A stretch of 64,000 nt of DNA. It comes from a virus. This document shows, piece by piece, positions 1 through 64,000 of the stretch (positions are counted from its first letter, which is position 1; each line of letters opens with the position of its first letter). Where the stretch lies: the IMG/VR virus record IMGVR_UViG_3300008448_000063, positions 1 through 64,000 of that record; one strand, written 5' to 3'. Below the pieces are notes generated by a model, which was not told where the DNA came from, did not search any database, and was given only the letters and a program-made list of their open reading frames with translations. The translations under genes were made by a program, and so were the position numbers.

Positions 1-38
1 GTTCTTGCTTCTGTTAAAAAATCTAAGAATCTTTTCAT
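1..38 (-). CDS. 5' end of an unknown protein with a capsid-targeting-like leader (partial)
   Basis: Only the first 12 codons lie in the window, starting at an ATG that overlaps the stop of the 74-aa gene upstream as ATGA. They read MKRFLDFLTEAR. The pattern M-K-x-F-x-x-F-L-x-E followed by a small residue resembles the N-terminal leader of T4 internal head proteins, and LTE fits the (L/I)xE cleavage rule known for the T4 prohead protease. The function of the body of the protein cannot be seen. Translation is probably coupled to the upstream gene. The gene call rests on frame continuity to the window edge, the overlap and the leader. Confidence 0.5.
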   Translation of the reverse strand, partial: MKRFLDFLTEAR

Positions 39-259
39 TTATTAATTTCTGAATATATCAAATTCTGATTATCCTGTATATATCTTAGACCAAGATGTTT
101 CAATTGTAAGTATTTATCTTTCTTTTCTTTTGGATCATTATTTTGATCTACAAAATGAATATAGAATTTGGAAAAATTTTCTATGGTCCTTTTCTTTAAT
201 TGTTTGATTCTTATGTGATTTTTGTAAATGACTATAAGTTCCTTAAAAAAATCTTCCAT
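35..259 (-). CDS. Hypothetical protein, 74 aa
   Basis: A 74-residue, Lys/Ile-rich protein that I do not recognise. Its ATG overlaps the stop of the methyltransferase gene by one base, and its stop overlaps the next ATG, so it sits inside a translationally coupled string. The N-terminal half (residues 3-30) is rich in hydrophobic and basic residues and probably helical; there is no signal peptide or clear motif. The packing supports a real gene, but no function can be assigned. Confidence 0.55.
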   Translation of the reverse strand: MEDFFKELIVIYKNHIRIKQLKKRTIENFSKFYIHFVDQNNDPKEKKDKYLQLKHLGLRYIQDNQNLIYSEINK

Positions 260-1026
260 CAGGAAAGTAGGGTAAAGATATCTCTTTCTGTATTTACCTC
301 AACACCACACTCTTCTGTAAATTTTTCAAGATCTCTTCTAGATGGATTGCTAATTCTTTCTCTTGCCATAGCATGATAATCATCAGACAAATCAAATCCA
401 ATGTAGTTATGACCAAGAAGTGTAGCAGCAAGACCAGTTGTACCTGAACCACTGTAAGGATCAAGAACAACACCAGGAGATTCCATCACTGCTTGAATGC
501 ATCTCAGAGGAAGAACAATAGGAAATGGTGCAGGGTGAGGATTCTTCATCTCAGGACCAAACTTCCAAACTGATCCATAGTTTACAGATCTCCTAGGAAG
601 TTTGGGACGCTTTGCACCCTTACACAACCAATAGATTCTCTCATCAATTTGAGTGAACCTATATCCAGAAATCTCAGGACCACTTCCCCTATTCCAGATA
701 ATTTCTTCCCTGATGTGCCATTTAGTTTTGGGCAACCATTGCCAAGGGGATGTAGCATTTCCTTGAAGATACCTTACCTTATGATTGTAAAATAAAGATC
801 CACCTTCTTTGGTTTTGTCAAAGAGAACATTCAGCAATTCAATCTGTTGCTCTTGATAAACATCTTCTGGAAGAGAATCATCAAACTTGTCATATTCAAT
901 TTTACGAAACAAACCACCACCAATCTTTTGTTTGTTATATGGTGGTGAAGTTACAGTACAATCAATAGAGTTGTCATCAAGTTGCTTTGCCAACTCAAGG
1001 CAATCTCCAGTTCTCAGGTCAATCAT
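259..1026 (-). CDS. DNA methyltransferase, beta class (N4-cytosine or N6-adenine)
   Basis: This protein should transfer a methyl group from S-adenosylmethionine to an exocyclic amino group in DNA. The catalytic motif TSPPYN lies near residues 27-32, and the SAM-binding motif DPYSGSGTTGLAA lies near residue 190. Catalytic motif before SAM motif is the order of beta-class amino-methyltransferases. TSPPY is common among N4-cytosine enzymes, but N6-adenine cannot be excluded. At 255 aa the length suits a solitary phage enzyme, and no restriction endonuclease is seen beside it. It may protect phage DNA from host restriction or mark it; that role is inferred. It follows the unknown 425-aa gene after 31 nt. 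Confidence 0.85.
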   Translation of the reverse strand: MIDLRTGDCLELAKQLDDNSIDCTVTSPPYNKQKIGGGLFRKIEYDKFDDSLPEDVYQEQQIELLNVLFDKTKEGGSLFYNHKVRYLQGNATSPWQWLPKTKWHIREEIIWNRGSGPEISGYRFTQIDERIYWLCKGAKRPKLPRRSVNYGSVWKFGPEMKNPHPAPFPIVLPLRCIQAVMESPGVVLDPYSGSGTTGLAATLLGHNYIGFDLSDDYHAMARERISNPSRRDLEKFTEECGVEVNTERDIFTLLS

Positions 1027-1057
1027 AGGGTCTCCAGTATTTTACCAGTATAGCACA

Positions 1058-2335
1058 TCACTGGACTTTGATAAAGGGTCCAGACAGGTCTGCTTGACTA
1101 ATGTTCATTTTTGATGATAGGAAATACGCATGAGTGATAAGTTCTGCTAATTTGCCTTGCTTCTTTGCTTCAATAAACATTTTAATATATCTAAGAATTC
1201 TAAGTTTACTTCTCAATTTAACTGCAAAGTTTTTTCCTGAAGGATTAGGTGATTGTTCATCTAATAAAAATGCTTTCTGGATAAACTCTTCTGGTGTGCA
1301 AGGTTTGCCCATGTATGAAATTTTACCAAACCCCTTAGAAATTGTTCTATCAGAAACTATGTTAGCAAAATAAGTTTGCCAATACTTCATATGAGTATCA
1401 GTAAATTTTCCACTCAAAGGAATGTTGTGGTTGATTTCTTCTCCAGTATACTTTTTAACCAGTTCTGCCATTTTAGGAGCAGGGATAGCTCCATTTCTAG
1501 CAGTTGCATTTACATACTTACCTTTGTTGTTAGCAACTCTATCTCTAGGTTCAGTTGCATGAGCAGCAGTACTAGAAACTTTACTCTCCCAATAATATCT
1601 TTTAATATATTTTCCTGCCTTAAATTGAGCCTCAAATGTTAAGGAGTTTCCAGCAAAATCATTGTCTCCTCCCCTTTTAGTAATTTCCATATAGGTAAAC
1701 ATATCACCTATAATTTCACCTTCATGAACCTGAATCCCATCAGGTCCAACATCTAAATTAGTTTCATATACATGAGATTCAGGTTCTGCTTTGGTAGGTT
1801 TCTTAAGAGAAATACCAAGAAGAGTTTTACTTGATAAAAGTTGACTCAAATAAGCATTAACAGTCCCTACAAAAATTTCAGGTGCTGTTGTTCCATCAGA
1901 AAACTCTCCCTTAAGAAGATCAATCATATCTTTAACTTTTTTTTCTTCTGATGCTTTAATCATGTAAACATCAGTGGTGTTCCAACTATCTTTTTTTCCA
2001 GTAAACAATTGCTGTTGTGGTCTGTTAAAACTAGACCAAATGTAGTCATAAATGTCTGTTGTTTTTGTGGATGGTAATGTTTTAGTTGATCCACCATACC
2101 TAGCATATTTCCAAGAAGTATCTTTACTTCCTTCTGAGTGGCCAAGATATTTAATTAATGCTTTTGCTTGTTTCAACAAACCAAGATACCACTCAGAATC
2201 CATATTTGGAAACTCAGTTTTTAAATCATCATAGAGATTTAAATCTTGGTTTGGAGTTAGATCTGCACCTTTCTCTATTGCATGATAGAAGACAACAATA
2301 GATGCTGCTTCAAAGAGATCTGTTTCAGTTGCCAT
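1058..2335 (-). CDS. Unknown 425-aa protein, weak PD-(D/E)XK-like pattern
   Basis: I do not recognise this protein with confidence. It is soluble in character, with no membrane segment. Around residues 115-125 it has a W-N-x-x-D-x-Y pattern, and around residues 175-182 it has GISLKK. An acidic residue at the end of one strand followed by a G-(I/V)-S-x-K strand is the spacing seen in some nuclease-fold proteins, so a restriction-endonuclease-like core is possible, but this is weak evidence. It lies between the MazG-like gene and a DNA methyltransferase, downstream of the helicase, so a role in DNA metabolism is plausible. A virion protein is an alternative. Confidence 0.6.
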   Translation of the reverse strand: MATETDLFEAASIVVFYHAIEKGADLTPNQDLNLYDDLKTEFPNMDSEWYLGLLKQAKALIKYLGHSEGSKDTSWKYARYGGSTKTLPSTKTTDIYDYIWSSFNRPQQQLFTGKKDSWNTTDVYMIKASEEKKVKDMIDLLKGEFSDGTTAPEIFVGTVNAYLSQLLSSKTLLGISLKKPTKAEPESHVYETNLDVGPDGIQVHEGEIIGDMFTYMEITKRGGDNDFAGNSLTFEAQFKAGKYIKRYYWESKVSSTAAHATEPRDRVANNKGKYVNATARNGAIPAPKMAELVKKYTGEEINHNIPLSGKFTDTHMKYWQTYFANIVSDRTISKGFGKISYMGKPCTPEEFIQKAFLLDEQSPNPSGKNFAVKLRSKLRILRYIKMFIEAKKQGKLAELITHAYFLSSKMNISQADLSGPFIKVQ

Positions 2336-2352
2336 TTATCTTTAGTTTATTA

Positions 2353-2763
2353 TTATCTATCGTCTTCAGAACGATTTTCAGAATAGAACACATCAAAAGC
2401 ACCTTCAGGATAACGCTTCAAAAGTTTATCTACATTCCTAGAAATCACATAGTCAATAGGAACTTCAAGTGCAATACATGCTTGCATAACATACCACATC
2501 AGATCTCCAAGTTCAGTAATCAGGTGGTCTTTGTTATCTTCATTCCAAGATTTACCTTGGAAGATCATTTTCTTAACAATCTCAAGGAACTCACCACCTT
2601 CAGCATTAATACCAACACCAGCAGTTAGGAGTCTTTCAATATTAGCACCTTTGCGATCAAGTTCAACAATGCGATCTGAAAATGATACAAAGTCTTTAGA
2701 TGCATCAGAGGTTACTGCATCTACAAAATTTTGATACTTGTTAAAGTCTACTTTTTCAATCAT
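2353..2763 (-). CDS. mazG: MazG-like nucleotide pyrophosphohydrolase
   Basis: MazG-type enzymes hydrolyse nucleoside triphosphates to monophosphates and pyrophosphate. The sequence shows the paired acidic motifs: GGEFLEIVKK near residues 56-65 and ELGDLMWYV near residues 86-94, followed by a basic K-x-x-x-RYPEGAF segment near residues 114-123. The all-alpha, 136-aa size fits a single-domain phage MazG. The start overlaps the stop of gp41. MazG genes are frequent in marine cyanophages, where effects on host (p)ppGpp or on dNTP pools have been proposed; the substrate cannot be read from the sequence. Confidence 0.85.
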   Translation of the reverse strand: MIEKVDFNKYQNFVDAVTSDASKDFVSFSDRIVELDRKGANIERLLTAGVGINAEGGEFLEIVKKMIFQGKSWNEDNKDHLITELGDLMWYVMQACIALEVPIDYVISRNVDKLLKRYPEGAFDVFYSENRSEDDR

Positions 2764-4139
2764 TAGAATTTCAAACTTGCGAATTTACTTTGTTTTGGTT
2801 CATCATTATAAGTATACTCTTCTTCTTGTCCAGAGTCAAGAATATCATTCTGAGCACTCTGCTCACAATCATAGAGTCTCATTTTTGCCCTGTCAATTCC
2901 AACAACAAATCTCTTGTTGATGGTAGGGTCATTATATCTGTTCTTCAGTTGTTTCACCATAATCTGACCCAACTGTTCCAATTCTTCTGTGCTAATAAGG
3001 GCAAACATAAGGTCAGCAGTAGCAGGGAGACCAAAGGACTCACTAGTATCAGTAAGTTCAACATCAGAATTGCCATAACCACTCCTAGTGGTTTGAGTAG
3101 CAGAGACAATGGGAACATTGAATTCCACTGCCAGTCCACGTAATTCTTCTGCAATTGCCTTAACATACGAATAAGAATTGACAGAAAAATTTGACTTATA
3201 CCTAGAGGAAGCACAAATGTTGAGGTAATCAATAAAAATAATATCAGGTCTAAATGATTTCTTAAGAGATAGTTCATTTAAGAGTGCCTTGAAATGACCT
3301 GTATGTGCAGAAGCAGTTGGATATTCTTTGATGATCAAAGAACCTTGAGTCTTTTTACTGATATTATTTACTTTACTCTCAAACATCTTCTTAGGAAGTT
3401 CTTGAATGTCCTTGATGTTTACATTCAAAAGGTTGGCATCAATTCTTTCAGCAATCCTTTCCTCTGCCATTTCAAGTGTAATGTAGAGAACATTGCGCCC
3501 TTGCAAGAGGATGGAGCTAGCCATGTGGCACATGAATAGACTTTTGCCGACACCTGTACCAGCAAGAGCGATATTGAGAGTCTTATTAGGTATACCACCT
3601 TTTGTGATTTTGTTGAAGTAGTCAAGGTCGAATGGTATTTTGTCTTCTTTTCTGTGATAGGATTCATATCTGTCTAAGTAGTCCTGCAAATAATCATGAC
3701 CAATGTGGTCATCAAAACTGACTGCAAGTGCATCTTGCAAAATAGATGGAATGGAGTCTCTAGATTTTTTTTCATCTTGCCCATCAGCAATCTTAATGCT
3801 TTCCATAAGAGCAAGATAAATTGCTCTATCTCTACACCACTTTTCTGTAGTGTCTAGCAACCATTGTTGATCTGGTTTGGAATCATCTAAAGCACTTACA
3901 TAGTTACAAATTTCTTTGTAAGTTTCCTCTGTAATATCAGTTCTTTTTTCTGTTTCAATTAAAATAACTTCCTTTGTGGCAAGATTGTCATAGTTAAGAA
4001 TGAACTTACAAATCTCTTCAAAAATTACTTTTTCATGATAAACTTCAAAATATTCATTTCTAATAAATGGTAATACCTTTCTACAATAGTCATCATTGTA
4101 AACAAGGTTTCTGAGAATTGTAGTTTCAATCTTTTCCAT
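2763..4139 (-). CDS. 41: gp41 replicative DNA helicase (DnaB family)
   Basis: This is the hexameric 5'-3' helicase of the T4-type replisome, which unwinds the fork and works with a primase. The RecA-like core has Walker A AGTGVGKS near residues 194-201 and a Walker B strand IIFIDYLNI near residue 303, followed by a Q-T-T-R-S-G segment typical of DnaB helicases. The 458-aa length is close to T4 gp41 (475 aa). I place the start at the ATG at 4139 rather than the GTG one codon upstream, because the end of uvsX supplies GGAGGG just before TGATG, which couples the two genes. Confidence 0.95.
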   Translation of the reverse strand: MEKIETTILRNLVYNDDYCRKVLPFIRNEYFEVYHEKVIFEEICKFILNYDNLATKEVILIETEKRTDITEETYKEICNYVSALDDSKPDQQWLLDTTEKWCRDRAIYLALMESIKIADGQDEKKSRDSIPSILQDALAVSFDDHIGHDYLQDYLDRYESYHRKEDKIPFDLDYFNKITKGGIPNKTLNIALAGTGVGKSLFMCHMASSILLQGRNVLYITLEMAEERIAERIDANLLNVNIKDIQELPKKMFESKVNNISKKTQGSLIIKEYPTASAHTGHFKALLNELSLKKSFRPDIIFIDYLNICASSRYKSNFSVNSYSYVKAIAEELRGLAVEFNVPIVSATQTTRSGYGNSDVELTDTSESFGLPATADLMFALISTEELEQLGQIMVKQLKNRYNDPTINKRFVVGIDRAKMRLYDCEQSAQNDILDSGQEEEYTYNDEPKQSKFASLKF

Positions 4140-5143
4140 CACCCTCCATATAAGAATTCTTTGTTTGCTGCTTCATCAAGTGCTTGCATAATATCTTCAG
4201 TGAAATACTTCTCAGGATTCTCCATTATGGTTTTTCCATACTGAGAACCAAAGGGAGTCTCATATCTGGTTCCTACCTTCGAAAATATCTCATATTTCTC
4301 AGCCAAATCAAGAAGACCATAATACTTATCAAGACCACGATCATCATAATACAACCTCACTTCTACTGTTTTGTTTTCTTTACTAAGTCTGGATTTATGA
4401 GTTGTTGCCTTGATAATATTACCAATAACTTCTGTGCCATCCTTTTCCTTCTTCTTGGAAAGATAAATGATAGTAGATGCTGCATATTTCAATCCAGAAC
4501 CACCACTCATCTCTTTAGTAGGAACATAAGCACCAACAACATCATAGGTATGATTAGTGACAATCATAGGGATGTTTGCTTGCCCCAACTTCAAAGTTAA
4601 CATTCTGAACGCCCCTTTGACAAGTTGTGATTTAGTCATATCACGAACTTGCTTATCATTTAAGGCATCAGTAATCTCCTTCTCGGTGGAGAGCATCCCT
4701 AGAGAGTCTAGCACAAACATGCAAGGTTTGCGACTGTCTGCAGACTTTTTCATGTAAAGATCAACTGCTTTCAAAGCTTTTGATCTAAACTCTTCAATAG
4801 TAACTACATTAACAACAACAAGTCTATTTGTATCTACACCACGACTTTCTAGAAGAGACTTGGTGATAGCAGCCTCAGTATCAAAGTAGAGGCAATAACC
4901 ATCGGGGTTAGTATCAAGAAAATTCTTAACCACAGCGAGAGAGAAGAAAGTCTTTCCAGTACTAGACTCTCCAGCAATAGCAGTAATCTTATTCCCAGAT
5001 ACACCACCAAATAGACTACCTGAAACCAGTGCATTAAAAATGTATGAACCTGTGTCAACATAGTTTTCTGTTTCCTCAATATCAGATGCTAATGAAGCAT
5101 ATTCTCCACCAACCTCTTTAATTATGTCTTGTAAAAAATCCAT
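4139..5143 (-). CDS. uvsX: UvsX recombinase (RecA family)
   Basis: UvsX forms filaments on single-stranded DNA and drives strand invasion, which primes recombination-dependent replication in T4-like phages. Walker [11 protein letters not shown] lies near residues 57-66 and the Walker B region FVLDSLG near residues 143-149. A VTNHTY segment near residue 197 is typical of the RecA core. It has 334 aa, slightly shorter than T4 UvsX. It is packed between gp43 and gp41, and its 3' end carries the ribosome-binding site of gp41. Its loader UvsY is also in this window (19006-19437). Confidence 0.95.
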
Positions 5144-5145
5144 AG

Positions 5146-7641
5146 TTATGCAAAAAGTGATTCTAATGTGTTTGTTTTTTCAATGCCCCATCCAATACAT
5201 TGAAGAATAGTTTTCAATGGGTCAATAAAACTCTTTTCAAACTGAAGTTCATAGTCAACATATTTCACAAGATTTAATTCTTTTGGAAACTGTTGAATAA
5301 AGGATAGTACATTTTCCCTAATTGGATTAGCCTTTTTCAAATAACAAAATTTAATCTTTTCGCCATTATTAATAAAAGGATATTTATTATCCAAGTTGTG
5401 TTGCTTGATATAGTGATTATACAGCAAGCATCCTCTGATGTGAATGGGACATCCTTTCTCATAGATTGAACTATAAGACCTATACTTGTTAATGTTATTT
5501 GCTGTTCTGGGGAAGGAAATTTCCTCAGGAGGCAATGCATAGAAAGTCTTCCTAGACTTATCAATGTAATTGATCAAGTCATCCTCAGTTTTAGTCATGA
5601 TAAGTTTAAGAGCATCCTTAATCATTTGCCTACAAGGTGCAGGTGTAGATGACTTAACTGCCTCAATACCCATGATCTTTAGTTTAGGTTCAGAATACCT
5701 AACTCCTTCAGAATCCCATACATTCAAAATGTATCTCTTCTTAGCAGTCCAGATTCCACGATCAGCAATGTTTTCTCGCTTCATCTGCATCTTCTGAGCA
5801 TAAGCATTTACATAGTCAGCCAGTTCTTGGTAAGAACTTTCAATATAAGGCTCAAGTTCCATTTTACAGATCTTATCAAGGAACCCAACAACTTTCTCAT
5901 TAACCTTCTCTCTGCCTTTGTATACACTGTTGACCAAAGGACCCATATTAAGGTAAATAGAATCAGTATCCGAAGCAATAACATAATCAACATCATTGGT
6001 CTTAAGAATTTTGTTTAAGTAAGTGTTCATTTTATTTTCAATCCATCTGATAGATACCTGACCAGATAGAGTGACTGCTTCTGCATTTTCAATCCTAAAA
6101 TACCTAAAGTATTCATTACCTACAGCACCATAGGCAGAATTAAGTTGAATCTTTCTTGCTAATTGAATGTTGTTGCAACGAGCAATTTCCTTCTCCAATT
6201 CTTTGGTTGGTGTTTTCTCATACTCCTGCTTAGCAGCAAGCATCTTCTTTTTGTAGATTGTTCTTTCACTATAAATTTTATCCATTAGTTCAGGAAGAAA
6301 TCCTCTAACATCTTTCCTAAACATTGCACCATTGGCACAAACAGCATACTGTTTATAATTGTCAAAATCTACAGACTTATTAAGAATTTTGTCTACTGAT
6401 ATATTTGGATGCCTTTCTTCCAAAAGAGTTTCTGGAGAAATATTGTACATCATGATTAGGTGAGGATATAGAGAGTTCAAGTCAAAACTCACAACCCAAT
6501 CATACTTACCAGGAATTGGTTCCTTTACATATGCACCTGCATACTTAGAATCCTTTTTAGTATCTTTCTTAAAGGGAATAACAATGTCCTTAGACCTTAA
6601 GTAATTGTAGATGATGGAATCCCACATCCTTACCTGATAAAACACATCATTGAAATTGCACTTAGCATCATATGCCATAGTAATTGCAAGTTCAATAAGA
6701 CGCATTTTATCTTCAAGTCTATCTACAAGTTCTACGTCTTTGATGTTGTATTCTACAAACTTTTGCCAGTCCTTTGTATAAAACTCTTTAAAAGTATCAT
6801 ACTCAGAGTGATCCAACTTATTCTGCCCAAGTTCAACAAAGGCAATGTGATCAAGACGATAAGACTCCTGATTTGTATAAGTAAACTTCTTATACAATTC
6901 AAGATAGTCTAGAACTGTAGTACCTGCAATATCATACCTAGTATGAGGTCTACCATTTACAATGACTTGATTTTCAGTAACAATTCCCCAAGTAGAAAGT
7001 TGTTTAGCAACCTTCTCTCCAAGAACTTTAGATATTCTCCTATAAAGATAGGGAATATCATAATACTCACAATTCCATCCAGTGACTACTTCCGGACAAT
7101 TCTGTTCCCAATAAAACATGAATCTATCCAAAAGATCATACTCACTATTACAATGAATATAATTTACATTTGGATTAGTGTTAAGGAAAGGTTTAATTCC
7201 CCAGGTAATAATCTTTTTAGTAGAGTAATCCTGAATGGAAATTGTTAGCACTTCTTCTTGAACTGATTCAACATCTGGGAATCCCTTCTCAGATGCAACC
7301 TCAATGTCAATTGTAATTAATTTGATTTTAGAAATATCAAACTTAATTGATTCTTCTTTATAGTTTTCTGAAATATATTGATTGATATACCTAGTGTTTC
7401 CATAGAGTTGAAAGTTATCAATCTTTTGATACTTATCAATGAACTCTCTGGTTTCCCTAATAGTTCCTGGTTTAACTTCTTCTACGTATTTCCCTTCAAG
7501 AGTCTTAAATTTAGTTTTCTTATTGCTAGTTACATACAAAGTTGGGTAGAACATTTGTCTGTTTTTGAAATGTTCTCCATTATCAAACCCTCTAGAAAGT
7601 ATTTCATTTCCAACAAGAACTACATTGGTATAAAAATTCAT
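5146..7641 (-). CDS. 43: gp43 DNA polymerase (family B)
   Basis: This is the replicative polymerase with 3'-5' proofreading. The exonuclease motif TIDIEV is at residues 110-115 (D112, E114). The polymerase motif A, SLYPHLI, is near residue 390, and motif [10 protein letters not shown], is near residue 560. At 831 aa it is a little shorter than T4 gp43 (898 aa), and it is uninterrupted: no intron, intein or split is seen, although some T4-like phages split this gene. Its ATG overlaps the stop of the Sm-like gene upstream, and it is followed by uvsX after two bases. Confidence 0.97.
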
Positions 7642-7904
7642 TTAATAGTTTTCAAATAAAGTTCAATTTGATCTGGTTTTGGATCTACAATAGTAAAGAT
7701 TGAATCTGAGTGAATCTTAAGTTCTCTCTGATCAGTAAATACTGGCCACTTTCTCATCTCATATGAAGTTGAGTTTGAAATAAGCATTTGAACTGGATTA
7801 ACCAATTTACAATCAGGTTCTCCCAAATCTGCTCCAGCAACTTCATGTACCTCAGTCATCAGAATGGAATCATTCTTCAGAATCAGAATTTTCAGGTTTT
7901 GCAT
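7638..7904 (-). CDS. Sm-like (LSm fold) candidate protein C, 88 aa
   Basis: This small protein resembles its upstream neighbour (7870-8151) and the product of 17164-17541. All three have an opening beta-strand with an I/L-K segment, then L-x-NP, a Y/W-rich middle, an I-x-x-x-x-V/I-x-T-(L/M/I)-V/T strand and a C-terminal helix ending in Y. This matches my memory of a crystallised Sm-like protein of putative cyanophage origin. Sm-fold proteins usually form rings that bind RNA; RNA binding here is inference. The gene overlaps gp43 by four bases, so it may be coupled to polymerase synthesis. It starts inside the 3' end of its paralogue. Confidence 0.7.
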   Translation of the reverse strand: MQNLKILILKNDSILMTEVHEVAGADLGEPDCKLVNPVQMLISNSTSYEMRKWPVFTDQRELKIHSDSIFTIVDPKPDQIELYLKTIK

Positions 7905-8151
7905 TTACACTCTCCAAATAAGATTTAGCAACTTCATCAATAGGATCAACCATAGTTACCACCCAATCAGAAGGAATTTTAATTGTTGTTTCTTTAGACA
8001 GGGGGATGTATGGATAAAATCCAATCTTGTCTCCATCAAGTCTAGTTACATATGGATTACTCAACTCATACCATTTTCCAAGAATATCTTCAGAAGTAAC
8101 ATCAGCAATGACATCTTCTAAAGATTTCAGGATTAAAAGTTTAACAGACAT
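7870..8151 (-). CDS. Sm-like (LSm fold) candidate protein B, 93 aa
   Basis: A 93-aa protein paralogous to the next gene downstream. Visible features are LLILKSLEDVIADV at residues 4-17, L-S-NP near residues 30-33, a proline- and tyrosine-rich loop near residues 44-51, and the strand WVVTMVDP near residues 63-70 followed by a helix. The strand order and lengths suit the five-stranded Sm barrel with a C-terminal rather than N-terminal helix. It overlaps the nucleotidyltransferase gene by 11 bases and its paralogue by 35 bases. Its role is unknown; RNA or oligonucleotide binding is inferred from the fold only. Confidence 0.7.
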   Translation of the reverse strand: MSVKLLILKSLEDVIADVTSEDILGKWYELSNPYVTRLDGDKIGFYPYIPLSKETTIKIPSDWVVTMVDPIDEVAKSYLESVNAKPENSDSEE

Positions 8152-8869
8152 AATTTTCCAAAGTAAGTGTTTTATCTTGAAGTTTTAAGATGTGATCAGC
8201 AAGTTTATCTATGTAACCTTTGTTTCTAAGTTCTTTAAAAACAAGATTCTCAAAGGAGAATTCTCCCCCCTTGTCTAAACCTGCATTTCTCATATCTCTG
8301 AGTTTAGATAGAAGATTTTTTAAAACATCTTCATCAGTTGCAGTGGCAACTGTTCTATCTATTTTCCTCATCATATCATGAACCTTGCTATTAAGCAAGT
8401 CAGTATCCAGTTCTCCAGTGAATTTGCCAGGAAGCATCACCCACTTTTTATATTTTATTGAGTAGACTCCTTGATTCTTTCTTCTCTTTTTACCAATGTC
8501 CTCTACATATGGTTCAATGTCATGTCCATAAATCTTAGCATTGTGTGTTAACTTCCAAAGTTGTTTCTTATCCTCATACATATCAGATGCCAAATCTGGA
8601 CACTCTGTTGCTTGCTTGAGGTCTACAACTATATGAAGATCTAAATCTGAGTACCTTGTGTAATTATATCCTGCATTCCCTCCCAGCAATAAAATATCTT
8701 GAACTGATGACTTTTTCAGTCCTACAAATTCAGTCCAGGCATCTGCTACTTTTTTTAAATGCTTTGATACTTCAGGTTTTAATTTATCATTGACCCAAAA
8801 TTTAGGATTAAGTTGTGTATTAACCTTAAAAGATATTGATTCCTCAAGGAATTGATTATATGTTTTCAT
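8141..8869 (-). CDS. Nucleotidyltransferase-like protein with capsid-targeting-like leader
   Basis: Residues 62-77 form the signature of the polymerase-beta nucleotidyltransferase superfamily: GGNAG, then T-R-x-SDLDL with the two metal-binding aspartates. These enzymes transfer a nucleotide to RNA, protein or small molecules; the substrate here is unknown. The N-terminus MKTYNQFLEES closely matches the leader of T4 internal protein III (MKTYQEF...), and LEE fits the T4 prohead protease rule (L/I)xE. It may therefore be packaged in the head and injected, which is inference. The length is 242 aa. An exact TATAAATA lies 15 nt before the start, fused to a terminator. Confidence 0.8.
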   Translation of the reverse strand: MKTYNQFLEESISFKVNTQLNPKFWVNDKLKPEVSKHLKKVADAWTEFVGLKKSSVQDILLLGGNAGYNYTRYSDLDLHIVVDLKQATECPDLASDMYEDKKQLWKLTHNAKIYGHDIEPYVEDIGKKRRKNQGVYSIKYKKWVMLPGKFTGELDTDLLNSKVHDMMRKIDRTVATATDEDVLKNLLSKLRDMRNAGLDKGGEFSFENLVFKELRNKGYIDKLADHILKLQDKTLTLENYVC

Positions 8870-8883
8870 TAACCCTTTTTAGA

Positions 8884-8891
8884 TATTTATA
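8884..8891 (-). promoter_or_regulatory. Late promoter (TATAAATA), nucleotidyltransferase
   Basis: An exact minus-strand TATAAATA, the T4-type late promoter read by gp55, lies 15 nt upstream of the nucleotidyltransferase start. It begins inside the U-tract of the preceding terminator. The predicted leader would be only a few bases long. Confidence 0.6.
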
Positions 8892-8930
8892 AAAAAGGGG
8901 GGGATGGATGGTCTTAGTCATCCTCCCCCT
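8890..8930 (-). terminator. Rho-independent terminator after hsp20
   Basis: On the minus strand a GC-rich stem (GGGGGAGGATG pairing with CATCCATCCCCC, around a loop of about 9 nt) is followed by six T residues. The G-rich stem stands out in AT-rich DNA. It lies 24 nt after the hsp20 stop, so it should end the hsp20 transcript. Its T-tract runs directly into TATAAATA. Confidence 0.85.
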
Positions 8931-8954
8931 TGCGCCGACGATATTCTTAATTAT

Positions 8955-9389
8955 TTAGAACCAAACTCTTTTCTTCTGATGTTCAGGTACAATCTTAGAA
9001 AGTTTAATTGAAAGAAGACCATCCTCAAATGCAACTTCTCTTACTTCAACATCATCTGAAATTGTCCATACTCTAGTGAATGCTCTATTGGCAAGTCCAT
9101 GGTGCACATATTCTTTGTCATTATTAACTTCTCTTTCCCCCTCAATGAAGAGTTTATTGTTTTCTGTATAGACAGTAATCTGATCTTTCTTAAATCCTGC
9201 AAGAGCAACTTCCACTCTAAACTCAGTATTACTCTCTTTAATTACATTATATGGAGGATAGTTTGTATCTGTTTGATGCAGTGCTCCCATTCTATGGAAC
9301 CATTCATCCATTCCAATAGAATACTTATCAATATCATTTAAGAATTTTTCAATGTTTGAGGCGTTATATTTCGCTAATGTGTTGTACAT
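8955..9389 (-). CDS. hsp20: Small heat shock protein (Hsp20/alpha-crystallin)
   Basis: Hsp20 proteins are ATP-independent holdases that keep unfolding proteins soluble. The alpha-crystallin domain is seen from about residue 45 (PYNVI) to 140: VEVALAGFKKDQI near residues 64-76, LFIEGER near residues 84-90, and the terminal strand AFEDGLLSIKL near residues 121-131. The length of 144 aa is normal. Hsp20 is one of the commonest accessory genes in T4-like cyanophages and is thought to aid virion assembly or protect host photosynthetic proteins. It is flanked by terminators on both sides, has AGGAG 9 nt before its ATG, and so looks independently transcribed. Confidence 0.93.
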   Translation of the reverse strand: MYNTLAKYNASNIEKFLNDIDKYSIGMDEWFHRMGALHQTDTNYPPYNVIKESNTEFRVEVALAGFKKDQITVYTENNKLFIEGEREVNNDKEYVHHGLANRAFTRVWTISDDVEVREVAFEDGLLSIKLSKIVPEHQKKRVWF

Positions 9390-9446
9390 GGTAGATCTCC
9401 TAAAGCATCTGTGTGTTTGTGAACCCAGTTGGCATTCACATTATTA

Positions 9447-9452
9447 ATTATA
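9447..9452 (-). promoter_or_regulatory. Possible sigma70-type -10 box for hsp20
   Basis: The minus strand reads GTAGTATAATTAA, a perfect TATAAT 58 nt before the hsp20 ATG and just after the terminator that ends the RegA transcript. No convincing -35 box is seen at 16-18 nt, so an activator or an extended element may be needed. A promoter is expected here because hsp20 is isolated between terminators. Confidence 0.4.
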
Positions 9453-9462
9453 CTACAAGCAT

Positions 9463-9487
9463 AAAAAAAGGGGATAGTAATATCCCC
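9463..9487 (-). terminator. Rho-independent terminator after regA
   Basis: The minus strand has GGGGATA, loop TTAC, TATCCCC, then seven T residues. It begins 7 nt after the regA stop and should end the long replication and recombination transcript. Confidence 0.85.
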
Positions 9488-9493
9488 ACAAAA

Positions 9494-9934
9494 TTATTCA
9501 GTTTCCTCTACTCTTTTTTTCTTAGAACCAATATTGTACTTGGTTTCTAGAACCCAATCATTCTTATCCTTATAAGAAAGAACTTTAATTTGATTGAGAG
9601 GAGCAATATCTTGGATTTTACTCACATCTACAATAGTGATAAGACCCCAATCTGCAAGCAGTTGTGCAATTCTATTTCTCCTTTGAACATCATTCAAAGT
9701 AAGATTTGCGTGCTTGCCATCAAGAGCAAACAACTCTTTAAAATGGACAAGATAATATCTACCTTGCTTATGAAGAATGTGGCAAGATTGATAGATCTTC
9801 TTTTCCTTTCTAGATGCAACACCAATCCTAGTGAGTGTCTCACGAACCTTCAAAAAATCATCAGGTTCATTAAGAATAACCTCTACCATTTGGTTAGGAG
9901 TCCACTTCACTTCAGGTTCATTAACTACACTCAT
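9494..9934 (-). CDS. regA: RegA translational repressor
   Basis: RegA is a T4-type RNA-binding protein that represses translation of early phage mRNAs by binding near their ribosome-binding sites. The identification uses the position directly after gp62, as in T4, the matching length (146 aa; T4 RegA is 122 aa) and a fitting pattern: residues 30-50 (ETLTRIGVASRKEKKIYQSC), then HILHKQGRYYLVHFKELFALDGK near residues 48-70. The C-terminus is basic. The stop is followed by a strong terminator, so regA closes this operon. Its targets in this phage cannot be read from the sequence. Confidence 0.88.
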   Translation of the reverse strand: MSVVNEPEVKWTPNQMVEVILNEPDDFLKVRETLTRIGVASRKEKKIYQSCHILHKQGRYYLVHFKELFALDGKHANLTLNDVQRRNRIAQLLADWGLITIVDVSKIQDIAPLNQIKVLSYKDKNDWVLETKYNIGSKKKRVEETE

Positions 9935-10317
9935 TTTCTTCCTCCAGTTTCAAGTTTAGATTTAATAAAGTTAATTTGGTCTTCTGAGAGAATTCTCAAA
10001 GCTTGTTTTGCCTTTTCATTACTATAACCATAGTAAGATTTAACTACTTCAAGATCTTTGATTTTTTCTTGTTTAATCCAAGGAGAGTATCTTTTCCTTG
10101 TTCTGACACTATTTATAAAAAAGTCATATTGCATTTTCTTAGGCAATGAATGATTCTTATTCATTTCATTTGCATACATCAAAGTATCAATAGTCCCAGA
10201 CAAACATCTGTTGATAATATATGGTGGATAATCTTTCTCTGAAGATGGATCTTCATCCAGAATATTAATTTTGGATTGATTAATTGACCCCAACCAATCT
10301 TTTAGTTCATGCTTCAT
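9931..10317 (-). CDS. 62: gp62 clamp loader small subunit
   Basis: gp62 joins four gp44 subunits to form the ATPase that loads the gp45 clamp onto DNA. The protein has 128 aa, shorter than T4 gp62 (187 aa) but usual for cyanophages as I recall. Near the N-terminus it reads LKDWLGSINQSK, and a PPYIINRCLSG segment lies near residues 31-41; the latter is typical of gp62. It overlaps regA by four bases, as in the T4 44-62-regA order, but here a dam gene separates it from gp44. Confidence 0.88.
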   Translation of the reverse strand: MKHELKDWLGSINQSKINILDEDPSSEKDYPPYIINRCLSGTIDTLMYANEMNKNHSLPKKMQYDFFINSVRTRKRYSPWIKQEKIKDLEVVKSYYGYSNEKAKQALRILSEDQINFIKSKLETGGRK

Positions 10318-11137
10318 AATTAATAAGAACCAATTCCTTCCTCTGGTGTTGTTCCATCATATATTCTCCCACTGACCTCATAGTGTATGTGTGGGCAAAC
10401 TCAAATGCTTTCCAATCTTTAAATCTATTTCTAACCAACTGAGTAGAATTATAACTTACCATCATATCCATGTTAGGCACAGAATCACAATCAGCAGCAA
10501 ACTTATCGTGATCAAATCCTTTGTGCATTGATCCTTTGTTCCCATAGAGATTATCCTTAATATCATAAGGAGGATCAAGATAGAGAAAAACAGTACCATC
10601 TCCATCCAACATCTGATTGTAGGAATAATTAGTTATATTCCACTTCTCAATCAATTTAGAATACTCTGGAAGTTTCTCAATTCCTCTAACTGAAAAATTG
10701 TTTTCTGATGCTTGTGCAGAGAAAGAAGAACTTTCAGTCAATCCACTAAAAGAACACTTATTCAAAACATAAAAAGATACTGCTCTATCAAATGGTTTTG
10801 ATTTAGGATGAGCAAGACATTCTTTAGACTCTGCAAATAAAAGTCTTGCTCTGTCTGGTGTTGAATAAGTTTGTTTTAAGTTTAAGATCTGCTCTGTAAA
10901 TTTTTCTCCTTCGGACTGAAGAACTTTCCAAAAATTTACCAGTGGTTCATATAAGTCATTTACCCAAATAGAAATATCTGGGTACTGTTTTGTGACTGCA
11001 ATTGCCATAGAACCACCACCAACAAATGGTTCTCTAAATTCTCTATAATTGTAGAGGTCTGGAAGATGCTGAAACAGTTTAGGAACTGCTCTAGACTTTC
11101 CTCCAGGGTAACGAAGACAAGTTTTAAGGGATTTCAT
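10307..11137 (-). CDS. dam: Dam-type DNA N6-adenine methylase (D12 class)
   Basis: This alpha-class enzyme should methylate adenine N6, possibly in GATC as T4 Dam does, although specificity cannot be read here. The N-terminus has the D12 signature RYPGGK at residues 9-14, the SAM motif EPFVGGGSMAIA lies near residues 36-47, and the catalytic LDPPYD near residues 187-192. The length of 276 aa is normal. It lies between gp44 and gp62, which are adjacent in T4, so it looks inserted into the clamp-loader operon. It overlaps both neighbours, which implies long-standing integration rather than a recent insertion. Confidence 0.92.
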   Translation of the reverse strand: MKSLKTCLRYPGGKSRAVPKLFQHLPDLYNYREFREPFVGGGSMAIAVTKQYPDISIWVNDLYEPLVNFWKVLQSEGEKFTEQILNLKQTYSTPDRARLLFAESKECLAHPKSKPFDRAVSFYVLNKCSFSGLTESSSFSAQASENNFSVRGIEKLPEYSKLIEKWNITNYSYNQMLDGDGTVFLYLDPPYDIKDNLYGNKGSMHKGFDHDKFAADCDSVPNMDMMVSYNSTQLVRNRFKDWKAFEFAHTYTMRSVGEYMMEQHQRKELVLINYEA

Positions 11138-11318
11138 AATCAGGTTTGTTGTACTTCAAATATTCCCAAAAGGTTAATTTCATTTCCTTTTGTGTCATTC
11201 CACAATGTTTTGCTGCAGCAGGTAGAGTCATCTTTGCCCTAAACAATGCTTCATTTGCTTCTCTTACATTTTCTGGAGTTGTCTTAACTGGTTCTTCTTT
11301 TAAGTTCTGGTATTTCAT
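11124..11318 (-). CDS. Small protein with possible helix-turn-helix, 64 aa
   Basis: Residues 30-50 (around LPAAAKHCGMTQKEMKLTF) look like a helix-turn-helix: an A-A-x-x-C-G-M turn followed by a recognition-like helix and W-x-x-Y-L. A DNA-binding role is inferred. I recall similar small proteins in other T4-like cyanophages but no function. It overlaps gp44 upstream (4 nt) and dam downstream (14 nt), so it is made together with the replisome. Confidence 0.65.
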   Translation of the reverse strand: MKYQNLKEEPVKTTPENVREANEALFRAKMTLPAAAKHCGMTQKEMKLTFWEYLKYNKPDYEIP

Positions 11319-12259
11319 TTAAAATTACACTCCACCATAATTTCAGTTAGTGCTGCCAGAAGATTAATTTCCTGATCAGCAACAAAAGCAGATTGATACT
11401 GGTACTTAGCAACAATCAAAACTGTAGCAGCAATACTAGGACCATCTAACTTCTCATAAAGAGAATCATAAACTTTTCTAAGGATTGTAGAAGAATCATT
11501 ATCTAAGTTCAAAGAAACCCATTTCCTAACCTCAGGAAAGTTCTTTTCCTTTAGATGTTTAATTAAATCAGTTACTGTTACATCACTGAAGGATGTAAGA
11601 ATTCCAGAATCAATTTCTCCACCAACAGAATACCTTTGGCATTCATTTAGAACTCTCCTCCAGTCAGGGAAATGAGTATTGATTATTTGTGCAATAACCT
11701 TTTGATCATACTTAATACTCTCTTCCTCAAGAATAAACCCGAGACGCTTGAAGAATTCTCCTGCAAGTTTTGCTTTTTCTTTTCCTTTGATTGAGAATTC
11801 AACAACTGCACATCGAGAGTGAAGAGGTTCAATAATTTTGTTTTTGTAGTTGCAAGTAAAGATGAATCTACAGTTTTTATAGAACGTCTCAATATTTGCC
11901 CTAAGTAGGAGTTGTACATCTGTGGTGGTATTGTCTGCTTCGTCAATAATGATGACTTTATGTTTTCCAGTTGCTTGAAGTGATACGGTCGAAGCAAAGT
12001 TCTTTGCTTGATTCCTGACAGTATCGAGAAATCTCCCTTCATCTGATCCATTGATGACATAATAATCTACTCCTAGTTCTTCACATAATGCTTTTGCTAC
12101 TGTGGTTTTACCACATCCTGCAGGACCTGCAAGAAGTAGATTTGGGATTTCTCCACCATCTACAAATTCTTGAAATGTCTTTTTAATGCCTGCAGGCAAA
12201 ATGCAATCTTCAATTTTCTTTGGGCGATATTTTTCTACCCACAAAAAGTCTTTACTCAT
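11315..12259 (-). CDS. 44: gp44 clamp loader large subunit (AAA+ ATPase)
   Basis: gp44 is the ATPase of the clamp loader that opens and closes the gp45 ring. Walker A AGPAGCGKTT lies near residues 44-53, the Walker B/DEAD motif IIIDEADN near residues 103-110, and the sensor region FIFTCNYKNKI followed by the SRC arginine-finger motif near residues 135-155. At 314 aa it matches T4 gp44 (319 aa). A TTG codon two residues upstream is open, but I choose ATG at 12259 because MSKDFLWVEKYRPK is the natural start of the family. Confidence 0.95.
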   Translation of the reverse strand: MSKDFLWVEKYRPKKIEDCILPAGIKKTFQEFVDGGEIPNLLLAGPAGCGKTTVAKALCEELGVDYYVINGSDEGRFLDTVRNQAKNFASTVSLQATGKHKVIIIDEADNTTTDVQLLLRANIETFYKNCRFIFTCNYKNKIIEPLHSRCAVVEFSIKGKEKAKLAGEFFKRLGFILEEESIKYDQKVIAQIINTHFPDWRRVLNECQRYSVGGEIDSGILTSFSDVTVTDLIKHLKEKNFPEVRKWVSLNLDNDSSTILRKVYDSLYEKLDGPSIAATVLIVAKYQYQSAFVADQEINLLAALTEIMVECNFK

Positions 12260-12261
12260 AA

Positions 12262-12408
12262 TCAAATAGGTTGAGGTCCTCCAACAATTATAGCAGATGG
12301 AATCTGTGCCTGAGCAATCTTCTTTGCTTGGGACTGACTATCTGCATCAACAACAACTTCCAGATAACGATTATCACCTGGAAGTTTATATCTTACTTTA
12401 TACCTCAT
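12262..12408 (-). CDS. Small conserved-looking protein, 48 aa
   Basis: A short gene fills the gap between gp45 and gp44: MRYKVRYKLPGDN, then LEVVVDADSQSQAKKIAQAQ, ending IVGGPQPI. Its ATG overlaps the gp45 stop, and its stop lies just before the gp44 ATG. The alternation of a beta-strand pair and a helix (beta-beta-alpha-beta) is plausible for a tiny domain. I do not know a function. The exact fit in a tightly packed operon supports a real gene. Confidence 0.7.
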   Translation of the reverse strand: MRYKVRYKLPGDNRYLEVVVDADSQSQAKKIAQAQIPSAIIVGGPQPI

Positions 12409-13073
12409 TCAAAGGTTGAATCTGGTTCAAGTGCAATAAAGTACTTCAGATTATACTTCTCATTCACAAATTTAGCAGAGAGTTTCTTAGAAATAACCAC
12501 ATCATAAGAACCTGGAATAATCTTAATATTCTCCACTTTAAAGTTAAAAACAAACTCATCATCAGTTTCTCCAACAATGATTGAGTACTCATTAGATGTA
12601 TCATTGTTCTTGTCTCTAACTACCAGACTGATAACACCATTTGCTCCAATAGCAGAAAGGTCTGGAAGTTTATACACTGCAGAAGCTTTGATAAGTTTAT
12701 CCAACTGAGAATGCTCCAATTGGAAACAAACATCTTGAGTTGGAAGATCAATATCTTTGTCTGGAGGAGACACAATCACTTCAGGATCTGCATAGAAATA
12801 CTTAACTCTACGCTTACCCTCTTTAATTGTCAGATATGATTCATTAGTAAAATCCAAATCTGGGTCTTGATGCAAACTCAAACCATTAAGGAATTCATTT
12901 AGATCATAAATTGCAAAGTCCTTCCCAAACTCTTCCTCAACATCAGCAACAGCATAGATGTTCCTGAGAATGGAAATAGTTTTGATCTGAGATCCTTGTT
13001 TGACCAGGATTGATTGATTAATATTAGAAAAGTTTTTAAGGATAGTAATAGTGTTGTCGGAAAGTTTCATCAC
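12405..13073 (-). CDS. 45: gp45 sliding clamp
   Basis: gp45 forms the trimeric ring that tethers gp43 to DNA and also activates gp55-dependent late transcription. The length of 222 aa is close to T4 gp45 (228 aa). It has the alternating strand pattern of clamp domains; the N-terminus MKLSDNTITILKNFSNINQS (after an initial Met) and a residue 60-80 region with NEFLNGLSLHQDPDL match the family. Context supports it: DUF3310 upstream, gp44 and gp62 downstream. Confidence 0.93.
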   Translation of the reverse strand: MMKLSDNTITILKNFSNINQSILVKQGSQIKTISILRNIYAVADVEEEFGKDFAIYDLNEFLNGLSLHQDPDLDFTNESYLTIKEGKRRVKYFYADPEVIVSPPDKDIDLPTQDVCFQLEHSQLDKLIKASAVYKLPDLSAIGANGVISLVVRDKNNDTSNEYSIIVGETDDEFVFNFKVENIKIIPGSYDVVISKKLSAKFVNEKYNLKYFIALEPDSTFE

Positions 13074-13504
13074 TTGTTTTCAACTAGGTTAAGGTGGTTA
13101 ATGAGAAGGATAGTATAGTGCAGGACTTTGAACAAGTCTGCACGAGGAGTCCCTTTAGTATCATACCTATCAATGTACTTAGTTACATTGCCAGCACAAA
13201 AACCTTCTCTACGATTGTGTTTGATCTTGTCTAGGGTCTGCTCTGTTCCTTCCCCAGTTCTATCAACATAATGCTGACTATATGTTGACTTAATATATTC
13301 TTCTAGTTGCTTGAGAATTTTATCCTCATTGTATTTCCAAAATCCATTATCTTTAGTCATAGTTTCCTCAAAAGTAATATAATCAGGGGATTGTGGAGGA
13401 ATCCAAAATCCCTCCCCACTCATAGACCATCCACCTTCTGCTGCTTGTGTCCAAGTCATACTATCAGCAGGAAGTTTCACAATGTCCTCATCAGGTCCAA
13501 ACAT
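13070..13504 (-). CDS. DUF3310 domain protein
   Basis: The C-terminal 60 residues hold the DUF3310 pattern: HYVDR near residue 79, then a FCAGNVTKYIDRYDTKG segment near residues 104-120, followed by DLFKVLHYTILLINHL. This domain is common in phages; I know of no firm function. Residues 20-60 are rich in W, G and P and look extended. The stop overlaps the gp45 start, so the clamp is translationally coupled to it. A 47-nt gap separates it from gp46. Confidence 0.8.
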   Translation of the reverse strand: MFGPDEDIVKLPADSMTWTQAAEGGWSMSGEGFWIPPQSPDYITFEETMTKDNGFWKYNEDKILKQLEEYIKSTYSQHYVDRTGEGTEQTLDKIKHNRREGFCAGNVTKYIDRYDTKGTPRADLFKVLHYTILLINHLNLVENK

Positions 13505-13551
13505 AAAATAAAATAGACTGAACTACAGGTAGTTTAGCAAAAAAACTCTCT

Positions 13552-15267
13552 TCAGTCAATCATCATGCTGAATCCTTTTTGCTTCTCAAATTTGATAACT
13601 GAGTCAAATTTGTCCAGTAATTCATCAGTCTTATGTGATATTACAAATACATTAGATTTACTAATCACATACTTAATGATTTTGCTGAAGTTATCAGTTC
13701 CAAAATCATCCAAAGAACTATCAAATACTTCATCAAGTATTAGAAGATTTGTATTGATTGAGTTTTTAATTTTAGCAATCTCCCTCCAAGTGAACAAAAT
13801 AGACAAGTCTATTCTCATCTTTTCCCCTTCACTGAAGGATGAGTAAGAAAAGTCTTCATAGATTGGATTAAGAGCCTTCTCATTGAACTCTTCATCCAAA
13901 GTAAAGTTTACAGGGAACTCCATTAGTTCCAAATACTTATTTAAATTTTGGTTTATTAGGGGCAAATATTTTTTAATAATTTTAGTTTTTGCCCCATCAT
14001 CTTTAAGTAAAAGATGTATAAATTCGTAGTTTAAAAGTTCTTCTTTTTTTGTAGAAATGCTTGTTAAGATTTCATCTAAACTCTTTTTTAAATTTGCTAA
14101 CTTTTCATATTCAGTATTAGTGTCTTTACTTCTGGAGACAAGTTTTTGAATTTCTTGTTGTAAATCTCTGTACTGGTTTTGAAGTTCAGTGACTTTAACA
14201 TTGTTAGAATTGATTTCATTATTGAGTTTAGTAATCTCCTTACTAATTGCTAAAAATTTATTCTCATTTTGTTGTTCATCTTTAATTGCATTTTCAAGTT
14301 CTTCACAAGCAGAATTAAGTTCAGTTTTTTTATTCTGAATATCTGCTATCTTATTTAACCTAAACTCTTCCTCAATAGATTGAGTACAGGTTGGGCAAAC
14401 CCTATTGTCCTGGAAAAAATCATACTCATCTGTAATTGTAGATACTTTTTGTATGAGTTTTATTTTAATAGAATCCAGTTTCTTTAGTTTGGATGTTGAG
14501 GTAGATACCTTTGACAGTTCATCTTGAAGTTTCTCACACTCTGATAGGATTTTATCATTAGTATCTAAGAATTCTTTCTTTGCCTTTTCTAATCCAATGA
14601 GTTTACTTTCTTTAGATTTGATGTCTTCGTTATTTCTTTTTTCAATTTCAGAAATAAACTTTTCTTGATTGTCTATCTTGTCCTTGCAGTTCTCCTTCTT
14701 ATACTGAAGTTCTTTAACATCATCTCTTAAGGTCTTGATATTAACTTTAGCAATATCATTCATAGAAGAGAAAACCTTAATATCTAAAAGGTCTTCAACT
14801 ACTTCCCTTCTATTTTGAGATGATAGTTGCATAAATGGAACAAAGTTAGAAGATCCAAGAACAACTATCTGAGTAAAAGACTTATAGTTTAATTTTAAAA
14901 TATTTTGCTCTAACCATTTTTGCTGGTCATTAGAGGCAGATGATTGATCAAGTATGGAGTCATTTTTATAGATTTCAAAGATGGTAGGTTTAATACCTCT
15001 AATAATTTTCCAAGAATCTTTTCCAATTTCAAAATCAATCTCAACAACACAAGACTTTTCGTTCATTGTGTTGACAAGTTGCCCTTTATTAATTTTTCTA
15101 AATGGTTTATTAAACAGCACAAAGGTAAGAGCATCCAAAAAGGTACTCTTACCTGCCCCATTCTTTCCAATTATTAGTGTGGAACTATTTTTAGTGAAAT
15201 TAATTTCTGTCCAATAATTACCAGAAGATAAGAAATTTTTATATTTTATTTTTAGAAACTTTAACAT
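13552..15267 (-). CDS. 46: gp46 recombination endonuclease subunit (Rad50-like ATPase)
   Basis: With gp47 this forms the T4-type Rad50/Mre11 complex that resects DNA ends for recombination. Walker A IIGKNGAGKST is near residues 32-42. A long coiled coil spans roughly residues 170-430 with the zinc-hook CPTC near residue 290. Near the C-terminus come the signature YSSFSEGEKMRIDLS and the Walker B LLILDEVFDSS. The length of 571 aa fits T4 gp46 (560 aa). I choose ATG at 15267 rather than the TTG five codons upstream because MLKFLKIKYKN is the normal beginning. Confidence 0.95.
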   Translation of the reverse strand: MLKFLKIKYKNFLSSGNYWTEINFTKNSSTLIIGKNGAGKSTFLDALTFVLFNKPFRKINKGQLVNTMNEKSCVVEIDFEIGKDSWKIIRGIKPTIFEIYKNDSILDQSSASNDQQKWLEQNILKLNYKSFTQIVVLGSSNFVPFMQLSSQNRREVVEDLLDIKVFSSMNDIAKVNIKTLRDDVKELQYKKENCKDKIDNQEKFISEIEKRNNEDIKSKESKLIGLEKAKKEFLDTNDKILSECEKLQDELSKVSTSTSKLKKLDSIKIKLIQKVSTITDEYDFFQDNRVCPTCTQSIEEEFRLNKIADIQNKKTELNSACEELENAIKDEQQNENKFLAISKEITKLNNEINSNNVKVTELQNQYRDLQQEIQKLVSRSKDTNTEYEKLANLKKSLDEILTSISTKKEELLNYEFIHLLLKDDGAKTKIIKKYLPLINQNLNKYLELMEFPVNFTLDEEFNEKALNPIYEDFSYSSFSEGEKMRIDLSILFTWREIAKIKNSINTNLLILDEVFDSSLDDFGTDNFSKIIKYVISKSNVFVISHKTDELLDKFDSVIKFEKQKGFSMMID

Positions 15268-15517
15268 AATCAGGAGGAACAACTATATCATTTGAGGTAA
15301 TTATTACATACTGATAATTCATGTGATCACAAGCCATTATAGCAACTTCTGGATGAACTTCAGTAACTTCCATTTCAGGATAATCCAATTCTTCTAGCAT
15401 GGTTAAATATCTCTCTGCATCATCTTCTTCTTCAAAAAGAAACAATACATTAGATCCATTTTTTGCAGAAAGTGCATATGCTCCCTCCTGCCCCTGTGCT
15501 GCTGTAAGAATATACAT
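15239..15517 (-). CDS. DUF3110-like small protein, 92 aa
   Basis: The protein starts MYILTAAQGQEGAYALS, has a GSNVLFLFEEEDDAERYLTM segment near residues 22-41, and ends in a V-x-P-P-D-Y-V-K-V motif. This layout fits DUF3110, a small family I associate with cyanobacteria and their phages, of unknown function. It is placed between gp47 and gp46, overlapping both. Placement between two partner subunits is a hint that it may interact with the nuclease complex, but this is inference. Confidence 0.7.
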   Translation of the reverse strand: MYILTAAQGQEGAYALSAKNGSNVLFLFEEEDDAERYLTMLEELDYPEMEVTEVHPEVAIMACDHMNYQYVIITSNDIVVPPDYVKVSKNKI

Positions 15518-16548
15518 TATCCTAATTGAAATGCTTCTTGATAAATTGAATTAACGAGTTCCTTAATTCTATTTTTATTTAACTCAATTTCAGATTCATC
15601 AATATACTTTTTAAGCAGAGATAATGTATCTTCATTTTCAACTATCTTATCTACATCAATATCTTGATTGATGACTACTTCTTCTATGATTTTAAGATCT
15701 TGTAGTCCAGATTCCAATAGAAAGTCAAGAAACTTTTCATACTTAACCTTATCTTTCTTCTCCTTAATAATCATTTTTACCATACAACCTTCATAATCTT
15801 GAAGATCATACATTGCATCATCCCTATAATAAATGATTTTAAACATTTCATAAGGATTTTCAATTGTAGTTATCTCATAAGTCTCTGTATCAAATATAAC
15901 AAATCCTCTTTTATCATTATAGTCTGACCAGTACAATTGATAAGGATTTCCTATGTAATAAATTTTGCCATCATCACTTCTAGTATGATAATGTCCAGAA
16001 AATACCCTATCAAACTTTTTAAATATATCTGCATCTCTTCCATTGACCTGAGAATGCCCTCTCTGAGGATAGAAACCATTTAGTTCTAAATGACCCATAG
16101 CAATCTTTGCAGGGGTCTCCTTGATGGCATTCAGGGCATTCTGCTCACCTTCTGGAGTAATCCATGGAATAAAAAGAATATCAGTACCTCCAACATTAAC
16201 TGTTTCTGGAGATGTCATGATTTTTATATTTTTATAATCTCCCATCAACAAGATTGGACTATTTAATTCTGTAGTGTTCTTGTAGAAGATATCATGATTA
16301 CCTACAGTTAAGTATACTTTATATTTTTTTAAAGGTTCTAAGATAACTCTTTTAGTCCAATCAATGCTCCAGTAGTCTGTTGCTTTTCTGTTATCAAAAA
16401 TATCCCCCATGTGGATAACAGTATCTACATTATATTTTTTTAATGTAGGGAAGAAGACATTTTTGTAAAACTTTTCAAAATACTCATGGAAAACTTTATT
16501 TCCTTTCTTGAAGTTGAAATGAGTATCAGTAATTATAGCTACTTTCAT
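15517..16548 (-). CDS. 47: gp47 recombination endonuclease subunit (Mre11-like)
   Basis: gp47 is the metallophosphoesterase nuclease of the gp46/47 complex. The metal-binding motifs are in order: DTHFN at residues 8-12, GDIFDNR near residues 48-54, GNHD near residues 83-86, GHLE near residue 152 and GHYH near residues 195-198. The length of 343 aa is close to T4 gp47 (339 aa). Its start overlaps the end of gp55. Confidence 0.95.
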   Translation of the reverse strand: MKVAIITDTHFNFKKGNKVFHEYFEKFYKNVFFPTLKKYNVDTVIHMGDIFDNRKATDYWSIDWTKRVILEPLKKYKVYLTVGNHDIFYKNTTELNSPILLMGDYKNIKIMTSPETVNVGGTDILFIPWITPEGEQNALNAIKETPAKIAMGHLELNGFYPQRGHSQVNGRDADIFKKFDRVFSGHYHTRSDDGKIYYIGNPYQLYWSDYNDKRGFVIFDTETYEITTIENPYEMFKIIYYRDDAMYDLQDYEGCMVKMIIKEKKDKVKYEKFLDFLLESGLQDLKIIEEVVINQDIDVDKIVENEDTLSLLKKYIDESEIELNKNRIKELVNSIYQEAFQLG

Positions 16549-17036
16549 TGGGAGAATCTATAATTAATTCCATCTTTGATACCATTGAAGTCTGAATAAT
16601 CTCCACCAAGATCAGAGGTATCTGCAGTAAATACTTGATCAAATCCAGATCTTTCAATAATTTTAGTCTTAATTTCTAATTGTTTCTTCTCCTTTGCAAT
16701 TCTTCTCAAGAATGCATAGTAGACAATTTGAGTAAAGTAAGCAAATGGATTAGTTCTCTTAATATCAAAATTATCGATGTATTGGATACAGTTTTCTATT
16801 CCATCACAAATCATCTCATCCTTAAACATATAATTTACAAAGTTTGGTTTATATGCTAGATGATTTGCAATTCTTAGGAAACAATCACCAATATAATTAC
16901 TGACCTTAGGTTTGGGTAGTCCTTGCTCCTTTGCACTATCTACCTTCTTCCTATACTCAACAAGAGCAGTATAGAAATCTTTATTGTTTACATAATGTTC
17001 TGATTTCTTTTTTGTTCTGGACATTACCAATGACAT
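16545..17036 (-). CDS. 55: gp55 late transcription sigma factor
   Basis: gp55 replaces the host sigma on RNA polymerase and, with gp45, directs transcription from TATAAATA late promoters, many of which are visible in this window. The 163-aa length is close to T4 gp55 (185 aa). The region NPFAYFTQIVYYAFLRRIAKEKKQ (residues 95-118, written in part) is the conserved sigma region 2-like segment that binds core polymerase and the -10 element. Two starts are possible, ATG at 17036 or 17024. Its upstream 127-nt gap carries a sigma70-type promoter. Confidence 0.93.
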   Translation of the reverse strand: MSLVMSRTKKKSEHYVNNKDFYTALVEYRKKVDSAKEQGLPKPKVSNYIGDCFLRIANHLAYKPNFVNYMFKDEMICDGIENCIQYIDNFDIKRTNPFAYFTQIVYYAFLRRIAKEKKQLEIKTKIIERSGFDQVFTADTSDLGGDYSDFNGIKDGINYRFSQ

Positions 17037-17072
17037 GTTAGTTTACTCAATTACGAAACTCAATATGTTCCC

Positions 17073-17102
17073 ATTATAACCTCAAAGACAGATAGTTGAC
17101 AA
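17073..17102 (-). promoter_or_regulatory. Sigma70-type promoter for gp55
   Basis: The minus strand has TTGTCA (17097-17102), an 18-nt spacer and a perfect TATAAT (17073-17078), 37 nt upstream of gp55. It would let host RNA polymerase make gp55 before late transcription begins. Its -35 overlaps that of a plus-strand promoter. Confidence 0.6.
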
Positions 17103-17124
17103 GTTATTGATTTGTAGTTAGAAT
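17096..17124 (+). promoter_or_regulatory. Divergent sigma70-like promoter, plus strand
   Basis: The plus strand has a perfect TTGACA (17096-17101), a 17-nt spacer and TAGAAT (17119-17124; one mismatch). Transcription would run antisense into the Sm-like gene and uvsW. Its -35 is shared base for base with the gp55 promoter. No plus-strand gene follows. Confidence 0.4.
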
Positions 17125-17163
17125 CACTCTGTTAGGGTTGAAGATGAGGTGTAGCTTTTAATA

Positions 17164-17541
17164 CTACTTAGTTTTATAGATATTCTCTAGGAAGACTCTT
17201 GCTTCATCTACTTTAGATATAAGACCCAAAGTTTTATCTATTGATACTTGTGACCCACTACCTGTGTATTTTTTATATATTTGAATAATGTTTTCATCTT
17301 TAATTTCAGTTAAAGTAATAACCTTATCTAACTGAATTATGTACATTTCATCATCAGGGATACTCATCCAAGGTTTTACCTTGTATCCTACTATATTACC
17401 TTTTTTAGATTCTATACATTCAATTAGTACAGGATTATCTAAGATTAAAAAGGAATCATGTTCTTCTTCAGTGTAAGATACTAAGGCAAATACCTCTTCA
17501 CCTGATACTAACTTAATTGAAGCATAAAATTCTTCTTCCAT
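17164..17541 (-). CDS. Sm-like (LSm fold) candidate protein A, 125 aa
   Basis: The protein has IKLVSGEEVFALV at residues 9-21, L-D-NP near residues 34-38, a GYKVKPWM loop near residues 52-59, and a V-I-T-L-T strand near residues 73-77 followed by helices. These elements align by eye with the two paralogues at 7638-8151. SGE-x-(V/I)-x-A near the start of strand 1-2 is typical of Sm-like folds. It is larger because of a C-terminal helical extension of about 35 residues. It overlaps uvsW by one base. RNA binding is possible but inferred. Confidence 0.7.
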   Translation of the reverse strand: MEEEFYASIKLVSGEEVFALVSYTEEEHDSFLILDNPVLIECIESKKGNIVGYKVKPWMSIPDDEMYIIQLDKVITLTEIKDENIIQIYKKYTGSGSQVSIDKTLGLISKVDEARVFLENIYKTK

Positions 17542-19004
17542 TATTTTTTAAAGTTAACTGTAATAATTTCATAGTCAAAATTCTCTTCATTATAAATCTT
17601 AATTCTTTCTATTAGATGATTTAGAGTATAGTTCTTTTTTGATTTATATTTGATTTCGTCAGCAATATCATAAAGAGTTGCTGATACTTTTTCTTTTCCT
17701 TTCCTAAGGACTCTTCCTATTGATTGTAGATTTCTTATTCTTGATTTGCTTGGGGAAGCGAAGACAACATTATGCAAGTTTCTAATATTGATACCTGTAC
17801 TAAAAGTGCCATAAGAAGCAACAATAATCGCATTGGATTCTTCCTCGGTAATTTTTCTCACCAATTCTCTTTCTTCAGTGTCCACCCCACCATGAATAAA
17901 AAATATTTTTCTATTTTCACTAGCACTCTTATTTATAAGTTGGTATAAAGGTTCCCCATGAGTTGCAACACGATTAAACAATACAAGAGTATTTCCTTTT
18001 AAATCTAAAACAAGATTCTTGATGAACTTATTTCGTCTTTCATTAGAAATTAAATATTGAACTTCTTCTTCATAGTCATTGAACTCCTTTTCTGGATGAG
18101 AAAGAAGAAGAACTTTAATTTGTAATTTAGATAGATATCCTTCTTTAATTAATTGATCTGTCTTAATAAGTTTATAGGTAGGACCAAATAATCCTTCCAG
18201 TACTAACTTATGTGTCTGTGATCCATCTAAAGTACCAGTAAATCCAAACCTATACTTAGCATCAAATAGTTTGGACATAATGGATACTAATGATTTAGAT
18301 TTGAATTGATGTGCCTCATCGCCAATGACTACATCATATCCTTCAAAGTAAGATTTATCTAACTTATAAATGGATTGCCATGTGGATATGGTGACAGGTT
18401 TTACAACCTCTCTAGACATCCCTCCATAGATCTTGTGACAATATTCCTCGGAGTTCCATCCATAGTCCTCAAAGTCCTTGTACATCTGCTCTACAAGTGA
18501 TGTGGTAGGGACTATGAGGAGTATATTCATTCCTTTCTCCACAAAGTATCTAACAACTGAATAAATCATCAGTGATTTACCAGATGCAGTTGGAGATAGA
18601 ATTAATTTCCTTTGATACTTTAATGCATCATGAACACCTTGGATTTGGTAATCTCTAGGCTCATGAGAGCATATGCTTTTCATATAATCCTTCACGCCTT
18701 CCATGGAGATTGACTCATCAATTTCTCCAGGAAGACCATAGTATTTGTTTTTAGTTAGTTCAAACTTGTAATTATGATTATCACAGAATGAAATTAGTTT
18801 ATCTAATAGACCAGCATAGATTTCTCCAGTCTGAACATTAAACAATCTTATTTTTCCATCCCAGTGCTTACTTCTGAACTGAGGCATGAACTTTGCCCCA
18901 GGGACATCAAAAGTAAATTGATCGCTCAATTCATATTTGATATGAGGTTCACACTCCACTTTCAGAAATATTTCATTCTTTTTGCTAATAGTTAAATCTG
19001 TCAT
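17541..19004 (-). CDS. uvsW: UvsW helicase (SF2 family)
   Basis: UvsW unwinds branched DNA and R-loops, and in T4 it drives the switch from origin to recombination-dependent replication. Motif I LSPTASGKSL lies near residues 135-144, motif II GDEAH near residues 228-232, TGTLDGS near residues 257-263, and motif VI QSIGRVLRKGK near residues 430-440. An N-terminal DNA-binding extension precedes the helicase core. The length of 487 aa fits T4 UvsW (503 aa). It lies directly after uvsY. UvsW's known removal of R-loop origins is notable given the origin-like region at 61960-62393. Confidence 0.95.
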   Translation of the reverse strand: MTDLTISKKNEIFLKVECEPHIKYELSDQFTFDVPGAKFMPQFRSKHWDGKIRLFNVQTGEIYAGLLDKLISFCDNHNYKFELTKNKYYGLPGEIDESISMEGVKDYMKSICSHEPRDYQIQGVHDALKYQRKLILSPTASGKSLMIYSVVRYFVEKGMNILLIVPTTSLVEQMYKDFEDYGWNSEEYCHKIYGGMSREVVKPVTISTWQSIYKLDKSYFEGYDVVIGDEAHQFKSKSLVSIMSKLFDAKYRFGFTGTLDGSQTHKLVLEGLFGPTYKLIKTDQLIKEGYLSKLQIKVLLLSHPEKEFNDYEEEVQYLISNERRNKFIKNLVLDLKGNTLVLFNRVATHGEPLYQLINKSASENRKIFFIHGGVDTEERELVRKITEEESNAIIVASYGTFSTGINIRNLHNVVFASPSKSRIRNLQSIGRVLRKGKEKVSATLYDIADEIKYKSKKNYTLNHLIERIKIYNEENFDYEIITVNFKK

Positions 19005-19005
19005 A

Positions 19006-19437
19006 TTACATTCCTGATTGGAATCTCAAAAAATCAATTGAGTTTTTAATTTGATATGTTCTATTGGAAATCATCTTTAAGATTTCTTCAATGTATTTCA
19101 ACATTGTATCATAATATTCAATTTTCATAAAGATATCTGATATAACTTTATCTGCTTCAAGATGATTTTGCATACTTTCCTTATCTCTTACCTTGTAAGG
19201 AAATGGTTCATCTTTATAGATATCAGGATCTGCTTTGCCTGAATAATAATTATATCTTTCTAATTTCTTTTGTTTATATTGAAATTCCGTTCTTTTCCTT
19301 AGTAGGGAAAGGTTATTGTATATTTCATAATATTTTGCATGAAGTGCTGGAACTTTTAAAGATTCATTGTGTAGATTGTCTATATCAATATTAGAATCTT
19401 CTTTCCACATAATCTGAATTTCATCAAGTGATATCAT
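19006..19437 (-). CDS. uvsY: UvsY recombination mediator
   Basis: UvsY loads UvsX onto single-stranded DNA covered by gp32. The 143-aa length is close to T4 UvsY (137 aa). The N-terminus is acidic (SLDEIQIMWKEDSNID), followed by a central basic helix with RTEFQYKQKKLERYNYYSGKA near residues 49-69 (in part) and a C-terminal helix for oligomerisation. Its place between gp3 and uvsW is the usual cyanophage order. Confidence 0.9.
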   Translation of the reverse strand: MISLDEIQIMWKEDSNIDIDNLHNESLKVPALHAKYYEIYNNLSLLRKRTEFQYKQKKLERYNYYSGKADPDIYKDEPFPYKVRDKESMQNHLEADKVISDIFMKIEYYDTMLKYIEEILKMISNRTYQIKNSIDFLRFQSGM

Positions 19438-19440
19438 AAA

Positions 19441-19998
19441 TTAATTTCCCATAAGTGTTTCTATTCTATAATAAGTATACTTAAAGTTTACTTCTGCTGT
19501 AAAGTATCTAATGTCTTCCTGTGTTGCATCAAAATCAAGTGCAGACAAATAAGTTGGAAACAAATCTGTAAAAATTACATTAGCAGTTGGTGTAAAATTA
19601 CTTCCTAAAATTTGAAGAGTTCCATCAGAAACTTCAAAGTTTAATGACTTGGGATTTTTTCTATATTCATCTGGATTTTCTTTTTGGAGATCTGAATATT
19701 GCTCTAAACTGTAGGGGAAACCTAATCCAGTCATCCAGTCATGGATTTGCATATAGTTTTCCATATATTCATCCACCAAAAATCTAAGTCTCAAATCTTC
19801 AAAATTCATTTTATCCCCAGGGATATCAATGTTTTTTCCATAACGAGTTTGAACTGCAGAACCTAAGGTAATTGCAGGAATGCCTGCAAAGTTCGAATAA
19901 AAGTCTACCTTTGGTGTTTTTGCTAAAGTAAATTTAAACCCTACTGGAGATAAGTAATTCCTATTTCCTGGTTGGGAATTTAATGCACTGTTGGACAT
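19441..19998 (-). CDS. 3: gp3-like tail completion and sheath stabiliser protein
   Basis: gp3 caps the tail tube end and stabilises the sheath in T4. The 185-aa length is near T4 gp3 (176 aa), and its position between gp23 and uvsY is the standard cyanophage location. The middle (residues 65-130) with LRFLVDEYMENYMQIHDWM and a final strand FTAEVNFKYTYYRIE has the look of the tail-tube fold shared by gp19, gp54 and gp3. It follows a terminator and an AATAAATA late-type element. Confidence 0.8.
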   Translation of the reverse strand: MSNSALNSQPGNRNYLSPVGFKFTLAKTPKVDFYSNFAGIPAITLGSAVQTRYGKNIDIPGDKMNFEDLRLRFLVDEYMENYMQIHDWMTGLGFPYSLEQYSDLQKENPDEYRKNPKSLNFEVSDGTLQILGSNFTPTANVIFTDLFPTYLSALDFDATQEDIRYFTAEVNFKYTYYRIETLMGN

Positions 19999-20012
19999 AT
20001 ATCTTTTTTAAC

Positions 20013-20020
20013 TATTTATT
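20013..20020 (-). promoter_or_regulatory. Late-type promoter (AATAAATA), gp3
   Basis: AATAAATA on the minus strand, one mismatch from TATAAATA, lies 15 nt before the gp3 ATG and 6 nt after the T-tract of the gp23 terminator. Confidence 0.45.
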
Positions 20021-20025
20021 TGCAT

Positions 20026-20052
20026 AAAAAAAGACCCCTCTGGGAGGGGTCC
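20026..20052 (-). terminator. Rho-independent terminator after gp23
   Basis: The minus strand reads GGACCCCTCCCAGAGGGGTC followed by seven T residues: an 8-bp GC-rich stem with a short loop. It lies about 20 nt after the gp23 stop and should end the abundant capsid transcript. Confidence 0.9.
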
Positions 20053-20070
20053 TGCAACCTTGTGATTAAC

Positions 20071-21528
20071 TCACATGAGGTTCTTGATTTGTACTCTTCT
20101 GTAGTATCTGTTCTTACCAGCAACAATAGCACCCAGACCTTGATCTGATACATTGCCATGTGCAAATGGGTTGGCAACCATACCATATCTGGTCTTGAAT
20201 CCAATCTTAGGCTGGAAGGTGTCCTGACCTACAGCACGTACCATCTGGAGAGGTACATATGGGCAATAGAACAGACCAGCATCATAAGGATTGGTTCCCT
20301 TATAACCTACAACATAGTACTGGTTAGCAGCCAGGTTTGCAGCATATGGGTCAATGTAAACTCTGAACTTACCATTGAGAACACCAGCAAAAGTATTGCC
20401 AGTATCATCAACATTCAGGTTAGCATTGAGAGCAGGGGTGTAATCCAGAAGACCTGCCATGGTGAGTGCAGAAGCAACATCAGCAGAGCAGAGGATTGTA
20501 TTACCCTTTCCTCTTCTTGTTCTTTGAGCGATTGCATTAGCATCTCTCTCAAGTTGGAACAGAAGACCCTTGAACTTCTCAACAGACCATCTACCATTGG
20601 AGTCTACATCCAGGTCAAAGAAACCTGCATTAGCTACATTGGTTTGTGCACCAGGCTCAGCAATCTTGTAGATTGTTCTGATGACTTCTCTGTTGATCTC
20701 AGCAAGGATTTCGGTGGAGAGGATGTTAGCAAGCTCAGCTTCTGCATCCAGACCATGAATTGCCTTGAGGTCTTGTGCCAGTTCCAGGGTGTACTCAGCC
20801 TTGAGTGCTCTGCTCTTTGCAGTAACAGAAACTTTCTCAATGCTGAATGCCATCTGGTTGAACTGATCACCATCACCAGCACCCAGGTTCTCAGCATCAT
20901 AGGTGGACATACCTTGTCCAACTCTATACTCTCTGCCAGTGTTACCTGCATTGTTCAGATCACCAGGATTGAATCCATAAGCAGTTCTTTGTGCATCAAC
21001 TGCACCAACACCAGCAAAACCAGTTGTACCAAAACCAACTGAAGCACCATCATCTGAACCACCAGTGTAGTTACCAGTTGTGGTGTTGTATCCACTATCC
21101 TGACCAGAGTATGCAGTGTCAGCCTCATCAAAGAGTGCTTCCTGACCACTCTGATTTACATATCTGGATCTCATTGCAAAGATCAGTCCTGTAGGACCAT
21201 TCATTGGCTGAACTCCAGCCAGATCATATGCAACAAGGTTAGGCATTGATCTTCTGATCAGTGAGATCAGAACAGGATCAAAACCTGCTACTGGACCACC
21301 AGGGGTAGCATCAGCTGAGAAACCAGCAGCACCAGCAGCACCAGCTACGCTAGCATAAGAACCTGCTGGGGTCTCTGAGAGGAATCCTCTCTCTTCTTTT
21401 AAAAATCTCTCTTGGTTTTCGAGCAGAACAGCAGTAACAGCTCTTCTATGAGGATCCTTGATAGGATCAATACCCTCAGCTTGAAGAAGTGGTTCCCACT
21501 TTTTCTGCAATTGTTCTGAAAGGAACAT
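20071..21528 (-). CDS. 23: gp23 major capsid protein
   Basis: gp23 forms the hexamers of the head shell (HK97 fold) after cleavage by gp21. The 485-aa length is close to T4 gp23 (521 aa). The N-terminal delta region holds LQAEGIDPIKDPHRRAVTAV and LLENQE; the PVAGFDPVLISLIRRSMPNLVAYDL region near residues 81-105 (in part) is the most conserved gp23 segment. Alternative maturation sites fit the (L/I)xE rule near residue 60. AAGGAG lies 7 nt before the ATG and an exact TATAAATA 49 nt upstream. A strong terminator follows. Confidence 0.97.
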   Translation of the reverse strand: MFLSEQLQKKWEPLLQAEGIDPIKDPHRRAVTAVLLENQERFLKEERGFLSETPAGSYASVAGAAGAAGFSADATPGGPVAGFDPVLISLIRRSMPNLVAYDLAGVQPMNGPTGLIFAMRSRYVNQSGQEALFDEADTAYSGQDSGYNTTTGNYTGGSDDGASVGFGTTGFAGVGAVDAQRTAYGFNPGDLNNAGNTGREYRVGQGMSTYDAENLGAGDGDQFNQMAFSIEKVSVTAKSRALKAEYTLELAQDLKAIHGLDAEAELANILSTEILAEINREVIRTIYKIAEPGAQTNVANAGFFDLDVDSNGRWSVEKFKGLLFQLERDANAIAQRTRRGKGNTILCSADVASALTMAGLLDYTPALNANLNVDDTGNTFAGVLNGKFRVYIDPYAANLAANQYYVVGYKGTNPYDAGLFYCPYVPLQMVRAVGQDTFQPKIGFKTRYGMVANPFAHGNVSDQGLGAIVAGKNRYYRRVQIKNLM

Positions 21529-21576
21529 TTGCTTTTCTCCTTGTTTTAGTCTTGTTAAAGTGTTTTTAACTACAAA

Positions 21577-21584
21577 TATTTATA
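21577..21584 (-). promoter_or_regulatory. Late promoter (TATAAATA), gp23
   Basis: Exact minus-strand TATAAATA in the 69-nt gap between gp22 and gp23, 49 nt upstream of the gp23 ATG. It fits the strong late promoter expected for the major capsid gene. Confidence 0.8.
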
Positions 21585-21597
21585 ATTAAGTTTAATT

Positions 21598-22734
21598 TCA
21601 CTTAGAGTATTTTCCTAATGCTCTGAGGTAAGCATTCATCTGAGGACCGTAATCCGCATTTGCTTCCTCTGTAAGCATTTCCTCTCTTGTTGAAGAAACT
21701 GGTGTTTTTGTAAAATATGACTCTTTAAGAGTCTCCAGCTTCTCACGATAGTCTACTTCACCTTCAAACTCAACACTTTCAGCAAGACTTGCAAGCTTTT
21801 CCTTCTGAGTTAAAGCTAACCCTTCAGAAACATCATTTAAGATTGTATCACTTACAGCTTCACTAAGTCTCTTGTTTAACTGAACATTTCTTTCGATTTG
21901 TTCGTTGAGTTTTTCCTCCATTTCATCTAGTCTTTCGACCATTCCTTCTAGGACATCATATTTCTCTTCAGGGATGTTTACATAATGTTCTTCAAAAAGT
22001 CCCATCAGGTTTGTCATAAATGACTCTGACAGTTGTGACTTGATTCCTGTTTCTACTTGAAGAGCATTCTCATTGAGCCACTCTTCAGAAACATACTCAA
22101 GATAAGAATCAACTCTTTCGGTTAATTCTTCTCTGATTTCGGTAACTTCATCTACAAGCTTCTGTTGATAATCTTCTTCCAGAGCCTCCATTACAGCAAC
22201 GAGTTTTGACTTAACAGCAGCTTCAAAAATTGTTGCTGCCTTCTTCATAAACTCTTCACTCAGATCCTCACCCTCCATAAGGGCATTGATATCTTCTGAG
22301 TAATCTACTCTTTCATTAGCAATTTGATCTAATCTCTCTTCTAATGAAATTGTTTCTTCCTCTTCAATTTGATCTACAGTATCTTCGGAAAATTCTTCTT
22401 CAGAAATTACTTCCTCATCCTCAGACTCAACTTCCTCATAGCTAACTTTTGCTTTGTTAAGATGTTGCATTGCATCAGGTGCTTTTGCACCCTTGTTTAC
22501 AACATTGCTTACCTTAGCAAGAGTTTTGCCAGGAGTCTTCAGTTTATTTGACTCATCATCTGGCTTTGAGTTCTGGGGAGTAGGTCCTCCCAGATCTTCT
22601 ACTGAAGATGACAGACCTTCACCAGGAATGTCTGCCTTGTGCATCGCCTCTGCAGGCTTTGCACTTTTGTTTACTGCAGTAGTAGATTTTTTAGTAGATA
22701 CTTCCATTTCTTGTAAATCGTTACCGACACTCAT
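21598..22734 (-). CDS. 22: gp22 prohead core scaffold protein
   Basis: gp22 is the main internal scaffold on which the prohead shell forms; it is degraded by gp21 in maturation. The sequence is strongly acidic (a stretch rich in E and D near residues 100-160) and predicted to be mostly helical or coiled, with no cysteine. The C-terminal NADYGPQMNAYLRALGKYSK resembles the gp22 end. The length of 378 aa is longer than T4 gp22 (269 aa), with an extended low-complexity N-terminal 100 residues. Position between gp21 and gp23 is diagnostic. Confidence 0.92.
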   Translation of the reverse strand: MSVGNDLQEMEVSTKKSTTAVNKSAKPAEAMHKADIPGEGLSSSVEDLGGPTPQNSKPDDESNKLKTPGKTLAKVSNVVNKGAKAPDAMQHLNKAKVSYEEVESEDEEVISEEEFSEDTVDQIEEEETISLEERLDQIANERVDYSEDINALMEGEDLSEEFMKKAATIFEAAVKSKLVAVMEALEEDYQQKLVDEVTEIREELTERVDSYLEYVSEEWLNENALQVETGIKSQLSESFMTNLMGLFEEHYVNIPEEKYDVLEGMVERLDEMEEKLNEQIERNVQLNKRLSEAVSDTILNDVSEGLALTQKEKLASLAESVEFEGEVDYREKLETLKESYFTKTPVSSTREEMLTEEANADYGPQMNAYLRALGKYSK

Positions 22735-22778
22735 TTGTATACTCCGAATAAAATCTTTTTTTTAATTTATTCTATATT

Positions 22779-22786
22779 TATTTATA
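22779..22786 (-). promoter_or_regulatory. Late promoter (CTATAAATA), gp22
   Basis: Exact minus-strand TATAAATA preceded by C, 45 nt upstream of the gp22 ATG, in the gap after the gp21 stop. A GGAG element lies 8 nt before the ATG. Confidence 0.75.
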
Positions 22787-22789
22787 GAA

Positions 22790-23440
22790 TTATAGATTTA
22801 AAAGGTACTCTCCAAAGAGAGCTAATTTATTTTGTTCTGTTAGTTTTCTTTGTTTTGAAAGATGTTCAATCTTCTTTCTAGTTTCTTCTGCATTCATTTC
22901 TTTAAGAATGCCACCATCCCATACCCATTCTTTACCTTCCATAATGCCTTGAACAAAAGCATCAGGTGCAGATGGATCTGCTACAATATCAGCAGCAGTT
23001 GCAAGCATAAAGTCTTCGCCTACATACTTGATTCCATTTTTTTCTACCAGTGAACCAATACCTCTAGATGATACACCAAGAGTTACACCTTCTCCCAAAA
23101 GGGATTTAGCAATATTGCCCATTGGAGTGTCAAGAATTTTTGCCCTTCCAATGAAATTGGTGCCTTCTTTTCTGAGGTTTGTGATCATGTGAGAAACTCT
23201 ATCCAGATTTACTGTTGGACCATCTGGATGACCAAGCTCACCTAATGCTCTGCCTTTAGAAATAAAACTTTGAGTATATCTGTTAACTTCTCTTTCCATA
23301 ATAGAAAGAGGATAGTTTCTACCATTTCTATTGGTAACTTCTGCTTGAAGGAAAGGTCCCTGAATATACAGAGTCTTTACTCCATTTTTTTCTTCAGTAA
23401 TAATTTCTACTGATTCTATTTCTTCTGTGATAAGTTTCAT
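22790..23440 (-). CDS. 21: gp21 prohead protease
   Basis: gp21 is the serine protease that cleaves gp22, gp23 and internal proteins inside the prohead, in T4 after (L/I)xE. The herpesvirus-assemblin-like fold is marked by GELGHPDG (H71), the GVSSRG segment (S124/S125) and a conserved ADIVADPSAPDAFV near residues 150-163. The 216-aa length fits T4 gp21 (212 aa). Its activity matters for the leader-bearing proteins found elsewhere in this window. Confidence 0.95.
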   Translation of the reverse strand: MKLITEEIESVEIITEEKNGVKTLYIQGPFLQAEVTNRNGRNYPLSIMEREVNRYTQSFISKGRALGELGHPDGPTVNLDRVSHMITNLRKEGTNFIGRAKILDTPMGNIAKSLLGEGVTLGVSSRGIGSLVEKNGIKYVGEDFMLATAADIVADPSAPDAFVQGIMEGKEWVWDGGILKEMNAEETRKKIEHLSKQRKLTEQNKLALFGEYLLNL

Positions 23441-23442
23441 GG

Positions 23443-23973
23443 TTATGCCTGTGATGAGATTTGTACTTCTGAAATAAAGACATTTGCTGTTCCACCTTCA
23501 CCTAAGGCAGAAACTTTTACACTTCTAGCAACCACTGCATTTGTTACTGTGATAATGCCAGTAACTGATGTTGTATTATGATTAATTGTAATTGATTCTG
23601 GAGAAACTGCAGTAACTGCTACATGGGAAGTGTTAACTCCTGATGTAGTAGCACCCTCAACTGATACATAATCTCCAACCAAAAATGGGTTGCCATAATT
23701 TTGCCCAAAAGTTACAACTGTTGTTGCACCAGTGGTAATACCTGAAATCTGTTGTCTTGCAACTCTTTCCTTCAGGACTTCAGGTTGTGAAGTTGCAATA
23801 TGAAAATCAGATGCTGTTGCCACTGGGGCAGTTCCAATAGCAACATTTGCATTTGCACTTGAAACAGAAATTCTCAGCACTCCACTTTTCAATGAAATTG
23901 CTGTACTGGTAGATGCTGTACCAGTTGTAACACCAGTTAATGGTGCAATTGTTTGCACTACTTTGTATGACAT
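23443..23973 (-). CDS. Virion structural protein, 176 aa
   Basis: The protein is rich in Thr, Val, Ser, Ala and Gly, has no cysteine, and looks all-beta: SLKSGVLRISVSS near residues 27-39, then many short strands of the VTNAVV type. Such composition is typical of phage decoration or fibre proteins. It is the last of three structural genes inserted between the core protein and gp21. It is preceded by an ACTAAATA late-type element 24 nt upstream. The exact role (capsid decoration, head fibre or tail part) is unknown. Confidence 0.75.
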   Translation of the reverse strand: MSYKVVQTIAPLTGVTTGTASTSTAISLKSGVLRISVSSANANVAIGTAPVATASDFHIATSQPEVLKERVARQQISGITTGATTVVTFGQNYGNPFLVGDYVSVEGATTSGVNTSHVAVTAVSPESITINHNTTSVTGIITVTNAVVARSVKVSALGEGGTANVFISEVQISSQA

Positions 23974-23997
23974 TCTTATAAATTGGACAATATTAAG

Positions 23998-24005
23998 TAT
24001 TTAGT
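23998..24005 (-). promoter_or_regulatory. Late-type promoter (ACTAAATA)
   Basis: ACTAAATA on the minus strand, 24 nt upstream of the 176-aa structural gene. The same variant recurs at the same distance before gp15 and the terminase-region fusion gene. Confidence 0.4.
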
Positions 24006-24007
24006 TT

Positions 24008-25264
24008 TTAATAAATCTCTCTCCACCTTATAGATACTCCAACATTAGATGGGTCAGTACCTAAATTAGTAACTCTTACTGAAAAAATTTCAGAATCTGT
24101 AGAGTAAAAATTTTGAGATAAAAAGTTTTTCTTTGATGATGGTCCACTTTGAACTTGTGCTGTTGTTGCTGATGGTTTGGTTACATTCTGACTATCTCCA
24201 GCAGCATAACCTCCCATAAAATCTTCAAAGTATACTGTACTAATTCCAGTCATAGTTTGGTTATATTCCACCACAGATTCATCATTCTCAGAAACCCAAG
24301 TTCCAGTAGTATTAATTCCTACTGAACTTCTAAGTTTTACAACTTCATACTTAACATTTGCACCACTACTGAAAACAGTAATGTCTTCTAATTTTACAGT
24401 TGCTCTATTTGAATATCCTTTAAAACTATTTTTCAATCTAATAGCAATCACTGGTATAGTGGTCCCAACACCAACTGTTCTTAAATTAGTTGTATGTGAA
24501 AATTCTCTACCTGCTTCAGTATATCCACCCTCACTCATAACAGTGGAACAAATCTGAATAAATGAACCTCCAGCACCAACTTGAGTTCCACTATTTCTAA
24601 TCTCACATCTTACTGGAAGATTTGGATTAGACATATAGACTGTAGAAAGGTTATTTGAATTGTAAAACTCATGAGCTACAATATTGAGACCATCTAAACT
24701 AAATCCACATCTAACTCTACCAACTCCTAACCATTCAAAATCAGTGAAAAATAGTTGAGTTTTTGTAATATCTAAATTAAATCCAGAGACTCCAGTTCCA
24801 TCAAGTTTATCTTTATTCCATTGAGTCTGCGGAATTCTTCTTTCTGTTGTTCCAATTCCTGATGATGTATAAGATCTAATAACAAAACTTAAAGTTCCAT
24901 CAGGTGCCTGTTCAAAATAAATTCCATCATTGTCGTCAAAATATCCAGTTCTTTTGGTGACATTTTGTTGTGCAGCACCATAATTAAATGTTGAATATAT
25001 TAATTGAGATTTACCTGGCATATAATGATGGTATCTCTTTGTCTGATGAATGCAATAACCTGTAGAACTTGTCCCAGAACTAAGAACTGCTGCTGCTTGA
25101 TTTCTTTCAAATGTAATAGTTGCTCCTACTCCAGATGCAACATCTACAAAATCTGGATCAATAGCATATAAGTGTTTATAATCTCCAAGAGTAAATGGAT
25201 CTGATGTTCTTAATCTTCCAAATGCATCAATTTCAGGTTTAAATGGATCATACAAAAACGACAT
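24008..25264 (-). CDS. Virion structural protein, 418 aa
   Basis: The N-terminus contains DAFGRLRTSDPFTLGDYKHLY (residues 13-33, in part), a motif I associate with a widespread family of phage tail or fibre-like structural proteins. The rest is beta-rich with many S, T, G and few charged clusters, including HHYMPGKSQL near residues 79-88. Its start overlaps the stop of the 229-aa gene. It is a virion component by composition and context; attachment to head or tail cannot be decided. Confidence 0.78.
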   Translation of the reverse strand: MSFLYDPFKPEIDAFGRLRTSDPFTLGDYKHLYAIDPDFVDVASGVGATITFERNQAAAVLSSGTSSTGYCIHQTKRYHHYMPGKSQLIYSTFNYGAAQQNVTKRTGYFDDNDGIYFEQAPDGTLSFVIRSYTSSGIGTTERRIPQTQWNKDKLDGTGVSGFNLDITKTQLFFTDFEWLGVGRVRCGFSLDGLNIVAHEFYNSNNLSTVYMSNPNLPVRCEIRNSGTQVGAGGSFIQICSTVMSEGGYTEAGREFSHTTNLRTVGVGTTIPVIAIRLKNSFKGYSNRATVKLEDITVFSSGANVKYEVVKLRSSVGINTTGTWVSENDESVVEYNQTMTGISTVYFEDFMGGYAAGDSQNVTKPSATTAQVQSGPSSKKNFLSQNFYSTDSEIFSVRVTNLGTDPSNVGVSIRWREIY

Positions 25265-25953
25265 TAGACTACCCTCCAGGAATTACCTTTCCATATAAAT
25301 GTTAAACTGCCATAATCAAAAGCAAGAATTGCTCTAGTTCTACCATCAATCAGGTCTGCTCCTGTTGGTAAGATTGTAATATATCTATTAGTTCCTTTGG
25401 ATGCCTCTCCTAATTCGTCCTTAACAACAAATATTTTTCCTTGTCTATCTGCTTTTGGTAATGTAATAGTAACTGCACCTGCATAATACACACCAATATA
25501 ATAATCTTGTGGTTTTATTGTATAAGATGAAGTAGTTACTGATGTTACTGGAACATCCATATAAGTGAGATTGGTCTCACCACCTCCACCTAAAGTAGAA
25601 AGTTGCTGCTGAATTCTTTCTACAAAGGTTTTATAGTGTTTTTGTAACTGGTCAAAGGTGACAAAATTTTGATCCAATGGAGTCAATGGATCATTTTGTT
25701 GTTTAGTATTTGAAGGTTCTGATAAAAGACCTAAAGACTTTTCTATAAGTGTTTTTTCTTTAGGAGGTTCTTCTTCTGCCTTTTCTTCAAATACTATTTC
25801 TTCAATAACTTCTTTTGGTTTTTTATAATCTTCTGCTAAAGGCTTGATAAAATCTTCAAAAAAAGAATTTCCAAGAATCTCCTGCATGGAGTCTTTTTGT
25901 TCTTTTTTTGCAGATTTTATAGTTTTAAAGAAGTCCTTTAACTCCTTATCCAC
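25264..25953 (-). CDS. Virion structural protein with helical N-terminus, 229 aa
   Basis: Two parts are visible. Residues 1-115 are charged and helical, with an E/K-rich stretch near residues 45-65, and end in a coiled-coil-like QLQKHYKTFVERIQQQL. A GGGG hinge follows near residue 122. Residues 125-229 form a beta-rich domain ending in FIWKGNSWRVV, a pattern seen at the tips of phage fibre-like proteins. It could link a shaft domain to the virion. It is the first of three structural genes after the portal and core protein. Confidence 0.75.
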   Translation of the reverse strand: MDKELKDFFKTIKSAKKEQKDSMQEILGNSFFEDFIKPLAEDYKKPKEVIEEIVFEEKAEEEPPKEKTLIEKSLGLLSEPSNTKQQNDPLTPLDQNFVTFDQLQKHYKTFVERIQQQLSTLGGGGETNLTYMDVPVTSVTTSSYTIKPQDYYIGVYYAGAVTITLPKADRQGKIFVVKDELGEASKGTNRYITILPTGADLIDGRTRAILAFDYGSLTFIWKGNSWRVV

Positions 25954-25956
25954 TTA

Positions 25957-26124
25957 TCACTCCTCTTCTGTTTGAACGCTAAACATACTTTGAGCAACAT
26001 GAGGAGTAATTGCCTCTATATTCTCTGCAGATTTTGCAAAAAGAATTTCTTTGATCTTATCTGATACTTCCTCTGGAGAACCACCACTAAAAATAGTATC
26101 CATTAATTCAACTGTAGATTCCAT
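25957..26124 (-). CDS. 67: gp67-like prohead core protein, 55 aa
   Basis: This 55-residue gene starts MESTVELMDTIFSGGSPEEV and ends with a helix AENIEAITPHVAQSMF followed by an acidic tail. Its position directly after the portal gene is that of T4 gene 67, a small acidic head-core protein, and the helix ending in A-Q-S-M-F is what I recall in cyanophage gp67-like proteins. It would be part of the internal scaffold. An exact TATAAATA lies 22 nt before its ATG, within the end of gp20. The assignment rests on position and pattern. Confidence 0.65.
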   Translation of the reverse strand: MESTVELMDTIFSGGSPEEVSDKIKEILFAKSAENIEAITPHVAQSMFSVQTEEE

Positions 26125-26146
26125 TTATAACCTCAAAATTATGTAC

Positions 26147-26154
26147 TATTTATA
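26147..26154 (-). promoter_or_regulatory. Late promoter (TATAAATA), gp67-like gene
   Basis: Exact minus-strand TATAAATA overlapping the gp20 stop, 22 nt upstream of the core-protein ATG. It would start a separate transcript for core, structural and protease genes. Confidence 0.6.
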
Positions 26155-27814
26155 TCTCTGCTGCCTTGGCATTGATAGAAACATCTTTATTATTATCAAT
26201 ATTTGGTTCTTTGGGAACATTGCCCATTGGTTGATTGCCTGGCATTGGTTCTAAAGGCATACCATCAGGACCAATTGCTGGCATCAGTGTTGGATCAGGA
26301 TACAGACCATCCTTGATTTCCTTCTTCATCAATTTGTTTTCATCAACAATTTCCTGATCTGTTTGTCTCAGGATCTTGCGTCTTACATAATCTTGTGAAT
26401 AATATCTACCAATGTAAGGTTCAATAGCAACCATTAGATTCAATCTTTCATTCATTAACTCAGTATCTTTGAGTTCAGAAAAGTGTCCATCATACAGATA
26501 ATCATATTGAATATGATCGCTCATCTTCTCCCAATCTTCAGGAGTAACAATATTCTTAAGAATTAATTGTGTCTTAAGAAGATCGTGAAATACATTACTA
26601 AATCTCTTTCTCAGTCTTCCTACAAACTTACCAAACATCAATTCATCTCTAAGAATTTCAGAAGATCTTCCTAAATTAAAACCAGTGTCTGAAGCAGTTC
26701 TTGATTCTGGAACATTCAAAGATCTAAAGAGTTTCTTCTGGAAATACTGAACATCAGTCAGTTCTCCAAGATTCTGACCACCAGGAAGAGTGGTAATTTC
26801 AGTGCCTCTACCACCCTCTCTACGAGGCAACCAGAAGTCTTCCATCATAGACATAAACTTCTTGTCATCACGCATTTCACCAGTGTTTGCATCATAAACA
26901 AGTTTATTCCTATACCTGTTCATAACATCACGCAGATATTGTTCTGCCTTCACTTTAGGAAGATTACCTACATCAATGTAGAAGATTCTTCTTTCTGGTG
27001 CTCTAGAAAGTCTATAAATCACCAGAGCATCCTCAATCATTCTTAGTTGATTGAGTGCCTTAATTGCTTTATGGAGATATGACAAAGTAAGTTGTCTGTT
27101 TCTATCTACCAATCCAGATGTGACATAGGTAATAGCATCCTTGGCAATTCTAATGCCCTTATTTGTAGATGCTACTCTTTGTACATGACCCATTGGGTAA
27201 TAGACAAAGTATTCATCTATTTCAGGATCTTTAAATGTCTGAGGTTTTTCTGGATCAATATTGTTAATGTAATTACCGCCAAGGTTAATTTGCTTATCAC
27301 TTTTCCTTTGCTGCCTCATATATCTAACTTTCAAAGCATCCATGTATCTCAGATCTTGGATACCCTCTTCTGGATGCTTCAAATCAATTACTTTATGGTA
27401 TAAGATTCTTCCATCTACATACCAGTTTTTGAAAATTTCATGTGATTTTTTATCAAATCCCATCAGGTCTTTGATATACTTAAATTCATCTCTGATTATC
27501 TTTTTGAGACCATCACTAGCATTTAAATTGCTTAATTCAATTTCTACAGGAGAGTCATTTAAATCAGAAACAATAGCTTCATTAACAACATTTTCAATGG
27601 CAGCATCACACTCTGGATGCAGTGCCATCTCTCTGTATCTCTTAATCAAATCATACTCATTTCTAAATACACCTTCAATATCTACATATTGACCATAGAA
27701 TCCACTGGTAAGATAATAGTCAACCCCGTCCTCATTGTTTTGAGGAACGGGGGATAATGCATCCTTTGGTAATTTATTTTCGTCTTCTATTGAAAACCCA
27801 AAAAGTCTTGCCAT
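26150..27814 (-). CDS. 20: gp20 portal vertex protein
   Basis: gp20 forms the dodecameric portal where head assembly starts and through which DNA passes. The 554-aa length is near T4 gp20 (524 aa). Conserved segments are visible: YREMALHPECDAAIENVVNEA near residues 61-80 (in part), RIFYIDVGNLPK near residues 270-281, and EDFWLPRREGGRGTEI near residues 326-341. The C-terminal 60 residues are proline- and methionine-rich and low in complexity, which is longer than in T4. A TCTAAATA late-type element lies 23 nt before the ATG. Confidence 0.97.
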   Translation of the reverse strand: MARLFGFSIEDENKLPKDALSPVPQNNEDGVDYYLTSGFYGQYVDIEGVFRNEYDLIKRYREMALHPECDAAIENVVNEAIVSDLNDSPVEIELSNLNASDGLKKIIRDEFKYIKDLMGFDKKSHEIFKNWYVDGRILYHKVIDLKHPEEGIQDLRYMDALKVRYMRQQRKSDKQINLGGNYINNIDPEKPQTFKDPEIDEYFVYYPMGHVQRVASTNKGIRIAKDAITYVTSGLVDRNRQLTLSYLHKAIKALNQLRMIEDALVIYRLSRAPERRIFYIDVGNLPKVKAEQYLRDVMNRYRNKLVYDANTGEMRDDKKFMSMMEDFWLPRREGGRGTEITTLPGGQNLGELTDVQYFQKKLFRSLNVPESRTASDTGFNLGRSSEILRDELMFGKFVGRLRKRFSNVFHDLLKTQLILKNIVTPEDWEKMSDHIQYDYLYDGHFSELKDTELMNERLNLMVAIEPYIGRYYSQDYVRRKILRQTDQEIVDENKLMKKEIKDGLYPDPTLMPAIGPDGMPLEPMPGNQPMGNVPKEPNIDNNKDVSINAKAAEI

Positions 27815-27837
27815 TGTATAAGTTTAAAGTATAGAAT

Positions 27838-27845
27838 TATTTAGA
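27838..27845 (-). promoter_or_regulatory. Late-type promoter (TCTAAATA), gp20
   Basis: TCTAAATA on the minus strand overlaps the stop region of gp19, 23 nt upstream of the gp20 ATG. Two mismatches from TATAAATA, but the position repeats the pattern before other late genes. Confidence 0.35.
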
Positions 27846-28488
27846 CTACTTCTAAATTGGTTCTTCCTTGAGGATCAATAGCTTCCCACCATTGAACTTG
27901 AAGATCTACAGTGAATTCTTCAACTTCATTTTCATTATTGTATGATAAATCAATTTGAGATACATTAGTTGGGAAGACACCATGGATTACATACTTTCTT
28001 AATTCATTGATGGAACCATCTGAATTATTTGAAAGTCCAGTGTAGTTTCCTCTAGAAAGTTGAGTAACATTCATTTCTGCCATGTACTCTGATGGTGTGA
28101 TTGTGCCACTTCCATCAGAAACTTTCACAATGTAGTTCATCCATCTTTCGAAGAAACTTCTCCATCTAAAGTCAACATCATTAATAACTGTGATTGTCCA
28201 GATGTCAAATGTTCTGTCACCAGCAATCTTCAGAGTTCTTCCTCTAAATGGAACTGGAATTTCACTGATGGTTGATGCAGGAAGACCTGCTGATTTAATA
28301 AGCATCAGATCATCTTGATCAAATTGAATTCCCAATTTGCCAAGAACACTGATATCAGTTCCTGTAGCATCTGTGGGTGTTCCACTAATTTGTGAACCAA
28401 AACTTACTTCAAAAAGGTTGCTACGAGCACCACCACCAGATAATTTTGTTTTGAATTTATCAATAGTTCTGTCTGAAAAATTAGGCAT
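27841..28488 (-). CDS. 19: gp19 tail tube protein
   Basis: gp19 hexamers stack to form the inner tail tube. The 215-aa protein shows PFRGRTLKIAGDRTFDIWTI near residues 80-99 (in part), the W-R-S-F-F-E-R-W-M-N segment near residues 108-120, and a terminal strand EEFTVDLQVQWWEAID. These are typical gp19 features. It is longer than T4 gp19 (163 aa), consistent with surface loop additions. It follows gp18 with a 20-nt gap. Confidence 0.93.
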   Translation of the reverse strand: MPNFSDRTIDKFKTKLSGGGARSNLFEVSFGSQISGTPTDATGTDISVLGKLGIQFDQDDLMLIKSAGLPASTISEIPVPFRGRTLKIAGDRTFDIWTITVINDVDFRWRSFFERWMNYIVKVSDGSGTITPSEYMAEMNVTQLSRGNYTGLSNNSDGSINELRKYVIHGVFPTNVSQIDLSYNNENEVEEFTVDLQVQWWEAIDPQGRTNLEVV

Positions 28489-28508
28489 TTTTCTTAGTCT
28501 CCTTTAAG

Positions 28509-31151
28509 TTAAACTGTTCCTACTACTGTTTCAAAAGAAACACCAGTTCTTGTAGCAACAAATGTAAGTCCAATGAAGTTAATGGAACGAGCAGGTTTTA
28601 CATATATATCTGCAATAAATTCATTTCTATCAATTACATCTGGTGTGTTATTTGAGTCATCACAGACTAAGAGGAAGTCTTGAATACCTCTCTTTGCCTG
28701 TACATCTCTCAGATAAGGTTCAACAATGTTAATGAAGTTTGCTCTTGTTGCTGCATCATTGAACTCAAAGAGTTGAGCATCAGCAGCACTCTTGATAGCC
28801 TGCTCAATTGTGATGAACAGTCTTCTGACATTGATTCTATCAAAGGCAGAAGTATAAGAGAGAGCAGTTTTATCACCAAAGAGAATTATGCCTGATCCTG
28901 GAGAAGAAATAACTGGATTAATTCTCTGGGAATAAAGCTTATCCCTATCATCTTGATTAGGATTGTAGGAAAGTTTGATTGGATATCTCAGTGTTCCTCT
29001 AACCTTTCCTGCAGGTGAATACCATGGGAATTGGTTAATGTCTGTTCTTACACAAAGACCAGCAACATCTCCAGAGCAAGGAATGTAAACAAACTCCTTA
29101 TTGTATCTGTCATAGACATACTGGTATCCACTATCAAACACAGCATATGATGAAGAGGTTAATGGACTGAAGAATGAAAGAACATTTGCAAGTTGTGTTG
29201 ATGTTTGTGCAACATTTACAACACCTTCTCTGTATGGGGAGATGAAAGCAACACAATCCTTTCTATTTTCAGCAATGCTGATGAGTGTATTTGCTTTTGC
29301 TTGCTCAATTTCTTTTCCTAAAGAAGCACTTCCTTGGAGTAAGAAGTTTAAAGGAACTTCATCTGCATTAGAAAGTTTATCATAAGCATCAGTAATGTCT
29401 GATAAATTAACTGCAAATCCACCAATTCCACCTTCTCCACTATAATCCTTTCCACCAGAAATAGTGAAGGATTTGTTTCCAATGGAGTTGAATGTTACAT
29501 TATCACACTCAACATCCCAGATTCCTAAACTTTCTGATTGAGGTGTATTTCCTGAGGAGAACTTAGTTGCAACAGGATCTACATTCCAATATGAATCTGT
29601 AGTAGTTCCACCTAAAGACTTACCTGCATAGATGTATACCGAGTTCAGTGCAAGGTAATCCTTGTAGTATACACTTTGTGTTGGAGAAATTTCAGTATCA
29701 ATTGCCTTAGAGAGGTTAGTAAACTTCTCTAAGATTGACTGGGAAGAACCTGAAATATTCTTTGATCTTGCACTATCAACAACTACAACATGCAGAGCAT
29801 CATTGTTTCCATTTCTGTCTCTTACATATTGATTGGTTCTTGGCTTAGGAGCAACTGTTCTCCAAGAGAGAGTTACACTATCTCCATTAGCAGCATCTAA
29901 GATATTTTGAGTATTGTACCAGTCATTGATAGTAGCAGTGGTAACTACTGAAGATTGTGAGATTGAATTGACTAAGAAAATCTCATTAGTAGCAACATTA
30001 ATTACATAATCTCCTGCTGTAATTCCTGCAATAGAAGCAACCTCAACAGTTGTGGAGGAACTATCTACTGAGGCAGAAACAGTAGTTACATTTTGGTTAT
30101 ATGTTAATACCTTAACAGTTGAACCATCATTAACAGATGCTGCTGCAGTTGTTCCAAATGTTGATCTAGCAACACCAATTTGATTTCCTGAGACTGAGAT
30201 AACATCAAGAATTTCATCCCCAATTAACAAATAGCTTGCTGTGCTAATACCAGATGCTGACTCAACAAACAGGGATGAAGCAGAATTCAGAAGTGGAGCA
30301 CTTCCTGCATTATCAATAGTTGTTGTGGCAGCAACATCTAATACTGATAATGAAGCACCTGCACCAATTGAGTTGGCACCAAATGATGTTGAAGGACTGT
30401 TTCTTGTTATTGAAAGAACAGGATTTCCTGCATTAGAAAGAGCACCATCTACATACAGGGAGGAATTTGTATTAAATGCATAAATTCCATTTTCAGTGTA
30501 CTCTTGTGCAGTAGTTGTTCCAGCACTTACTTTGGAAACAATCTTGACATAGAATTCTGAAGAACCTACTCCAGTAACAATTCCCTTAATAAAACCGGAT
30601 GCTGCTGTTGTAGTTCCTACTCCTGCAACTGTTCCTGAAAGTGCTTGAGTAACTGCATATCCAACTTGGATTGATGCTGTGTTTACACCAGCAATTGTTT
30701 GGTCTGCAAAGTTATCAATTACACAAACTTTGATTCCATCTGCCCAATGTCCTGGGTTCTTTGCTGCCCAGTAGAAATTGGTTGCAGTTGAATGACTTTG
30801 TTGATAATCATCATAGTTTTCAATTAATAATGATGTTGTTGATGCTATAGAAACTCCAGCATTAGAATTATTTAATGCAGAACCTGAACATCTTACTACC
30901 TTTAAACTTCCGCCGTATGAAAGGAAGTTTGATGCTGAGTACCAGTATTCATAATGGTAATCATTCTTTGATGGTCTTCCAAAGGTATCTACTAATTCCT
31001 TTTCATTAAGAATAGTGATAGCTTCATTTACTGGACCTTTCTCAAAAGGTGCAGCAATTCCAGCAGATAAAGATGTGGTATTGTTGATACCACCTCTAGT
31101 TAAATCTACCTCTCTTACTTTAATCCCTGGAGATGCTAAGCTTAACGCCAT
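28509..31151 (-). CDS. 18: gp18 contractile tail sheath protein
   Basis: gp18 surrounds the tube and contracts at infection. The N-terminus SLASPGIKVREVDLTRGG is the normal sheath start, and the C-terminal 250 residues hold the conserved core: LAISIAENRKDCVAFISPY-like segment, then RINVRRLFITIEQAIK near residues 775-790 and a C-terminal IGLTFVATRTGVSFE. At 880 aa it is clearly longer than T4 gp18 (659 aa); the extra sequence is a Thr/Ser/Val-rich insertion spanning about residues 170-410, which probably forms outer sheath domains. GGAG lies 7 nt before the ATG. Confidence 0.95.
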   Translation of the reverse strand: MALSLASPGIKVREVDLTRGGINNTTSLSAGIAAPFEKGPVNEAITILNEKELVDTFGRPSKNDYHYEYWYSASNFLSYGGSLKVVRCSGSALNNSNAGVSIASTTSLLIENYDDYQQSHSTATNFYWAAKNPGHWADGIKVCVIDNFADQTIAGVNTASIQVGYAVTQALSGTVAGVGTTTAASGFIKGIVTGVGSSEFYVKIVSKVSAGTTTAQEYTENGIYAFNTNSSLYVDGALSNAGNPVLSITRNSPSTSFGANSIGAGASLSVLDVAATTTIDNAGSAPLLNSASSLFVESASGISTASYLLIGDEILDVISVSGNQIGVARSTFGTTAAASVNDGSTVKVLTYNQNVTTVSASVDSSSTTVEVASIAGITAGDYVINVATNEIFLVNSISQSSVVTTATINDWYNTQNILDAANGDSVTLSWRTVAPKPRTNQYVRDRNGNNDALHVVVVDSARSKNISGSSQSILEKFTNLSKAIDTEISPTQSVYYKDYLALNSVYIYAGKSLGGTTTDSYWNVDPVATKFSSGNTPQSESLGIWDVECDNVTFNSIGNKSFTISGGKDYSGEGGIGGFAVNLSDITDAYDKLSNADEVPLNFLLQGSASLGKEIEQAKANTLISIAENRKDCVAFISPYREGVVNVAQTSTQLANVLSFFSPLTSSSYAVFDSGYQYVYDRYNKEFVYIPCSGDVAGLCVRTDINQFPWYSPAGKVRGTLRYPIKLSYNPNQDDRDKLYSQRINPVISSPGSGIILFGDKTALSYTSAFDRINVRRLFITIEQAIKSAADAQLFEFNDAATRANFINIVEPYLRDVQAKRGIQDFLLVCDDSNNTPDVIDRNEFIADIYVKPARSINFIGLTFVATRTGVSFETVVGTV

Positions 31152-31186
31152 TTTAACTCCTCTAGTGCTTCATTTTGCTCTAAAAG

Positions 31187-31194
31187 TATTTATA
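31187..31194 (-). promoter_or_regulatory. Late promoter (TATAAATA), gp18
   Basis: Exact minus-strand TATAAATA within the 54-nt gap between gp17 and gp18, 36 nt upstream of the gp18 ATG. Confidence 0.75.
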
Positions 31195-31205
31195 AATTTC
31201 TCCTT

Positions 31206-32855
31206 TTACCTGTATTCCCACATAAATGATCTATCACCATACTCATCAACCTTCCACAAATCACCATCAGAGTCTGTAAATTCTGTTTCATCATCAATTC
31301 CAGTCAATATAAACCCAAATGGTGCCATATCTTGATCTATCTGATTCTTCTGTTCTTCATATAATCTTTTCCTAACATCTTGATCAGTAAGTTCTTTGAA
31401 GTAGTCCTGTGCAACCAACCAAGCATAAATTACAAGGCACATTGCCAAATCATCATTACATCCCTCTTCTGCCTCAAATGAGTTATGTTTCTGAATGAAT
31501 GTAGTAAGTTCACTAATAATTTCATAATCATTAAAGATAAGTTTATCCTCTTCTATCATTGTCTTTAAATTGAGACACCCAACCTTTTTAACTGTCTTAG
31601 ACATTTTAAGACCTAGTTGAGTTTTCTTTCCAGAAAATCCTTGTCCAACAATTTGCCCTGCCCTACCTCTCATAGAACACATCAATAGATTTTGATACTC
31701 TAAATCATACTGAATGATGGAAGCAACTTGATCTCCTACATCATTGACTTCACATAAGATAAATGCATTATTGTACGCTTTAGCAACCTCATGAATGATG
31801 CTTGGGAATAGCATTGGTTTGATTTCATTGTTCCTATACTTTGCTACTATTTTATGTGGGAAAGTAGTTATATCAAATACTACAAATGCAGAATAATCAT
31901 TTCCAACACCCCTAGCAACATCAACAGTTATTACATAATCACTATCTTCTTTAGATTCTTCATATACATCTAATCCTTTACTCTGTTTTATTGGTTTATC
32001 ATAGACAAGACTCTTTAGTTTACTTGGTGCAATTAGGGTATCTACTGATCCTAAGAATTCGCACTCAAATTCAACTTTGAACTGTTGTTCTGATGTGTTG
32101 GATATAGTTTGTGCTTTCCACTTATCATCCCTTCCAGGAACTTCTGACCAATGAACATCTGTAGGGACATATTCATTCATTCCCCTCTCAGCATCATGCC
32201 ACATCCTATAGAAGTGGTTCATACCATGAGGAGTGGATACTATGATAACCTTTGTGCTTTGACCAGAAGAAATAGTAGGATAAACAGATGCAAAGAATTG
32301 GTCTGCAATATGGTTTGGAATAAACGCGAATTCATCAAGGAATATGATATTATAGGATCCACCTCTGACAGCAGATGCAGATGTAGAAGCAGCCAAAATC
32401 TTTGATCCATTCTCTAGCTCCATAGAACCTTTATTCCAAGCAAGTATACCTTGCTGCAACCATTTTGGTAGGTTTTCATATGCAGTTTGTAATCTTGATA
32501 ACAAATCTCTAGCAGTAGATGCTTTGTTAGCAAGAATTGCAATATTTACATTATCATTAAAAATTGCATAATGGAGCAAATAAGATACAACAGTTGTAGA
32601 TTTGCCTGTCTGTCTAGGCATCTTACAAATGTTGAATCTATGATTATGGAAATTGCTAATTAGTTTTTCTTGGAAATGATATGGTTTAAACAGTTGAAGT
32701 CCATGGTCCAAGGTAACAATTTGCACATAATTCTTGGCAAAATATACAGGATCATTTTTACACTTAACAAATTCTAAAATTTGATCTTGTGTAAACTCAA
32801 TAGGTGTATTGGCTTTTTTTAGTAGAGGATTGCCAAGGTAAACATTATCACTCAT
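31206..32855 (-). CDS. 17: gp17 large terminase subunit
   Basis: gp17 is the packaging motor: an N-terminal ATPase pumps DNA into the head and a C-terminal nuclease cuts concatemers. Walker A PRQTGKST is at residues 80-87 and Walker B IIFLDEFAF at residues 170-178 (D174, E175). The nuclease has ITVDVARG near residue 300, the CEVND region near residue 355 and a C-terminal GCNDDLAM. The 549-aa length is near T4 gp17 (610 aa). It is separated from gp16 by a three-domain fusion gene, unlike T4. Confidence 0.97.
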   Translation of the reverse strand: MSDNVYLGNPLLKKANTPIEFTQDQILEFVKCKNDPVYFAKNYVQIVTLDHGLQLFKPYHFQEKLISNFHNHRFNICKMPRQTGKSTTVVSYLLHYAIFNDNVNIAILANKASTARDLLSRLQTAYENLPKWLQQGILAWNKGSMELENGSKILAASTSASAVRGGSYNIIFLDEFAFIPNHIADQFFASVYPTISSGQSTKVIIVSTPHGMNHFYRMWHDAERGMNEYVPTDVHWSEVPGRDDKWKAQTISNTSEQQFKVEFECEFLGSVDTLIAPSKLKSLVYDKPIKQSKGLDVYEESKEDSDYVITVDVARGVGNDYSAFVVFDITTFPHKIVAKYRNNEIKPMLFPSIIHEVAKAYNNAFILCEVNDVGDQVASIIQYDLEYQNLLMCSMRGRAGQIVGQGFSGKKTQLGLKMSKTVKKVGCLNLKTMIEEDKLIFNDYEIISELTTFIQKHNSFEAEEGCNDDLAMCLVIYAWLVAQDYFKELTDQDVRKRLYEEQKNQIDQDMAPFGFILTGIDDETEFTDSDGDLWKVDEYGDRSFMWEYR

Positions 32856-32861
32856 AAGTTA

Positions 32862-33746
32862 TCAACAGTTCCAGGCTCTTAATGATTTATTAATTCTTGA
32901 ATCAGGATCTCTAGCAGTTTTGGCACTAGTTAATTTTGCTTTCATTCCCTTCATACGAGCACAAAATGATGCTCTACGAGGATTGCCTACTTTTTTTGAA
33001 GGTGCTTTAAGGTCTGAACCAGGATTCTCCCTTTCATAGGATTTTCTTCCCTTTTCATTTAATCCACCTTCTTTATTTTTACCTTCCTTTCTTTGCCATG
33101 CTGCAACTTCAGTCATAAACTGACTGAAAGTTATGCCTTCACTCACCTCCTCATCACTAGACATATACTCTGCTGCAGTATCAATAAAGTCTGCTGCTCT
33201 AGTGATTTTTGATTGAACCCAAGCAGGAAGTTGTTGATCTGGTTTTTTAATAAGTCTTCTTAAGATACTAACAGATCTCTCAATTTGATCAAACTCAATT
33301 TTTGCCATATATCCTTCATCATCTTTCTTCTTACCACTAGCAATTTCTTTGTGGTCTTCATGAATTTTAGATTCATTTGTAGGATGAATCTTTGCTATAC
33401 TATACTTATCCCACATTGATGGACCCCAAGAACATTCTTCTCTCTTCTCGTTCTTTCTGCAAAGTAAGCAATACTTAGTATCTTCTTTATATTGTTTTTC
33501 TGCAGTAATTTCTTCTTTCATTGGTCCTTTCTTTTCTACTTTTTTAAGTCTTGTATAATAATCTGGAAGTTCATCTACATGCTGCAAAGCAGTAATTTTA
33601 GCACCACTCTTACTTGTAGTGTGCTCTCCTTCTACTTTAGTGCCAATCTTTACCTGCTTCATGATTTGACTCAGAGGAACCTTGTGCTTCTTTGCAAGTT
33701 CCTCTGGGGACTTATATGCTTTAACAGGACCTTTTGGATCTTTCAT
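32862..33746 (-). CDS. Three-domain fusion protein (DUF5661-like, Cys-rich/helical, basic C-terminal domain)
   Basis: Residues 12-67 (ELAKKHKVPLSQI...DELPDYYTRL, in part) look like DUF5661. Residues 93-105 have a C-x2-C and a further Cys that might bind metal. Residues 147-196 form a helical domain with LPAWVQSKITRAADFID, known in many marine phage proteins. Residues 214-294 are strongly basic with GGLNEKGRKSYERENPGSDL and an end SRINKSLRAWNC, a DUF6321-like unit that I recall from cyanophages. A capsid-leader-like ITFSQFMTE lies at residues 205-213, before the basic domain. It sits between gp16 and gp17. Function unknown; a DNA-binding internal head protein is one reading. Confidence 0.75.
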   Translation of the reverse strand: MKDPKGPVKAYKSPEELAKKHKVPLSQIMKQVKIGTKVEGEHTTSKSGAKITALQHVDELPDYYTRLKKVEKKGPMKEEITAEKQYKEDTKYCLLCRKNEKREECSWGPSMWDKYSIAKIHPTNESKIHEDHKEIASGKKKDDEGYMAKIEFDQIERSVSILRRLIKKPDQQLPAWVQSKITRAADFIDTAAEYMSSDEEVSEGITFSQFMTEVAAWQRKEGKNKEGGLNEKGRKSYERENPGSDLKAPSKKVGNPRRASFCARMKGMKAKLTSAKTARDPDSRINKSLRAWNC

Positions 33747-33759
33747 CCCACAGATTATA

Positions 33760-34176
33760 TTATTCTTCGTTATTATTTAGTAAACCTTGTTTCAACAACT
33801 TAGATAATTCTGCAGTAGAACCTACAAACAGTGCATTATTAACAGTTGTAGGACCATTTTTCTGAGGAGCATCTAGATCTTTCATTTTCTTCTGAAGATC
33901 TAATAGTTTATCAGTCACATCACCTACAGACTTAATTAATTGACCTGCAACTTCATATGCCCTTGGATGATTTGAACTGTCTGCTACTTCTAGAATCCCA
34001 TCAATAGCTTGCTGTCCTTTCTCAATTAAATTGTAAAGTTGACCTCTACTATATTCATAATCTTTTTGAGGATCATTTGGAACTGGTTTAGATTCAATTT
34101 CTACTGGCTCAGCAGGAACTAACTTGGTTTCTATGTCCAATGCCTGTTCAATTTCTTTAAAATTTTTATCATTCAT
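33760..34176 (-). CDS. 16: gp16 small terminase subunit
   Basis: gp16 recognises phage DNA and regulates the gp17 motor. The 138-aa protein has the central helical hairpin typical of the family: YSRGQLYNLIEKGQQAIDGI near residues 42-61 (in part), then AYEVAGQLIKSVGDVTDKLLDLQKKM, and a C-terminal ALFVGSTAELSKLL. T4 gp16 has 164 aa. The open frame extends to a TTG two codons upstream, but I choose ATG at 34176, three bases after the gp15 stop. Confidence 0.9.
   Translation of the reverse strand: MNDKNFKEIEQALDIETKLVPAEPVEIESKPVPNDPQKDYEYSRGQLYNLIEKGQQAIDGILEVADSSNHPRAYEVAGQLIKSVGDVTDKLLDLQKKMKDLDAPQKNGPTTVNNALFVGSTAELSKLLKQGLLNNNEE
33774..33781 (-). promoter_or_regulatory. Late-type promoter (ACTAAATA), fusion gene
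   Basis: ACTAAATA on the minus strand inside the end of gp16, 27 nt upstream of the fusion gene ATG. Confidence 0.35.
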
Positions 34177-34178
34177 AA

Positions 34179-35033
34179 TCAAATATCTACATCAGTTCCT
34201 TGTGAATTGCTATATGTCTTAAAGTCTTGGAAATCTACTATTTGATCATTGAATCCAAAGTCATCTCCAAATGGTATCAGTTCATCATCAGTAGAATCTA
34301 TTACACCATCACCATTATAATCTTCAAGTGCTTTAGGAGTAACAGTATATCTAACTTCTCTCTTAGCATTGATGATTGCATTTGTTGCATAATCAACTTG
34401 TACCTTCTTAATGAGTCCTTGACTATCCTCAGGAACTTCATTGAAGAGGTATGTTTTTGCTGTGAAATTTAAAGTATAATACAACAATCTTCTGGTATTG
34501 AAGTTATCTTCATAATCATCTCTAAATCCAACTCTGTTTAAAACTATAGGAATATCCCTCTTTTCTCCAATTTCTGGAATAAGATTCACGGTAACATTAA
34601 ATGATGGTTGGAAGTATGGAAGGATTTGTTCTATAATTTGAAGAACATCATCTTGCAGTTTTCCTAAGATATTAAGTTCAAACCCAATATTATATGGAAC
34701 TGGCATAAAAACTTTATTTACTGCCTTTCCATCTTCAACTTTAGATGCCTTAAATGTTTGTATGACTGATCCTTTTCTTGTTGGATCATAATCAATAGAT
34801 GTCATTTCAAATGACATTCTTGGAAGTGTCAAAGCAATTTTTCTATCACCACTTGCATTTTGCTCTATTCTTGCCAAGAACTTTTGGATTGGTCCATAGG
34901 CAAGAGGAACCTTTAACACTGATACTGGATTATCATTGTCGTCATTATGTCTTATTTGAATATTATTGAAAAGGGTTCCAAAAGCAATCACAGTTTTGCT
35001 TATAGTTTTATGATAGAAATAATTTCCAAGCAT
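34179..35033 (-). CDS. 15: gp15 tail sheath terminator protein with EF-hand-like loop
   Basis: gp15 caps the contractile tail and joins it to the head. The length of 284 aa is close to T4 gp15 (272 aa), and YFYHKTISKTVIAFGTLFN at residues 5-23 with the later RRLLYYTLNFTAKTY near residues 181-195 are family features. Unusually, residues 238-249 read as a perfect EF-hand/dockerin calcium loop: D238, N240, D242, G243, I245, D246 and D249. A calcium-binding site near the C-terminus is predicted, not shown. It lies in the standard order gp13-gp14-gp15-gp16. Confidence 0.92.
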   Translation of the reverse strand: MLGNYFYHKTISKTVIAFGTLFNNIQIRHNDDNDNPVSVLKVPLAYGPIQKFLARIEQNASGDRKIALTLPRMSFEMTSIDYDPTRKGSVIQTFKASKVEDGKAVNKVFMPVPYNIGFELNILGKLQDDVLQIIEQILPYFQPSFNVTVNLIPEIGEKRDIPIVLNRVGFRDDYEDNFNTRRLLYYTLNFTAKTYLFNEVPEDSQGLIKKVQVDYATNAIINAKREVRYTVTPKALEDYNGDGVIDSTDDELIPFGDDFGFNDQIVDFQDFKTYSNSQGTDVDI

Positions 35034-35052
35034 AGTAAAGACTTAATTGTAC

Positions 35053-35060
35053 TATTTAGT
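35053..35060 (-). promoter_or_regulatory. Late-type promoter (ACTAAATA), gp15
   Basis: ACTAAATA on the minus strand, 19 nt upstream of the gp15 ATG, overlapping the end of gp14. Confidence 0.4.
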
Positions 35061-36434
35061 TTAAACTTCCCCAAATGGGTTGATTTCTGTGAAATCTATA
35101 ATACCATCTGCTTCTTTTTCAATATCTTCACTCTCATCATAAGCACTATCTAATTTATAGGTATCATATGAAAGTATTTTATAAGTTGCATTAGAATCCT
35201 CACCAACTATTAGGTCGCCAACTACAAAATCAGTTCCCATTCCAGAAACTTTAAGTGTGCTAGTAGCAGCATCCCAATACTTAACTATTCCAACTGCATT
35301 GGACATGGAACCACTTACTTCTTCGCCAAAAATGAAGTTTCCTTGTGATATTGAAGATCCTGCAGAAATTGTAATTGTGGGAGCAACTGTATATCCATAA
35401 CCAGCATTAGTAATCCTAATTGTAGAGATAGTTCCAGTTGTGCTTATAAATGCCTGTCCAGTTGCAGTAACACCACCAGCAATTGGAGATGAGAATGTAA
35501 CTGTAGGAACAGTAGTGTATCCCTGACCAGCATAGGTTAATGTCACTATACCAATGCTACCAGATGTTGCAATTCCAACTATTGCATTAGCACCATAACC
35601 CCCTCCACCAGTAAATGTTACTTTTGGAGGATTAGATGGATTATATCCACTTCCAGCATTCTCTATTAAAATTTTATCAATACTGTATCCAGTGGTTAAT
35701 CTTCTAGAACTGGTTAATACTCCAACAAAGACGGGTTTAGTGGAAGAAATCCCAGAAACACTTATTGTGGGAGCAGTTGTATACTTATATCCATTGTTTA
35801 TCATCTGGACATACTGAACACCTCCAGTAACAATTCCAGTATATGCTGTTGCTGTTGCTCCCAAACCAGCAACTTTGATTAGTGCACCATATCCAAGATC
35901 CTTAAAGTTATCATCAAGATCCAGAATTCCAGTAGAGATATCTTCATCCTCATATTCAAAGAGTTCGCACTTCAGTTCATAAACATAATTCTTCTGAAGT
36001 TGGAAAAATGGTTTTCTATTCTCAACATATTTTATCTCCATTACGCTGTCTGATAATGGAATATACAACAGATCTCCCTCATTAGGTCTCTTTGTTTGAG
36101 GGACATCTGGTATTGCCTTTACCAGCTCTGCTATGTAGAGTTCAAATCTTTCTTTAGAAATGACCAAAGACATTTCATCAGAAATTCTAATTCCAAACTT
36201 AGATAATGCTATGCTATTATTATCAAATCCTTCATAATTTACTAAGTATGCTTCTATTGGAAAGGCGTGATTAAACTTGGAGAATAAAACCTCCTTTATT
36301 ACCTTTCCTTTAGATACATACTGCCTTGGCATATAGTAAACTTCTATGCCATACATTCTTAACTGTTCATTGATCAGATCTTGAATAAGACCTTGTTCTG
36401 AACTAGTTCCTTGTATGAAAAATGGATTTAACAT
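35061..36434 (-). CDS. 14: gp14 neck protein with inserted GY-repeat domain
   Basis: gp14 helps close the filled head and attach the tail. Residues 1-165 (LNPFF...INEQLRMYGIEVYYMPRQYV, in part) and the C-terminal 90 residues look like gp14. Residues about 185-360 form an insertion absent in T4 gp14 (256 aa), with four repeats at residues 213-226, 259-274, 301-314 and 343-356, each with a G-Y-x-Y/G-x-x-x-P-x-(I/V)-(S/T) core such as NAGYGYTVAPTITI. The repeats are about 43 residues apart and probably form a beta solenoid or stacked beta-sandwiches that project from the neck. Total length is 457 aa. Confidence 0.9.
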   Translation of the reverse strand: MLNPFFIQGTSSEQGLIQDLINEQLRMYGIEVYYMPRQYVSKGKVIKEVLFSKFNHAFPIEAYLVNYEGFDNNSIALSKFGIRISDEMSLVISKERFELYIAELVKAIPDVPQTKRPNEGDLLYIPLSDSVMEIKYVENRKPFFQLQKNYVYELKCELFEYEDEDISTGILDLDDNFKDLGYGALIKVAGLGATATAYTGIVTGGVQYVQMINNGYKYTTAPTISVSGISSTKPVFVGVLTSSRRLTTGYSIDKILIENAGSGYNPSNPPKVTFTGGGGYGANAIVGIATSGSIGIVTLTYAGQGYTTVPTVTFSSPIAGGVTATGQAFISTTGTISTIRITNAGYGYTVAPTITISAGSSISQGNFIFGEEVSGSMSNAVGIVKYWDAATSTLKVSGMGTDFVVGDLIVGEDSNATYKILSYDTYKLDSAYDESEDIEKEADGIIDFTEINPFGEV

Positions 36435-36435
36435 A

Positions 36436-37266
36436 TTAACCTATCATATCAAATGGAGCAGTTTCATATTCTGACATCATTCTCTGTCTTATTTCCTCTA
36501 ACTCCTTAACTGCATCATCATAAATTTGTCTACCATTTAATTCTACCCCACCAGGAAGCTTTACTCCATTAAATTTAATTAAGTTCTGTCCCCACTGCTT
36601 CTTAATCAATGAGGTTAAGTACATCTTCAGGAATGAATCATTATAAACTTTGGTATAATCTGTTGGATCTAATATTCTATAGCACTCCATAATTAAATAT
36701 TGGTCTTCTTTCAAGGAATCCCAACTCATATCCAAATATAATCTGTTCTGTCTTTTATTAAATCTAATCTGCCTTTGGGGATTGACTATCCAATCAATAT
36801 CCTCCAAGTACCTTTTTGTCACAAAGTAATTTAAAAGTTCAGTGGAACTAAACCAGTAAATATCATTTAAAAACAACTGATAGTTAACATTAAACAAGTT
36901 AGATGTGATAGTTCTGTTATCTAACTTGAATACTCTTTCTATACCAATTACAGAATCTGGAACAGGAATATAGTTAGAGTTTTCTTCCCAACCAAAAGTC
37001 CCAATTCCAGATGTTGCATAGGTAGTTACTATTCCTACTGATTTATCTCCACCTCTTGCTCTACCCCTATCAATATCTTCCTGGGTAATTTTGTACTTCA
37101 AGAACATTTTCTCTACGCCATCAAAATGCCTTTCATTGAAGTACTGAAGGGCATCATCTAATCTATCATCTAGCTGTTCTTGAGCAACATTAATTTCCAA
37201 TACAGGAGCACCAAGTTGCCTTAAGCAATAATCAATTAATTCTTGTCTTGATGCTGGTTTTGCCAT
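36436..37266 (-). CDS. 13: gp13 neck protein
   Basis: gp13 works with gp14 in head completion and tail joining. The N-terminus SRQELIDYCLRQLGAPVLEINV (in part, residues 5-24) and the following LDDRLDDALQYFNERHFDGVE are strongly conserved in this family. The 276-aa length is near T4 gp13 (309 aa). An AATAAATA element lies 19 nt upstream, so the neck and packaging genes may have their own late promoter. Confidence 0.95.
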   Translation of the reverse strand: MAKPASRQELIDYCLRQLGAPVLEINVAQEQLDDRLDDALQYFNERHFDGVEKMFLKYKITQEDIDRGRARGGDKSVGIVTTYATSGIGTFGWEENSNYIPVPDSVIGIERVFKLDNRTITSNLFNVNYQLFLNDIYWFSSTELLNYFVTKRYLEDIDWIVNPQRQIRFNKRQNRLYLDMSWDSLKEDQYLIMECYRILDPTDYTKVYNDSFLKMYLTSLIKKQWGQNLIKFNGVKLPGGVELNGRQIYDDAVKELEEIRQRMMSEYETAPFDMIG

Positions 37267-37285
37267 TATTCTAATATTTTTTAAT

Positions 37286-37293
37286 TATTTATT
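37286..37293 (-). promoter_or_regulatory. Late-type promoter (AATAAATA), gp13
   Basis: AATAAATA on the minus strand, 19 nt upstream of the gp13 ATG, overlapping the stop of the 60-aa gene. Confidence 0.45.
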
Positions 37294-37471
37294 CTGGTGA
37301 TAAAAGATCTAACCTCTGCATAGTCTCTTCAAGACCTAAGTATAATTTTACATAACATTTGCAAAGATTTCTCATCAAATCTATGTTAGTGCAAGTATCA
37401 AGTTCTCTTGAAATCTTTTCAAATTCAAATAGTTTAGAAACAGATTCAAGTTTAAAGTCATTATGATCCAT
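37289..37471 (-). CDS. Small conserved-looking protein, 60 aa
   Basis: A 60-residue helical protein: FKLESVSKLFEFEKISRELDT at residues 6-26 (in part), then a helix with MRNLCKCYVKLYLGLEETM. I recall very similar short proteins next to gp13 in other T4-like cyanophages, without known function. It overlaps the coiled-coil gene upstream by 11 nt. Confidence 0.75.
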   Translation of the reverse strand: MDHNDFKLESVSKLFEFEKISRELDTCTNIDLMRNLCKCYVKLYLGLEETMQRLDLLSPE

Positions 37472-37694
37472 TTTTTAAATCTCCTAATAATTGTTTGATC
37501 TCATCAATTGAATTTTTCAATTCACATATTTCACTCTCCAAATTTTTAATGTGTTGTTTTTGGGAATTAATTTTGGTTTTGTTTCTAATATAATTCTCAT
37601 ATTCACGAGAATCTGTATTCAATATAGCATTTGTTTTGTTATCTCTGATTAAATTGGGAAAGTTTTCAACTTTAGAAAAAGATTCTAAATTCAT
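37461..37694 (-). CDS. Small coiled-coil protein, 77 aa
   Basis: Residues 1-35 begin MNLESFSKVENFPNLIRDN, and residues 40-75 form a heptad-rich coiled coil (QKQHIKNLESEICELKNSID, in part). The family is common beside gp13 in T4-like cyanophages. It overlaps the DUF4815 gene by four bases. A small chaperone or assembly role is possible; nothing in the sequence proves it. Confidence 0.75.
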   Translation of the reverse strand: MNLESFSKVENFPNLIRDNKTNAILNTDSREYENYIRNKTKINSQKQHIKNLESEICELKNSIDEIKQLLGDLKNGS

Positions 37695-40600
37695 ACTAAA
37701 GCAATTCCTCTAAGATTCTTAATTATTGGAGATTCTGTTTGATTTGTACTGGAGGCAACTATTTTAATTGCAAATCCTGTAAAGTCTGGAAGATTGTCAA
37801 TTGTAAACTGATGCTCAATAAATTCATTCTTATTGCTAAATCTTACATTTTGATCTGGTCTTCCATCATTGTCATCAGAGTCTATGATGTTTCCATTTAT
37901 ATCTAAGTTTTTGTAACCTGGGAACAGTTGCCAAACTTGATCTCTACTTGGAACATCATTTCTATAAATCTTGTAAAGAACTCTGATATCAGTATCTTTT
38001 GGCCTGTAGGCATCAAAGATAACCTTCAGTGAGTTTGCAGATTGTACAAGATCAACTCTTTCTGTTAAATGAATGAAAGTATGAGGATCATCTGTATTAG
38101 AACTTACTGTAGCACTGTCTGCATAACTATTAAGACTTATTGGTTGATCAATTCTAAAAGCAGATGCTTTAAATGCCACATCATCTAAAATAAGAACAGG
38201 AGATACATTTGAATTTTCTGTAGAGAATACTATGTCTGCTGTTAAAGATTTCTTGCCCTTAAATTGAGTTGAATTTAAGAAATCAGTTTCATTTCTATTT
38301 GATGGAATCATTCTGAGATTATCAAATTTTCTTCCATTCCTAATATCTAAAGTAGTATATCCAGTATCTTCAAATGCAGTTTCAGTTCCAGAAGCACTAG
38401 TTCCAGTTACTGTTCTAACAGAAACATCTAAATCAGTTCCATCAGGAATATCAATGCTATCACCTACCAACTCTAAAGTATCAAACACTCTATTTCTAGG
38501 TGCATGAACATTTGTACCTCCACCAGCCTCAACAGTTGAACTAAAAGTGGTAGATAATCCAATATAGTAAGAATCAATTGTTATTGGATAACTTGATGAA
38601 ATGATATGGTTAATGTTAATCTTTCTAAGAGAAACTCCATTGTACTCATACTTGTATACCAAAGCATTCTCTAAATGATCTACTGCAGAAGTTCCATCAA
38701 TTTCTCTAGTAATTCCTGTTAATTGATTTCCAGAAACACCTGTATATTCAACAATCTCATTATCAATGAGAGCATATCCTGGATCAGAAGGTGAAACAGT
38801 AATTCCCTCAAAGGTAACAAAACTTGTAGTATCATCTAAAGAAATTGAATCTGTAGAATCTACATTATAACTAACTCCCAGTTTTGCAGGAAGAACATCA
38901 GATTCTACATTATTAAGTTTTACTCTGCAGTTTGGAGAATAGAATCCATGATTTGGGTGGAAGATCTTCATGTAAGTTCCATCATTAGGAGCAGATCCCC
39001 CAGTGGTTATCCCAATTGGATTTTCTGGAAGTAAATTGTCATCAGATAAAGCATAATCTCTTGAGTTATAAAGTTTAATTGAGCCACCATCTAAACTAAA
39101 TTCGCAGCAATTAATATCAAACTTTAAGTCATCACTTTGTGCTGCAGTCCATGTGGTATTATTTTGAGATCTAAACATGGACCCCAAAGATGGCTGCTTG
39201 CTTATAACTATTTGAGATACATCAGGATTATTTGCTGTAGAAATATCTACTTCTCCAGTTCTAGAAATCCAAACATTATATTCTGAAGAATCTGATAAAA
39301 GAACCATTGCATATTCTTTGTTTCCATCTAATTTTCTTAGATTTTCAAACTCAAATTTAGTTGGAACAGAGGCATCTTCGCTAATGTTAATATCATCTAA
39401 TTTTTTAACTACTTCCATTCCATTAACAATTTTATCAGGACCTCCAGGATATCCATTTACAACTTCTCTAATTTGAAGAGTAACTGGAATCTTTTTACCA
39501 GATCCAGGTTTTGATGAGAAGTAAACATCAATTGAACTTAAAAATACACCAGATTCTTCTTTTACAAAGAATGTTTGTGCAATAGGATCATAATAATTAT
39601 TTGGAATTTTTCCAAAAATAGTTCCAGTTGATGTATAGTTTGCAAATGCTTTACTTACTGCGTCAATATCTTCTGTAAATTCAGTTACTTCTACTTCTAC
39701 AGTGCCTGAGTTAATTTTAAAGGTAGATATTCTAGGATCTGGGATAAAGATACTACCAAGTAAAGTACCATTAGAATCACTAATTAATTTCAGACTATTA
39801 ACTCTTGTAGTTGCTTTACTATTCTTACCAACTAACTTAGATCCTCTCTTAATATTTCCATAGAAATCACTCAGTCCAGGAATCTTAAGAGAATCAATGT
39901 CTACATTTAAAACTGTAGATTCTTTATTGTAAGTTTCTGGAAGGGAAACTGAAGTATCATATGGATTTTCATCATAAACTTCAGTAGGATCATCATGCTT
40001 TCCACTCTTATGATTTGGGGCACACAGTCTGAAACTTGCAATTTCTTGTGAATTGTTATCTGGATCAAATACTAAAACTGTTTCTCCAATCTCAAACTTC
40101 TTGGTTGGAGGATCAATTTCCAGAAGTTTGGGGAAGCAATAACTAGAAGATTCATCATTAGATGAAATTTCATTACCATCAATAAGAACTTTAAATCTTG
40201 TGTTTGGTTTTAATCTGAATGCCTTGAACTCAATATTTCTAGATCTCATGTATGTGGCATCTTTTCCATCACTATCTTGTCCCTCAAGATTTATGGGAAC
40301 TGTAATGGATCCTTTCTTTATTTTAACTGCCCAAGTATCCTTTTCTGGATTAAGTTTTAATAATCCAGACCAAGTTACAGTGTTAAATGGGTTAACATTG
40401 ATAGTTCTGCTAGCAAAAGGTTGCTGGATATAAGATTTTGGTGAATAATCAAGAGTTAAAGTTTTTCCAGTTAACTTCAAATTAGTAGAGTCTAAGTCAC
40501 TCAACTCAATTTCATCCATAGATAAAACTGCATTAGAACTAGAGAAAGTCATAGGAACTCTATCACTAACTCTTTCTGCAGTTAAAGTATTGTTCTTTCT

Positions 40601-43600
40601 TCTTGCTCTATAACTTGATGATCTAACATTACTTAAAATGTCTGTACTAAAATTATCTGCAAAAAATCCAGACTTAAATCTGTTAAGCCCATCTGCATCT
40701 TCAATAGTTAAATTCTTAGTTTCTAATTCTAGTAAATTCAGTGAAGTAAGATATTCAATGTTGTCAATTCTAGATTCAAGATCTCTCAAATCTTTCATTG
40801 TATATCTCTTTCCATCAGTCAGCACAATTTCAATATCTTGATCTATATCATAAACATATGGTTTTGCATAAATGGTAGCAATATCAAGAACCTCTGGGGA
40901 TAGTGAGGGGGCAGCAGGATTAACTGCTGGTGTGCCCTTCTTTATTGACATCCTGCCAGATTTTCTCAATCTTAACTTATCTACTCTTCCCAGATAAAAA
41001 TCATACTTCAGTAAAGTATTTTTGTATGGTGCCATAATTTGTGCTGCATTAGCACCAGAAGTGCTAAAGTTTCTAGAATCAAACTCAAAGGGACTTAGTG
41101 AAGATGCAGTGTAGTTAGATACTCTTGGTCTTACATCTACAATATCAGTATTTCTAATTCCATTAAATACTGGAACTAATTTTCTATCAATTGCACCATT
41201 GTAACTGGTTGCTGTAATTACATCTCCTCCATCAGTTGGTTCAAATGAGAAGTAATCAAATACAAATTTTAATCTTCTAGATGGTTCTCTAGTATCTGTT
41301 CTGACAATTCTAGAAATGTCATAATATCCTCTCTTTTGACCATTATCTAATCTAAATGAATTGACAATATTCTTATCACCTGATTTAGAAAGAGTAACTT
41401 CTGCTCTGTAACCAGTTTCTTGGAATTTTACAACTTCACCTTCAATAAAAGTTTCCTTAGATTTGTATATGATATAAATTTGAGAGGATGTTTTTTCCTC
41501 CGTAACCATAGCAACTGCTTTAGAATCTCTTCCTACAACAAGTTCACCAATAATCAAATCCGAAGTATTAGAATTTGTACTGTTCAGTCCAGTTATTTCT
41601 AAATATGGAAGCTCTGGATTAGAATTTGTTGAAGACTCAAATACACCATGCAACTGAACTGCATCTGAAACATTTAAACTAATTTCAGGGTCTTCAATTC
41701 TTGTTCCATAAGTTTTTTGGTATGAAACACTAGCATTTTTTGGAGTAGAATACTTAGTAAATGAAACTATTCCAGAAGAACATCTATTTAATTTCTTACT
41801 CTTAGATGTAATATTTCCTTTAATCTGAGTAGTAAATATTGTGGTTGCAGTAGCTTGATTACTTAATCCAGTAATTGTTAAACTCTTGAATCCAGTAGAA
41901 AAATTAAATTGAGATGCTGATAAACTTTCATAAGTTCCATCTGCATTAGATACCAAATAGTCTTCTTCATCAAATGGTACATATGCATAATCAGCAGAAA
42001 GATTTGGAAGAACTACTGATGTTCCACTTCTGTTTACAGTATATTGTCTTTTCACATATAAGTTAGAATTTACAGTATCAACATCAGCAATATCTCTATC
42101 TTTTAATTCTGAGTAGAGAGAGGAAGATTTGTCTGGATTTGTTAAAACATTAGGTCTATTAAGTTTAAGATTCTGTGCAGAGTACTGAACACTGGTTCCA
42201 ATATCTCCCTGACATACATTAGTAACAGTTTGAACTCCTACTACCGTGATGCTATTTTTTAAGTTGTTTATAGCAGTAACTCTACTATAAACTGGAGTTC
42301 CTACACCAGATCTTGATAATTGAACAATATCATTGATTACCATACCTTCAGCAAAGGCACTTCCATCATCACTAGTGATTGTTCCTATACTAGATCCATC
42401 TACATCAACTGTAAATGGTCCTGAAAGACTTTTTACTCTATTTAAAGCAGTATCACATCCAAACCCAACAGATGAAGAATAAATTGATTTAATGTCATTG
42501 ACTGAATAATCACTTACTGTCAGTGTTAATGGGTTTGCCTGGATACCATCTACGAGTAATCTTTCACCAACTTTAAACTGTCCTGCAACTTGATATAATG
42601 TTACATTAGCACCATTCTTAACTCTTACAAATCCTGTTGCACCACTATTGACTCCCCTTACATGGGAACCAACACTCATAGTTCCAATTCCACTTTGGAG
42701 AGTTAATTTAGTATAAGTCTGAATGTCAAACAAGTATGCATTAAACTCACTGCTTGCATCTTCATAAGAATTATTGTGTGCCTCAAAATCATAAATTCTA
42801 GCTACACCTATAGTATCACCTGCTCCAACTCCAGTTTCCAATCTCTGATCAAAAAGACTAACAGTATATGTTGTAGTTAAACCTAACTTAGGTGCTCCTA
42901 CTACATTATTAACTCTGATGGCAGTTCCACCATAAAATGCACTAGAAGAAAAAGATGTAGTTCTAGTAGTTCTTGGTTTTTCGTATTCTAATAGATTTGT
43001 TCCAGTTGAGATTTCATATCCTTTTACATATGCTTTTCCTGGATTTACTTTAATAATAGCTAAGTCATCAGAAGGTGTTTCTCCCTCAACAGTTTTTTGT
43101 CCTGGGTAATATACCCCACCATTTCCTAAGTAATCATTTAAAGATTCTTTTGCAGTAACTTTAAATTCATCAACATAATAATTTCCAGATTCATCAAAAG
43201 TTCTTCTTGCTAAGATATCTGATAAAGAACTGAAAGGATCAGTTTTTAATATTTCTGTTACTACACCATCCTGAACTCTAAAAATTTCTATAAAGTTATC
43301 ATCATTTAGATCTGATAAAGACTTTTTGATTAAATTTATTGTTATTTTTAATCTATCTGCTCCAGGAGCAGCAAAGTTTGAAAAACCTTGAGCATTATCA
43401 TTTAAAGAATTATCTTCATTAGAATCTACAAGACTCTCTGTAACTTGTAATCCAACTCTATATGAAGGAGAATTGCTATATTGATCTAAGATTATTAACT
43501 CAGATTCATACTCTATAAAAAATCCTCTTATGAAGAAAATTCCATCAAGAAGTTTTGCTGAAGATGCTGTGTAAGTAGCATTTCCAGAAACTGGAGTATA

Positions 43601-44137
43601 AACTTTTGCTACTGGAGTATCTGCAGGTAAAACAGTTTCTCCAATGGTAAGTTTTTTTGTTATTAGAAGATCTTCAGAATTTCTAAATCTAGAACTTACA
43701 TTTTTCTCTCCTTCGGGCAAATCTCCATTGTCCGAAGAAGATTTATAATTAATGTATAAAGTAGTTGTATTTTTAGTTGAATCGTTTCTAGATAAAACCT
43801 TTACAACTTCTGCTGTGACACCAGATGTTTTGCCTTTTAGTTCTACGCCTATTAAATTAGTATAATAATCTTCTACATCTACACCATTATAAGTGCTTTC
43901 TAACTGTACACACTCAAAATTAGAGTTATACTTATATCCTCCCCCATTAACCGCAATGGTATTTGAATAGACAGTCTTTCCAAACTGTTCTACTTGGTTC
44001 TGTAGAGTTGACTGTAAATTAGTTAGTTCTCTAGTTTGTACTGTAACCCCAGGTTTAAATAAAACCCTATAATAATTATCTTGAGGATCAAAATCTGCAA
44101 AATATGGACTTCTGTTAAGATTAGTATTCTGAGGCAT
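37691..44137 (-). CDS. Giant virion structural protein with DUF4815 N-terminus, 2148 aa
   Basis: Residues 9-70 hold the DUF4815 signature: a Y-F-x-D-F-D-P motif followed by YYRVLFKPGVTVQTRELT and QNQVEQFG. DUF4815 proteins are large virion components of T4-like cyanophages, placed where T4 has the baseplate and fibre-attachment proteins gp9-gp12, so it probably joins fibres to the baseplate or is itself an adhesin. The remaining 2,000 residues are beta-rich, with many S, T, N and D. A tail-fibre-type segment with LRDLESRIDNIEYLTSLNLLE near residues 1118-1138 (in part) looks like a trimeric coiled coil. A single intact frame. Confidence 0.88.
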   Translation of the reverse strand: MPQNTNLNRSPYFADFDPQDNYYRVLFKPGVTVQTRELTNLQSTLQNQVEQFGKTVYSNTIAVNGGGYKYNSNFECVQLESTYNGVDVEDYYTNLIGVELKGKTSGVTAEVVKVLSRNDSTKNTTTLYINYKSSSDNGDLPEGEKNVSSRFRNSEDLLITKKLTIGETVLPADTPVAKVYTPVSGNATYTASSAKLLDGIFFIRGFFIEYESELIILDQYSNSPSYRVGLQVTESLVDSNEDNSLNDNAQGFSNFAAPGADRLKITINLIKKSLSDLNDDNFIEIFRVQDGVVTEILKTDPFSSLSDILARRTFDESGNYYVDEFKVTAKESLNDYLGNGGVYYPGQKTVEGETPSDDLAIIKVNPGKAYVKGYEISTGTNLLEYEKPRTTRTTSFSSSAFYGGTAIRVNNVVGAPKLGLTTTYTVSLFDQRLETGVGAGDTIGVARIYDFEAHNNSYEDASSEFNAYLFDIQTYTKLTLQSGIGTMSVGSHVRGVNSGATGFVRVKNGANVTLYQVAGQFKVGERLLVDGIQANPLTLTVSDYSVNDIKSIYSSSVGFGCDTALNRVKSLSGPFTVDVDGSSIGTITSDDGSAFAEGMVINDIVQLSRSGVGTPVYSRVTAINNLKNSITVVGVQTVTNVCQGDIGTSVQYSAQNLKLNRPNVLTNPDKSSSLYSELKDRDIADVDTVNSNLYVKRQYTVNRSGTSVVLPNLSADYAYVPFDEEDYLVSNADGTYESLSASQFNFSTGFKSLTITGLSNQATATTIFTTQIKGNITSKSKKLNRCSSGIVSFTKYSTPKNASVSYQKTYGTRIEDPEISLNVSDAVQLHGVFESSTNSNPELPYLEITGLNSTNSNTSDLIIGELVVGRDSKAVAMVTEEKTSSQIYIIYKSKETFIEGEVVKFQETGYRAEVTLSKSGDKNIVNSFRLDNGQKRGYYDISRIVRTDTREPSRRLKFVFDYFSFEPTDGGDVITATSYNGAIDRKLVPVFNGIRNTDIVDVRPRVSNYTASSLSPFEFDSRNFSTSGANAAQIMAPYKNTLLKYDFYLGRVDKLRLRKSGRMSIKKGTPAVNPAAPSLSPEVLDIATIYAKPYVYDIDQDIEIVLTDGKRYTMKDLRDLESRIDNIEYLTSLNLLELETKNLTIEDADGLNRFKSGFFADNFSTDILSNVRSSSYRARRKNNTLTAERVSDRVPMTFSSSNAVLSMDEIELSDLDSTNLKLTGKTLTLDYSPKSYIQQPFASRTINVNPFNTVTWSGLLKLNPEKDTWAVKIKKGSITVPINLEGQDSDGKDATYMRSRNIEFKAFRLKPNTRFKVLIDGNEISSNDESSSYCFPKLLEIDPPTKKFEIGETVLVFDPDNNSQEIASFRLCAPNHKSGKHDDPTEVYDENPYDTSVSLPETYNKESTVLNVDIDSLKIPGLSDFYGNIKRGSKLVGKNSKATTRVNSLKLISDSNGTLLGSIFIPDPRISTFKINSGTVEVEVTEFTEDIDAVSKAFANYTSTGTIFGKIPNNYYDPIAQTFFVKEESGVFLSSIDVYFSSKPGSGKKIPVTLQIREVVNGYPGGPDKIVNGMEVVKKLDDINISEDASVPTKFEFENLRKLDGNKEYAMVLLSDSSEYNVWISRTGEVDISTANNPDVSQIVISKQPSLGSMFRSQNNTTWTAAQSDDLKFDINCCEFSLDGGSIKLYNSRDYALSDDNLLPENPIGITTGGSAPNDGTYMKIFHPNHGFYSPNCRVKLNNVESDVLPAKLGVSYNVDSTDSISLDDTTSFVTFEGITVSPSDPGYALIDNEIVEYTGVSGNQLTGITREIDGTSAVDHLENALVYKYEYNGVSLRKININHIISSSYPITIDSYYIGLSTTFSSTVEAGGGTNVHAPRNRVFDTLELVGDSIDIPDGTDLDVSVRTVTGTSASGTETAFEDTGYTTLDIRNGRKFDNLRMIPSNRNETDFLNSTQFKGKKSLTADIVFSTENSNVSPVLILDDVAFKASAFRIDQPISLNSYADSATVSSNTDDPHTFIHLTERVDLVQSANSLKVIFDAYRPKDTDIRVLYKIYRNDVPSRDQVWQLFPGYKNLDINGNIIDSDDNDGRPDQNVRFSNKNEFIEHQFTIDNLPDFTGFAIKIVASSTNQTESPIIKNLRGIALV

Positions 44138-44138
44138 T

Positions 44139-45680
44139 TTAGAACTCTATGATAATTTTGATGTCTTCCCTTTGTTGTGATTGTCTAGTAACAGAAACTC
44201 TGTTATCTATGTAAACAATCTCACCACTCTTTATATTTATGTCTGGAGTAGAAATACCATCAGTAAATAATTGTCCCAAGAAAGTTTCACCTACCTGACT
44301 GCCATTAAAATCAGTGTCAATAAAATAGGTATTAGATCCAATTACTATTTCTGATGTATTAAAATCTGTATATTCATAGGTTTGGGCAGTGGTTAATCCA
44401 GATCTGTTGACATAATATGGATCAAATGTCTTAGTAATTGTTCCAGATGAGTAAGTATCTACATACCACTCTCTAGGTTTAGTGTACTTAACTACTGATG
44501 ATGATCCCAGGGAAACCACACTGACCAAACTACCAATTGCCCCTGTTGCAGATTGTTCTATTTTAGAATCTTCAACCTCTGAACTTGCATCAGTTGTTAA
44601 TTTAATAGCAAATACTCCAGATCCTGTGCTGTTTGTAAAATCACTTGTTCCTGCATAATCTTTTAAATCTCTTATAATTCCAACCCTAGCAAATTGATTT
44701 CCTTCTATAAAATCTGGATCAGAAATGGTATTTTCAATTCTAGAATAAACTAATGCCTTATTACAGTTTAATTCTTTATAAATGTTACTTCCATGACCAC
44801 CAGGAGGTGGAATAATTACATTAAAAACTGATTTTTCTGAGATTGGGGAAACTACAGAATCTAAATCTAAGGTTCCAAAAGTATATCCAAAACCACCAGA
44901 AGTCACAGTAACTTTTATTGGTTTTAATTCATCATCAAATTCTACTGATGCTTCTCCACCAACTCCATCCCCAATAATTGGGACATTGGTTAAAATATTA
45001 GTGTTTACTGCATATGATGTTGAAGTTTCTACTAATACTGTTTCAATTTTACCATCTACTGAAGCATTTTTAATTCTTCTAATTTCTTCAGTATTAAGAG
45101 CATCATTATCCCAATAATTTGGAACTGAAATATAATCAGTAGAATCAAATTTTACAAAGTCTGCAGGTGTTATAGTGTAAAGGTACTTCCAAATATATCC
45201 ATCATCCTCTACTTCTGGAGTCTCTGATGTGTGTACTGGTTCATTTACAGATGCTACTCCCAAATTATTATTTGATGGGGCAGCACCATTATTAATGCAA
45301 ATATAAACCCTATACTCACTATTCATTACATAATATCTACTATCAGATAGAGAAGTATAATTTGTAACAGGTGTCAGATTATATCTACTATAATCATGCC
45401 TGTACATATCATACTTTGTTCCAGTCTTCCAAACAATTTTAGGAATAACCCTAATAATATCTGTGGAAGAAATTTTCTTAACACCAAGAATTGTATTTTT
45501 ATATGAATCCAGATAATTTAAACTATCTACTGGATCTGGAGTATTAGTATTCCAGTCAGACTGATACTCATTATAATTAGACAATCCAATAAATGTGTAA
45601 TAATTTCCATTATCTACAACATCACTAATAAAATTAGTACAATTTCTTATCTTTAAATTTTCAGTTATAATTGCTGACAT
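44139..45680 (-). CDS. 8: gp8 baseplate wedge protein
   Basis: gp8 is a baseplate wedge component. NYYTFIGLSNYNEYQSD near residues 27-43, a run RVIPKIVWKTGTKYDMYRHD near residues 78-97 (in part) and DDGYIWKYLYTITPAD near residues 159-174 match segments of T4 gp8. At 513 aa it is longer than T4 gp8 (334 aa); one addition near residues 250-270 carries a VTSGGFGYTFG repeat of the type also found in gp14 and the large baseplate proteins. A CATAAATA element lies 21 nt upstream. Confidence 0.88.
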   Translation of the reverse strand: MSAIITENLKIRNCTNFISDVVDNGNYYTFIGLSNYNEYQSDWNTNTPDPVDSLNYLDSYKNTILGVKKISSTDIIRVIPKIVWKTGTKYDMYRHDYSRYNLTPVTNYTSLSDSRYYVMNSEYRVYICINNGAAPSNNNLGVASVNEPVHTSETPEVEDDGYIWKYLYTITPADFVKFDSTDYISVPNYWDNDALNTEEIRRIKNASVDGKIETVLVETSTSYAVNTNILTNVPIIGDGVGGEASVEFDDELKPIKVTVTSGGFGYTFGTLDLDSVVSPISEKSVFNVIIPPPGGHGSNIYKELNCNKALVYSRIENTISDPDFIEGNQFARVGIIRDLKDYAGTSDFTNSTGSGVFAIKLTTDASSEVEDSKIEQSATGAIGSLVSVVSLGSSSVVKYTKPREWYVDTYSSGTITKTFDPYYVNRSGLTTAQTYEYTDFNTSEIVIGSNTYFIDTDFNGSQVGETFLGQLFTDGISTPDINIKSGEIVYIDNRVSVTRQSQQREDIKIIIEF

Positions 45681-45701
45681 TTTCTATGGACATTTTTAAG
45701 T

Positions 45702-45709
45702 TATTTATG
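45702..45709 (-). promoter_or_regulatory. Late-type promoter (CATAAATA), gp8
   Basis: CATAAATA on the minus strand, one mismatch from TATAAATA, 21 nt upstream of the gp8 ATG. Confidence 0.45.
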
Positions 45710-45716
45710 ATAGCAA

Positions 45717-48482
45717 TCATGCCCAATAATTATTAGTGGCATCAAAGACATATCTCCAAATCTTAACTGTCTCGACCCCAACTAAAGATGGGTCATATGT
45801 AGAAAGACCAACATAAGATGATCCAATAGAAACAACAGTTATTCCAGCACCTATGGTGGTTGATTCAACATAATCTCCAATAGAAATTCCTATTCCTATA
45901 GATGTGTTTATTCCTATAGTACTTAACCCAGTGAAGGTTGCTACTGTTTGACCAATTCCAGTGTAAATTCCAGTTGTAGCTCTGTACAAGTTTCTTGATT
46001 TTGGTACATAATTTCCAGAAATAATAAGATCATTTTTCTGAGGAGTCCAATTTATAGATCTAAGTTGCCCAGAATCATCTGACAATCCTTTATTTTTATA
46101 AAGTTCTGTTTCAAATGAATCTGAAGTTAAAATTTCTTTCACAGTTCTGGATAATTGTCTGAGTGGAGATGTCTCATAGAGATCTTTATTAATTAATACT
46201 GTGTCTCCAACTTTGAAATTTGTATCAGAAGAAACTTCCTCAGTGTCTGGAGCATATCCAGCATAGAAATAGACCTTTACTGTACTTTTTTCTAAAACAC
46301 CTTCTGAAGTTAATTTTGCAGGAGGTGCCTCAGTAAATATAATTTTAGATCCTCCATTAAATCTGTAAGACTTTCCTGGTATTTGCAATACATCATTTAC
46401 AAATACCAATAGCACATAACTTAAATCTATTTCAGAGTCATCTGCTGCTTGAATGCTAATGGTTTGGGAAACAGAATCTATAGTTTCCTTTAGAGTAAAT
46501 GTTTTTCTTGTGCCATTGACAAATGGAGTTAAATCATCTAATTTCCTAAGAATACCTATGTTCCAAGCAGAAAAACTATCTTTGGTAACTTCTGTAATCA
46601 GTATTTTCACTCTATCATCAGAAGTTTGAGTTGAAATGCCTAAAGTATTTGGTATAGTTAAAGTTTCTCCAGATGTATATCCATATCCAGGATTGGTAAA
46701 TTTAAAATTCTTAATATTTCCATCATCACTTATATTAAATGAAACTGATGCCCCTATTCCTAATGCAGACCCTGAAACAGGAACATTTTCATATGGAAAT
46801 GGGGGATCAATTAAGACAGAAATATTTTGAGAAGGAGAATATGTGCCCTCTGGAACATTTGTGGTTATTGTCACTGAGGTGACTGTACCTGAAGAAACAT
46901 TTGCAATTCCTAATGCAGATGATCTTTCTCCATCTTCATCTTCAAAATAAACATAGTAAGTAGAAATCCCACTTCTATATCCAGATCCTCCAGTAACAAT
47001 TCCTACTGTATTAATTGTTCCTTCAGGGGTTATTCCACAATTAGCTACTGCAGTTCTTAATGGTTGGTAGTTTATTCCTGAGGATAATGCATATCCTACT
47101 ATTATTCCACCTCTTGGATATCCTCCTACATTTACATCATATGATTTTGTTGTGAGTATACCAGTTCTATTATTTCCAATAAATGAAATAGTAGTAATTC
47201 CACTAACAGTATCTTCTGTAAAAATAAAAGATTCATCAAATTCTGGATATTGAAAAATATTATTAATTAATACTATTCCATTATCAGATTTAATTCCTAC
47301 TGTATTAATCCCTGATGACTTTAAAGTAAATGAACTGTTTATGCCATTAAATTGTTGTGATACATCATCAAATACTAAATTGCCATCATAATTTGATTTT
47401 AAGAAAACTCTACCATGGAAAGAACTATTATCAATAGGAAGGACTTGTACTAAATCAATTGGTGACACTGCACTACCATCAGAAGCAGGAGTTGAGAATG
47501 ATAATGTTATTCCATTAATTGCATTAGAATATGAAGATGCAAAACTATAGTTGTTAGTATAATTCTTTACAAGAAAATAGGATTTTCCATTTTGGAGACC
47601 ATTAGGGGGATTGATAGAATATAGTAAAACTTGAGATCCAGTATCCAACTTTGTAGTAAATAAATCAAATGAATCTGAATCATAATTTAAACTATCATTA
47701 TCCAATCTTGCAGAGTATTCTACTCCTTCTAATGGAGCACTAGTAAAATAGATTTTGTCTTTTTCTATATTATAATTTCCTTCCATCACATAGGCAGTTT
47801 GTATTCCTACAATATCTGATGATGGAGTTCCTAAAAAATCTTGGTTTCTATAGAGATTAATGTCATACCCATTTGGAGAAGTATTATAGGTATAATCTAT
47901 AGACATCACCCTAGAAAGTTCGTTATTTATTTTTAAAACAGATCCTAATTTAACATTGTCTATAGAATCTATCCTAATTTTTGTACTATTGTTGGAAAAT
48001 ACTGAGGTTATTCCTACAGTAGATCCAACAGAAACTGGAGATTGAATAACATTGTCTATAGAAATCAAACATTTTGAATTTTGCTTTTCGCAAGTAAAAG
48101 TATGAGGTGTATCTACTCCCAAGGAGGTTATATTCACATAGGAATTGCTCAAAGCTAATGATGATGCCAATGATACTCTAATTCTATCTTTATCAACAAC
48201 TATTGGGTATATTGTAGAAGGCAATTGTGATATAGTTCCACCAGCACCTGGACTAAGAGTACTAATTCCTATTCTAGTTCCTAAATCTGGAATTGAGTAT
48301 GTTAATTTTTCTCCAGTTTTGAAAAAATGATTTGGTATTTTAATAGTATCATTATCAACATCAACTATGATAGGATTTGTAGCATCAAATTCCTTATGGA
48401 AAATTGGTGCATTTTGATGTTTTAATGGAAAACTAGTTCTACCAAAAACATTTGGTATATAAACTACATCTATTGTTGCCAT
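45717..48482 (-). CDS. Virion structural (baseplate-region) protein, 921 aa
   Basis: A large beta-rich protein between the YHYH protein and gp8. The N-terminus ATIDVVYIPNVFGRTSFPL is distinctive but I cannot link it to a T4 gene. Residues about 490-620 contain GY repeats of the shared type (IVTGGSGYRSG and FTNPGYGYTSGETLTIP). Many G-I-x-T/S and N-rich strands suggest a fibre or wedge-periphery protein. T4 has no gene at this position. The assignment as structural rests on composition and location. Confidence 0.8.
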   Translation of the reverse strand: MATIDVVYIPNVFGRTSFPLKHQNAPIFHKEFDATNPIIVDVDNDTIKIPNHFFKTGEKLTYSIPDLGTRIGISTLSPGAGGTISQLPSTIYPIVVDKDRIRVSLASSLALSNSYVNITSLGVDTPHTFTCEKQNSKCLISIDNVIQSPVSVGSTVGITSVFSNNSTKIRIDSIDNVKLGSVLKINNELSRVMSIDYTYNTSPNGYDINLYRNQDFLGTPSSDIVGIQTAYVMEGNYNIEKDKIYFTSAPLEGVEYSARLDNDSLNYDSDSFDLFTTKLDTGSQVLLYSINPPNGLQNGKSYFLVKNYTNNYSFASSYSNAINGITLSFSTPASDGSAVSPIDLVQVLPIDNSSFHGRVFLKSNYDGNLVFDDVSQQFNGINSSFTLKSSGINTVGIKSDNGIVLINNIFQYPEFDESFIFTEDTVSGITTISFIGNNRTGILTTKSYDVNVGGYPRGGIIVGYALSSGINYQPLRTAVANCGITPEGTINTVGIVTGGSGYRSGISTYYVYFEDEDGERSSALGIANVSSGTVTSVTITTNVPEGTYSPSQNISVLIDPPFPYENVPVSGSALGIGASVSFNISDDGNIKNFKFTNPGYGYTSGETLTIPNTLGISTQTSDDRVKILITEVTKDSFSAWNIGILRKLDDLTPFVNGTRKTFTLKETIDSVSQTISIQAADDSEIDLSYVLLVFVNDVLQIPGKSYRFNGGSKIIFTEAPPAKLTSEGVLEKSTVKVYFYAGYAPDTEEVSSDTNFKVGDTVLINKDLYETSPLRQLSRTVKEILTSDSFETELYKNKGLSDDSGQLRSINWTPQKNDLIISGNYVPKSRNLYRATTGIYTGIGQTVATFTGLSTIGINTSIGIGISIGDYVESTTIGAGITVVSIGSSYVGLSTYDPSLVGVETVKIWRYVFDATNNYWA

Positions 48483-48485
48483 TTT

Positions 48486-51400
48486 TTAAATTTCTATTGA
48501 TGAAATGTTTTTCTCGAAGAATTTGATGACATAATCTGCATTTTCGCTTGGTGTAAATGAAACTACATACTCATCATTTATAGAATCATATGAGGTTACA
48601 AAATTAATATCATCTACATCCCCAAGTTGACCATAGGTAATATCCTTCATGTAGGAATCTGCATAATAATGCACCATATCAACAGAAACTATTGATTTAG
48701 TGGTTGTTACTCCAACAGTCTTTTCAATTAATGCAACATATTTGGATGCTGCATAGTCCGAAGAGAATCTTGAAATTTCTTGATCAGTTAATGCAGTTCC
48801 TGTAAAAGTTACTATACCACTATTTAATCTAGTAAATTCTGATTCTTGTTCTTGTGGATTAACAGTTGTATTATGAATGAAATTCATATTAGTGTAAACT
48901 GTTACTGCAGTATTTGGGACACCATCATAAGTTATCAATAAATTGGATCCAGAAGTGCTAATTCCAATAGTTCCCAATCCAACAATAATATTTTCAGTAT
49001 AATTGTTGTTTGAAACAACACCATTATCATATAAGAAAGTAAATTCACGATAATCTTGTATTGAACTTGTAGTTGTAGCAATTCCTACAAATAAAGTTCC
49101 TCCAGAAACATCTGCAGTTGGCACACTATAAATTGTTTTTTGTGTAGGAGTAACCTCAGCAGCATATGATGTGGTAAGTCCAACATTTCTATTATTTCCA
49201 TAATAATTGGTAGTTATTCCACTCAAATTAAAGTCCTCTCTAATTGCTCTGACTAAGTAACTTACAGAACCTATTTTTGGAGAGAAGGACACTACAATGG
49301 AATCATTTGAATCAACTTCCCCAATCAAAGTTCCCATATTGCTATCATCATCTACTGCATAAGTTGTTATACTTACATTGTCACCATCTTTGGTAACAAA
49401 TGCCTCAAAGAACATTGGGAATACATAGTTTCCTAAGAATGAAGAAGATGCCTGAATAAAGAAGATATACTTTGAACCATAAACAGGAACAGTATCAATT
49501 GGGAATGGAACTACTGGATTATCAGTGTCAAATAGGTTTGAAATGTCATCTATTGAAAGAACTCTATTATCTTTTGAAACTATGTAATCTGAGATGATTT
49601 TAGAGTTCAAGTTGATAATATCAGAGGCAGAACCATTGTAATCATCTACATTTTCTGTACACAAATCAAAATCATATTTTGTATTAATATCTGCATAAGA
49701 TGAAAGTGATACATTAACAATGGCACTATCTATTGCTTCATTTTGAATTGTTGGACTTTGTTCAGACTCTATCACCATGTTTCCAAAGAGTTTGAATCCT
49801 GCAATATGAGCTACCTCATATGCAATAGATTCCCAATCACTCATCTGCACCTTGCTCTTAAGTGCATATGAGAAGAGTTGATAATAATCATTATCTTGAA
49901 GTTTTTGTAAAATTTCAGATGTGTTTCCTCTATTAGATTTCCATCCTATTTCAGTAGTAACACTAGTTTTGGCATTAAATGTAGATGAATAGGTTTCTAT
50001 TCTTTCTACAGTTGCTTTTGACTTACTAATTTTTCCAGTAATCACATCTCCAACTTTAATTTTATCTAAAGGTGTCAGTTTTACATTAGTTTGTATAGGA
50101 GCATTTTTAGGATTTTCTAATATTTTTGAAGATTTATTTCTAATTCCTTCATTTGGTAAGAATGAATTTCTATCTAATGTCACCTCAACTACTGGTATAT
50201 CTTTAGATCTGACTAAAGTTCCTGAGGAACTATAAACACCTGGATCATAGTCTATAGAATAAGTCACTGTTGCTGCATCCTTGGACCCATAAGCAGTGTT
50301 AACACCAGTTACAGTGAAATACTCATAATTGTTTGCAAAGCAGTTATAACCATCATAAAGTGATGTTGTAGCACCTACAGTTTTTATAGAAACCACATTT
50401 TCTACAAATATTTTATCTCCAATTTTGATCTTTAATGGATTTGATGTGGTAAATCCTGTAGATGGAGTCTTTAATGTTAAAGTTGCAGTATCTGATCCAG
50501 AACTGTAAGAAGCATTAAGAATGTTAATTCCATTGGAATTGTCTAAAAATACTAGTTTATCATCTGTAGACTCTAAACCATATCCAGGACTAGTAACAAC
50601 TATATTTTCAACAACTCCATTTTTAATTTGTGATATTGCACTAAAATTGTTTACTAGTTTGTTTTTATTTTTACTATAAAGAGCAATAGTTGGAGATTGT
50701 AAATAACCTGCTCCACCAGAAGAAATAGATATTCCACTAACAGTGTAATTGTCATATACAAACAAATTACTGTATAATGATGAATATGGTTTTAAGGTTT
50801 TATCTGAAGGGAGAATAAACTGGTTATTAACAATTTTGGATTTTTGAATTTTTCCAATATTATTACCCAAAGGAATAATATCTGCATTTTTTCCAGAAGC
50901 AGTTACTATTTCTACTTTTGGAAGTTTTTCATAATTTTTTCCTTTTGACAATAGAGACACAGAATTTATTGGTCCAAAGTATGAATTAGAAGAAGTTATA
51001 AAGTAATCTAATTCTGATGTAGAAGATCCATATGAGGTTCTTTCTGGTGTTCCTGGATAATTAACTACAAAGCTAGTTCCACTATAAGTAGTGATTCCTA
51101 AGACTTTATTGGAATAGAAACTCTCATCTATTACTATAGTATTATTTCTTGCTACTGTAGTATCTGAATAGATATCTTCAATATCAGAAGTTAAATTGTA
51201 ATATAATACACGTGGAGTATTATCTGATATAGTTAATGTGAGTGAAGTAGAATTTTTTACTACTTCTAATCCATTTTCCTGATTACCTTCATACTCATTA
51301 TTAAATTCTGGGTCAGAATATAATTTAAATTTACATTCACTTAATGTAGCAGAAGATAAATCAAATACTACAACATCATTTTCATAGATATTAATTTTTG

Positions 51401-54400
51401 GATTTACTTCAGAATTTATCAATACTTTTGCATTAGCACTAGAATAAGTAACATTAAATGTAGTTGTAATACCAGACTTTACTTTTAAGTAAACTTGGTC
51501 ATTTAATGACAAATTATGTTGCTTTTCTGTGTATACAGTGGTTTCATTTAATGAAATACTAGCAGTTACAGGATTTCTATCAGTAGTAAATTTATGAAGA
51601 GCACTATCCTCTAAGGAAGATGGATCATATAACAAGATCTGTTCTAATGATTTAATTTTTTTCTTCTCATTAACTAATGCTATTAAATCATTACTTACTC
51701 TAATTGCAAATAGTTCTGGATAATTTGAAGTATCATCAAGAGCATAAGAATCTTGAGTGACTAAAGGAACAACACTTGATGTATAAACAATCTTATCTCC
51801 AGTTACAAATTTATGATTTGGGAGATATATTAATCCAGATTTAACATCTTTAGTCTTTTCAATTCCAGGTCCCAATGGATACAATGTAAGAGTATTTCTT
51901 ACTGTTGGATCAAATCCAGATGAAACTGATTGAGATGGATTGAAATAATATGAAGAATCTCTTTTTGGTAAGTCTAATTTTGCTTTATTTTCAAAATAAA
52001 ACTTATTGGAAATAGGAACTAATGGTTCTCCTATGGAATAACTTGGAGATCCAGACTCTCTACTTACATTAATTAAATTATTATCATAATCCAATCCTAT
52101 AATTGTCAAAGTTTCACTTTCTAACATAAAGGTATCATCTATTTCAAAGTTTCCAAGAGCACCATCAATTTGAATAGAAGTTGTTGGTCCTGTAGTAGAA
52201 TAATTGGGAAGAGTTGCAATCAGAGATGCATTTTTGTCAGATACTTTGATTTTATGGTATCCTTCAATGGATGAATAGGTTGAAGTTGATATAGAACTAA
52301 TATTTACAAAACTATCTGATATTAATGAAGTAGCATCTGTAGCATATCCATAAATTCTTCCTAAAGAATAAGTAAGTGGAATATTTGCTAATGTGGTAGT
52401 TGATGAAGTAATGCTGCTGATTCCTACACCTTTCAGTTCAGATACTTCTCCCAAAGCACCAAACCCATTTGTTCCATCATTATTGAATGTAACAGTATTT
52501 CCAATTCCATATGAAGAACCACCATTTGCTACTAATATATTATCAATGCTTCCTGAAGAGGCATCAACAACAATTCCATCTTTTTCATAGAATTTGCTAT
52601 TAAAATCTATGAACTCATAATAGTTTTCTTTATTTTCTAAGTTATAGTATGCTGTATGCTTAACTAATCCCAAAGAATTAAAATCTAAATCTTGATTGAT
52701 CCTTAAATTGAAGTTATTGTCATTTGGAGTATATTTAAAGGAATTTCCAATAGTGTATGGGAATACTGGAACCCTAGATCTATCCATGGTGCAGAAGTAT
52801 GCATAAACTCCATTAGGAAACTCTGGAGTGATGCAGAATCTGCCATTGTGCTCATCTAAATCACCTAATCCTTCTACAAACTCATAATCTTCTACAAATA
52901 AGAATGTAGTTGGACTAACTCGATTAATTTTTTCTCTATAACTGGATTTTAATCTTCTATATCCTCCAGTTCCATCGGTGTTTGCATATGCATCTGGACC
53001 ATAAATTGGACAACCATCATATGCCCATCCAATAATTGGAGAGTGTCTTGATGGATTTACATTTAATCTTAATTTTGGTATGTTATAATAATCACACAAT
53101 TCTTTGTTTAAGAAAAATAGACCATAGATATTTCCAAATAAAGAATACTTCTTACCTAATAAACTTCCATTAGATGAGTTTTCTAGACCCAATTTATCAA
53201 TCTCATTTAAAGTCCAAGATTGAATGGTTGCAGAAACTTTTAATCCTGTTGCTAAAGCAACAACTTTTACTGCTGTATTATTAGAATATCCCAAACCACC
53301 ATTTAATACTTTAACTTCAGTTATTTCTCCATTTGAAATAACTGGTTCTAGAACAGCACCATAACCTGTTCCAATAACTTGTAAGGAGATTCTATTATAA
53401 TAATTTTGTCCTTTGTTCTTAACTATAGCTCTTTGAATGATTCCATTATTGACTATAAGTTGAATACTTGCCTGAGATCCAACTAATTCCCTTACTTGTG
53501 GAGCATCATTTAAGTTTAGGATGTTGTTATATCCATACTCATCTTTTGACCTTGCAACCAAAACATCAGTTACAGTGCCTAATCCAACTGGTATTAATGT
53601 TGCATCATTACCAACTGCACCCTTTTTAAATCTTCTAGATGCAATTTCTACTCTAATTGGAGAATATTCAAAATAATGAATGGAACTAGAATTGGAGGAT
53701 CCAAAATTAATTACATTAGAAGAAGTTTTAGATGACTTTAATTGGAATTCATTTTCATCCAAAACCTTGACATAATAATATGATGTAGTGCTAATTCCTG
53801 ATACTGGAGATTCAGTATAAGAATACATTACTTCATCATTCTTTTTGAATCCATGATTATTAATTATGAAAATATTATCATAATGGTTTACCCCTGTATA
53901 ATCACAAAAAACTTTTTTATATTTAAAAGTATTGTTTTCATCAGATACTTTAATTGATTCAATTGAATTTTTCTTCTCTACTGTAACAAATTGATGTATG
54001 CCTACTCCAAAGGTTCTTAAATTTATAGTATTAATTCCTTGTCTAGCATCATTTCTAGTAAATGTTAAACCAAAAGAAGTTCCTGCTCCTACATTAGAAA
54101 TGTAATATGCACCACCATCAGTTAACCCACCATCTCCACTGGTAGATCCTATACCAACAGCAGTGTAATTAAAACTATTGTAAATTACTTTTTCTCCATT
54201 AACTAGTCCATGAGGAGTGGTAAAAATAAACTTATTGTTTGTAGTATCTACTACCCCACCAACAGAGGAAGAATTAAAGTCAATTTCTCTAGGAAGAGCC
54301 CTCATCTTTACATCAAGATTTAACTTTCCATTGGATCCTCCACCTAAAACTTTGAATGAAGGAATTACATTATCAGCATAATCATATCCACCATCTTTTA

Positions 54401-56726
54401 CAATGATTTCTTCAATTTTACCTGTTAACTGTGGAAGTAAGATTGTCTCAGTGTCATTGGATATTGTAAATCTTGGGGGATTGTTTAAATCATAATTTTG
54501 ACCTGAGTTTAAGACATTTATTTTTTCTATCTTTCCATAATAAATTTTGTCATAAGACTTATAGTTTTGCAGCTCTATACCATTTGCAAATATTCCTATT
54601 GGACCTGGAGCAGTTTCAATGGGTACAGTAGTAGAAACTAATGCTTTTGGAATTGCTTTTAAAGACTTGCTTGATGTCAGATCATTGTCATACAAATCAT
54701 TGTCTATTAACTTAAATGTACTAACATATCCAGAAACAGTATTATCTACTGGAGGATTAACTAATTCTACAAAACTTAAGTAAGAAGAAAGACCTACATT
54801 TTCTGGAGAATATGCTAATTTTATAGCAGAATCATTTACTTTTTTGACAAAGTAAGATATCCCAGTATTAACACCAACTATATTCTCATAAGTCCCTGAT
54901 GTAGTAAATCCTACTACAGTAATTTCCTCTCCATCATAAAAATTATGATCACCTATTAATGTTTGATAGTCAGAATCTGTAGTGAAGTCAAATTCTCTTT
55001 TATATGGTGATATTGCAAATCTTGGGAATCCATTTGAAGTTACATAATTATACTTTGAATCTGTATATGAATCTTGTACATCTGCAACAAATTTATTTTG
55101 AATTTCTGGATAATCCAGAGAGTTTGATTTAAATAACTTTCTTCTTGCTACTAAATTTTTTCCAACATAATCTGATAAAGTTGATGTGTCAAAGGAGAAT
55201 TGATACTTTTGATTAGATGATACTGAAACTAAAACATCTGCAGCAACTACTTCTTTAGTGTTTAAGATATAAAGATCTACACGATCTTTATCCTTTAAGT
55301 GATGTTTATACTTTGACTTGCATACTCCATCAAGTATTCCCACTCCATTGCGATTATTTAATCTTCTGAAAATTTTTCCACAATAAACTGTTGAGGGTAA
55401 ATTATACAGTAAAGAACCAGTGAAATCATTTTCTTCTAGATTTCCGAGATTTTCTATTTCAAAAGAATCACCATTATATGCATATCTTGCATTAGTATCA
55501 TCTAAATCAGACAATACATTTAAAACTCTTAGTTTAACTGGGAAATTCTGATCTCCATTTTCATAGGAGTAAACATAATTTTCGCCATATACCTCAGTGT
55601 TTGCTGAAATATCTACAGTTACTCCTGTACAGTTTAAAAACTGATTGTTGGTCTTATCTGTATAAGATACCTCCAGACCATTGATAATGACCTTTCCTGA
55701 GGGTTCAAACCCTATTGTAGAACTAACAAATATAGTTGTTGCCCCTGTAGCAACAGGTTCTACTACATATGTTTTTGGAGTGGAAACAAACTCTCCACTG
55801 ATAGCACCTTTTGGATTTAGATTATTTGAGTATCCAGAGAAGATATTGATTTTATAAAACTTCTTGTCTTTATAATAAAATCTACTTATATTGTAAATAG
55901 AACCATTTGCTGCTAAAATCTTACCATTAAAACTTGCATCTTGATATAAAGATTGACCTGTTATTTTTGTAGGATCTCCACTTACTGGTTCGCATACAAA
56001 TGTCTCACAAACTACCCATTTGTCATCTGAAGGTTTGAATGTATAATCAAATGGATTTATTACATCTACTTTTTCGTTAAAAAGAATTTTGAATAAGATT
56101 TTGTATGCACTATCAGTTCCTTTTGATTCATAGAATGATCTTAAATTTGAAATAAAGTTAGGAACATTAATTTCTGGAGCAAACTCTACTTCTTCAAATC
56201 CTGGGGCAAACTGATATTTTATCTTATGGAAGAACTCAAGTAAGAATAAGATGCTGAGGTTATTAACCACATCTTCTTCAAGATGTTCTGCTACTTCTGT
56301 TTGAGTAAACTTTAAAAATTCTTTATTAGAATCTTGATGCAAAGAATCTATTCCACTAAATCCTCTAATGCATCCAATAAAAGAAGTATTAGTTTTTTGT
56401 GTGTAAGTAATTATCTCATTATTAATCTTTAAAAGTCCATATGAGTCTGGCCATCCATCTGTGGAGTCAACATAGATCACATCATCAAAATAACCTACAT
56501 CCTGAGTTAAGTTAGTTTGAGATTGTAAATTGGCATTATCAAAACTTTCAATATTTTTATAATCCAGAAGATTTTCTACTAGATCAATAGGACCAGATTG
56601 AAATTCCTGAGAAATATAAAATTGTTTTAAAAACTCTACTAAGTTTGGATTTTCTGATACTAAAAATTCAGGTATGTGATTCTCAATGACATCACTAATT
56701 TTTACTACTTTATTTTCTTTATTCAT
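48486..56726 (-). CDS. Giant baseplate protein (gp7 position) with YHYH domain, 2746 aa
   Basis: The gene lies where T4 has gene 7, directly after gp6, but at 2,746 aa it is more than twice as long as T4 gp7 (1,032 aa). The N-terminal 250 residues with VVKISDVIENHIPEFLVSEN and FLKQFYISQEF look like a wedge-docking domain. Near residues 1225-1315 is a YHYH-type domain: HSPIIGWAYDGCPIYGP, then GDLDEHNGRFCITPE and GVYAYFCTM. At least six GY-type repeats are dispersed (for example KNKGQNYYNRISLQV, LNGGLGYSNNTAVKV and ISSGGAGYLQSPTIAL). It probably extends from the wedge as a fibre or adhesion module; that is inference. Confidence 0.88.
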   Translation of the reverse strand: MNKENKVVKISDVIENHIPEFLVSENPNLVEFLKQFYISQEFQSGPIDLVENLLDYKNIESFDNANLQSQTNLTQDVGYFDDVIYVDSTDGWPDSYGLLKINNEIITYTQKTNTSFIGCIRGFSGIDSLHQDSNKEFLKFTQTEVAEHLEEDVVNNLSILFLLEFFHKIKYQFAPGFEEVEFAPEINVPNFISNLRSFYESKGTDSAYKILFKILFNEKVDVINPFDYTFKPSDDKWVVCETFVCEPVSGDPTKITGQSLYQDASFNGKILAANGSIYNISRFYYKDKKFYKINIFSGYSNNLNPKGAISGEFVSTPKTYVVEPVATGATTIFVSSTIGFEPSGKVIINGLEVSYTDKTNNQFLNCTGVTVDISANTEVYGENYVYSYENGDQNFPVKLRVLNVLSDLDDTNARYAYNGDSFEIENLGNLEENDFTGSLLYNLPSTVYCGKIFRRLNNRNGVGILDGVCKSKYKHHLKDKDRVDLYILNTKEVVAADVLVSVSSNQKYQFSFDTSTLSDYVGKNLVARRKLFKSNSLDYPEIQNKFVADVQDSYTDSKYNYVTSNGFPRFAISPYKREFDFTTDSDYQTLIGDHNFYDGEEITVVGFTTSGTYENIVGVNTGISYFVKKVNDSAIKLAYSPENVGLSSYLSFVELVNPPVDNTVSGYVSTFKLIDNDLYDNDLTSSKSLKAIPKALVSTTVPIETAPGPIGIFANGIELQNYKSYDKIYYGKIEKINVLNSGQNYDLNNPPRFTISNDTETILLPQLTGKIEEIIVKDGGYDYADNVIPSFKVLGGGSNGKLNLDVKMRALPREIDFNSSSVGGVVDTTNNKFIFTTPHGLVNGEKVIYNSFNYTAVGIGSTSGDGGLTDGGAYYISNVGAGTSFGLTFTRNDARQGINTINLRTFGVGIHQFVTVEKKNSIESIKVSDENNTFKYKKVFCDYTGVNHYDNIFIINNHGFKKNDEVMYSYTESPVSGISTTSYYYVKVLDENEFQLKSSKTSSNVINFGSSNSSSIHYFEYSPIRVEIASRRFKKGAVGNDATLIPVGLGTVTDVLVARSKDEYGYNNILNLNDAPQVRELVGSQASIQLIVNNGIIQRAIVKNKGQNYYNRISLQVIGTGYGAVLEPVISNGEITEVKVLNGGLGYSNNTAVKVVALATGLKVSATIQSWTLNEIDKLGLENSSNGSLLGKKYSLFGNIYGLFFLNKELCDYYNIPKLRLNVNPSRHSPIIGWAYDGCPIYGPDAYANTDGTGGYRRLKSSYREKINRVSPTTFLFVEDYEFVEGLGDLDEHNGRFCITPEFPNGVYAYFCTMDRSRVPVFPYTIGNSFKYTPNDNNFNLRINQDLDFNSLGLVKHTAYYNLENKENYYEFIDFNSKFYEKDGIVVDASSGSIDNILVANGGSSYGIGNTVTFNNDGTNGFGALGEVSELKGVGISSITSSTTTLANIPLTYSLGRIYGYATDATSLISDSFVNISSISTSTYSSIEGYHKIKVSDKNASLIATLPNYSTTGPTTSIQIDGALGNFEIDDTFMLESETLTIIGLDYDNNLINVSRESGSPSYSIGEPLVPISNKFYFENKAKLDLPKRDSSYYFNPSQSVSSGFDPTVRNTLTLYPLGPGIEKTKDVKSGLIYLPNHKFVTGDKIVYTSSVVPLVTQDSYALDDTSNYPELFAIRVSNDLIALVNEKKKIKSLEQILLYDPSSLEDSALHKFTTDRNPVTASISLNETTVYTEKQHNLSLNDQVYLKVKSGITTTFNVTYSSANAKVLINSEVNPKINIYENDVVVFDLSSATLSECKFKLYSDPEFNNEYEGNQENGLEVVKNSTSLTLTISDNTPRVLYYNLTSDIEDIYSDTTVARNNTIVIDESFYSNKVLGITTYSGTSFVVNYPGTPERTSYGSSTSELDYFITSSNSYFGPINSVSLLSKGKNYEKLPKVEIVTASGKNADIIPLGNNIGKIQKSKIVNNQFILPSDKTLKPYSSLYSNLFVYDNYTVSGISISSGGAGYLQSPTIALYSKNKNKLVNNFSAISQIKNGVVENIVVTSPGYGLESTDDKLVFLDNSNGINILNASYSSGSDTATLTLKTPSTGFTTSNPLKIKIGDKIFVENVVSIKTVGATTSLYDGYNCFANNYEYFTVTGVNTAYGSKDAATVTYSIDYDPGVYSSSGTLVRSKDIPVVEVTLDRNSFLPNEGIRNKSSKILENPKNAPIQTNVKLTPLDKIKVGDVITGKISKSKATVERIETYSSTFNAKTSVTTEIGWKSNRGNTSEILQKLQDNDYYQLFSYALKSKVQMSDWESIAYEVAHIAGFKLFGNMVIESEQSPTIQNEAIDSAIVNVSLSSYADINTKYDFDLCTENVDDYNGSASDIINLNSKIISDYIVSKDNRVLSIDDISNLFDTDNPVVPFPIDTVPVYGSKYIFFIQASSSFLGNYVFPMFFEAFVTKDGDNVSITTYAVDDDSNMGTLIGEVDSNDSIVVSFSPKIGSVSYLVRAIREDFNLSGITTNYYGNNRNVGLTTSYAAEVTPTQKTIYSVPTADVSGGTLFVGIATTTSSIQDYREFTFLYDNGVVSNNNYTENIIVGLGTIGISTSGSNLLITYDGVPNTAVTVYTNMNFIHNTTVNPQEQESEFTRLNSGIVTFTGTALTDQEISRFSSDYAASKYVALIEKTVGVTTTKSIVSVDMVHYYADSYMKDITYGQLGDVDDINFVTSYDSINDEYVVSFTPSENADYVIKFFEKNISSIEI

Positions 56727-56727
56727 T

Positions 56728-58611
56728 TTAGACTCTTATCTTTGTATCAGAAAAATAACTTGATTCTACAATAAATCTACTGCCTGAGGAATTTTCACCA
56801 GATGAGATTAAATCTTTTACCATTGATATATTACTTGATCCAACATCCAGTTTAAGATAAACTGATTTTTTAGCAATTACATCATTTGATGATGGGATTG
56901 CATCAATCTGTATAATATTGTTTGGTACTACAGTAGAAGAAACATTTATATTATCTATATTAATTTTACCAGACTCATAATCAATTCTGCCTATATTATT
57001 AGAAACAATTTGTATTTGGTTATTTCTATATCTGAATAAGAATAATCTTCCAGTTTTTAAATCTGAATTTGGGGTATCACCAATATAAAGAGTTCTATTG
57101 GAATTATTAATAGTAAATCCACTAGATCTTATGTTGTGTGACTTATTAACCACATTGAATGCATTTTCAAAACAAACTTCATAGTTTGTAGGTTCATTCA
57201 ACAGAACACCAACATTTCTTCTAATTCTTACTTTAGTGATGTTTGATGTAATAGCAGAACTTGTGTTGTCTATTGTGCTAGAACATTTGCTATACTTAAA
57301 TCTTCCACCAAACTTATTGAGGTCAGTGGAGGTAGAAAACTTATCTAATGAAGATAATACTAAACTTCTTAGGTCACTTGGAGAATTAATCAGGTTATTA
57401 TTATAATAAACAGAAGATTCTAGTTCAATATAAACTACATTAACATCTACAAATTCTACTTGAATACCAGAAACTGAATACTTCTTGAGGGATTCTACTA
57501 AAGTTTCTTTTGTATACTCAGAAAGGAACTCAGCATTCTTTGGTTTTGCTGCAAGAAATACCTTTCCATATTGTGGGGGTGACAACTCTTCGCCACCATA
57601 TGCAGTGACTGACTCAATATTGGGATAAATTGAAGCTAAGATTGCTTCATAATCATTTGCTGTTACTGCTCTATATTGAGAAGCATACAGTCTAGGGGCA
57701 TAATATCTTACTGATTCAATGGATTGGATGTTATCGCCATTAGATGCTGCTTGCTCTGTAATTACATTGGAAACATACTGTGATAAGTTATCGTCATTTG
57801 AACTTAAAATAGTTCCAGAGAATGTAAATGAAGATGCTCCATTACCTTCTTTACCATTAGTGGTAATATAGGTTGCTGTAATCTCATTGTTATTTTCTAA
57901 TTTTTTGCCAAAAATGCCATCACCAAAGAATATTTCATACTTCTCATCAGCAATTTCCTGAATTAAGAAGATTTGAGACTCTCCATCAATGTCAATAATG
58001 TTATCTACAAGAGTATATTCTTCTGTTGTAGTGTCTGCTGGTGTATTTTTAACCTTAACTCTGATGGTTGAGGTGTCAATATATGGGTTTGGTAAGATAT
58101 ATTTTTGATTTGGTTGTGATGTATTAATAGTAAACTTCTTAGTTAATAAAGTTCCCTCATAAACATCAATGTTGGAGAAGGTTGCTGTGCCATTAACCAC
58201 TCCAACAGTGATATCTTCGGGAACAGAGAAGATATAATTGGTATTATTAAGATTACCTGTGCATACAATTCCTGCCTTCAGAATAGCATCCTGAACAGTA
58301 TCAGGTATACCTGAAAGTGTGAATGATATTGATGCCCTTGCTGCCCTTCTTGAGAGGGGTACATAACCAATGTTTCTTGCTAATGATACAACATTTTCCC
58401 TTAAGGTTGCCCCATCCAGGAATGCCTCATTGGCAACCATATTGGTATTATAAGAAACCAAATAGGCATTATAAGCTAAGATATCAATTAAGATAGAAAG
58501 GTTTGAACCTTCAAAGTCAAAATCAGTAAAAGTTGAATTTGCTCTCAGGTAATCTTTAATAGATGTCTTAATCTGGTCAAAATCCAGATTTGTAAACTGT
58601 GTAAATGCCAT
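56728..58611 (-). CDS. 6: gp6 baseplate wedge protein
   Basis: gp6 forms the baseplate inner ring and is related to the J protein of other contractile phages. The N-terminal FTQFTNLDFDQIKTSIKDYL (in part) followed by FDFEGSNLSILIDILAYNAYL and the RRAARASISFTL segment near residues 78-89 are typical. YYAPRLYASQYRAVTANDYEAI near residues 304-325 is the most conserved region. The 627-aa length is close to T4 gp6 (660 aa). It overlaps gp25 by one base. Confidence 0.95.
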   Translation of the reverse strand: MAFTQFTNLDFDQIKTSIKDYLRANSTFTDFDFEGSNLSILIDILAYNAYLVSYNTNMVANEAFLDGATLRENVVSLARNIGYVPLSRRAARASISFTLSGIPDTVQDAILKAGIVCTGNLNNTNYIFSVPEDITVGVVNGTATFSNIDVYEGTLLTKKFTINTSQPNQKYILPNPYIDTSTIRVKVKNTPADTTTEEYTLVDNIIDIDGESQIFLIQEIADEKYEIFFGDGIFGKKLENNNEITATYITTNGKEGNGASSFTFSGTILSSNDDNLSQYVSNVITEQAASNGDNIQSIESVRYYAPRLYASQYRAVTANDYEAILASIYPNIESVTAYGGEELSPPQYGKVFLAAKPKNAEFLSEYTKETLVESLKKYSVSGIQVEFVDVNVVYIELESSVYYNNNLINSPSDLRSLVLSSLDKFSTSTDLNKFGGRFKYSKCSSTIDNTSSAITSNITKVRIRRNVGVLLNEPTNYEVCFENAFNVVNKSHNIRSSGFTINNSNRTLYIGDTPNSDLKTGRLFLFRYRNNQIQIVSNNIGRIDYESGKINIDNINVSSTVVPNNIIQIDAIPSSNDVIAKKSVYLKLDVGSSNISMVKDLISSGENSSGSRFIVESSYFSDTKIRV

Positions 58612-59015
58612 TAGTACCTTGTTGGTTGTAATATAAAGGAAATTGCTTGTGTTGGAACTGGCAGACCTACTATGTCATAGACTATGCTGATATTCAATTC
58701 ATTATCATCTAACAATAATTCCACATTAACTGACCTGAGATTCACTCTAGGCTCAAAGTTATTGATTAATATTGTGATTTCTTCTTGAATTGGGTCAACT
58801 AAATCAGAATTTGCTAATTCAAACAGATATCCTTCAACATTAGACCCTAATAAAGAGTTAAAAAACCTTTCGCCAATCTTAGTTCTGACTAAATTGACTA
58901 CTGATCTTTTAATAGCATCTTCATTTTTAAGCACAGCAATGTCATTTGTCACAGGATGTCTTAAAAATGACAAACTGACATCTTTAAATGACTTTGATAC
59001 ATTCTGTACGGGCAC
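58611..59015 (-). CDS. 25: gp25 baseplate wedge protein
   Basis: gp25 is a small, lysozyme-like-fold baseplate wedge protein (gpW/gp25 family). FKDVSLSFLRHPVTNDIAVL near residues 10-29 (in part) and VRTKIGERFFNSLLGSNVEGYLFE near residues 43-66 (in part) are family hallmarks. The length of 134 aa matches T4 gp25 (132 aa). The start is GTG: no ATG is available before the conserved region. An AATAAATA element lies 25 nt upstream. Confidence 0.95.
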   Translation of the reverse strand: MPVQNVSKSFKDVSLSFLRHPVTNDIAVLKNEDAIKRSVVNLVRTKIGERFFNSLLGSNVEGYLFELANSDLVDPIQEEITILINNFEPRVNLRSVNVELLLDDNELNISIVYDIVGLPVPTQAISFILQPTRY

Positions 59016-59040
59016 TTTACACCAGTAAATAGGTTACTTT

Positions 59041-59048
59041 TATTTATT
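59041..59048 (-). promoter_or_regulatory. Late-type promoter (AATAAATA), gp25
   Basis: AATAAATA on the minus strand, 25 nt upstream of the GTG start of gp25, overlapping the stop of the 80-aa gene. It would start the baseplate transcript. Confidence 0.45.
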
Positions 59049-59286
59049 GTGGTTTACCATATGTTGGTTCTGTTCCATATTCCCAATCATCATAGTCTTC
59101 GTCGTTACGAATTCTCTGATGAAGTTCTGTTTGTTCCTTCAAATAATGCTTTTTACCAATATCATCATGCATAATTTCTTGAATTGTTCTCTTTTCGAGT
59201 TTTGCATTGTAATCAGTAATTAAATTTGTGGTGCCCCACATCTGATACATGTAATTTTGGTCTCTATCTACAGGTAAATTTGACAT
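59044..59286 (-). CDS. Hypothetical protein, 80 aa
   Basis: A small, polar, acidic protein: QNYMYQMWGTTNLITDYNAK near residues 10-29, then a charged helix, and an acidic C-terminus with DYDDWEYGTEP. I do not recognise a function. It lies directly before gp25, a place where cyanophages often keep short genes, so a minor baseplate role is possible but not shown. Confidence 0.65.
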   Translation of the reverse strand: MSNLPVDRDQNYMYQMWGTTNLITDYNAKLEKRTIQEIMHDDIGKKHYLKEQTELHQRIRNDEDYDDWEYGTEPTYGKPQ

Positions 59287-59328
59287 TTTGCTCCTAATTC
59301 ATGTGAATTAGAACTTTTTAAGGGGTTG

Positions 59329-59787
59329 CTATCCCTTGTTTCTAATTATATCATAGTCATCTTCAAGAATTTCCTTGAGATACTCATCATCCCAAAGGTC
59401 GTAGTATGAAGTTTTTGCTAAATGTTCTCTAAATTTGCTTAGTTTTTCTGTTGGTTGAGATAAAATCAGGTTATATTTGCCATTATTGGTCTGAATTCCA
59501 TTGATGAATGTATCATATGTACCACAATCTTCAAAAAATTTCCATCCTTTGTGTTTAGAATTGTAATAATTGACCCAAGATTGAACTGCATCTAGGTCAA
59601 AGTGGTCTTCTATGATATAAATTAACACATCATACCCATCTATTAAGGTAATATCTTCTGCATTGCACTCTATGACCTTATATTTTGATTGTGATGCAAA
59701 TGGACAAACTGCAAATCCATTCAATTCTGGATGTACTTTAGATACATCCTTAATCCAATTAAAAATATGTGATTCTTTTTCTGTCAT
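59329..59787 (-). CDS. Hypothetical protein, 152 aa
   Basis: The N-terminal half has HPELNGFAVCPFAS near residues 19-32, followed by a VIECNAEDI strand and a Y-D-V-L-I-Y-I-I strand with D-H-F-D-L-D. The mix of alternating strands and helices suggests a small alpha/beta fold. A cysteine in the CPFA motif may be functional. I do not know the family's role. The ATG is one base after the T-tract of a strong terminator, leaving no room for a ribosome-binding site, so translation of this gene may depend on read-through or on the hairpin. Confidence 0.65.
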   Translation of the reverse strand: MTEKESHIFNWIKDVSKVHPELNGFAVCPFASQSKYKVIECNAEDITLIDGYDVLIYIIEDHFDLDAVQSWVNYYNSKHKGWKFFEDCGTYDTFINGIQTNNGKYNLILSQPTEKLSKFREHLAKTSYYDLWDDEYLKEILEDDYDIIRNKG

Positions 59788-59820
59788 AAAAAAAGAGTGC
59801 TTAACTTATTTAAGCACTCT
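59788..59820 (-). terminator. Rho-independent terminator after the 47-aa basic gene
   Basis: The minus strand has AGAGTGCTTA, a 7-nt loop, TAAGCACTCT and seven T residues: a 10-bp perfect stem. It lies 5 nt after the stop of the basic protein and touches the start codon of the next gene. Confidence 0.85.
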
Positions 59821-59825
59821 ATGAA

Positions 59826-59969
59826 TTATCTTCCTTGACCTCTGTATCTTTTAGTCTTTCCATTTCTGGAACTGGCACTCAGTTTAGTAAATTGAGAGCG
59901 ACCCTGACGAGTTTTCTTTGGTTTACCCTCAATTTTCTGACCACCAGTAAGAGAAGGACGCTTTGCCAT
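59826..59969 (-). CDS. Small basic protein, 47 aa
   Basis: A very basic 47-residue protein beginning MAKRPSLTGGQKIEGKPKK and ending KTKRYRGQGR, with about 13 K/R and no acidic cluster. I recall closely similar short proteins in other T4-like cyanophages. The composition suggests nucleic-acid binding or an internal head peptide, which is inference. It ends 5 nt before a strong terminator and lies 5 nt after the stop of the 56-aa gene. Confidence 0.75.
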   Translation of the reverse strand: MAKRPSLTGGQKIEGKPKKTRQGRSQFTKLSASSRNGKTKRYRGQGR

Positions 59970-59974
59970 AATTT

Positions 59975-60145
59975 TTAATCCTCAATACTTATCGATTCTA
60001 CCATAATGTCCTCTGGTTTGGGAACCCCTGTCTCATAATATTGTTGAGACAGGTCATCCATTGTATCCATTAGATCTTCTTCGGAAAGATCTTTATAAAT
60101 CACTCTACCATTACAGAGAATATTATATAACTCTTGTTTTTTCAT
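59975..60145 (-). CDS. Small acidic protein, 56 aa
   Basis: The reading frame from ATG at 60145 gives MKKQELYNILCNGRVIYKDL, then an acidic SEEDLMDTMDDLSQQYYE segment and a C-terminus IMVESISIED. It overlaps the glycosyltransferase gene by 23 nt. I do not recognise it. The acidic helix resembles that of small regulatory or antirestriction-type proteins, but this is not evidence of function. Confidence 0.6.
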   Translation of the reverse strand: MKKQELYNILCNGRVIYKDLSEEDLMDTMDDLSQQYYETGVPKPEDIMVESISIED

Positions 60146-60884
60146 GTCCTACTCTGATCTTTGGATGACACCAAATTTCAAAATCACATTTACGAGTTGC
60201 ATCAAGACAGAATGATACATCCTCACCACACATATCCTGAACTTCACCAGAATCAAACACCTGCATCTGAGGTGCAAACCATGGATACTTCATTTCTGGA
60301 TGTTCAAACACACCCTTCTTGATCAGTACCCAACCAAAACCAGTATAATCAACAGTGAATGGTTTCTTTCTATTAGAGATAGTATCTACCATCTCATGAT
60401 TCATAACCCCACCATTGTTTTTAAAGTCTGCTTCATCTAACCAATGAGCAACTGATGTAGTTCTTCCATCCTCTGTAGCATACCATCCACAAGCAATGTC
60501 CTTATCCATCTGTACAAGACCCCAGAAGGCATCGCCACTGAACACAATGTCGCTATCAATCCAGAGTTGATAATCATACTCTAAACGACCTTGCCAAGGC
60601 AGTTGATCTGGTCCTGCCAATACATTTGCCCCAAGAACTTTACATCTTGCAAAGTTCACCATGGAAGAATAATCTTGAGAAATCTGAATCTTTGCGCCTG
60701 CCTGAACTAAATCAAAACACAACTGAACAAAGTTCTTCAGGAAAATATATGATACACCTCTTCCTGGAAGACAGAAAACTATACTCTTACCCCTAATTCG
60801 TTCCTTACACTCCTCAAGATTATAAAGTGGTTCTTCTTCGTCCTGAGAAGGATTTTTTGCTTTTACAGTAAATCCTTTTGCCAT
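60123..60884 (-). CDS. Glycosyltransferase-like protein (GT-A type)
   Basis: The protein has a Rossmann-like first half: KSIVFCLPGRGVSYIFLKNF near residues 33-52 (in part), then a helix and an IQISQDYSS strand. Near residues 107-113 is LWIDSDIVF, the DxD-type metal and nucleotide-sugar site of GT-A glycosyltransferases. Near residue 218 is GEDVSFC, a possible catalytic acidic motif. Such enzymes may modify host surface or phage DNA or proteins; the acceptor is unknown. The length is 253 aa. It has a sigma70-type promoter upstream. Confidence 0.75.
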   Translation of the reverse strand: MAKGFTVKAKNPSQDEEEPLYNLEECKERIRGKSIVFCLPGRGVSYIFLKNFVQLCFDLVQAGAKIQISQDYSSMVNFARCKVLGANVLAGPDQLPWQGRLEYDYQLWIDSDIVFSGDAFWGLVQMDKDIACGWYATEDGRTTSVAHWLDEADFKNNGGVMNHEMVDTISNRKKPFTVDYTGFGWVLIKKGVFEHPEMKYPWFAPQMQVFDSGEVQDMCGEDVSFCLDATRKCDFEIWCHPKIRVGHEKTRVI

Positions 60885-60922
60885 AAAATTTTCAAAGATT
60901 GATGTACGTAGGTATCACACCA

Positions 60923-60951
60923 ATGATACTACCTTATTTATCTGCTGTCAA
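60923..60951 (-). promoter_or_regulatory. Sigma70-type promoter for the glycosyltransferase
   Basis: The minus strand has a perfect TTGACA (60946-60951), a 17-nt spacer and TATCAT (60923-60928), 39 nt upstream of the ATG. A GATAAATA lies within its spacer. Confidence 0.6.
60935..60942 (-). promoter_or_regulatory. Late-type promoter (GATAAATA), within sigma70 spacer
   Basis: GATAAATA on the minus strand, one mismatch from TATAAATA, 50 nt upstream of the glycosyltransferase ATG. It lies entirely between the -35 and -10 of the sigma70-type promoter. Confidence 0.4.
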
Positions 60952-61187
60952 CTGGTCTTCTTATCTTTATGCTTTAAATATTTTTCTACTGCTTTAGCTC
61001 CACTACGACTGACAACTAGTTTATTAATTTCTTTCTTCTTTGGTTTCCCTGCTGGTCCCTCATACTTCTGTAAGGTATAAGATGAACCACCCTCACTATC
61101 CCTCACAAAAGATCCAGGAACAGCATGTGGAGGTTCATAAGACTTCTTACCTTCGCAAATGTCGTAAAATTCCCTGAATGTAATCAT
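60948..61187 (-). CDS. Small basic protein with capsid-targeting-like leader, 79 aa
   Basis: The N-terminus MITFREFYDICEG resembles the T4 capsid-targeting leader (hydrophobic/aromatic residues at fixed spacing), and ICE fits the (L/I)xE cleavage rule. After cleavage the remaining 68 residues would be strongly basic and Lys-rich (KPKKKEINK and a C-terminus with KYLKHKDKK), like T4 internal proteins. I choose ATG at 61187 because AAAGGAG is 6 nt from it but only 3 nt from the ATG at 61190. A GATAAATA late-type element lies 19 nt upstream. An internal head protein is the best guess. Confidence 0.7.
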   Translation of the reverse strand: MITFREFYDICEGKKSYEPPHAVPGSFVRDSEGGSSYTLQKYEGPAGKPKKKEINKLVVSRSGAKAVEKYLKHKDKKTS

Positions 61188-61206
61188 CATTAACTCCTTT
61201 AAAAAA

Positions 61207-61214
61207 TATTTATC
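61207..61214 (-). promoter_or_regulatory. Late-type promoter (GATAAATA), leader-bearing protein
   Basis: GATAAATA on the minus strand, one mismatch from TATAAATA, 19 nt upstream of the ATG at 61187. Late expression would suit a head protein. Confidence 0.45.
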
Positions 61215-61257
61215 AAATGCAAGAGATAACCCCCATAATGTAAGAGACTTACCGCCA

Positions 61258-61563
61258 CTATTCTAAAAGGTCACTAATCTCTTCAAGTTCCTCTAAAGTC
61301 ATTGGATAAGTCTTCACCTTACCAGTCTCAATATCATCTGCCAGTTGTATCAGATATTCCAGAAACTCCTTGGGAAGTGTTTCATCTTCATTGAGTGTTG
61401 CCCAGAACCATTCATAACACTCTGTGTAAGGGTCATCCTCCTTCAATAGGGCATATCCCTCATAATTGCCTGTAAGAAGGTCTCCCCAGATCTTATAGGC
61501 ACCTCTGATAGATTGCCACCCAGTCATCCAACAATGCCCTATCCAATACTCAAACCAATTCAT
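61258..61563 (-). CDS. Hypothetical protein, 101 aa
   Basis: The N-terminus is rich in aromatic residues: NWFEYWIGHCWMTGWQS, with W at positions 3, 7, 12 and 16. An acidic helical half follows, ending TLEELEEISDLL. The amphipathic start might touch a membrane, but there is no clear transmembrane stretch. It overlaps the upstream gene by four bases. I do not recognise the family. Confidence 0.65.
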   Translation of the reverse strand: MNWFEYWIGHCWMTGWQSIRGAYKIWGDLLTGNYEGYALLKEDDPYTECYEWFWATLNEDETLPKEFLEYLIQLADDIETGKVKTYPMTLEELEEISDLLE

Positions 61564-61721
61564 CCTTTTTCTACCTCACAAACAATCACAAATTCTTCTA
61601 CCTGAAAATTAGTTGATAATCCTGCACTAATCATCTGGGAGATACCCGTGAGACATTTTCTACACTCAGACATAGTACCCTCACAAAATACCCTGTCCCT
61701 TGCAATCAACTTATAGACCAT
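61560..61721 (-). CDS. Hypothetical protein, 53 aa
   Basis: From ATG at 61721 the product begins MVYKLIARDRVFCEGTMSEC and ends VIVCEVEKG. It has four Cys, two of them in a C-x-x-x-C-x3-type cluster near residues 13-24. The open frame extends upstream to 61760, but that part is low-complexity, so I prefer the internal ATG. It is coupled to the 101-aa gene. Function unknown. Confidence 0.6.
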   Translation of the reverse strand: MVYKLIARDRVFCEGTMSECRKCLTGISQMISAGLSTNFQVEEFVIVCEVEKG

Positions 61722-61959
61722 TTTTTTCTGGGAAAATTTTTTTCCTATAATAGGATCCAATTATATTTAAGGTCTCCCACAGGCAAACTCTAATATACTC
61801 AAATTCCTCAAAAAGGTCCAGGGCATTTTTTACCAGGGAAAAATTTTTTTTATAAACTTGATATCGTTCATGCATTTTGTCACCTCTGTAGGTTAGGGAT
61901 GTTTGTGATTTTCGCATTACCCAACCCAACAACACAATAACCCCCACAATACCTGCCAA
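61711..61959 (-). CDS. Possible small protein, 82 aa (doubtful)
   Basis: The frame starts MAGIVGVIVLLGWVMRKSQTS, which could be a signal anchor, and continues with helical, basic sequence. It overlaps the next gene by 11-50 nt depending on the start. Part of it covers an A/T-rich element that is repeated just downstream, so it may be partly non-coding leader. An internal start at residue 29 (MHERYQVYK) is possible. I keep it with low confidence. Confidence 0.35.
   Translation of the reverse strand: MAGIVGVIVLLGWVMRKSQTSLTYRGDKMHERYQVYKKNFSLVKNALDLFEEFEYIRVCLWETLNIIGSYYRKKIFPEKNGL
61728..61851. repeat. Two copies of an A/T-tract element
   Basis: CTGGGAAAATTTTTTT (61728-61743) and CCAGGGAAAAATTTTTTTT (61833-61851) are near copies 107 nt apart. 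On the minus strand each has an A7-8 T4-5 CCC core and lies 7-8 nt before an ATG (61721 and 61826). The first is joined to the palindrome CCTATAATAGG (61744-61754). They might be promoter or leader elements. Confidence 0.5.
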
Positions 61960-62393
61960 TTCACTATATCACAGGACTGCACATCTGTCAAGTGTCATAT
62001 ACACTGATTCTCACACATATCACACTGTCTTATACACAGTTTTCCACAGGTTTCTTATACTTTTTCCACAAGTTTTCCACAGTTTTCTTATAGTTTTCCA
62101 CAGGCAAATTCACTGGGTTTTGGTATAAACATAGATGGGCACTGTGTTTTCACTGTTTTATACTTAAGACCTGTGGAAAACTATTCACTGTGCCACTAAT
62201 TGTACTGGGAGGGGGTGCTTGACAGGGGGGAGAGTTTGTGATACAATGGGGGCCAAGATCACAACAAGATGCACCATTTATTCACACATTCTCTAGACTG
62301 ATTATACACAGTGATTAATAGGTAGATTACACAGTTGATTCACACTTTTTCCACAGAATTAACACAACCTGTGGAAAACTCAACTACATTTAT
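61960..62393. other. Candidate replication origin: DnaA-box cluster in non-coding region
   Basis: This 434-nt stretch has no supported gene. It contains TTTTCCACA at 62040-62048, 62062-62070, 62073-62081, 62094-62102 and 62347-62355, and the same box in reverse at 62172-62180 and 62370-62378. TTATNCACA boxes lie at 62030-62038, 62278-62286 and 62302-62310. TTTTCCACA is the known cyanobacterial DnaA box form and TTATNCACA the E. coli form. A plus-strand sigma70-type promoter (62219-62247) and four G-tracts (62207-62252) lie between the left and right groups. The layout resembles a replicon origin; use by the phage is inference. Confidence 0.65.
62219..62247 (+). promoter_or_regulatory. Plus-strand sigma70-type promoter inside the DnaA-box cluster
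   Basis: A perfect TTGACA (62219-62224), a 17-nt spacer and TACAAT (62242-62247; one mismatch) on the plus strand. It faces away from the reading direction of every gene here and is followed by no plus-strand gene. It could make an antisense or origin-priming RNA. Confidence 0.5.
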
Positions 62394-62654
62394 TTACACA
62401 TTTATTTGATTTTCAACATATTCCACGGAATACCCATTTGACCACTGATTGACATCAAACTTATCTTCTACCATGTATAGCAACTCACTCACATAAGACC
62501 ATTCTAACCATGCTGTACTTTTCTGTTCTTCAGTTACACATTGATCAATCAGTTGTTTACAATGATCTTTATAAAGTTCAATGGAATTGATGATCCTTTG
62601 TGCATCCTCTTGACATAACTCAATCTGGAAAACTTTGTTAGTCTTGATTATCAT
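62394..62654 (-). CDS. Hypothetical protein, 86 aa
   Basis: The sequence is helical: FQIELCQEDAQRIINSIELY near residues 9-28, a Cys at 13, 33 and 39, and a C-terminal part WSYVSELLYMVEDKF. It starts by an ATGA overlap with the stop of the 41-aa gene, so the two are translated together. I do not recognise a function. It is the last gene before the origin-like region. Confidence 0.65.
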   Translation of the reverse strand: MIIKTNKVFQIELCQEDAQRIINSIELYKDHCKQLIDQCVTEEQKSTAWLEWSYVSELLYMVEDKFDVNQWSNGYSVEYVENQINV

Positions 62655-62776
62655 TTGTTTTTGATCTTGTTAATAGCAGTGGTGATAGATGTAGTCAGGA
62701 GAATACAAACATCATTCTGGAAGATAGCATACACAGGTTGTTTGGATTGAATGTCGAAAGTGTACTTAATGGTCAT
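62651..62776 (-). CDS. Small protein downstream of tandem leader, 41 aa
   Basis: A 41-residue product: MTIKYTFDIQSKQPVYAIFQ, then NDVCILLTTSITTAINKIKNK. It looks like two or three strands and a C-terminal helix. It has no ribosome-binding site; the upstream sequence is ACAAACAAAATG. It is preceded by two perfect 61-nt repeats, which end 18 nt before its ATG and occupy almost the whole leader, and it is coupled to the 86-aa gene. Function unknown; its control by the leader is a hypothesis. Confidence 0.6.
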   Translation of the reverse strand: MTIKYTFDIQSKQPVYAIFQNDVCILLTTSITTAINKIKNK

Positions 62777-62794
62777 TTTGTTTGTTGTTAGTTG

Positions 62795-62921
62795 TTGATG
62801 GATTAAGTGTGATTATGCCTCATCAGGACATAGCAGGGACTTAACCTCTATCTTATTGATGGATTAAGTGTGATTATGCCTCATCAGGACATAGCAGGGA
62901 CTTAACCTCTATCTTATTGAT
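62795..62921 (-). repeat. Two perfect 61-nt tandem repeats, structured leader RNA candidate
   Basis: Copies at 62795-62855 and 62856-62916 are identical, followed by 5 nt of a third. They fill the 154-nt gap between two genes. On the minus strand each copy folds as GGTTAAGT paired with ACTTAATCC (one bulge) around an inner hairpin ATGTCCT-GATG-AGGCAT (one bulge). The two internal loops (CCCTGC and AATCAC) are unpaired and could bind something. Tandem structured leaders are typical of some riboswitches. Confidence 0.75.
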
Positions 62922-62930
62922 AAATGGGAA

Positions 62931-63263
62931 TCAGTTTTCTTCTTTGTGCATATCAATCATCATTTCATTGATCTCATCATGATTGATCAATTTGCTGTCC
63001 CAGGAAACATCATCAGCAGTGGTGAGTTTATCAATGTTTACCATGTTCCTGATGAACTTTTGGTAAGGAGTTTCATTGTCAGAAACATACTCTACACATG
63101 CAACAGCAGTGTTATACAGAAAAGGTTGATTCTGGATCCACAGGGATACATTCCAGGTTTCATAATTTGCCCAACCATTATAGGTTTGATTGATGGTTTG
63201 TGTGGTTTGATTGATGGTTTGCATGGTTTGAAGTTGTTTCTCAACCTTTGATACATGTATCAT
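62931..63263 (-). CDS. DUF7249-like protein, 110 aa
   Basis: The core YNGWANYETWNVSLWIQN near residues 28-45 matches a small phage and archaeal-virus family I associate with DUF7249, of unknown function. Before it, residues 14-27 are a QTINQTTQTINQT run encoded by a 21-nt tandem repeat. The frame stays open to an ATG at 63326, but I prefer ATG at 63263 because the extra part holds an 8-bp hairpin (63295-63316), which suits a leader. The C-terminus is acidic, ending MIDMHKEEN. Coordinates of the start are uncertain. Confidence 0.65.
   Translation of the reverse strand: MIHVSKVEKQLQTMQTINQTTQTINQTYNGWANYETWNVSLWIQNQPFLYNTAVACVEYVSDNETPYQKFIRNMVNIDKLTTADDVSWDSKLINHDEINEMMIDMHKEEN
63249..63262. 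promoter_or_regulatory. 14-bp perfect palindrome
   Basis: TGATACATGTATCA is a perfect 14-bp palindrome that sits over the first codons of the DUF7249-like gene start at 63263. It could be an operator, or simply codons 1-5 by chance. Confidence 0.35.
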
Positions 63264-63294
63264 ACCACAGATTGAGGGGTTTCGGTAAATGTTA

Positions 63295-63316
63295 GTGCCA
63301 CTTTGATTAGTGGCAC
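63295..63316 (-). promoter_or_regulatory. Perfect 8-bp hairpin in leader
   Basis: GTGCCACT, a 6-nt loop, AGTGGCAC: a perfect inverted repeat between the stop of the 70-aa gene (63334) and the start of the DUF7249-like gene. No T-tract follows, so it is more likely a regulatory stem or processing site than a terminator. Confidence 0.5.
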
Positions 63317-63333
63317 ATGATGTCATTTAGTGA

Positions 63334-63546
63334 TCAGAAATCAAAATCATCAGCATAATCATTGTCCATGATGTAGGCATCAGTAGGATACTCTGCGGAA
63401 ACTTCATCTTCTACATCAACCACAGGAACTTGATCCTCTTGAGTGTCAATAACTGCATCAAGAATTTCAAGAAGTTGATTGCCATCTTGTGCTTTGGCGA
63501 GCATAGACAGAGCAACAACTTTAGGCATCGAAAGAGTAGCAGTCAT
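63334..63546 (-). CDS. Hypothetical acidic protein, 70 aa
   Basis: From ATG at 63546 the product is MTATLSMPKVVALSMLAKAQ, then DGNQLLEILDAVI and an acidic C-terminus ending DNDYADDFDF. The frame is open upstream to 63672, but the extra 42 residues are Ser/Thr/His/Cys-rich and atypical, and the ATG at 63546 is preceded by the same A-rich context (AAAACAAATG) as the 41-aa gene. I recall similar 70-aa proteins in cyanophages. Function unknown; the acidic tail could mimic nucleic acid. Confidence 0.6.
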   Translation of the reverse strand: MTATLSMPKVVALSMLAKAQDGNQLLEILDAVIDTQEDQVPVVDVEDEVSAEYPTDAYIMDNDYADDFDF

Positions 63547-63625
63547 TTGTTTTGAAAGAGTGAAACAGTGGTGCAACTTGAGGGTTGCAGAGAATCCACC
63601 AAGGTGGAAGGATTCAGTGCAACTA

Positions 63626-64000
63626 TCAGAAGTTTTTGTGGAAGATGTATCCATCAACAAAGGAGAAATCATACCTCAGATTTACATTCCAGGTAGCACT
63701 CCAATCAATCACAACTGGCATATCTTGCAGACTGTTAGGATAGCAGTCATTTACAAATTGCTCTGCAAATTGTTCCTCACTGTCATACTGTCCATAATAG
63801 GCATCAGTGAAATGTGCAATGCACTCAATACCAAACTCATCTACAAATGCATCAACTACCTCATAAGAATAGTCCTCACCATTCTCTACATATTCCTCAT
63901 AATAAGCAAGGAAGTTTTCTTCCCCATGCTCACTGATGAAGACCAACATATCCTCATCATAATAGTTTTGCTCTTTCAGTTCATCAATTTTTGCCTGAAC
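63626..64000 (-). CDS. ArdA-like antirestriction protein (5' end outside window)
   Basis: The open frame runs to the window edge, so the start is missing and 124 residues are visible. The segment FTDAYYGQYDSEEQFAEQFV near residues 64-83 fits the ArdA pattern F-x-x-x-Y-x-G-x-Y-x-S-x-x-x-F-A, and the C-terminus WSATWNVNLRYDF...VDGYIF fits the ArdA ending. ArdA is an elongated acidic DNA mimic that blocks type I restriction enzymes. The visible part is strongly acidic (many D and E). Assignment is by pattern; the full gene is needed for certainty. Confidence 0.65.
   Translation of the reverse strand, partial: VQAKIDELKEQNYYDEDMLVFISEHGEENFLAYYEEYVENGEDYSYEVVDAFVDEFGIECIAHFTDAYYGQYDSEEQFAEQFVNDCYPNSLQDMPVVIDWSATWNVNLRYDFSFVDGYIFHKNF

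Follow-up and report, generated by a model that had tools for sequence, protein, structure and literature searches.

The box array and its setting

The window analyzed here is a stretch of 64,000 nucleotides, positions 1-64,000 of the IMG/VR virus record IMGVR_UViG_3300008448_000063, the whole record having 69,181 bases. The genome is T4-like, as a preliminary description of this DNA had it, with homologues of gp41, UvsX, gp43, gp44, gp45, gp46, UvsW, gp25, and gp6. The intergenic region 61960-62393, in which the longest ORF has at most 33 aa, contains seven exact copies of TTTTCCACA, five forward and two reverse, and three DnaA boxes of the E. coli form (TTATNCACA). These site counts and the gene-free character of the stretch, both noted in the preliminary description, were confirmed by the motif count and the ORF lengths. 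The whole set of ten sites spans 62030-62378, and the elements of the region are given below, with conservation measured as column identity in 18 relatives.

61963..61968, minus strand: leftward promoter -10 (TATAGT, with TGTGA before it), sigma-70-type; conserved 0.89 versus 0.49 in the spacer
61986..61991, minus strand: leftward promoter -35 (TTGACA), directed toward the gene 25/6 side; conserved 0.91
62030..62038, plus strand: TTATACACA, E. coli-form DnaA box; weakly conserved, identity 0.57 in relatives
62040..62048, plus strand: TTTTCCACA box 1 of array 1, exact motif
62062..62070, plus strand: TTTTCCACA box 2, 22 nt after box 1
62073..62081, plus strand: TTTTCCACA box 3, 11 nt after box 2, leaving a 2-nt gap; column identity 0.99 in the 18 relatives
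62094..62102, plus strand: TTTTCCACA box 4, 21 nt after box 3
62103..62171, no strand: spacer between the convergent boxes 4 and 5, of near-fixed length, with CACTG repeats
62172..62180, minus strand: TTTTCCACA box 5, facing array 1
62219..62224, plus strand: rightward promoter -35 (TTGACA), opposite to all genes; conserved 0.94
62242..62247, plus strand: rightward promoter -10 (TACAAT); conserved 0.84
62251..62262, plus strand: GGCCAAGATCAC element, presumed start of the rightward transcript, its core nearly invariant in relatives; CAAGATCAC, listed with this element, occurs once in the genome
62278..62286, plus strand: TTATTCACA, E. coli-form box of array 2, motif match
62302..62310, plus strand: TTATACACA, E. 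coli-form box of array 2, motif match
62347..62355, plus strand: TTTTCCACA box 6, left member of a convergent pair; identity 0.89 versus 0.54 between the pair
62370..62378, minus strand: TTTTCCACA box 7, right member of the pair, 23 nt from box 6

The exact motif count gave eight copies of TTTTCCACA in the window, seven of them clustered at 62040-62378. The eighth, at 55374, is the sole copy outside the array in the whole 69,181-base record, the remaining 5 kb having no additional one; the earlier remark that no other copy was noticed in the window, made after a search declared non-exhaustive, has to be amended by this one site. In 100 dinucleotide shuffles of the window TTTTCCACA occurred 1.6 times on average and at most 5 times, and since this maximum applies to an entire 64 kb, seven copies in 340 nt far exceed what chance would give (a Poisson estimate puts it at roughly 1e-14). 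Boxes are thus far denser in the array than elsewhere in the genome, not equally dense. Chance clustering is also ruled out by the reversed motif, for which the same kind of scan as in the relatives gave only 17 matches in the complete IMG/VR collection. The E. coli form shows no overall excess (five sites in the window versus 5.2 expected), with three of the five, at 62030, 62278, and 62302, lying inside the array.

The order of boxes at the left is as follows: four forward boxes (offsets 0, 22, 33, and 54), the spacer, and one opposing box at 132. Array 1 is flanked by two divergent sigma-70-type promoters with 11/12 matches, 17-nt spacers, and a TG extension. The rightward promoter points against all nearby genes and has no conserved ORF downstream; no terminator was found downstream of it, and Rfam gave no RNA family in 60000-64000. 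R-loop-friendly G-richness was not counted as support, because the G runs are mostly upstream of the presumed start.

On the other side, the leftward promoter sits right at the listed TTG start (61959) of the gene 61711-61959, and the homologue of this gene in phage P-TIM68 suggests a later start, at the methionine of MRK.

Occurrence and conservation in related phages

Two kinds of survey were carried out. The first was blind to the boxes and used IMG/VR loci encoding the neighboring protein 60123-60884. Among close relatives with enough upstream sequence, 11 of 14 have 4-7 boxes per 300-nt window, located 0.7-2.2 kb upstream, and in more distant relatives an array is present in only one of 36 tested. 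One close relative (L011) retains both promoters and the GGCCAAGATCAC element with eroded boxes, and an ORF resembling a GIY-YIG homing endonuclease is inserted within its box array (960-1334). We infer that the array is under selection in the phages that have it, yet dispensable in some lineages.

The second survey, two pattern scans of IMG/VR for three or more boxes with no gene criterion, identified at least 222 loci. Among the matches listed, 155 of the 222 carry cyanomyovirus homologues at two or more places; short contigs and other phages make up the remaining 67. Gene 6 is present in 85 of the cyanomyovirus loci listed, and in every one of them the array lies upstream of this gene, at a distance of 2.7-10.3 kb, and never downstream. 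The arrays of the relatives tend to lie outside coding sequence, the fraction inside ORFs of at least 60 aa being 0.30 versus 0.73 overall. In cultured phages, sites occur mostly in unannotated stretches of S-PM2, S-RIM32, S-CAM1, S-CAM3, Syn1, S-RIM44, and S-MbCM6. P-TIM68 retains a convergent pair in the 646-nt gap adjoining the homologue of the window gene 61711-61959, and in Syn9 a convergent TTTTCCACA pair, spaced by 24 nt, remains at a distance of 6 kb upstream of gp6. The cluster thus recurs at the syntenic place in many cyanophages but is absent from several cyanomyoviruses: neither box form makes up an array in P-SSM2, S-CAM7, S-SSM7, ACG-2014f, or S-RSM4, nor in T4. Arrays of degenerate boxes that might substitute for it in T4 or in cyanophages without TTTTCCACA arrays were sought as well, and none was found.

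Within the region, boxes at 62073, 62347, and 62370, which were not alignment anchors, are 0.86-0.99 identical in the 18 relatives versus 0.54-0.66 in the surrounding sequence. The outer boxes at 62040 (0.63) and 62062 (0.54) differ in number and orientation among relatives, and conservation of the E. coli-form boxes in the array is weak, for instance at 62030. The promoter hexamers are conserved at 0.84-0.94 versus 0.49-0.74 for the promoter spacers in the same 18 sequences, which were selected partly by the rightward promoter and the CAAGATCAC element; L011, not selected that way, also has both. Over a larger set, 82 of 100 arrays have a promoter no farther than 300 nt away, versus 19% of control windows, and a strict promoter pattern is found at 70 of 100 versus 8%. 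The pentamer CACTG/CAGTG is about ten-fold denser in 61960-62393 than in the whole record, recurs in the relatives, and possibly represents sites for a second protein.

Some CACTG/CAGTG copies are about 10 bp apart. In one record of S-PM2 (NC_006820, 19177-19333) the array overlaps annotated tRNA-Asn and tRNA-Leu genes, an annotation that looks doubtful; a second record (LN828717) leaves the stretch unannotated. Arrays of the E. coli form (three TTATCCACA in about 90 nt) are common in IMG/VR, for instance loci L502-L581 among the matches listed, and therefore phages that infect other hosts may widely carry DnaA-box arrays. Eight places resembling the TTTTCCACA array query were seen in MZ089777.1 (Microvirus mar31).

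Spacing rules and the probable link to host DnaA

The distances between boxes follow the helical turn of DNA. In 138 distinct clusters, same-strand spacings peak at 11-12, 21-22, 32-33, 42-43, and 53-54 bp, with a vector strength of 0.77 at 10.75 bp. Convergent spacings, measured in loci chosen on other grounds, have maxima at 13, 23, 34-35, 45, 56, 77-79, 99-100, and 110-111, that is, in steps of about 11 bp. Boxes 4 and 5 are offset by 78 or 79 in the relatives of the window; in another subgroup the offset is 56, shorter by about two helical turns. Because related sequences are not independent, all these statistics are descriptions rather than formal tests.

The identification of TTTTCCACA as the cyanobacterial form of the DnaA box, made in the preliminary description, is borne out by the literature (PMC4674748, PMC3480399). 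The domain IV of the Cyanothece DnaA bound two TTTTCCACA separated by 2 nt better than it bound an imperfect pair with a 10-nt spacing (PMC4674748), and boxes 2 and 3 of the window share this 2-nt gap. When a genome collection was scanned for a phage-like arrangement of three boxes, many bacteria matched, and 28 cyanobacterial loci were examined further; judged from sequence, 15 of them lie beside a protein read as DnaN and 11 beside one read as DnaA. Same-strand spacings in these dnaN/dnaA-linked arrays match those of the phages. Their orientation differs: host arrays are mostly divergent, phage arrays mostly convergent, and the phage array therefore obeys the same rules without being a simple copy of the host's. 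No DnaA domain was detected in 14 cyanophage records, whereas the controls gave positives in 10 of 14 genomes, Synechococcus elongatus among them. With no DnaA gene in these phage records, host DnaA is the expected ligand.

The array thus shares with the oriC of S. elongatus, Anabaena, and Cyanothece the box sequence TTTTCCACA, the same-strand spacings of 11-12, 21-22, 32-33, and 53-54 bp, and the intergenic clustering. It differs from them in lacking a neighboring dnaN or dnaA, in the mostly converging boxes, and in the strong sigma-70 promoters at its flanks; in addition, no unwinding element was found in the phage window. The segment 62181-62250 in fact exceeds the genome mean in stability (z about -3), and the rise in instability across 88 arrays is slight (median quantile 0.21). 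In S-PM2 and P-TIM68, extremely AT-rich DNA, among the least stable 0.04% of the genome, lies within 500 nt of the array. Inspection by eye revealed nothing obvious in the way of DnaA-trio repeats beside a box, and GC skew in Syn9, P-TIM68, S-PM2, and two IMG/VR contigs is monotonic, tracks the coding strand, and marks no origin. As an unstable unwinding element is absent in the window, we describe the array as working like an oriC rather than file it as one.

A candidate replication origin and its alternatives

Since it is spaced like the host origin and recurs at one genome position across many related cyanophages, the array is probably the place where these phages recruit host DnaA. We consider it moderately likely that the stretch is a host-DnaA assembly site copying the spacing rules of the cyanobacterial oriC, and most likely the starting origin of the phage. 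The preliminary description had proposed, as one of two possibilities beside titration, recruitment of host DnaA for the first round of copying; the boxes, their density, the synteny, the oriC-like spacing, and the lack of a detected phage DnaA all favor this proposal, with DnaA binding and initiation as its predicted steps. Less easily accommodated are the ordinary stability of the window array, the uninformative GC skew, the patchy distribution (11/14 close versus 1/36 distant relatives), the persistence of both promoters in L011 with eroded boxes and the GIY-YIG insertion, and the convergence of phage arrays where host arrays tend to diverge.

Under this scheme, host RNA polymerase would fire the array-flanking promoters soon after infection, and host DnaA would assemble as a filament on the convergent boxes with their helical phasing. 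The filament could help to open the DNA between or beside the boxes, where the phage helicase and polymerase (gp41, gp43, and partners) may load and perform a first, theta-like round of copying. The T4-type recombination-dependent replication would take over afterwards, the phage having UvsX and gp46. A broader proposal, for which we see the chances as evenly balanced, is that replication in many T4-like cyanophages starts via host DnaA at a single theta origin, an oriC mimic located upstream of the baseplate genes, and that the lineages without an array lost or replaced it.

In bacteria, DnaA also serves as a transcription factor, and this role, together with the position of array 1 between two near-consensus, conserved divergent promoters and the presence of promoters at 82% of arrays, would suit a control region, in which DnaA bound between the promoters turns early transcription up or down but initiates no replication. 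We regard this as unlikely: the rightward promoter drives no conserved ORF, and hence there is little to regulate on that side, the promoters of L011 persist without intact boxes, and the oriC-like spacing of many boxes is more than a simple operator needs. Decidedly unlikely is a decoy that titrates host DnaA and halts replication of the host chromosome like a mobile datA. Its boxes are of high quality and closely paired, their copy number would climb during infection, and the match to the spacing of the host oriC means that it could compete well. However, a decoy needs neither a fixed position, which is constant in 85/85 among the matches listed, nor flanking promoters, which are enriched, and at most about ten boxes per genome would be available at the start of infection; constant position and flanking promoters speak against pure titration. 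It is very improbable that the motif merely resembles DnaA boxes, its real ligand being a phage protein or a different host factor, as might be read from the convergent pairs at 13-14 bp, not seen in host arrays, and from the ten-fold enrichment of CACTG/CAGTG, given the exact identity to the cyanobacterial DnaA box and same-strand spacing equal to that of dnaN/dnaA-linked arrays.

The candidate origin can be compared with several known systems. T4 uses R-loops at several origins. Like the array, T4 oriF (ori(uvsY)) has a promoter whose RNA could prime and is annotated beside the baseplate gene 25, the window array being upstream of genes 25 and 6; however, T4 has no DnaA-box array, and oriF is on the 3' side of gene 25 whereas the array is about 3 kb away on the 5' side. 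The origins of DnaA-dependent temperate phages and plasmids (P1 oriR and similar) also have host DnaA boxes in a non-chromosomal replicon, but they use their own initiator and iterons, of which none was identified in the window, though CACTG repeats are enriched there. The datA locus of E. coli titrates DnaA with boxes clustered away from the initiation site; it shares the clustering, but is not known to be phage-borne or to have divergent promoters of this kind alongside.

A single theta origin was earlier predicted for cyanophage Syn9, as mentioned in PMC2984593 with reference to the Syn9 genome paper. Syn9 belongs to the same phage group and has the convergent TTTTCCACA pair. Given this prediction, origin use in the group would come as only a partial surprise, which qualifies the earlier suggestion that recruitment of DnaA for replication would be new there. 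In the open literature, the original Syn9 genome paper aside, no description of DnaA boxes in T4-like cyanophages was found. DnaA-dependent origins as such are already known; a T4-like phage clade relying on one would be a novelty. Cyanomyoviruses abound in oceans and lakes, and the start of their replication has so far been assumed to follow T4. A conserved site for host DnaA would tie the first copying round of the phage to a host factor and to the replication state of the host, and in S-PM2, Syn1, and other cultured phages the array provides a precise, testable candidate origin.

Several other features were seen near the array. A perfect tandem repeat with a 61-nt unit (2.1 copies, 62795-62921 of the window) lies between small early genes. 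The minus strand of 63626-64126 in the record gives a weak, sub-threshold match to the antirestriction protein ArdA (E 0.0007). Further on, at 64052-67994 of the record (4052-7994 of L009), a repeated TATCATACATGTATG-type sequence overlaps the starts of several small ORFs; it has eight near-exact matches versus 0.03 expected, some with a TTGACT-like -35 before them, and looks like a shared early promoter/start module.

Follow-up and report, generated by a model that had tools for sequence, protein, structure and literature searches.

A tandemly duplicated RNA in a T4-like cyanophage belongs to a widespread structured RNA family of cyanobacterial viruses that probably imitates the antitoxin of host Abi_2 toxins

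The window analyzed here comprises 64,000 nucleotides, corresponding to positions 1 to 64,000 of the IMG/VR virus record IMGVR_UViG_3300008448_000063. This record, a 69,181-base fragment of a T4-like cyanophage, contains major head, portal, sheath, terminase, polymerase, and SbcC-like genes. At positions 62795-62921, two identical units of 61 nt plus 5 nt (TRF: 2.1 copies, 100% matches) occupy the whole gap between two small open reading frames (ORFs), and their score of 254 is the top repeat score within the window. Both ORFs lie on the minus strand, which is also the sense strand of the repeats. The upstream one (62931..63326, 131 aa) matches phrog_871, of unknown function (E 2.8e-26), and its stop codon stands 17 nt upstream of the GATAGAG sequence of the first copy, whereas the downstream one (62651..62776, 41 aa) has no PHROG match. 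The first-pass annotation had described two perfect units plus 5 nt filling the gap between small genes, the last one ending 18 nt before the ATG of the 41-aa ORF, and both statements were confirmed by TRF and the ORF map. Outside the window, tRNA-Thr and tRNA-Arg genes of the same strand precede the repeats at distances of about 3 and 6 kb.

Each 61-nt unit contains a 56-nt core extending from GATAGAG to CCATC on the minus strand. Copy 1, transcribed first, spans 62858..62913, and copy 2, identical to it, spans 62797..62852. In copy 1, GGUUAAGU (62900..62907) pairs with ACUUAAUC (62862..62869) to form an 8-bp outer stem called P1. The fold of the 139-nt repeat region beats 200/200 shuffled sequences (z -3.1); that of a single 61-nt unit is only marginally better than shuffles (z -1.9). 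The locus is laid out as ATCAA-TAAGATAGAG...CC-ATCAA-TAAGATAGAG...CC-ATCAA, with the 5-mer ATCAA on the minus strand at the first junction (62917..62921, the third partial copy of TRF), at the middle one (62856..62860), and at the last one (62795..62799). As this microhomology both separates and bounds the two copies, the pattern is the one expected for a recent tandem duplication. The doubling is local: apart from the window record, a tandem was seen only in L001, a near-identical sister contig with the same two copies. That the repeat could be absent from relatives, as the first-pass annotation had envisaged, is thus true of the duplication and not of the unit. No clear late-promoter box precedes the RNA of the window, which may be produced by read-through transcription from the 131-aa ORF. 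In another part of the window, seven exact TTTTCCACA sites are found on both strands within 340 bp (62040-62378), for a total of 8 across the whole window against 1.6 expected. This motif is presumably DnaA-box-like for cyanobacteria, and the region is, from its sequence, a candidate phage replication origin or DnaA-binding region.

The repeated unit is a member of a previously undescribed, very widespread structured RNA family of cyanobacterial viruses, hereafter called R1 RNA. Its consensus is 5'-GAUAGAG-[P1]-CNCUG-[any hairpin, P2]-YAC-[P1']-CCAUC-3'. Since a first loose pattern returned many unrelated matches, acceptance then needed P1 pairing and a 3' CATC flank. In the second scan of viral contigs, P1, P2, and the loop were left free because the invariance of P2 in the first large set stems from the search pattern. 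Together, both scans yielded at least 204 accepted copies and at least 104 distinct cores, nearly all of them viral. With an R1 covariance model, each window copy scores 71.6 bits (E 1.3e-19 over the whole record, 5.7e-20 with filters off). By blastn, the unit is matched in five isolated cyanomyoviruses, S-CREM1, S-SZBM1, S-SRM01, S-RIM8, and S-RIM32, in all of which (5/5) the R1 RNA is unannotated and close to tRNA genes. Weak blastn matches in Erwinia, Vibrio, Salmonella, and Klebsiella phages were attributed to chance, as they lie mostly inside coding genes and cover at most half of the query.

Compensatory changes, the check suggested with the first-pass annotation, are abundant among relatives. 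In an alignment of 61 sequences, 96.8% of cells are paired and both sides change in 13/19 pairs, with a covariation score of 0.462 versus 0.191 for shuffled and at most 0.104 for slid alignments. P1 varies freely in sequence while its pairing is kept, with two-sided changes in 7/8 pairs, so that the 8-bp outer stem was rightly predicted. The G-U/G-C and U-G/U-A changes are consistent with an RNA of the tRNA-sense strand. The inner hairpin P2 is variable in length and can be swapped for a wholly different hairpin. It had initially been drawn as AUG-u-CCU/GAUG/AGG-CAU, but this register is wrong because the 5-nt loops of some relatives leave no room for the CCU/AGG helix; relatives support AUGUC-[CUGAUGA]-GGCAU in the window and UAUAUC-[5-7 nt]-GRUAUA in the family. 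The two internal loops already noticed are retained as conserved asymmetric loops, AGA/C and CNC/C, whereas a short outer GAU/AUC pairing had been overlooked. The near-invariant loop bases are GA of AGA, C, C, U, and G of CNCUG, and A of YAC.

No match to R1 RNA was obtained in Rfam at gathering or relaxed thresholds, and the family was found neither there nor in the literature searched, from which it is regarded as new. Together with the strong covariation, the lack of an Rfam match bears out the early view of a new structured RNA that is no known riboswitch, including the absence of glycine and glutamine riboswitch cores. Two other resemblances centered on the apical loop were discarded. The window loop CUGAUGA recalls the anticodon loop of an armless tRNA-Ile(GAU), but relatives have 5-nt or replaced loops. 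The same letters recall a hammerhead ribozyme, but the GAAA core is absent and the loop is not conserved, its variants being CUGAUGA, CUUAUGA, CUUGA, or a replaced hairpin.

The genomic surroundings of R1 RNA differ completely from one locus to another, including tRNAs of 13 isotypes, a head gene, and small ORFs. Among the matches listed, a tRNA starts 0-5 nt downstream in 78/172 deduplicated copies, and in 136/137 cases R1 RNA shares its strand with the next tRNA. In S-RIM32, R1 RNA abuts the 3' end of tRNA-Thr; in podovirus-like contigs, it lies upstream of the major head gene; in the window, it precedes a small ORF. The covariance model detects one copy in 18/20 phage records; the remaining two records, of which one is the window record, have two copies each. 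Likewise, the other loci are single, apart from two contigs with copies 159 nt apart. A single portable copy in changing, unrelated surroundings argues for an RNA acting in trans. The closeness to tRNAs would also fit a role in cis, and so would a promoter box. Indeed, among the matches listed, a TATAAATA-like box (at least 6/8) starts exactly at -13 from the first G in 55/153 distinct sequences upstream of R1 RNA; positions farther upstream have 0-1 such boxes, and shuffling gives 2.1 on average. In T4, late promoters carry TATAAATA at about -13 to -6, which would make GAUAGAG the 5' end of R1 RNA wherever this box is present.

Several further elements were observed around R1 RNA. An odd tRNA-like gene lies beside it in L122 (2343-2416), L120 (about 2420-2495), and L123 (2552-2624); the odd gene of S-RIM8 is given no definite type by ARAGORN and has a two-letter anticodon, and similar sequences are found in S-SZBM1 and S-RIM32. 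In L019, L035, and L068, the sequence after R1 RNA is tRNA-like and has a T arm but apparently no room for an anticodon arm; in L035, a major head protein gene comes next. The flanks in L184, L201, L207, L127, L139, and L246 contain recurring tRNA-array spacers, CTGGAAAGATAAACCAGAATGCCGTRG before R1 RNA and GTAGGAAGTGCAACMCCTCTCGCTGGT or GTGGGGAAGTGTAACGGTTGCACAGAAGTCTC after it, which may be further RNA mimics. In phage contigs with no tRNAs nearby (L245, L281-L283, L285, L288, L290, L297), a hairpin TTCCCGCTCTGC..GCATCGGGCT stands immediately upstream of R1 RNA.

Besides phages, R1 RNA occurs in a few cyanobacteria. A relaxed pattern gave 34 matches in GTDB contigs, 31 of which were discarded for want of the full 8-bp P1. 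The three full-stem copies belong to two Cyanobium genomes and one uncultured cyanobacterium (L302, L311, L319) and, with a model from which they were left out, score 67.7-70.3 bits. In these 3/3 Cyanobium-type genomes, at one orthologous locus, an Abi_2 gene or what is left of it comes directly after R1 RNA. This gene is intact in L319 (3826-4866; Pfam Abi_2, E 6.8e-48), frameshifted in L311, and truncated in L302, and TTGACA stands 30 nt before GATAGAG in all three copies. In contrast to these genomes, no Abi_2 gene was found in the window. Proteins of the Abi_2/AbiF family are regarded as the probable ancestors of Cas13. The Cyanobium protein displays the HEPN motif RNRCAH and matches PDB 8vz6 (E 3.2e-26), the structure of PbAbiF as a dimer in complex with two copies of its ncRNA (PMC12373285).

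Abi_2 genes were found in 13/300 genomes of this host family. In the upstream regions sampled, a structured RNA occupies the equivalent position, being either R1 (type A), an abiF-like RNA (type B), or a related RNA (type C). The Rfam abiF model scores below cutoff but adjoins Abi_2 in most of the host-family genomes with Abi_2, whereas it has no match at all in the host genomes carrying R1 RNA. A third leader type, ACCYGCCACGCCTC...TGCGCACCCCGGCGGGT, was noticed at the Cyanobiaceae Abi_2 genes L335, L336, L345, and L347, below the RF03085 cutoff. Proteins of types B and C fall into separate groups, both sharing only 23-27% identity with the type A protein. Such protein groups tracking the RNA types are what cognate toxin-antitoxin pairs would show, and the host R1 homologue presumably acts as the antitoxin of its Abi_2 neighbor. 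R1 RNA was found in 2/201 genomes of the host family and 1/386 of a sample of the phylum and in no other genome of either set; thus, known cognate toxins look rare relative to the many phage copies. The main weakness of the link between R1 and Abi_2 is that a single orthologous locus, shared by three related host genomes, underlies it.

In the viral sequences examined, R1 RNA is an orphan. No Abi_2 gene was detected in 389 viral loci or in 12/12 whole phage records with R1 RNA. The same phages also carry orphan abiF RNAs. Indeed, RF03085 scores above its cutoff (37 bits) in 11/20 phage records with R1 RNA versus 0/10 other phages (eight cyanomyoviruses, P-SSP2, and T4), a difference to which habitat could contribute. 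In S-SZBM1, an Rfam abiF RNA (55.7 bits) starts 7 nt after R1 RNA, within the tRNA array. One abiF core was retrieved by pattern scan in at least 120 viral contigs; among the matches listed, a tRNA lies at most 15 nt downstream in 77/123 of its loci, and R1 RNA is also present in 49/123. Both families remain distinct, as neither the window copies nor the Cyanobium copy match RF03085 even at a relaxed threshold, and no abiF RNA match was found in the window record. The available text of the S-CREM1 report mentions abiF, manA, and wcaG RNAs, with abiF in a tRNA array and its role unproven (PMC9964418). This phage is also a carrier of R1 RNA, unannotated there, and that text draws no link to Abi_2 toxins. 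In S-CREM1 (L360:716-930, 246-343), the manA RNA was seen to lie 1 nt from tRNA-Leu and to overlap tRNA-Asn by one base, with the wcaG RNA in the same tRNA array; both RNAs are usually called cis-regulatory.

Characterized systems provide points of comparison. RCd22, the antitoxin of the Clostridioides difficile AbiF, contains two abiF motifs and neutralizes the toxin, which it binds directly, both in cis and in trans; disrupting its stems abolishes neutralization, whereas structure-preserving changes retain activity (PMC12373285). Like R1, the abiF RNA (RF03085/RCd22) is a small stem with a conserved internal loop and a leader of Abi_2/AbiF genes, and its orphan versions sit in the same phage arrays. 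It differs by its invariant sequences and loop layout, R1 being mainly found in phages devoid of the toxin gene. Phage PhiTE escapes ToxIN by expanding intergenic pseudo-ToxI repeats (PMC3475682). Pseudo-ToxI is an intergenic phage RNA imitating a host RNA antitoxin, as R1 would be, and both show tandem repeats of changing number, those of R1 being restricted to the window record and L001. R1 has a homologue, presumably an antitoxin, at host Abi_2, and Abi_2 itself was not detected in the 12 phage records or the 389 viral loci. ToxN/ToxI is an unrelated toxin with a pseudoknot RNA, and the function of pseudo-ToxI is experimentally proven while that of R1 is proposed; the natural R1 family is also far larger. 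From the available text of their report, RNA anti-CRISPRs (Racrs) are likewise solitary phage mimics of a defense system's own RNA, but they imitate CRISPR repeats (PMC10651486), whereas R1 would imitate an AbiF-type antitoxin.

On this basis, R1 RNA is probably an orphan RNA antitoxin with which phages imitate the antidote of the host Abi_2 toxin and neutralize that toxin in trans. In the host, an RNA of the R1 family is the leader of the gene for Abi_2, an AbiF-like HEPN ribonuclease, and would presumably bind the toxin dimer and keep it inactive. The phage would make the same RNA with no toxin gene, usually from one copy within an array of tRNA and small-RNA genes, and this RNA would bind and silence the host Abi_2, so that the abortive response fails to the benefit of the phage. 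Contacts with the protein are probably made by the two invariant internal loops, AGA/C and CNC/C, while the stems would be structural and the apical hairpin replaceable. The duplication in the window may serve a higher dose or offer two sites per molecule, as in the two-motif RCd22. The first-pass annotation, whose overall interpretation is partly supported, had also considered a phage protein binding site used twice; protein binding is close in spirit to the present reading, but the protein involved is likely one of the host.

The main rival, though an unlikely one, takes R1 for the 5'-terminal leader of late phage transcripts, a hairpin that would open tRNA and small-gene operons and have a stabilizing or antiterminating effect comparable to that of HK022 put. 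It would account for the box at -13 in 55/153 upstream sequences among the matches listed, for the host copy beginning 30 nt after TTGACA, and for R1 RNA preceding tRNAs and ORFs alike. However, these phages have many late operons and usually a single copy per genome, the box is absent in about two thirds of the sequences, the S-RIM32 copy abuts a tRNA 3' end, and neither the conservation of R1 before Abi_2 nor the co-carriage of abiF RNA is explained. It is decidedly unlikely that R1 is a processing element of tRNA arrays or a stable small RNA with some other role, for which the stable RNAs C and D of T4 offer a comparison. With a tRNA 0-5 nt downstream in 78/172 deduplicated copies among the matches listed, RNase P cleavage would release an RNA of about 55 nt; yet arrays of many tRNAs hold one copy, R1 RNA is also found with no tRNA nearby (in the window and in podovirus-like contigs), and the host copies are not at tRNAs.

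The roles could also be reversed, the host Abi_2 locus having captured the phage RNA as a trigger or sensor, so that the RNA activates Abi_2 rather than blocks it. R1 RNA is far commoner in phages than in hosts, as such a capture would have it, but this scheme appears highly improbable: selection should remove a trigger, yet R1 RNA is highly conserved in phages, which also carry abiF RNAs of an antitoxin family, and the AbiF leader that has been characterized works in trans as an antitoxin. Finally, a structured, tandem element in an intergenic gap had initially suggested a metabolite riboswitch, with a tandem sensor or leader controlling the 41-aa gene. Nearly all relatives are single-copy, usually one per genome, their neighbors are unrelated and the downstream gene inconsistent, and no Rfam riboswitch matches, so that this context already contradicts the idea, which is barely credible.

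More broadly, the tRNA arrays of cyanophages may well, on slightly favorable odds, be counter-defense arsenals in which several different orphan RNA antitoxins (R1, Rfam abiF, and perhaps more spacers) pre-empt diverse host Abi_2/AbiF toxins, and tandem duplications like that of the window could increase their copy number. Phage tRNAs have been proposed to counter tRNA-cutting defenses (PMC10264068), and a shared array would thus be a coherent counter-defense unit. RNA mimicry of an antitoxin by phages is a known principle, and its use against AbiF-type toxins on such a scale appears to be new. To our knowledge, the mimicry of a toxin antidote by RNA is known mainly from one phage with few repeats. 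S-CREM1 with Synechococcus CB0101, as well as Cyanobium, are existing systems for direct tests. If true, the proposal would assign a function to the abiF RNA known from S-CREM1 and suggest a reason for the clustering of small RNAs with phage tRNAs, and it would reveal a natural and abundant RNA-based counter-defense against AbiF-type HEPN toxins in the viruses of major aquatic photosynthesizers.
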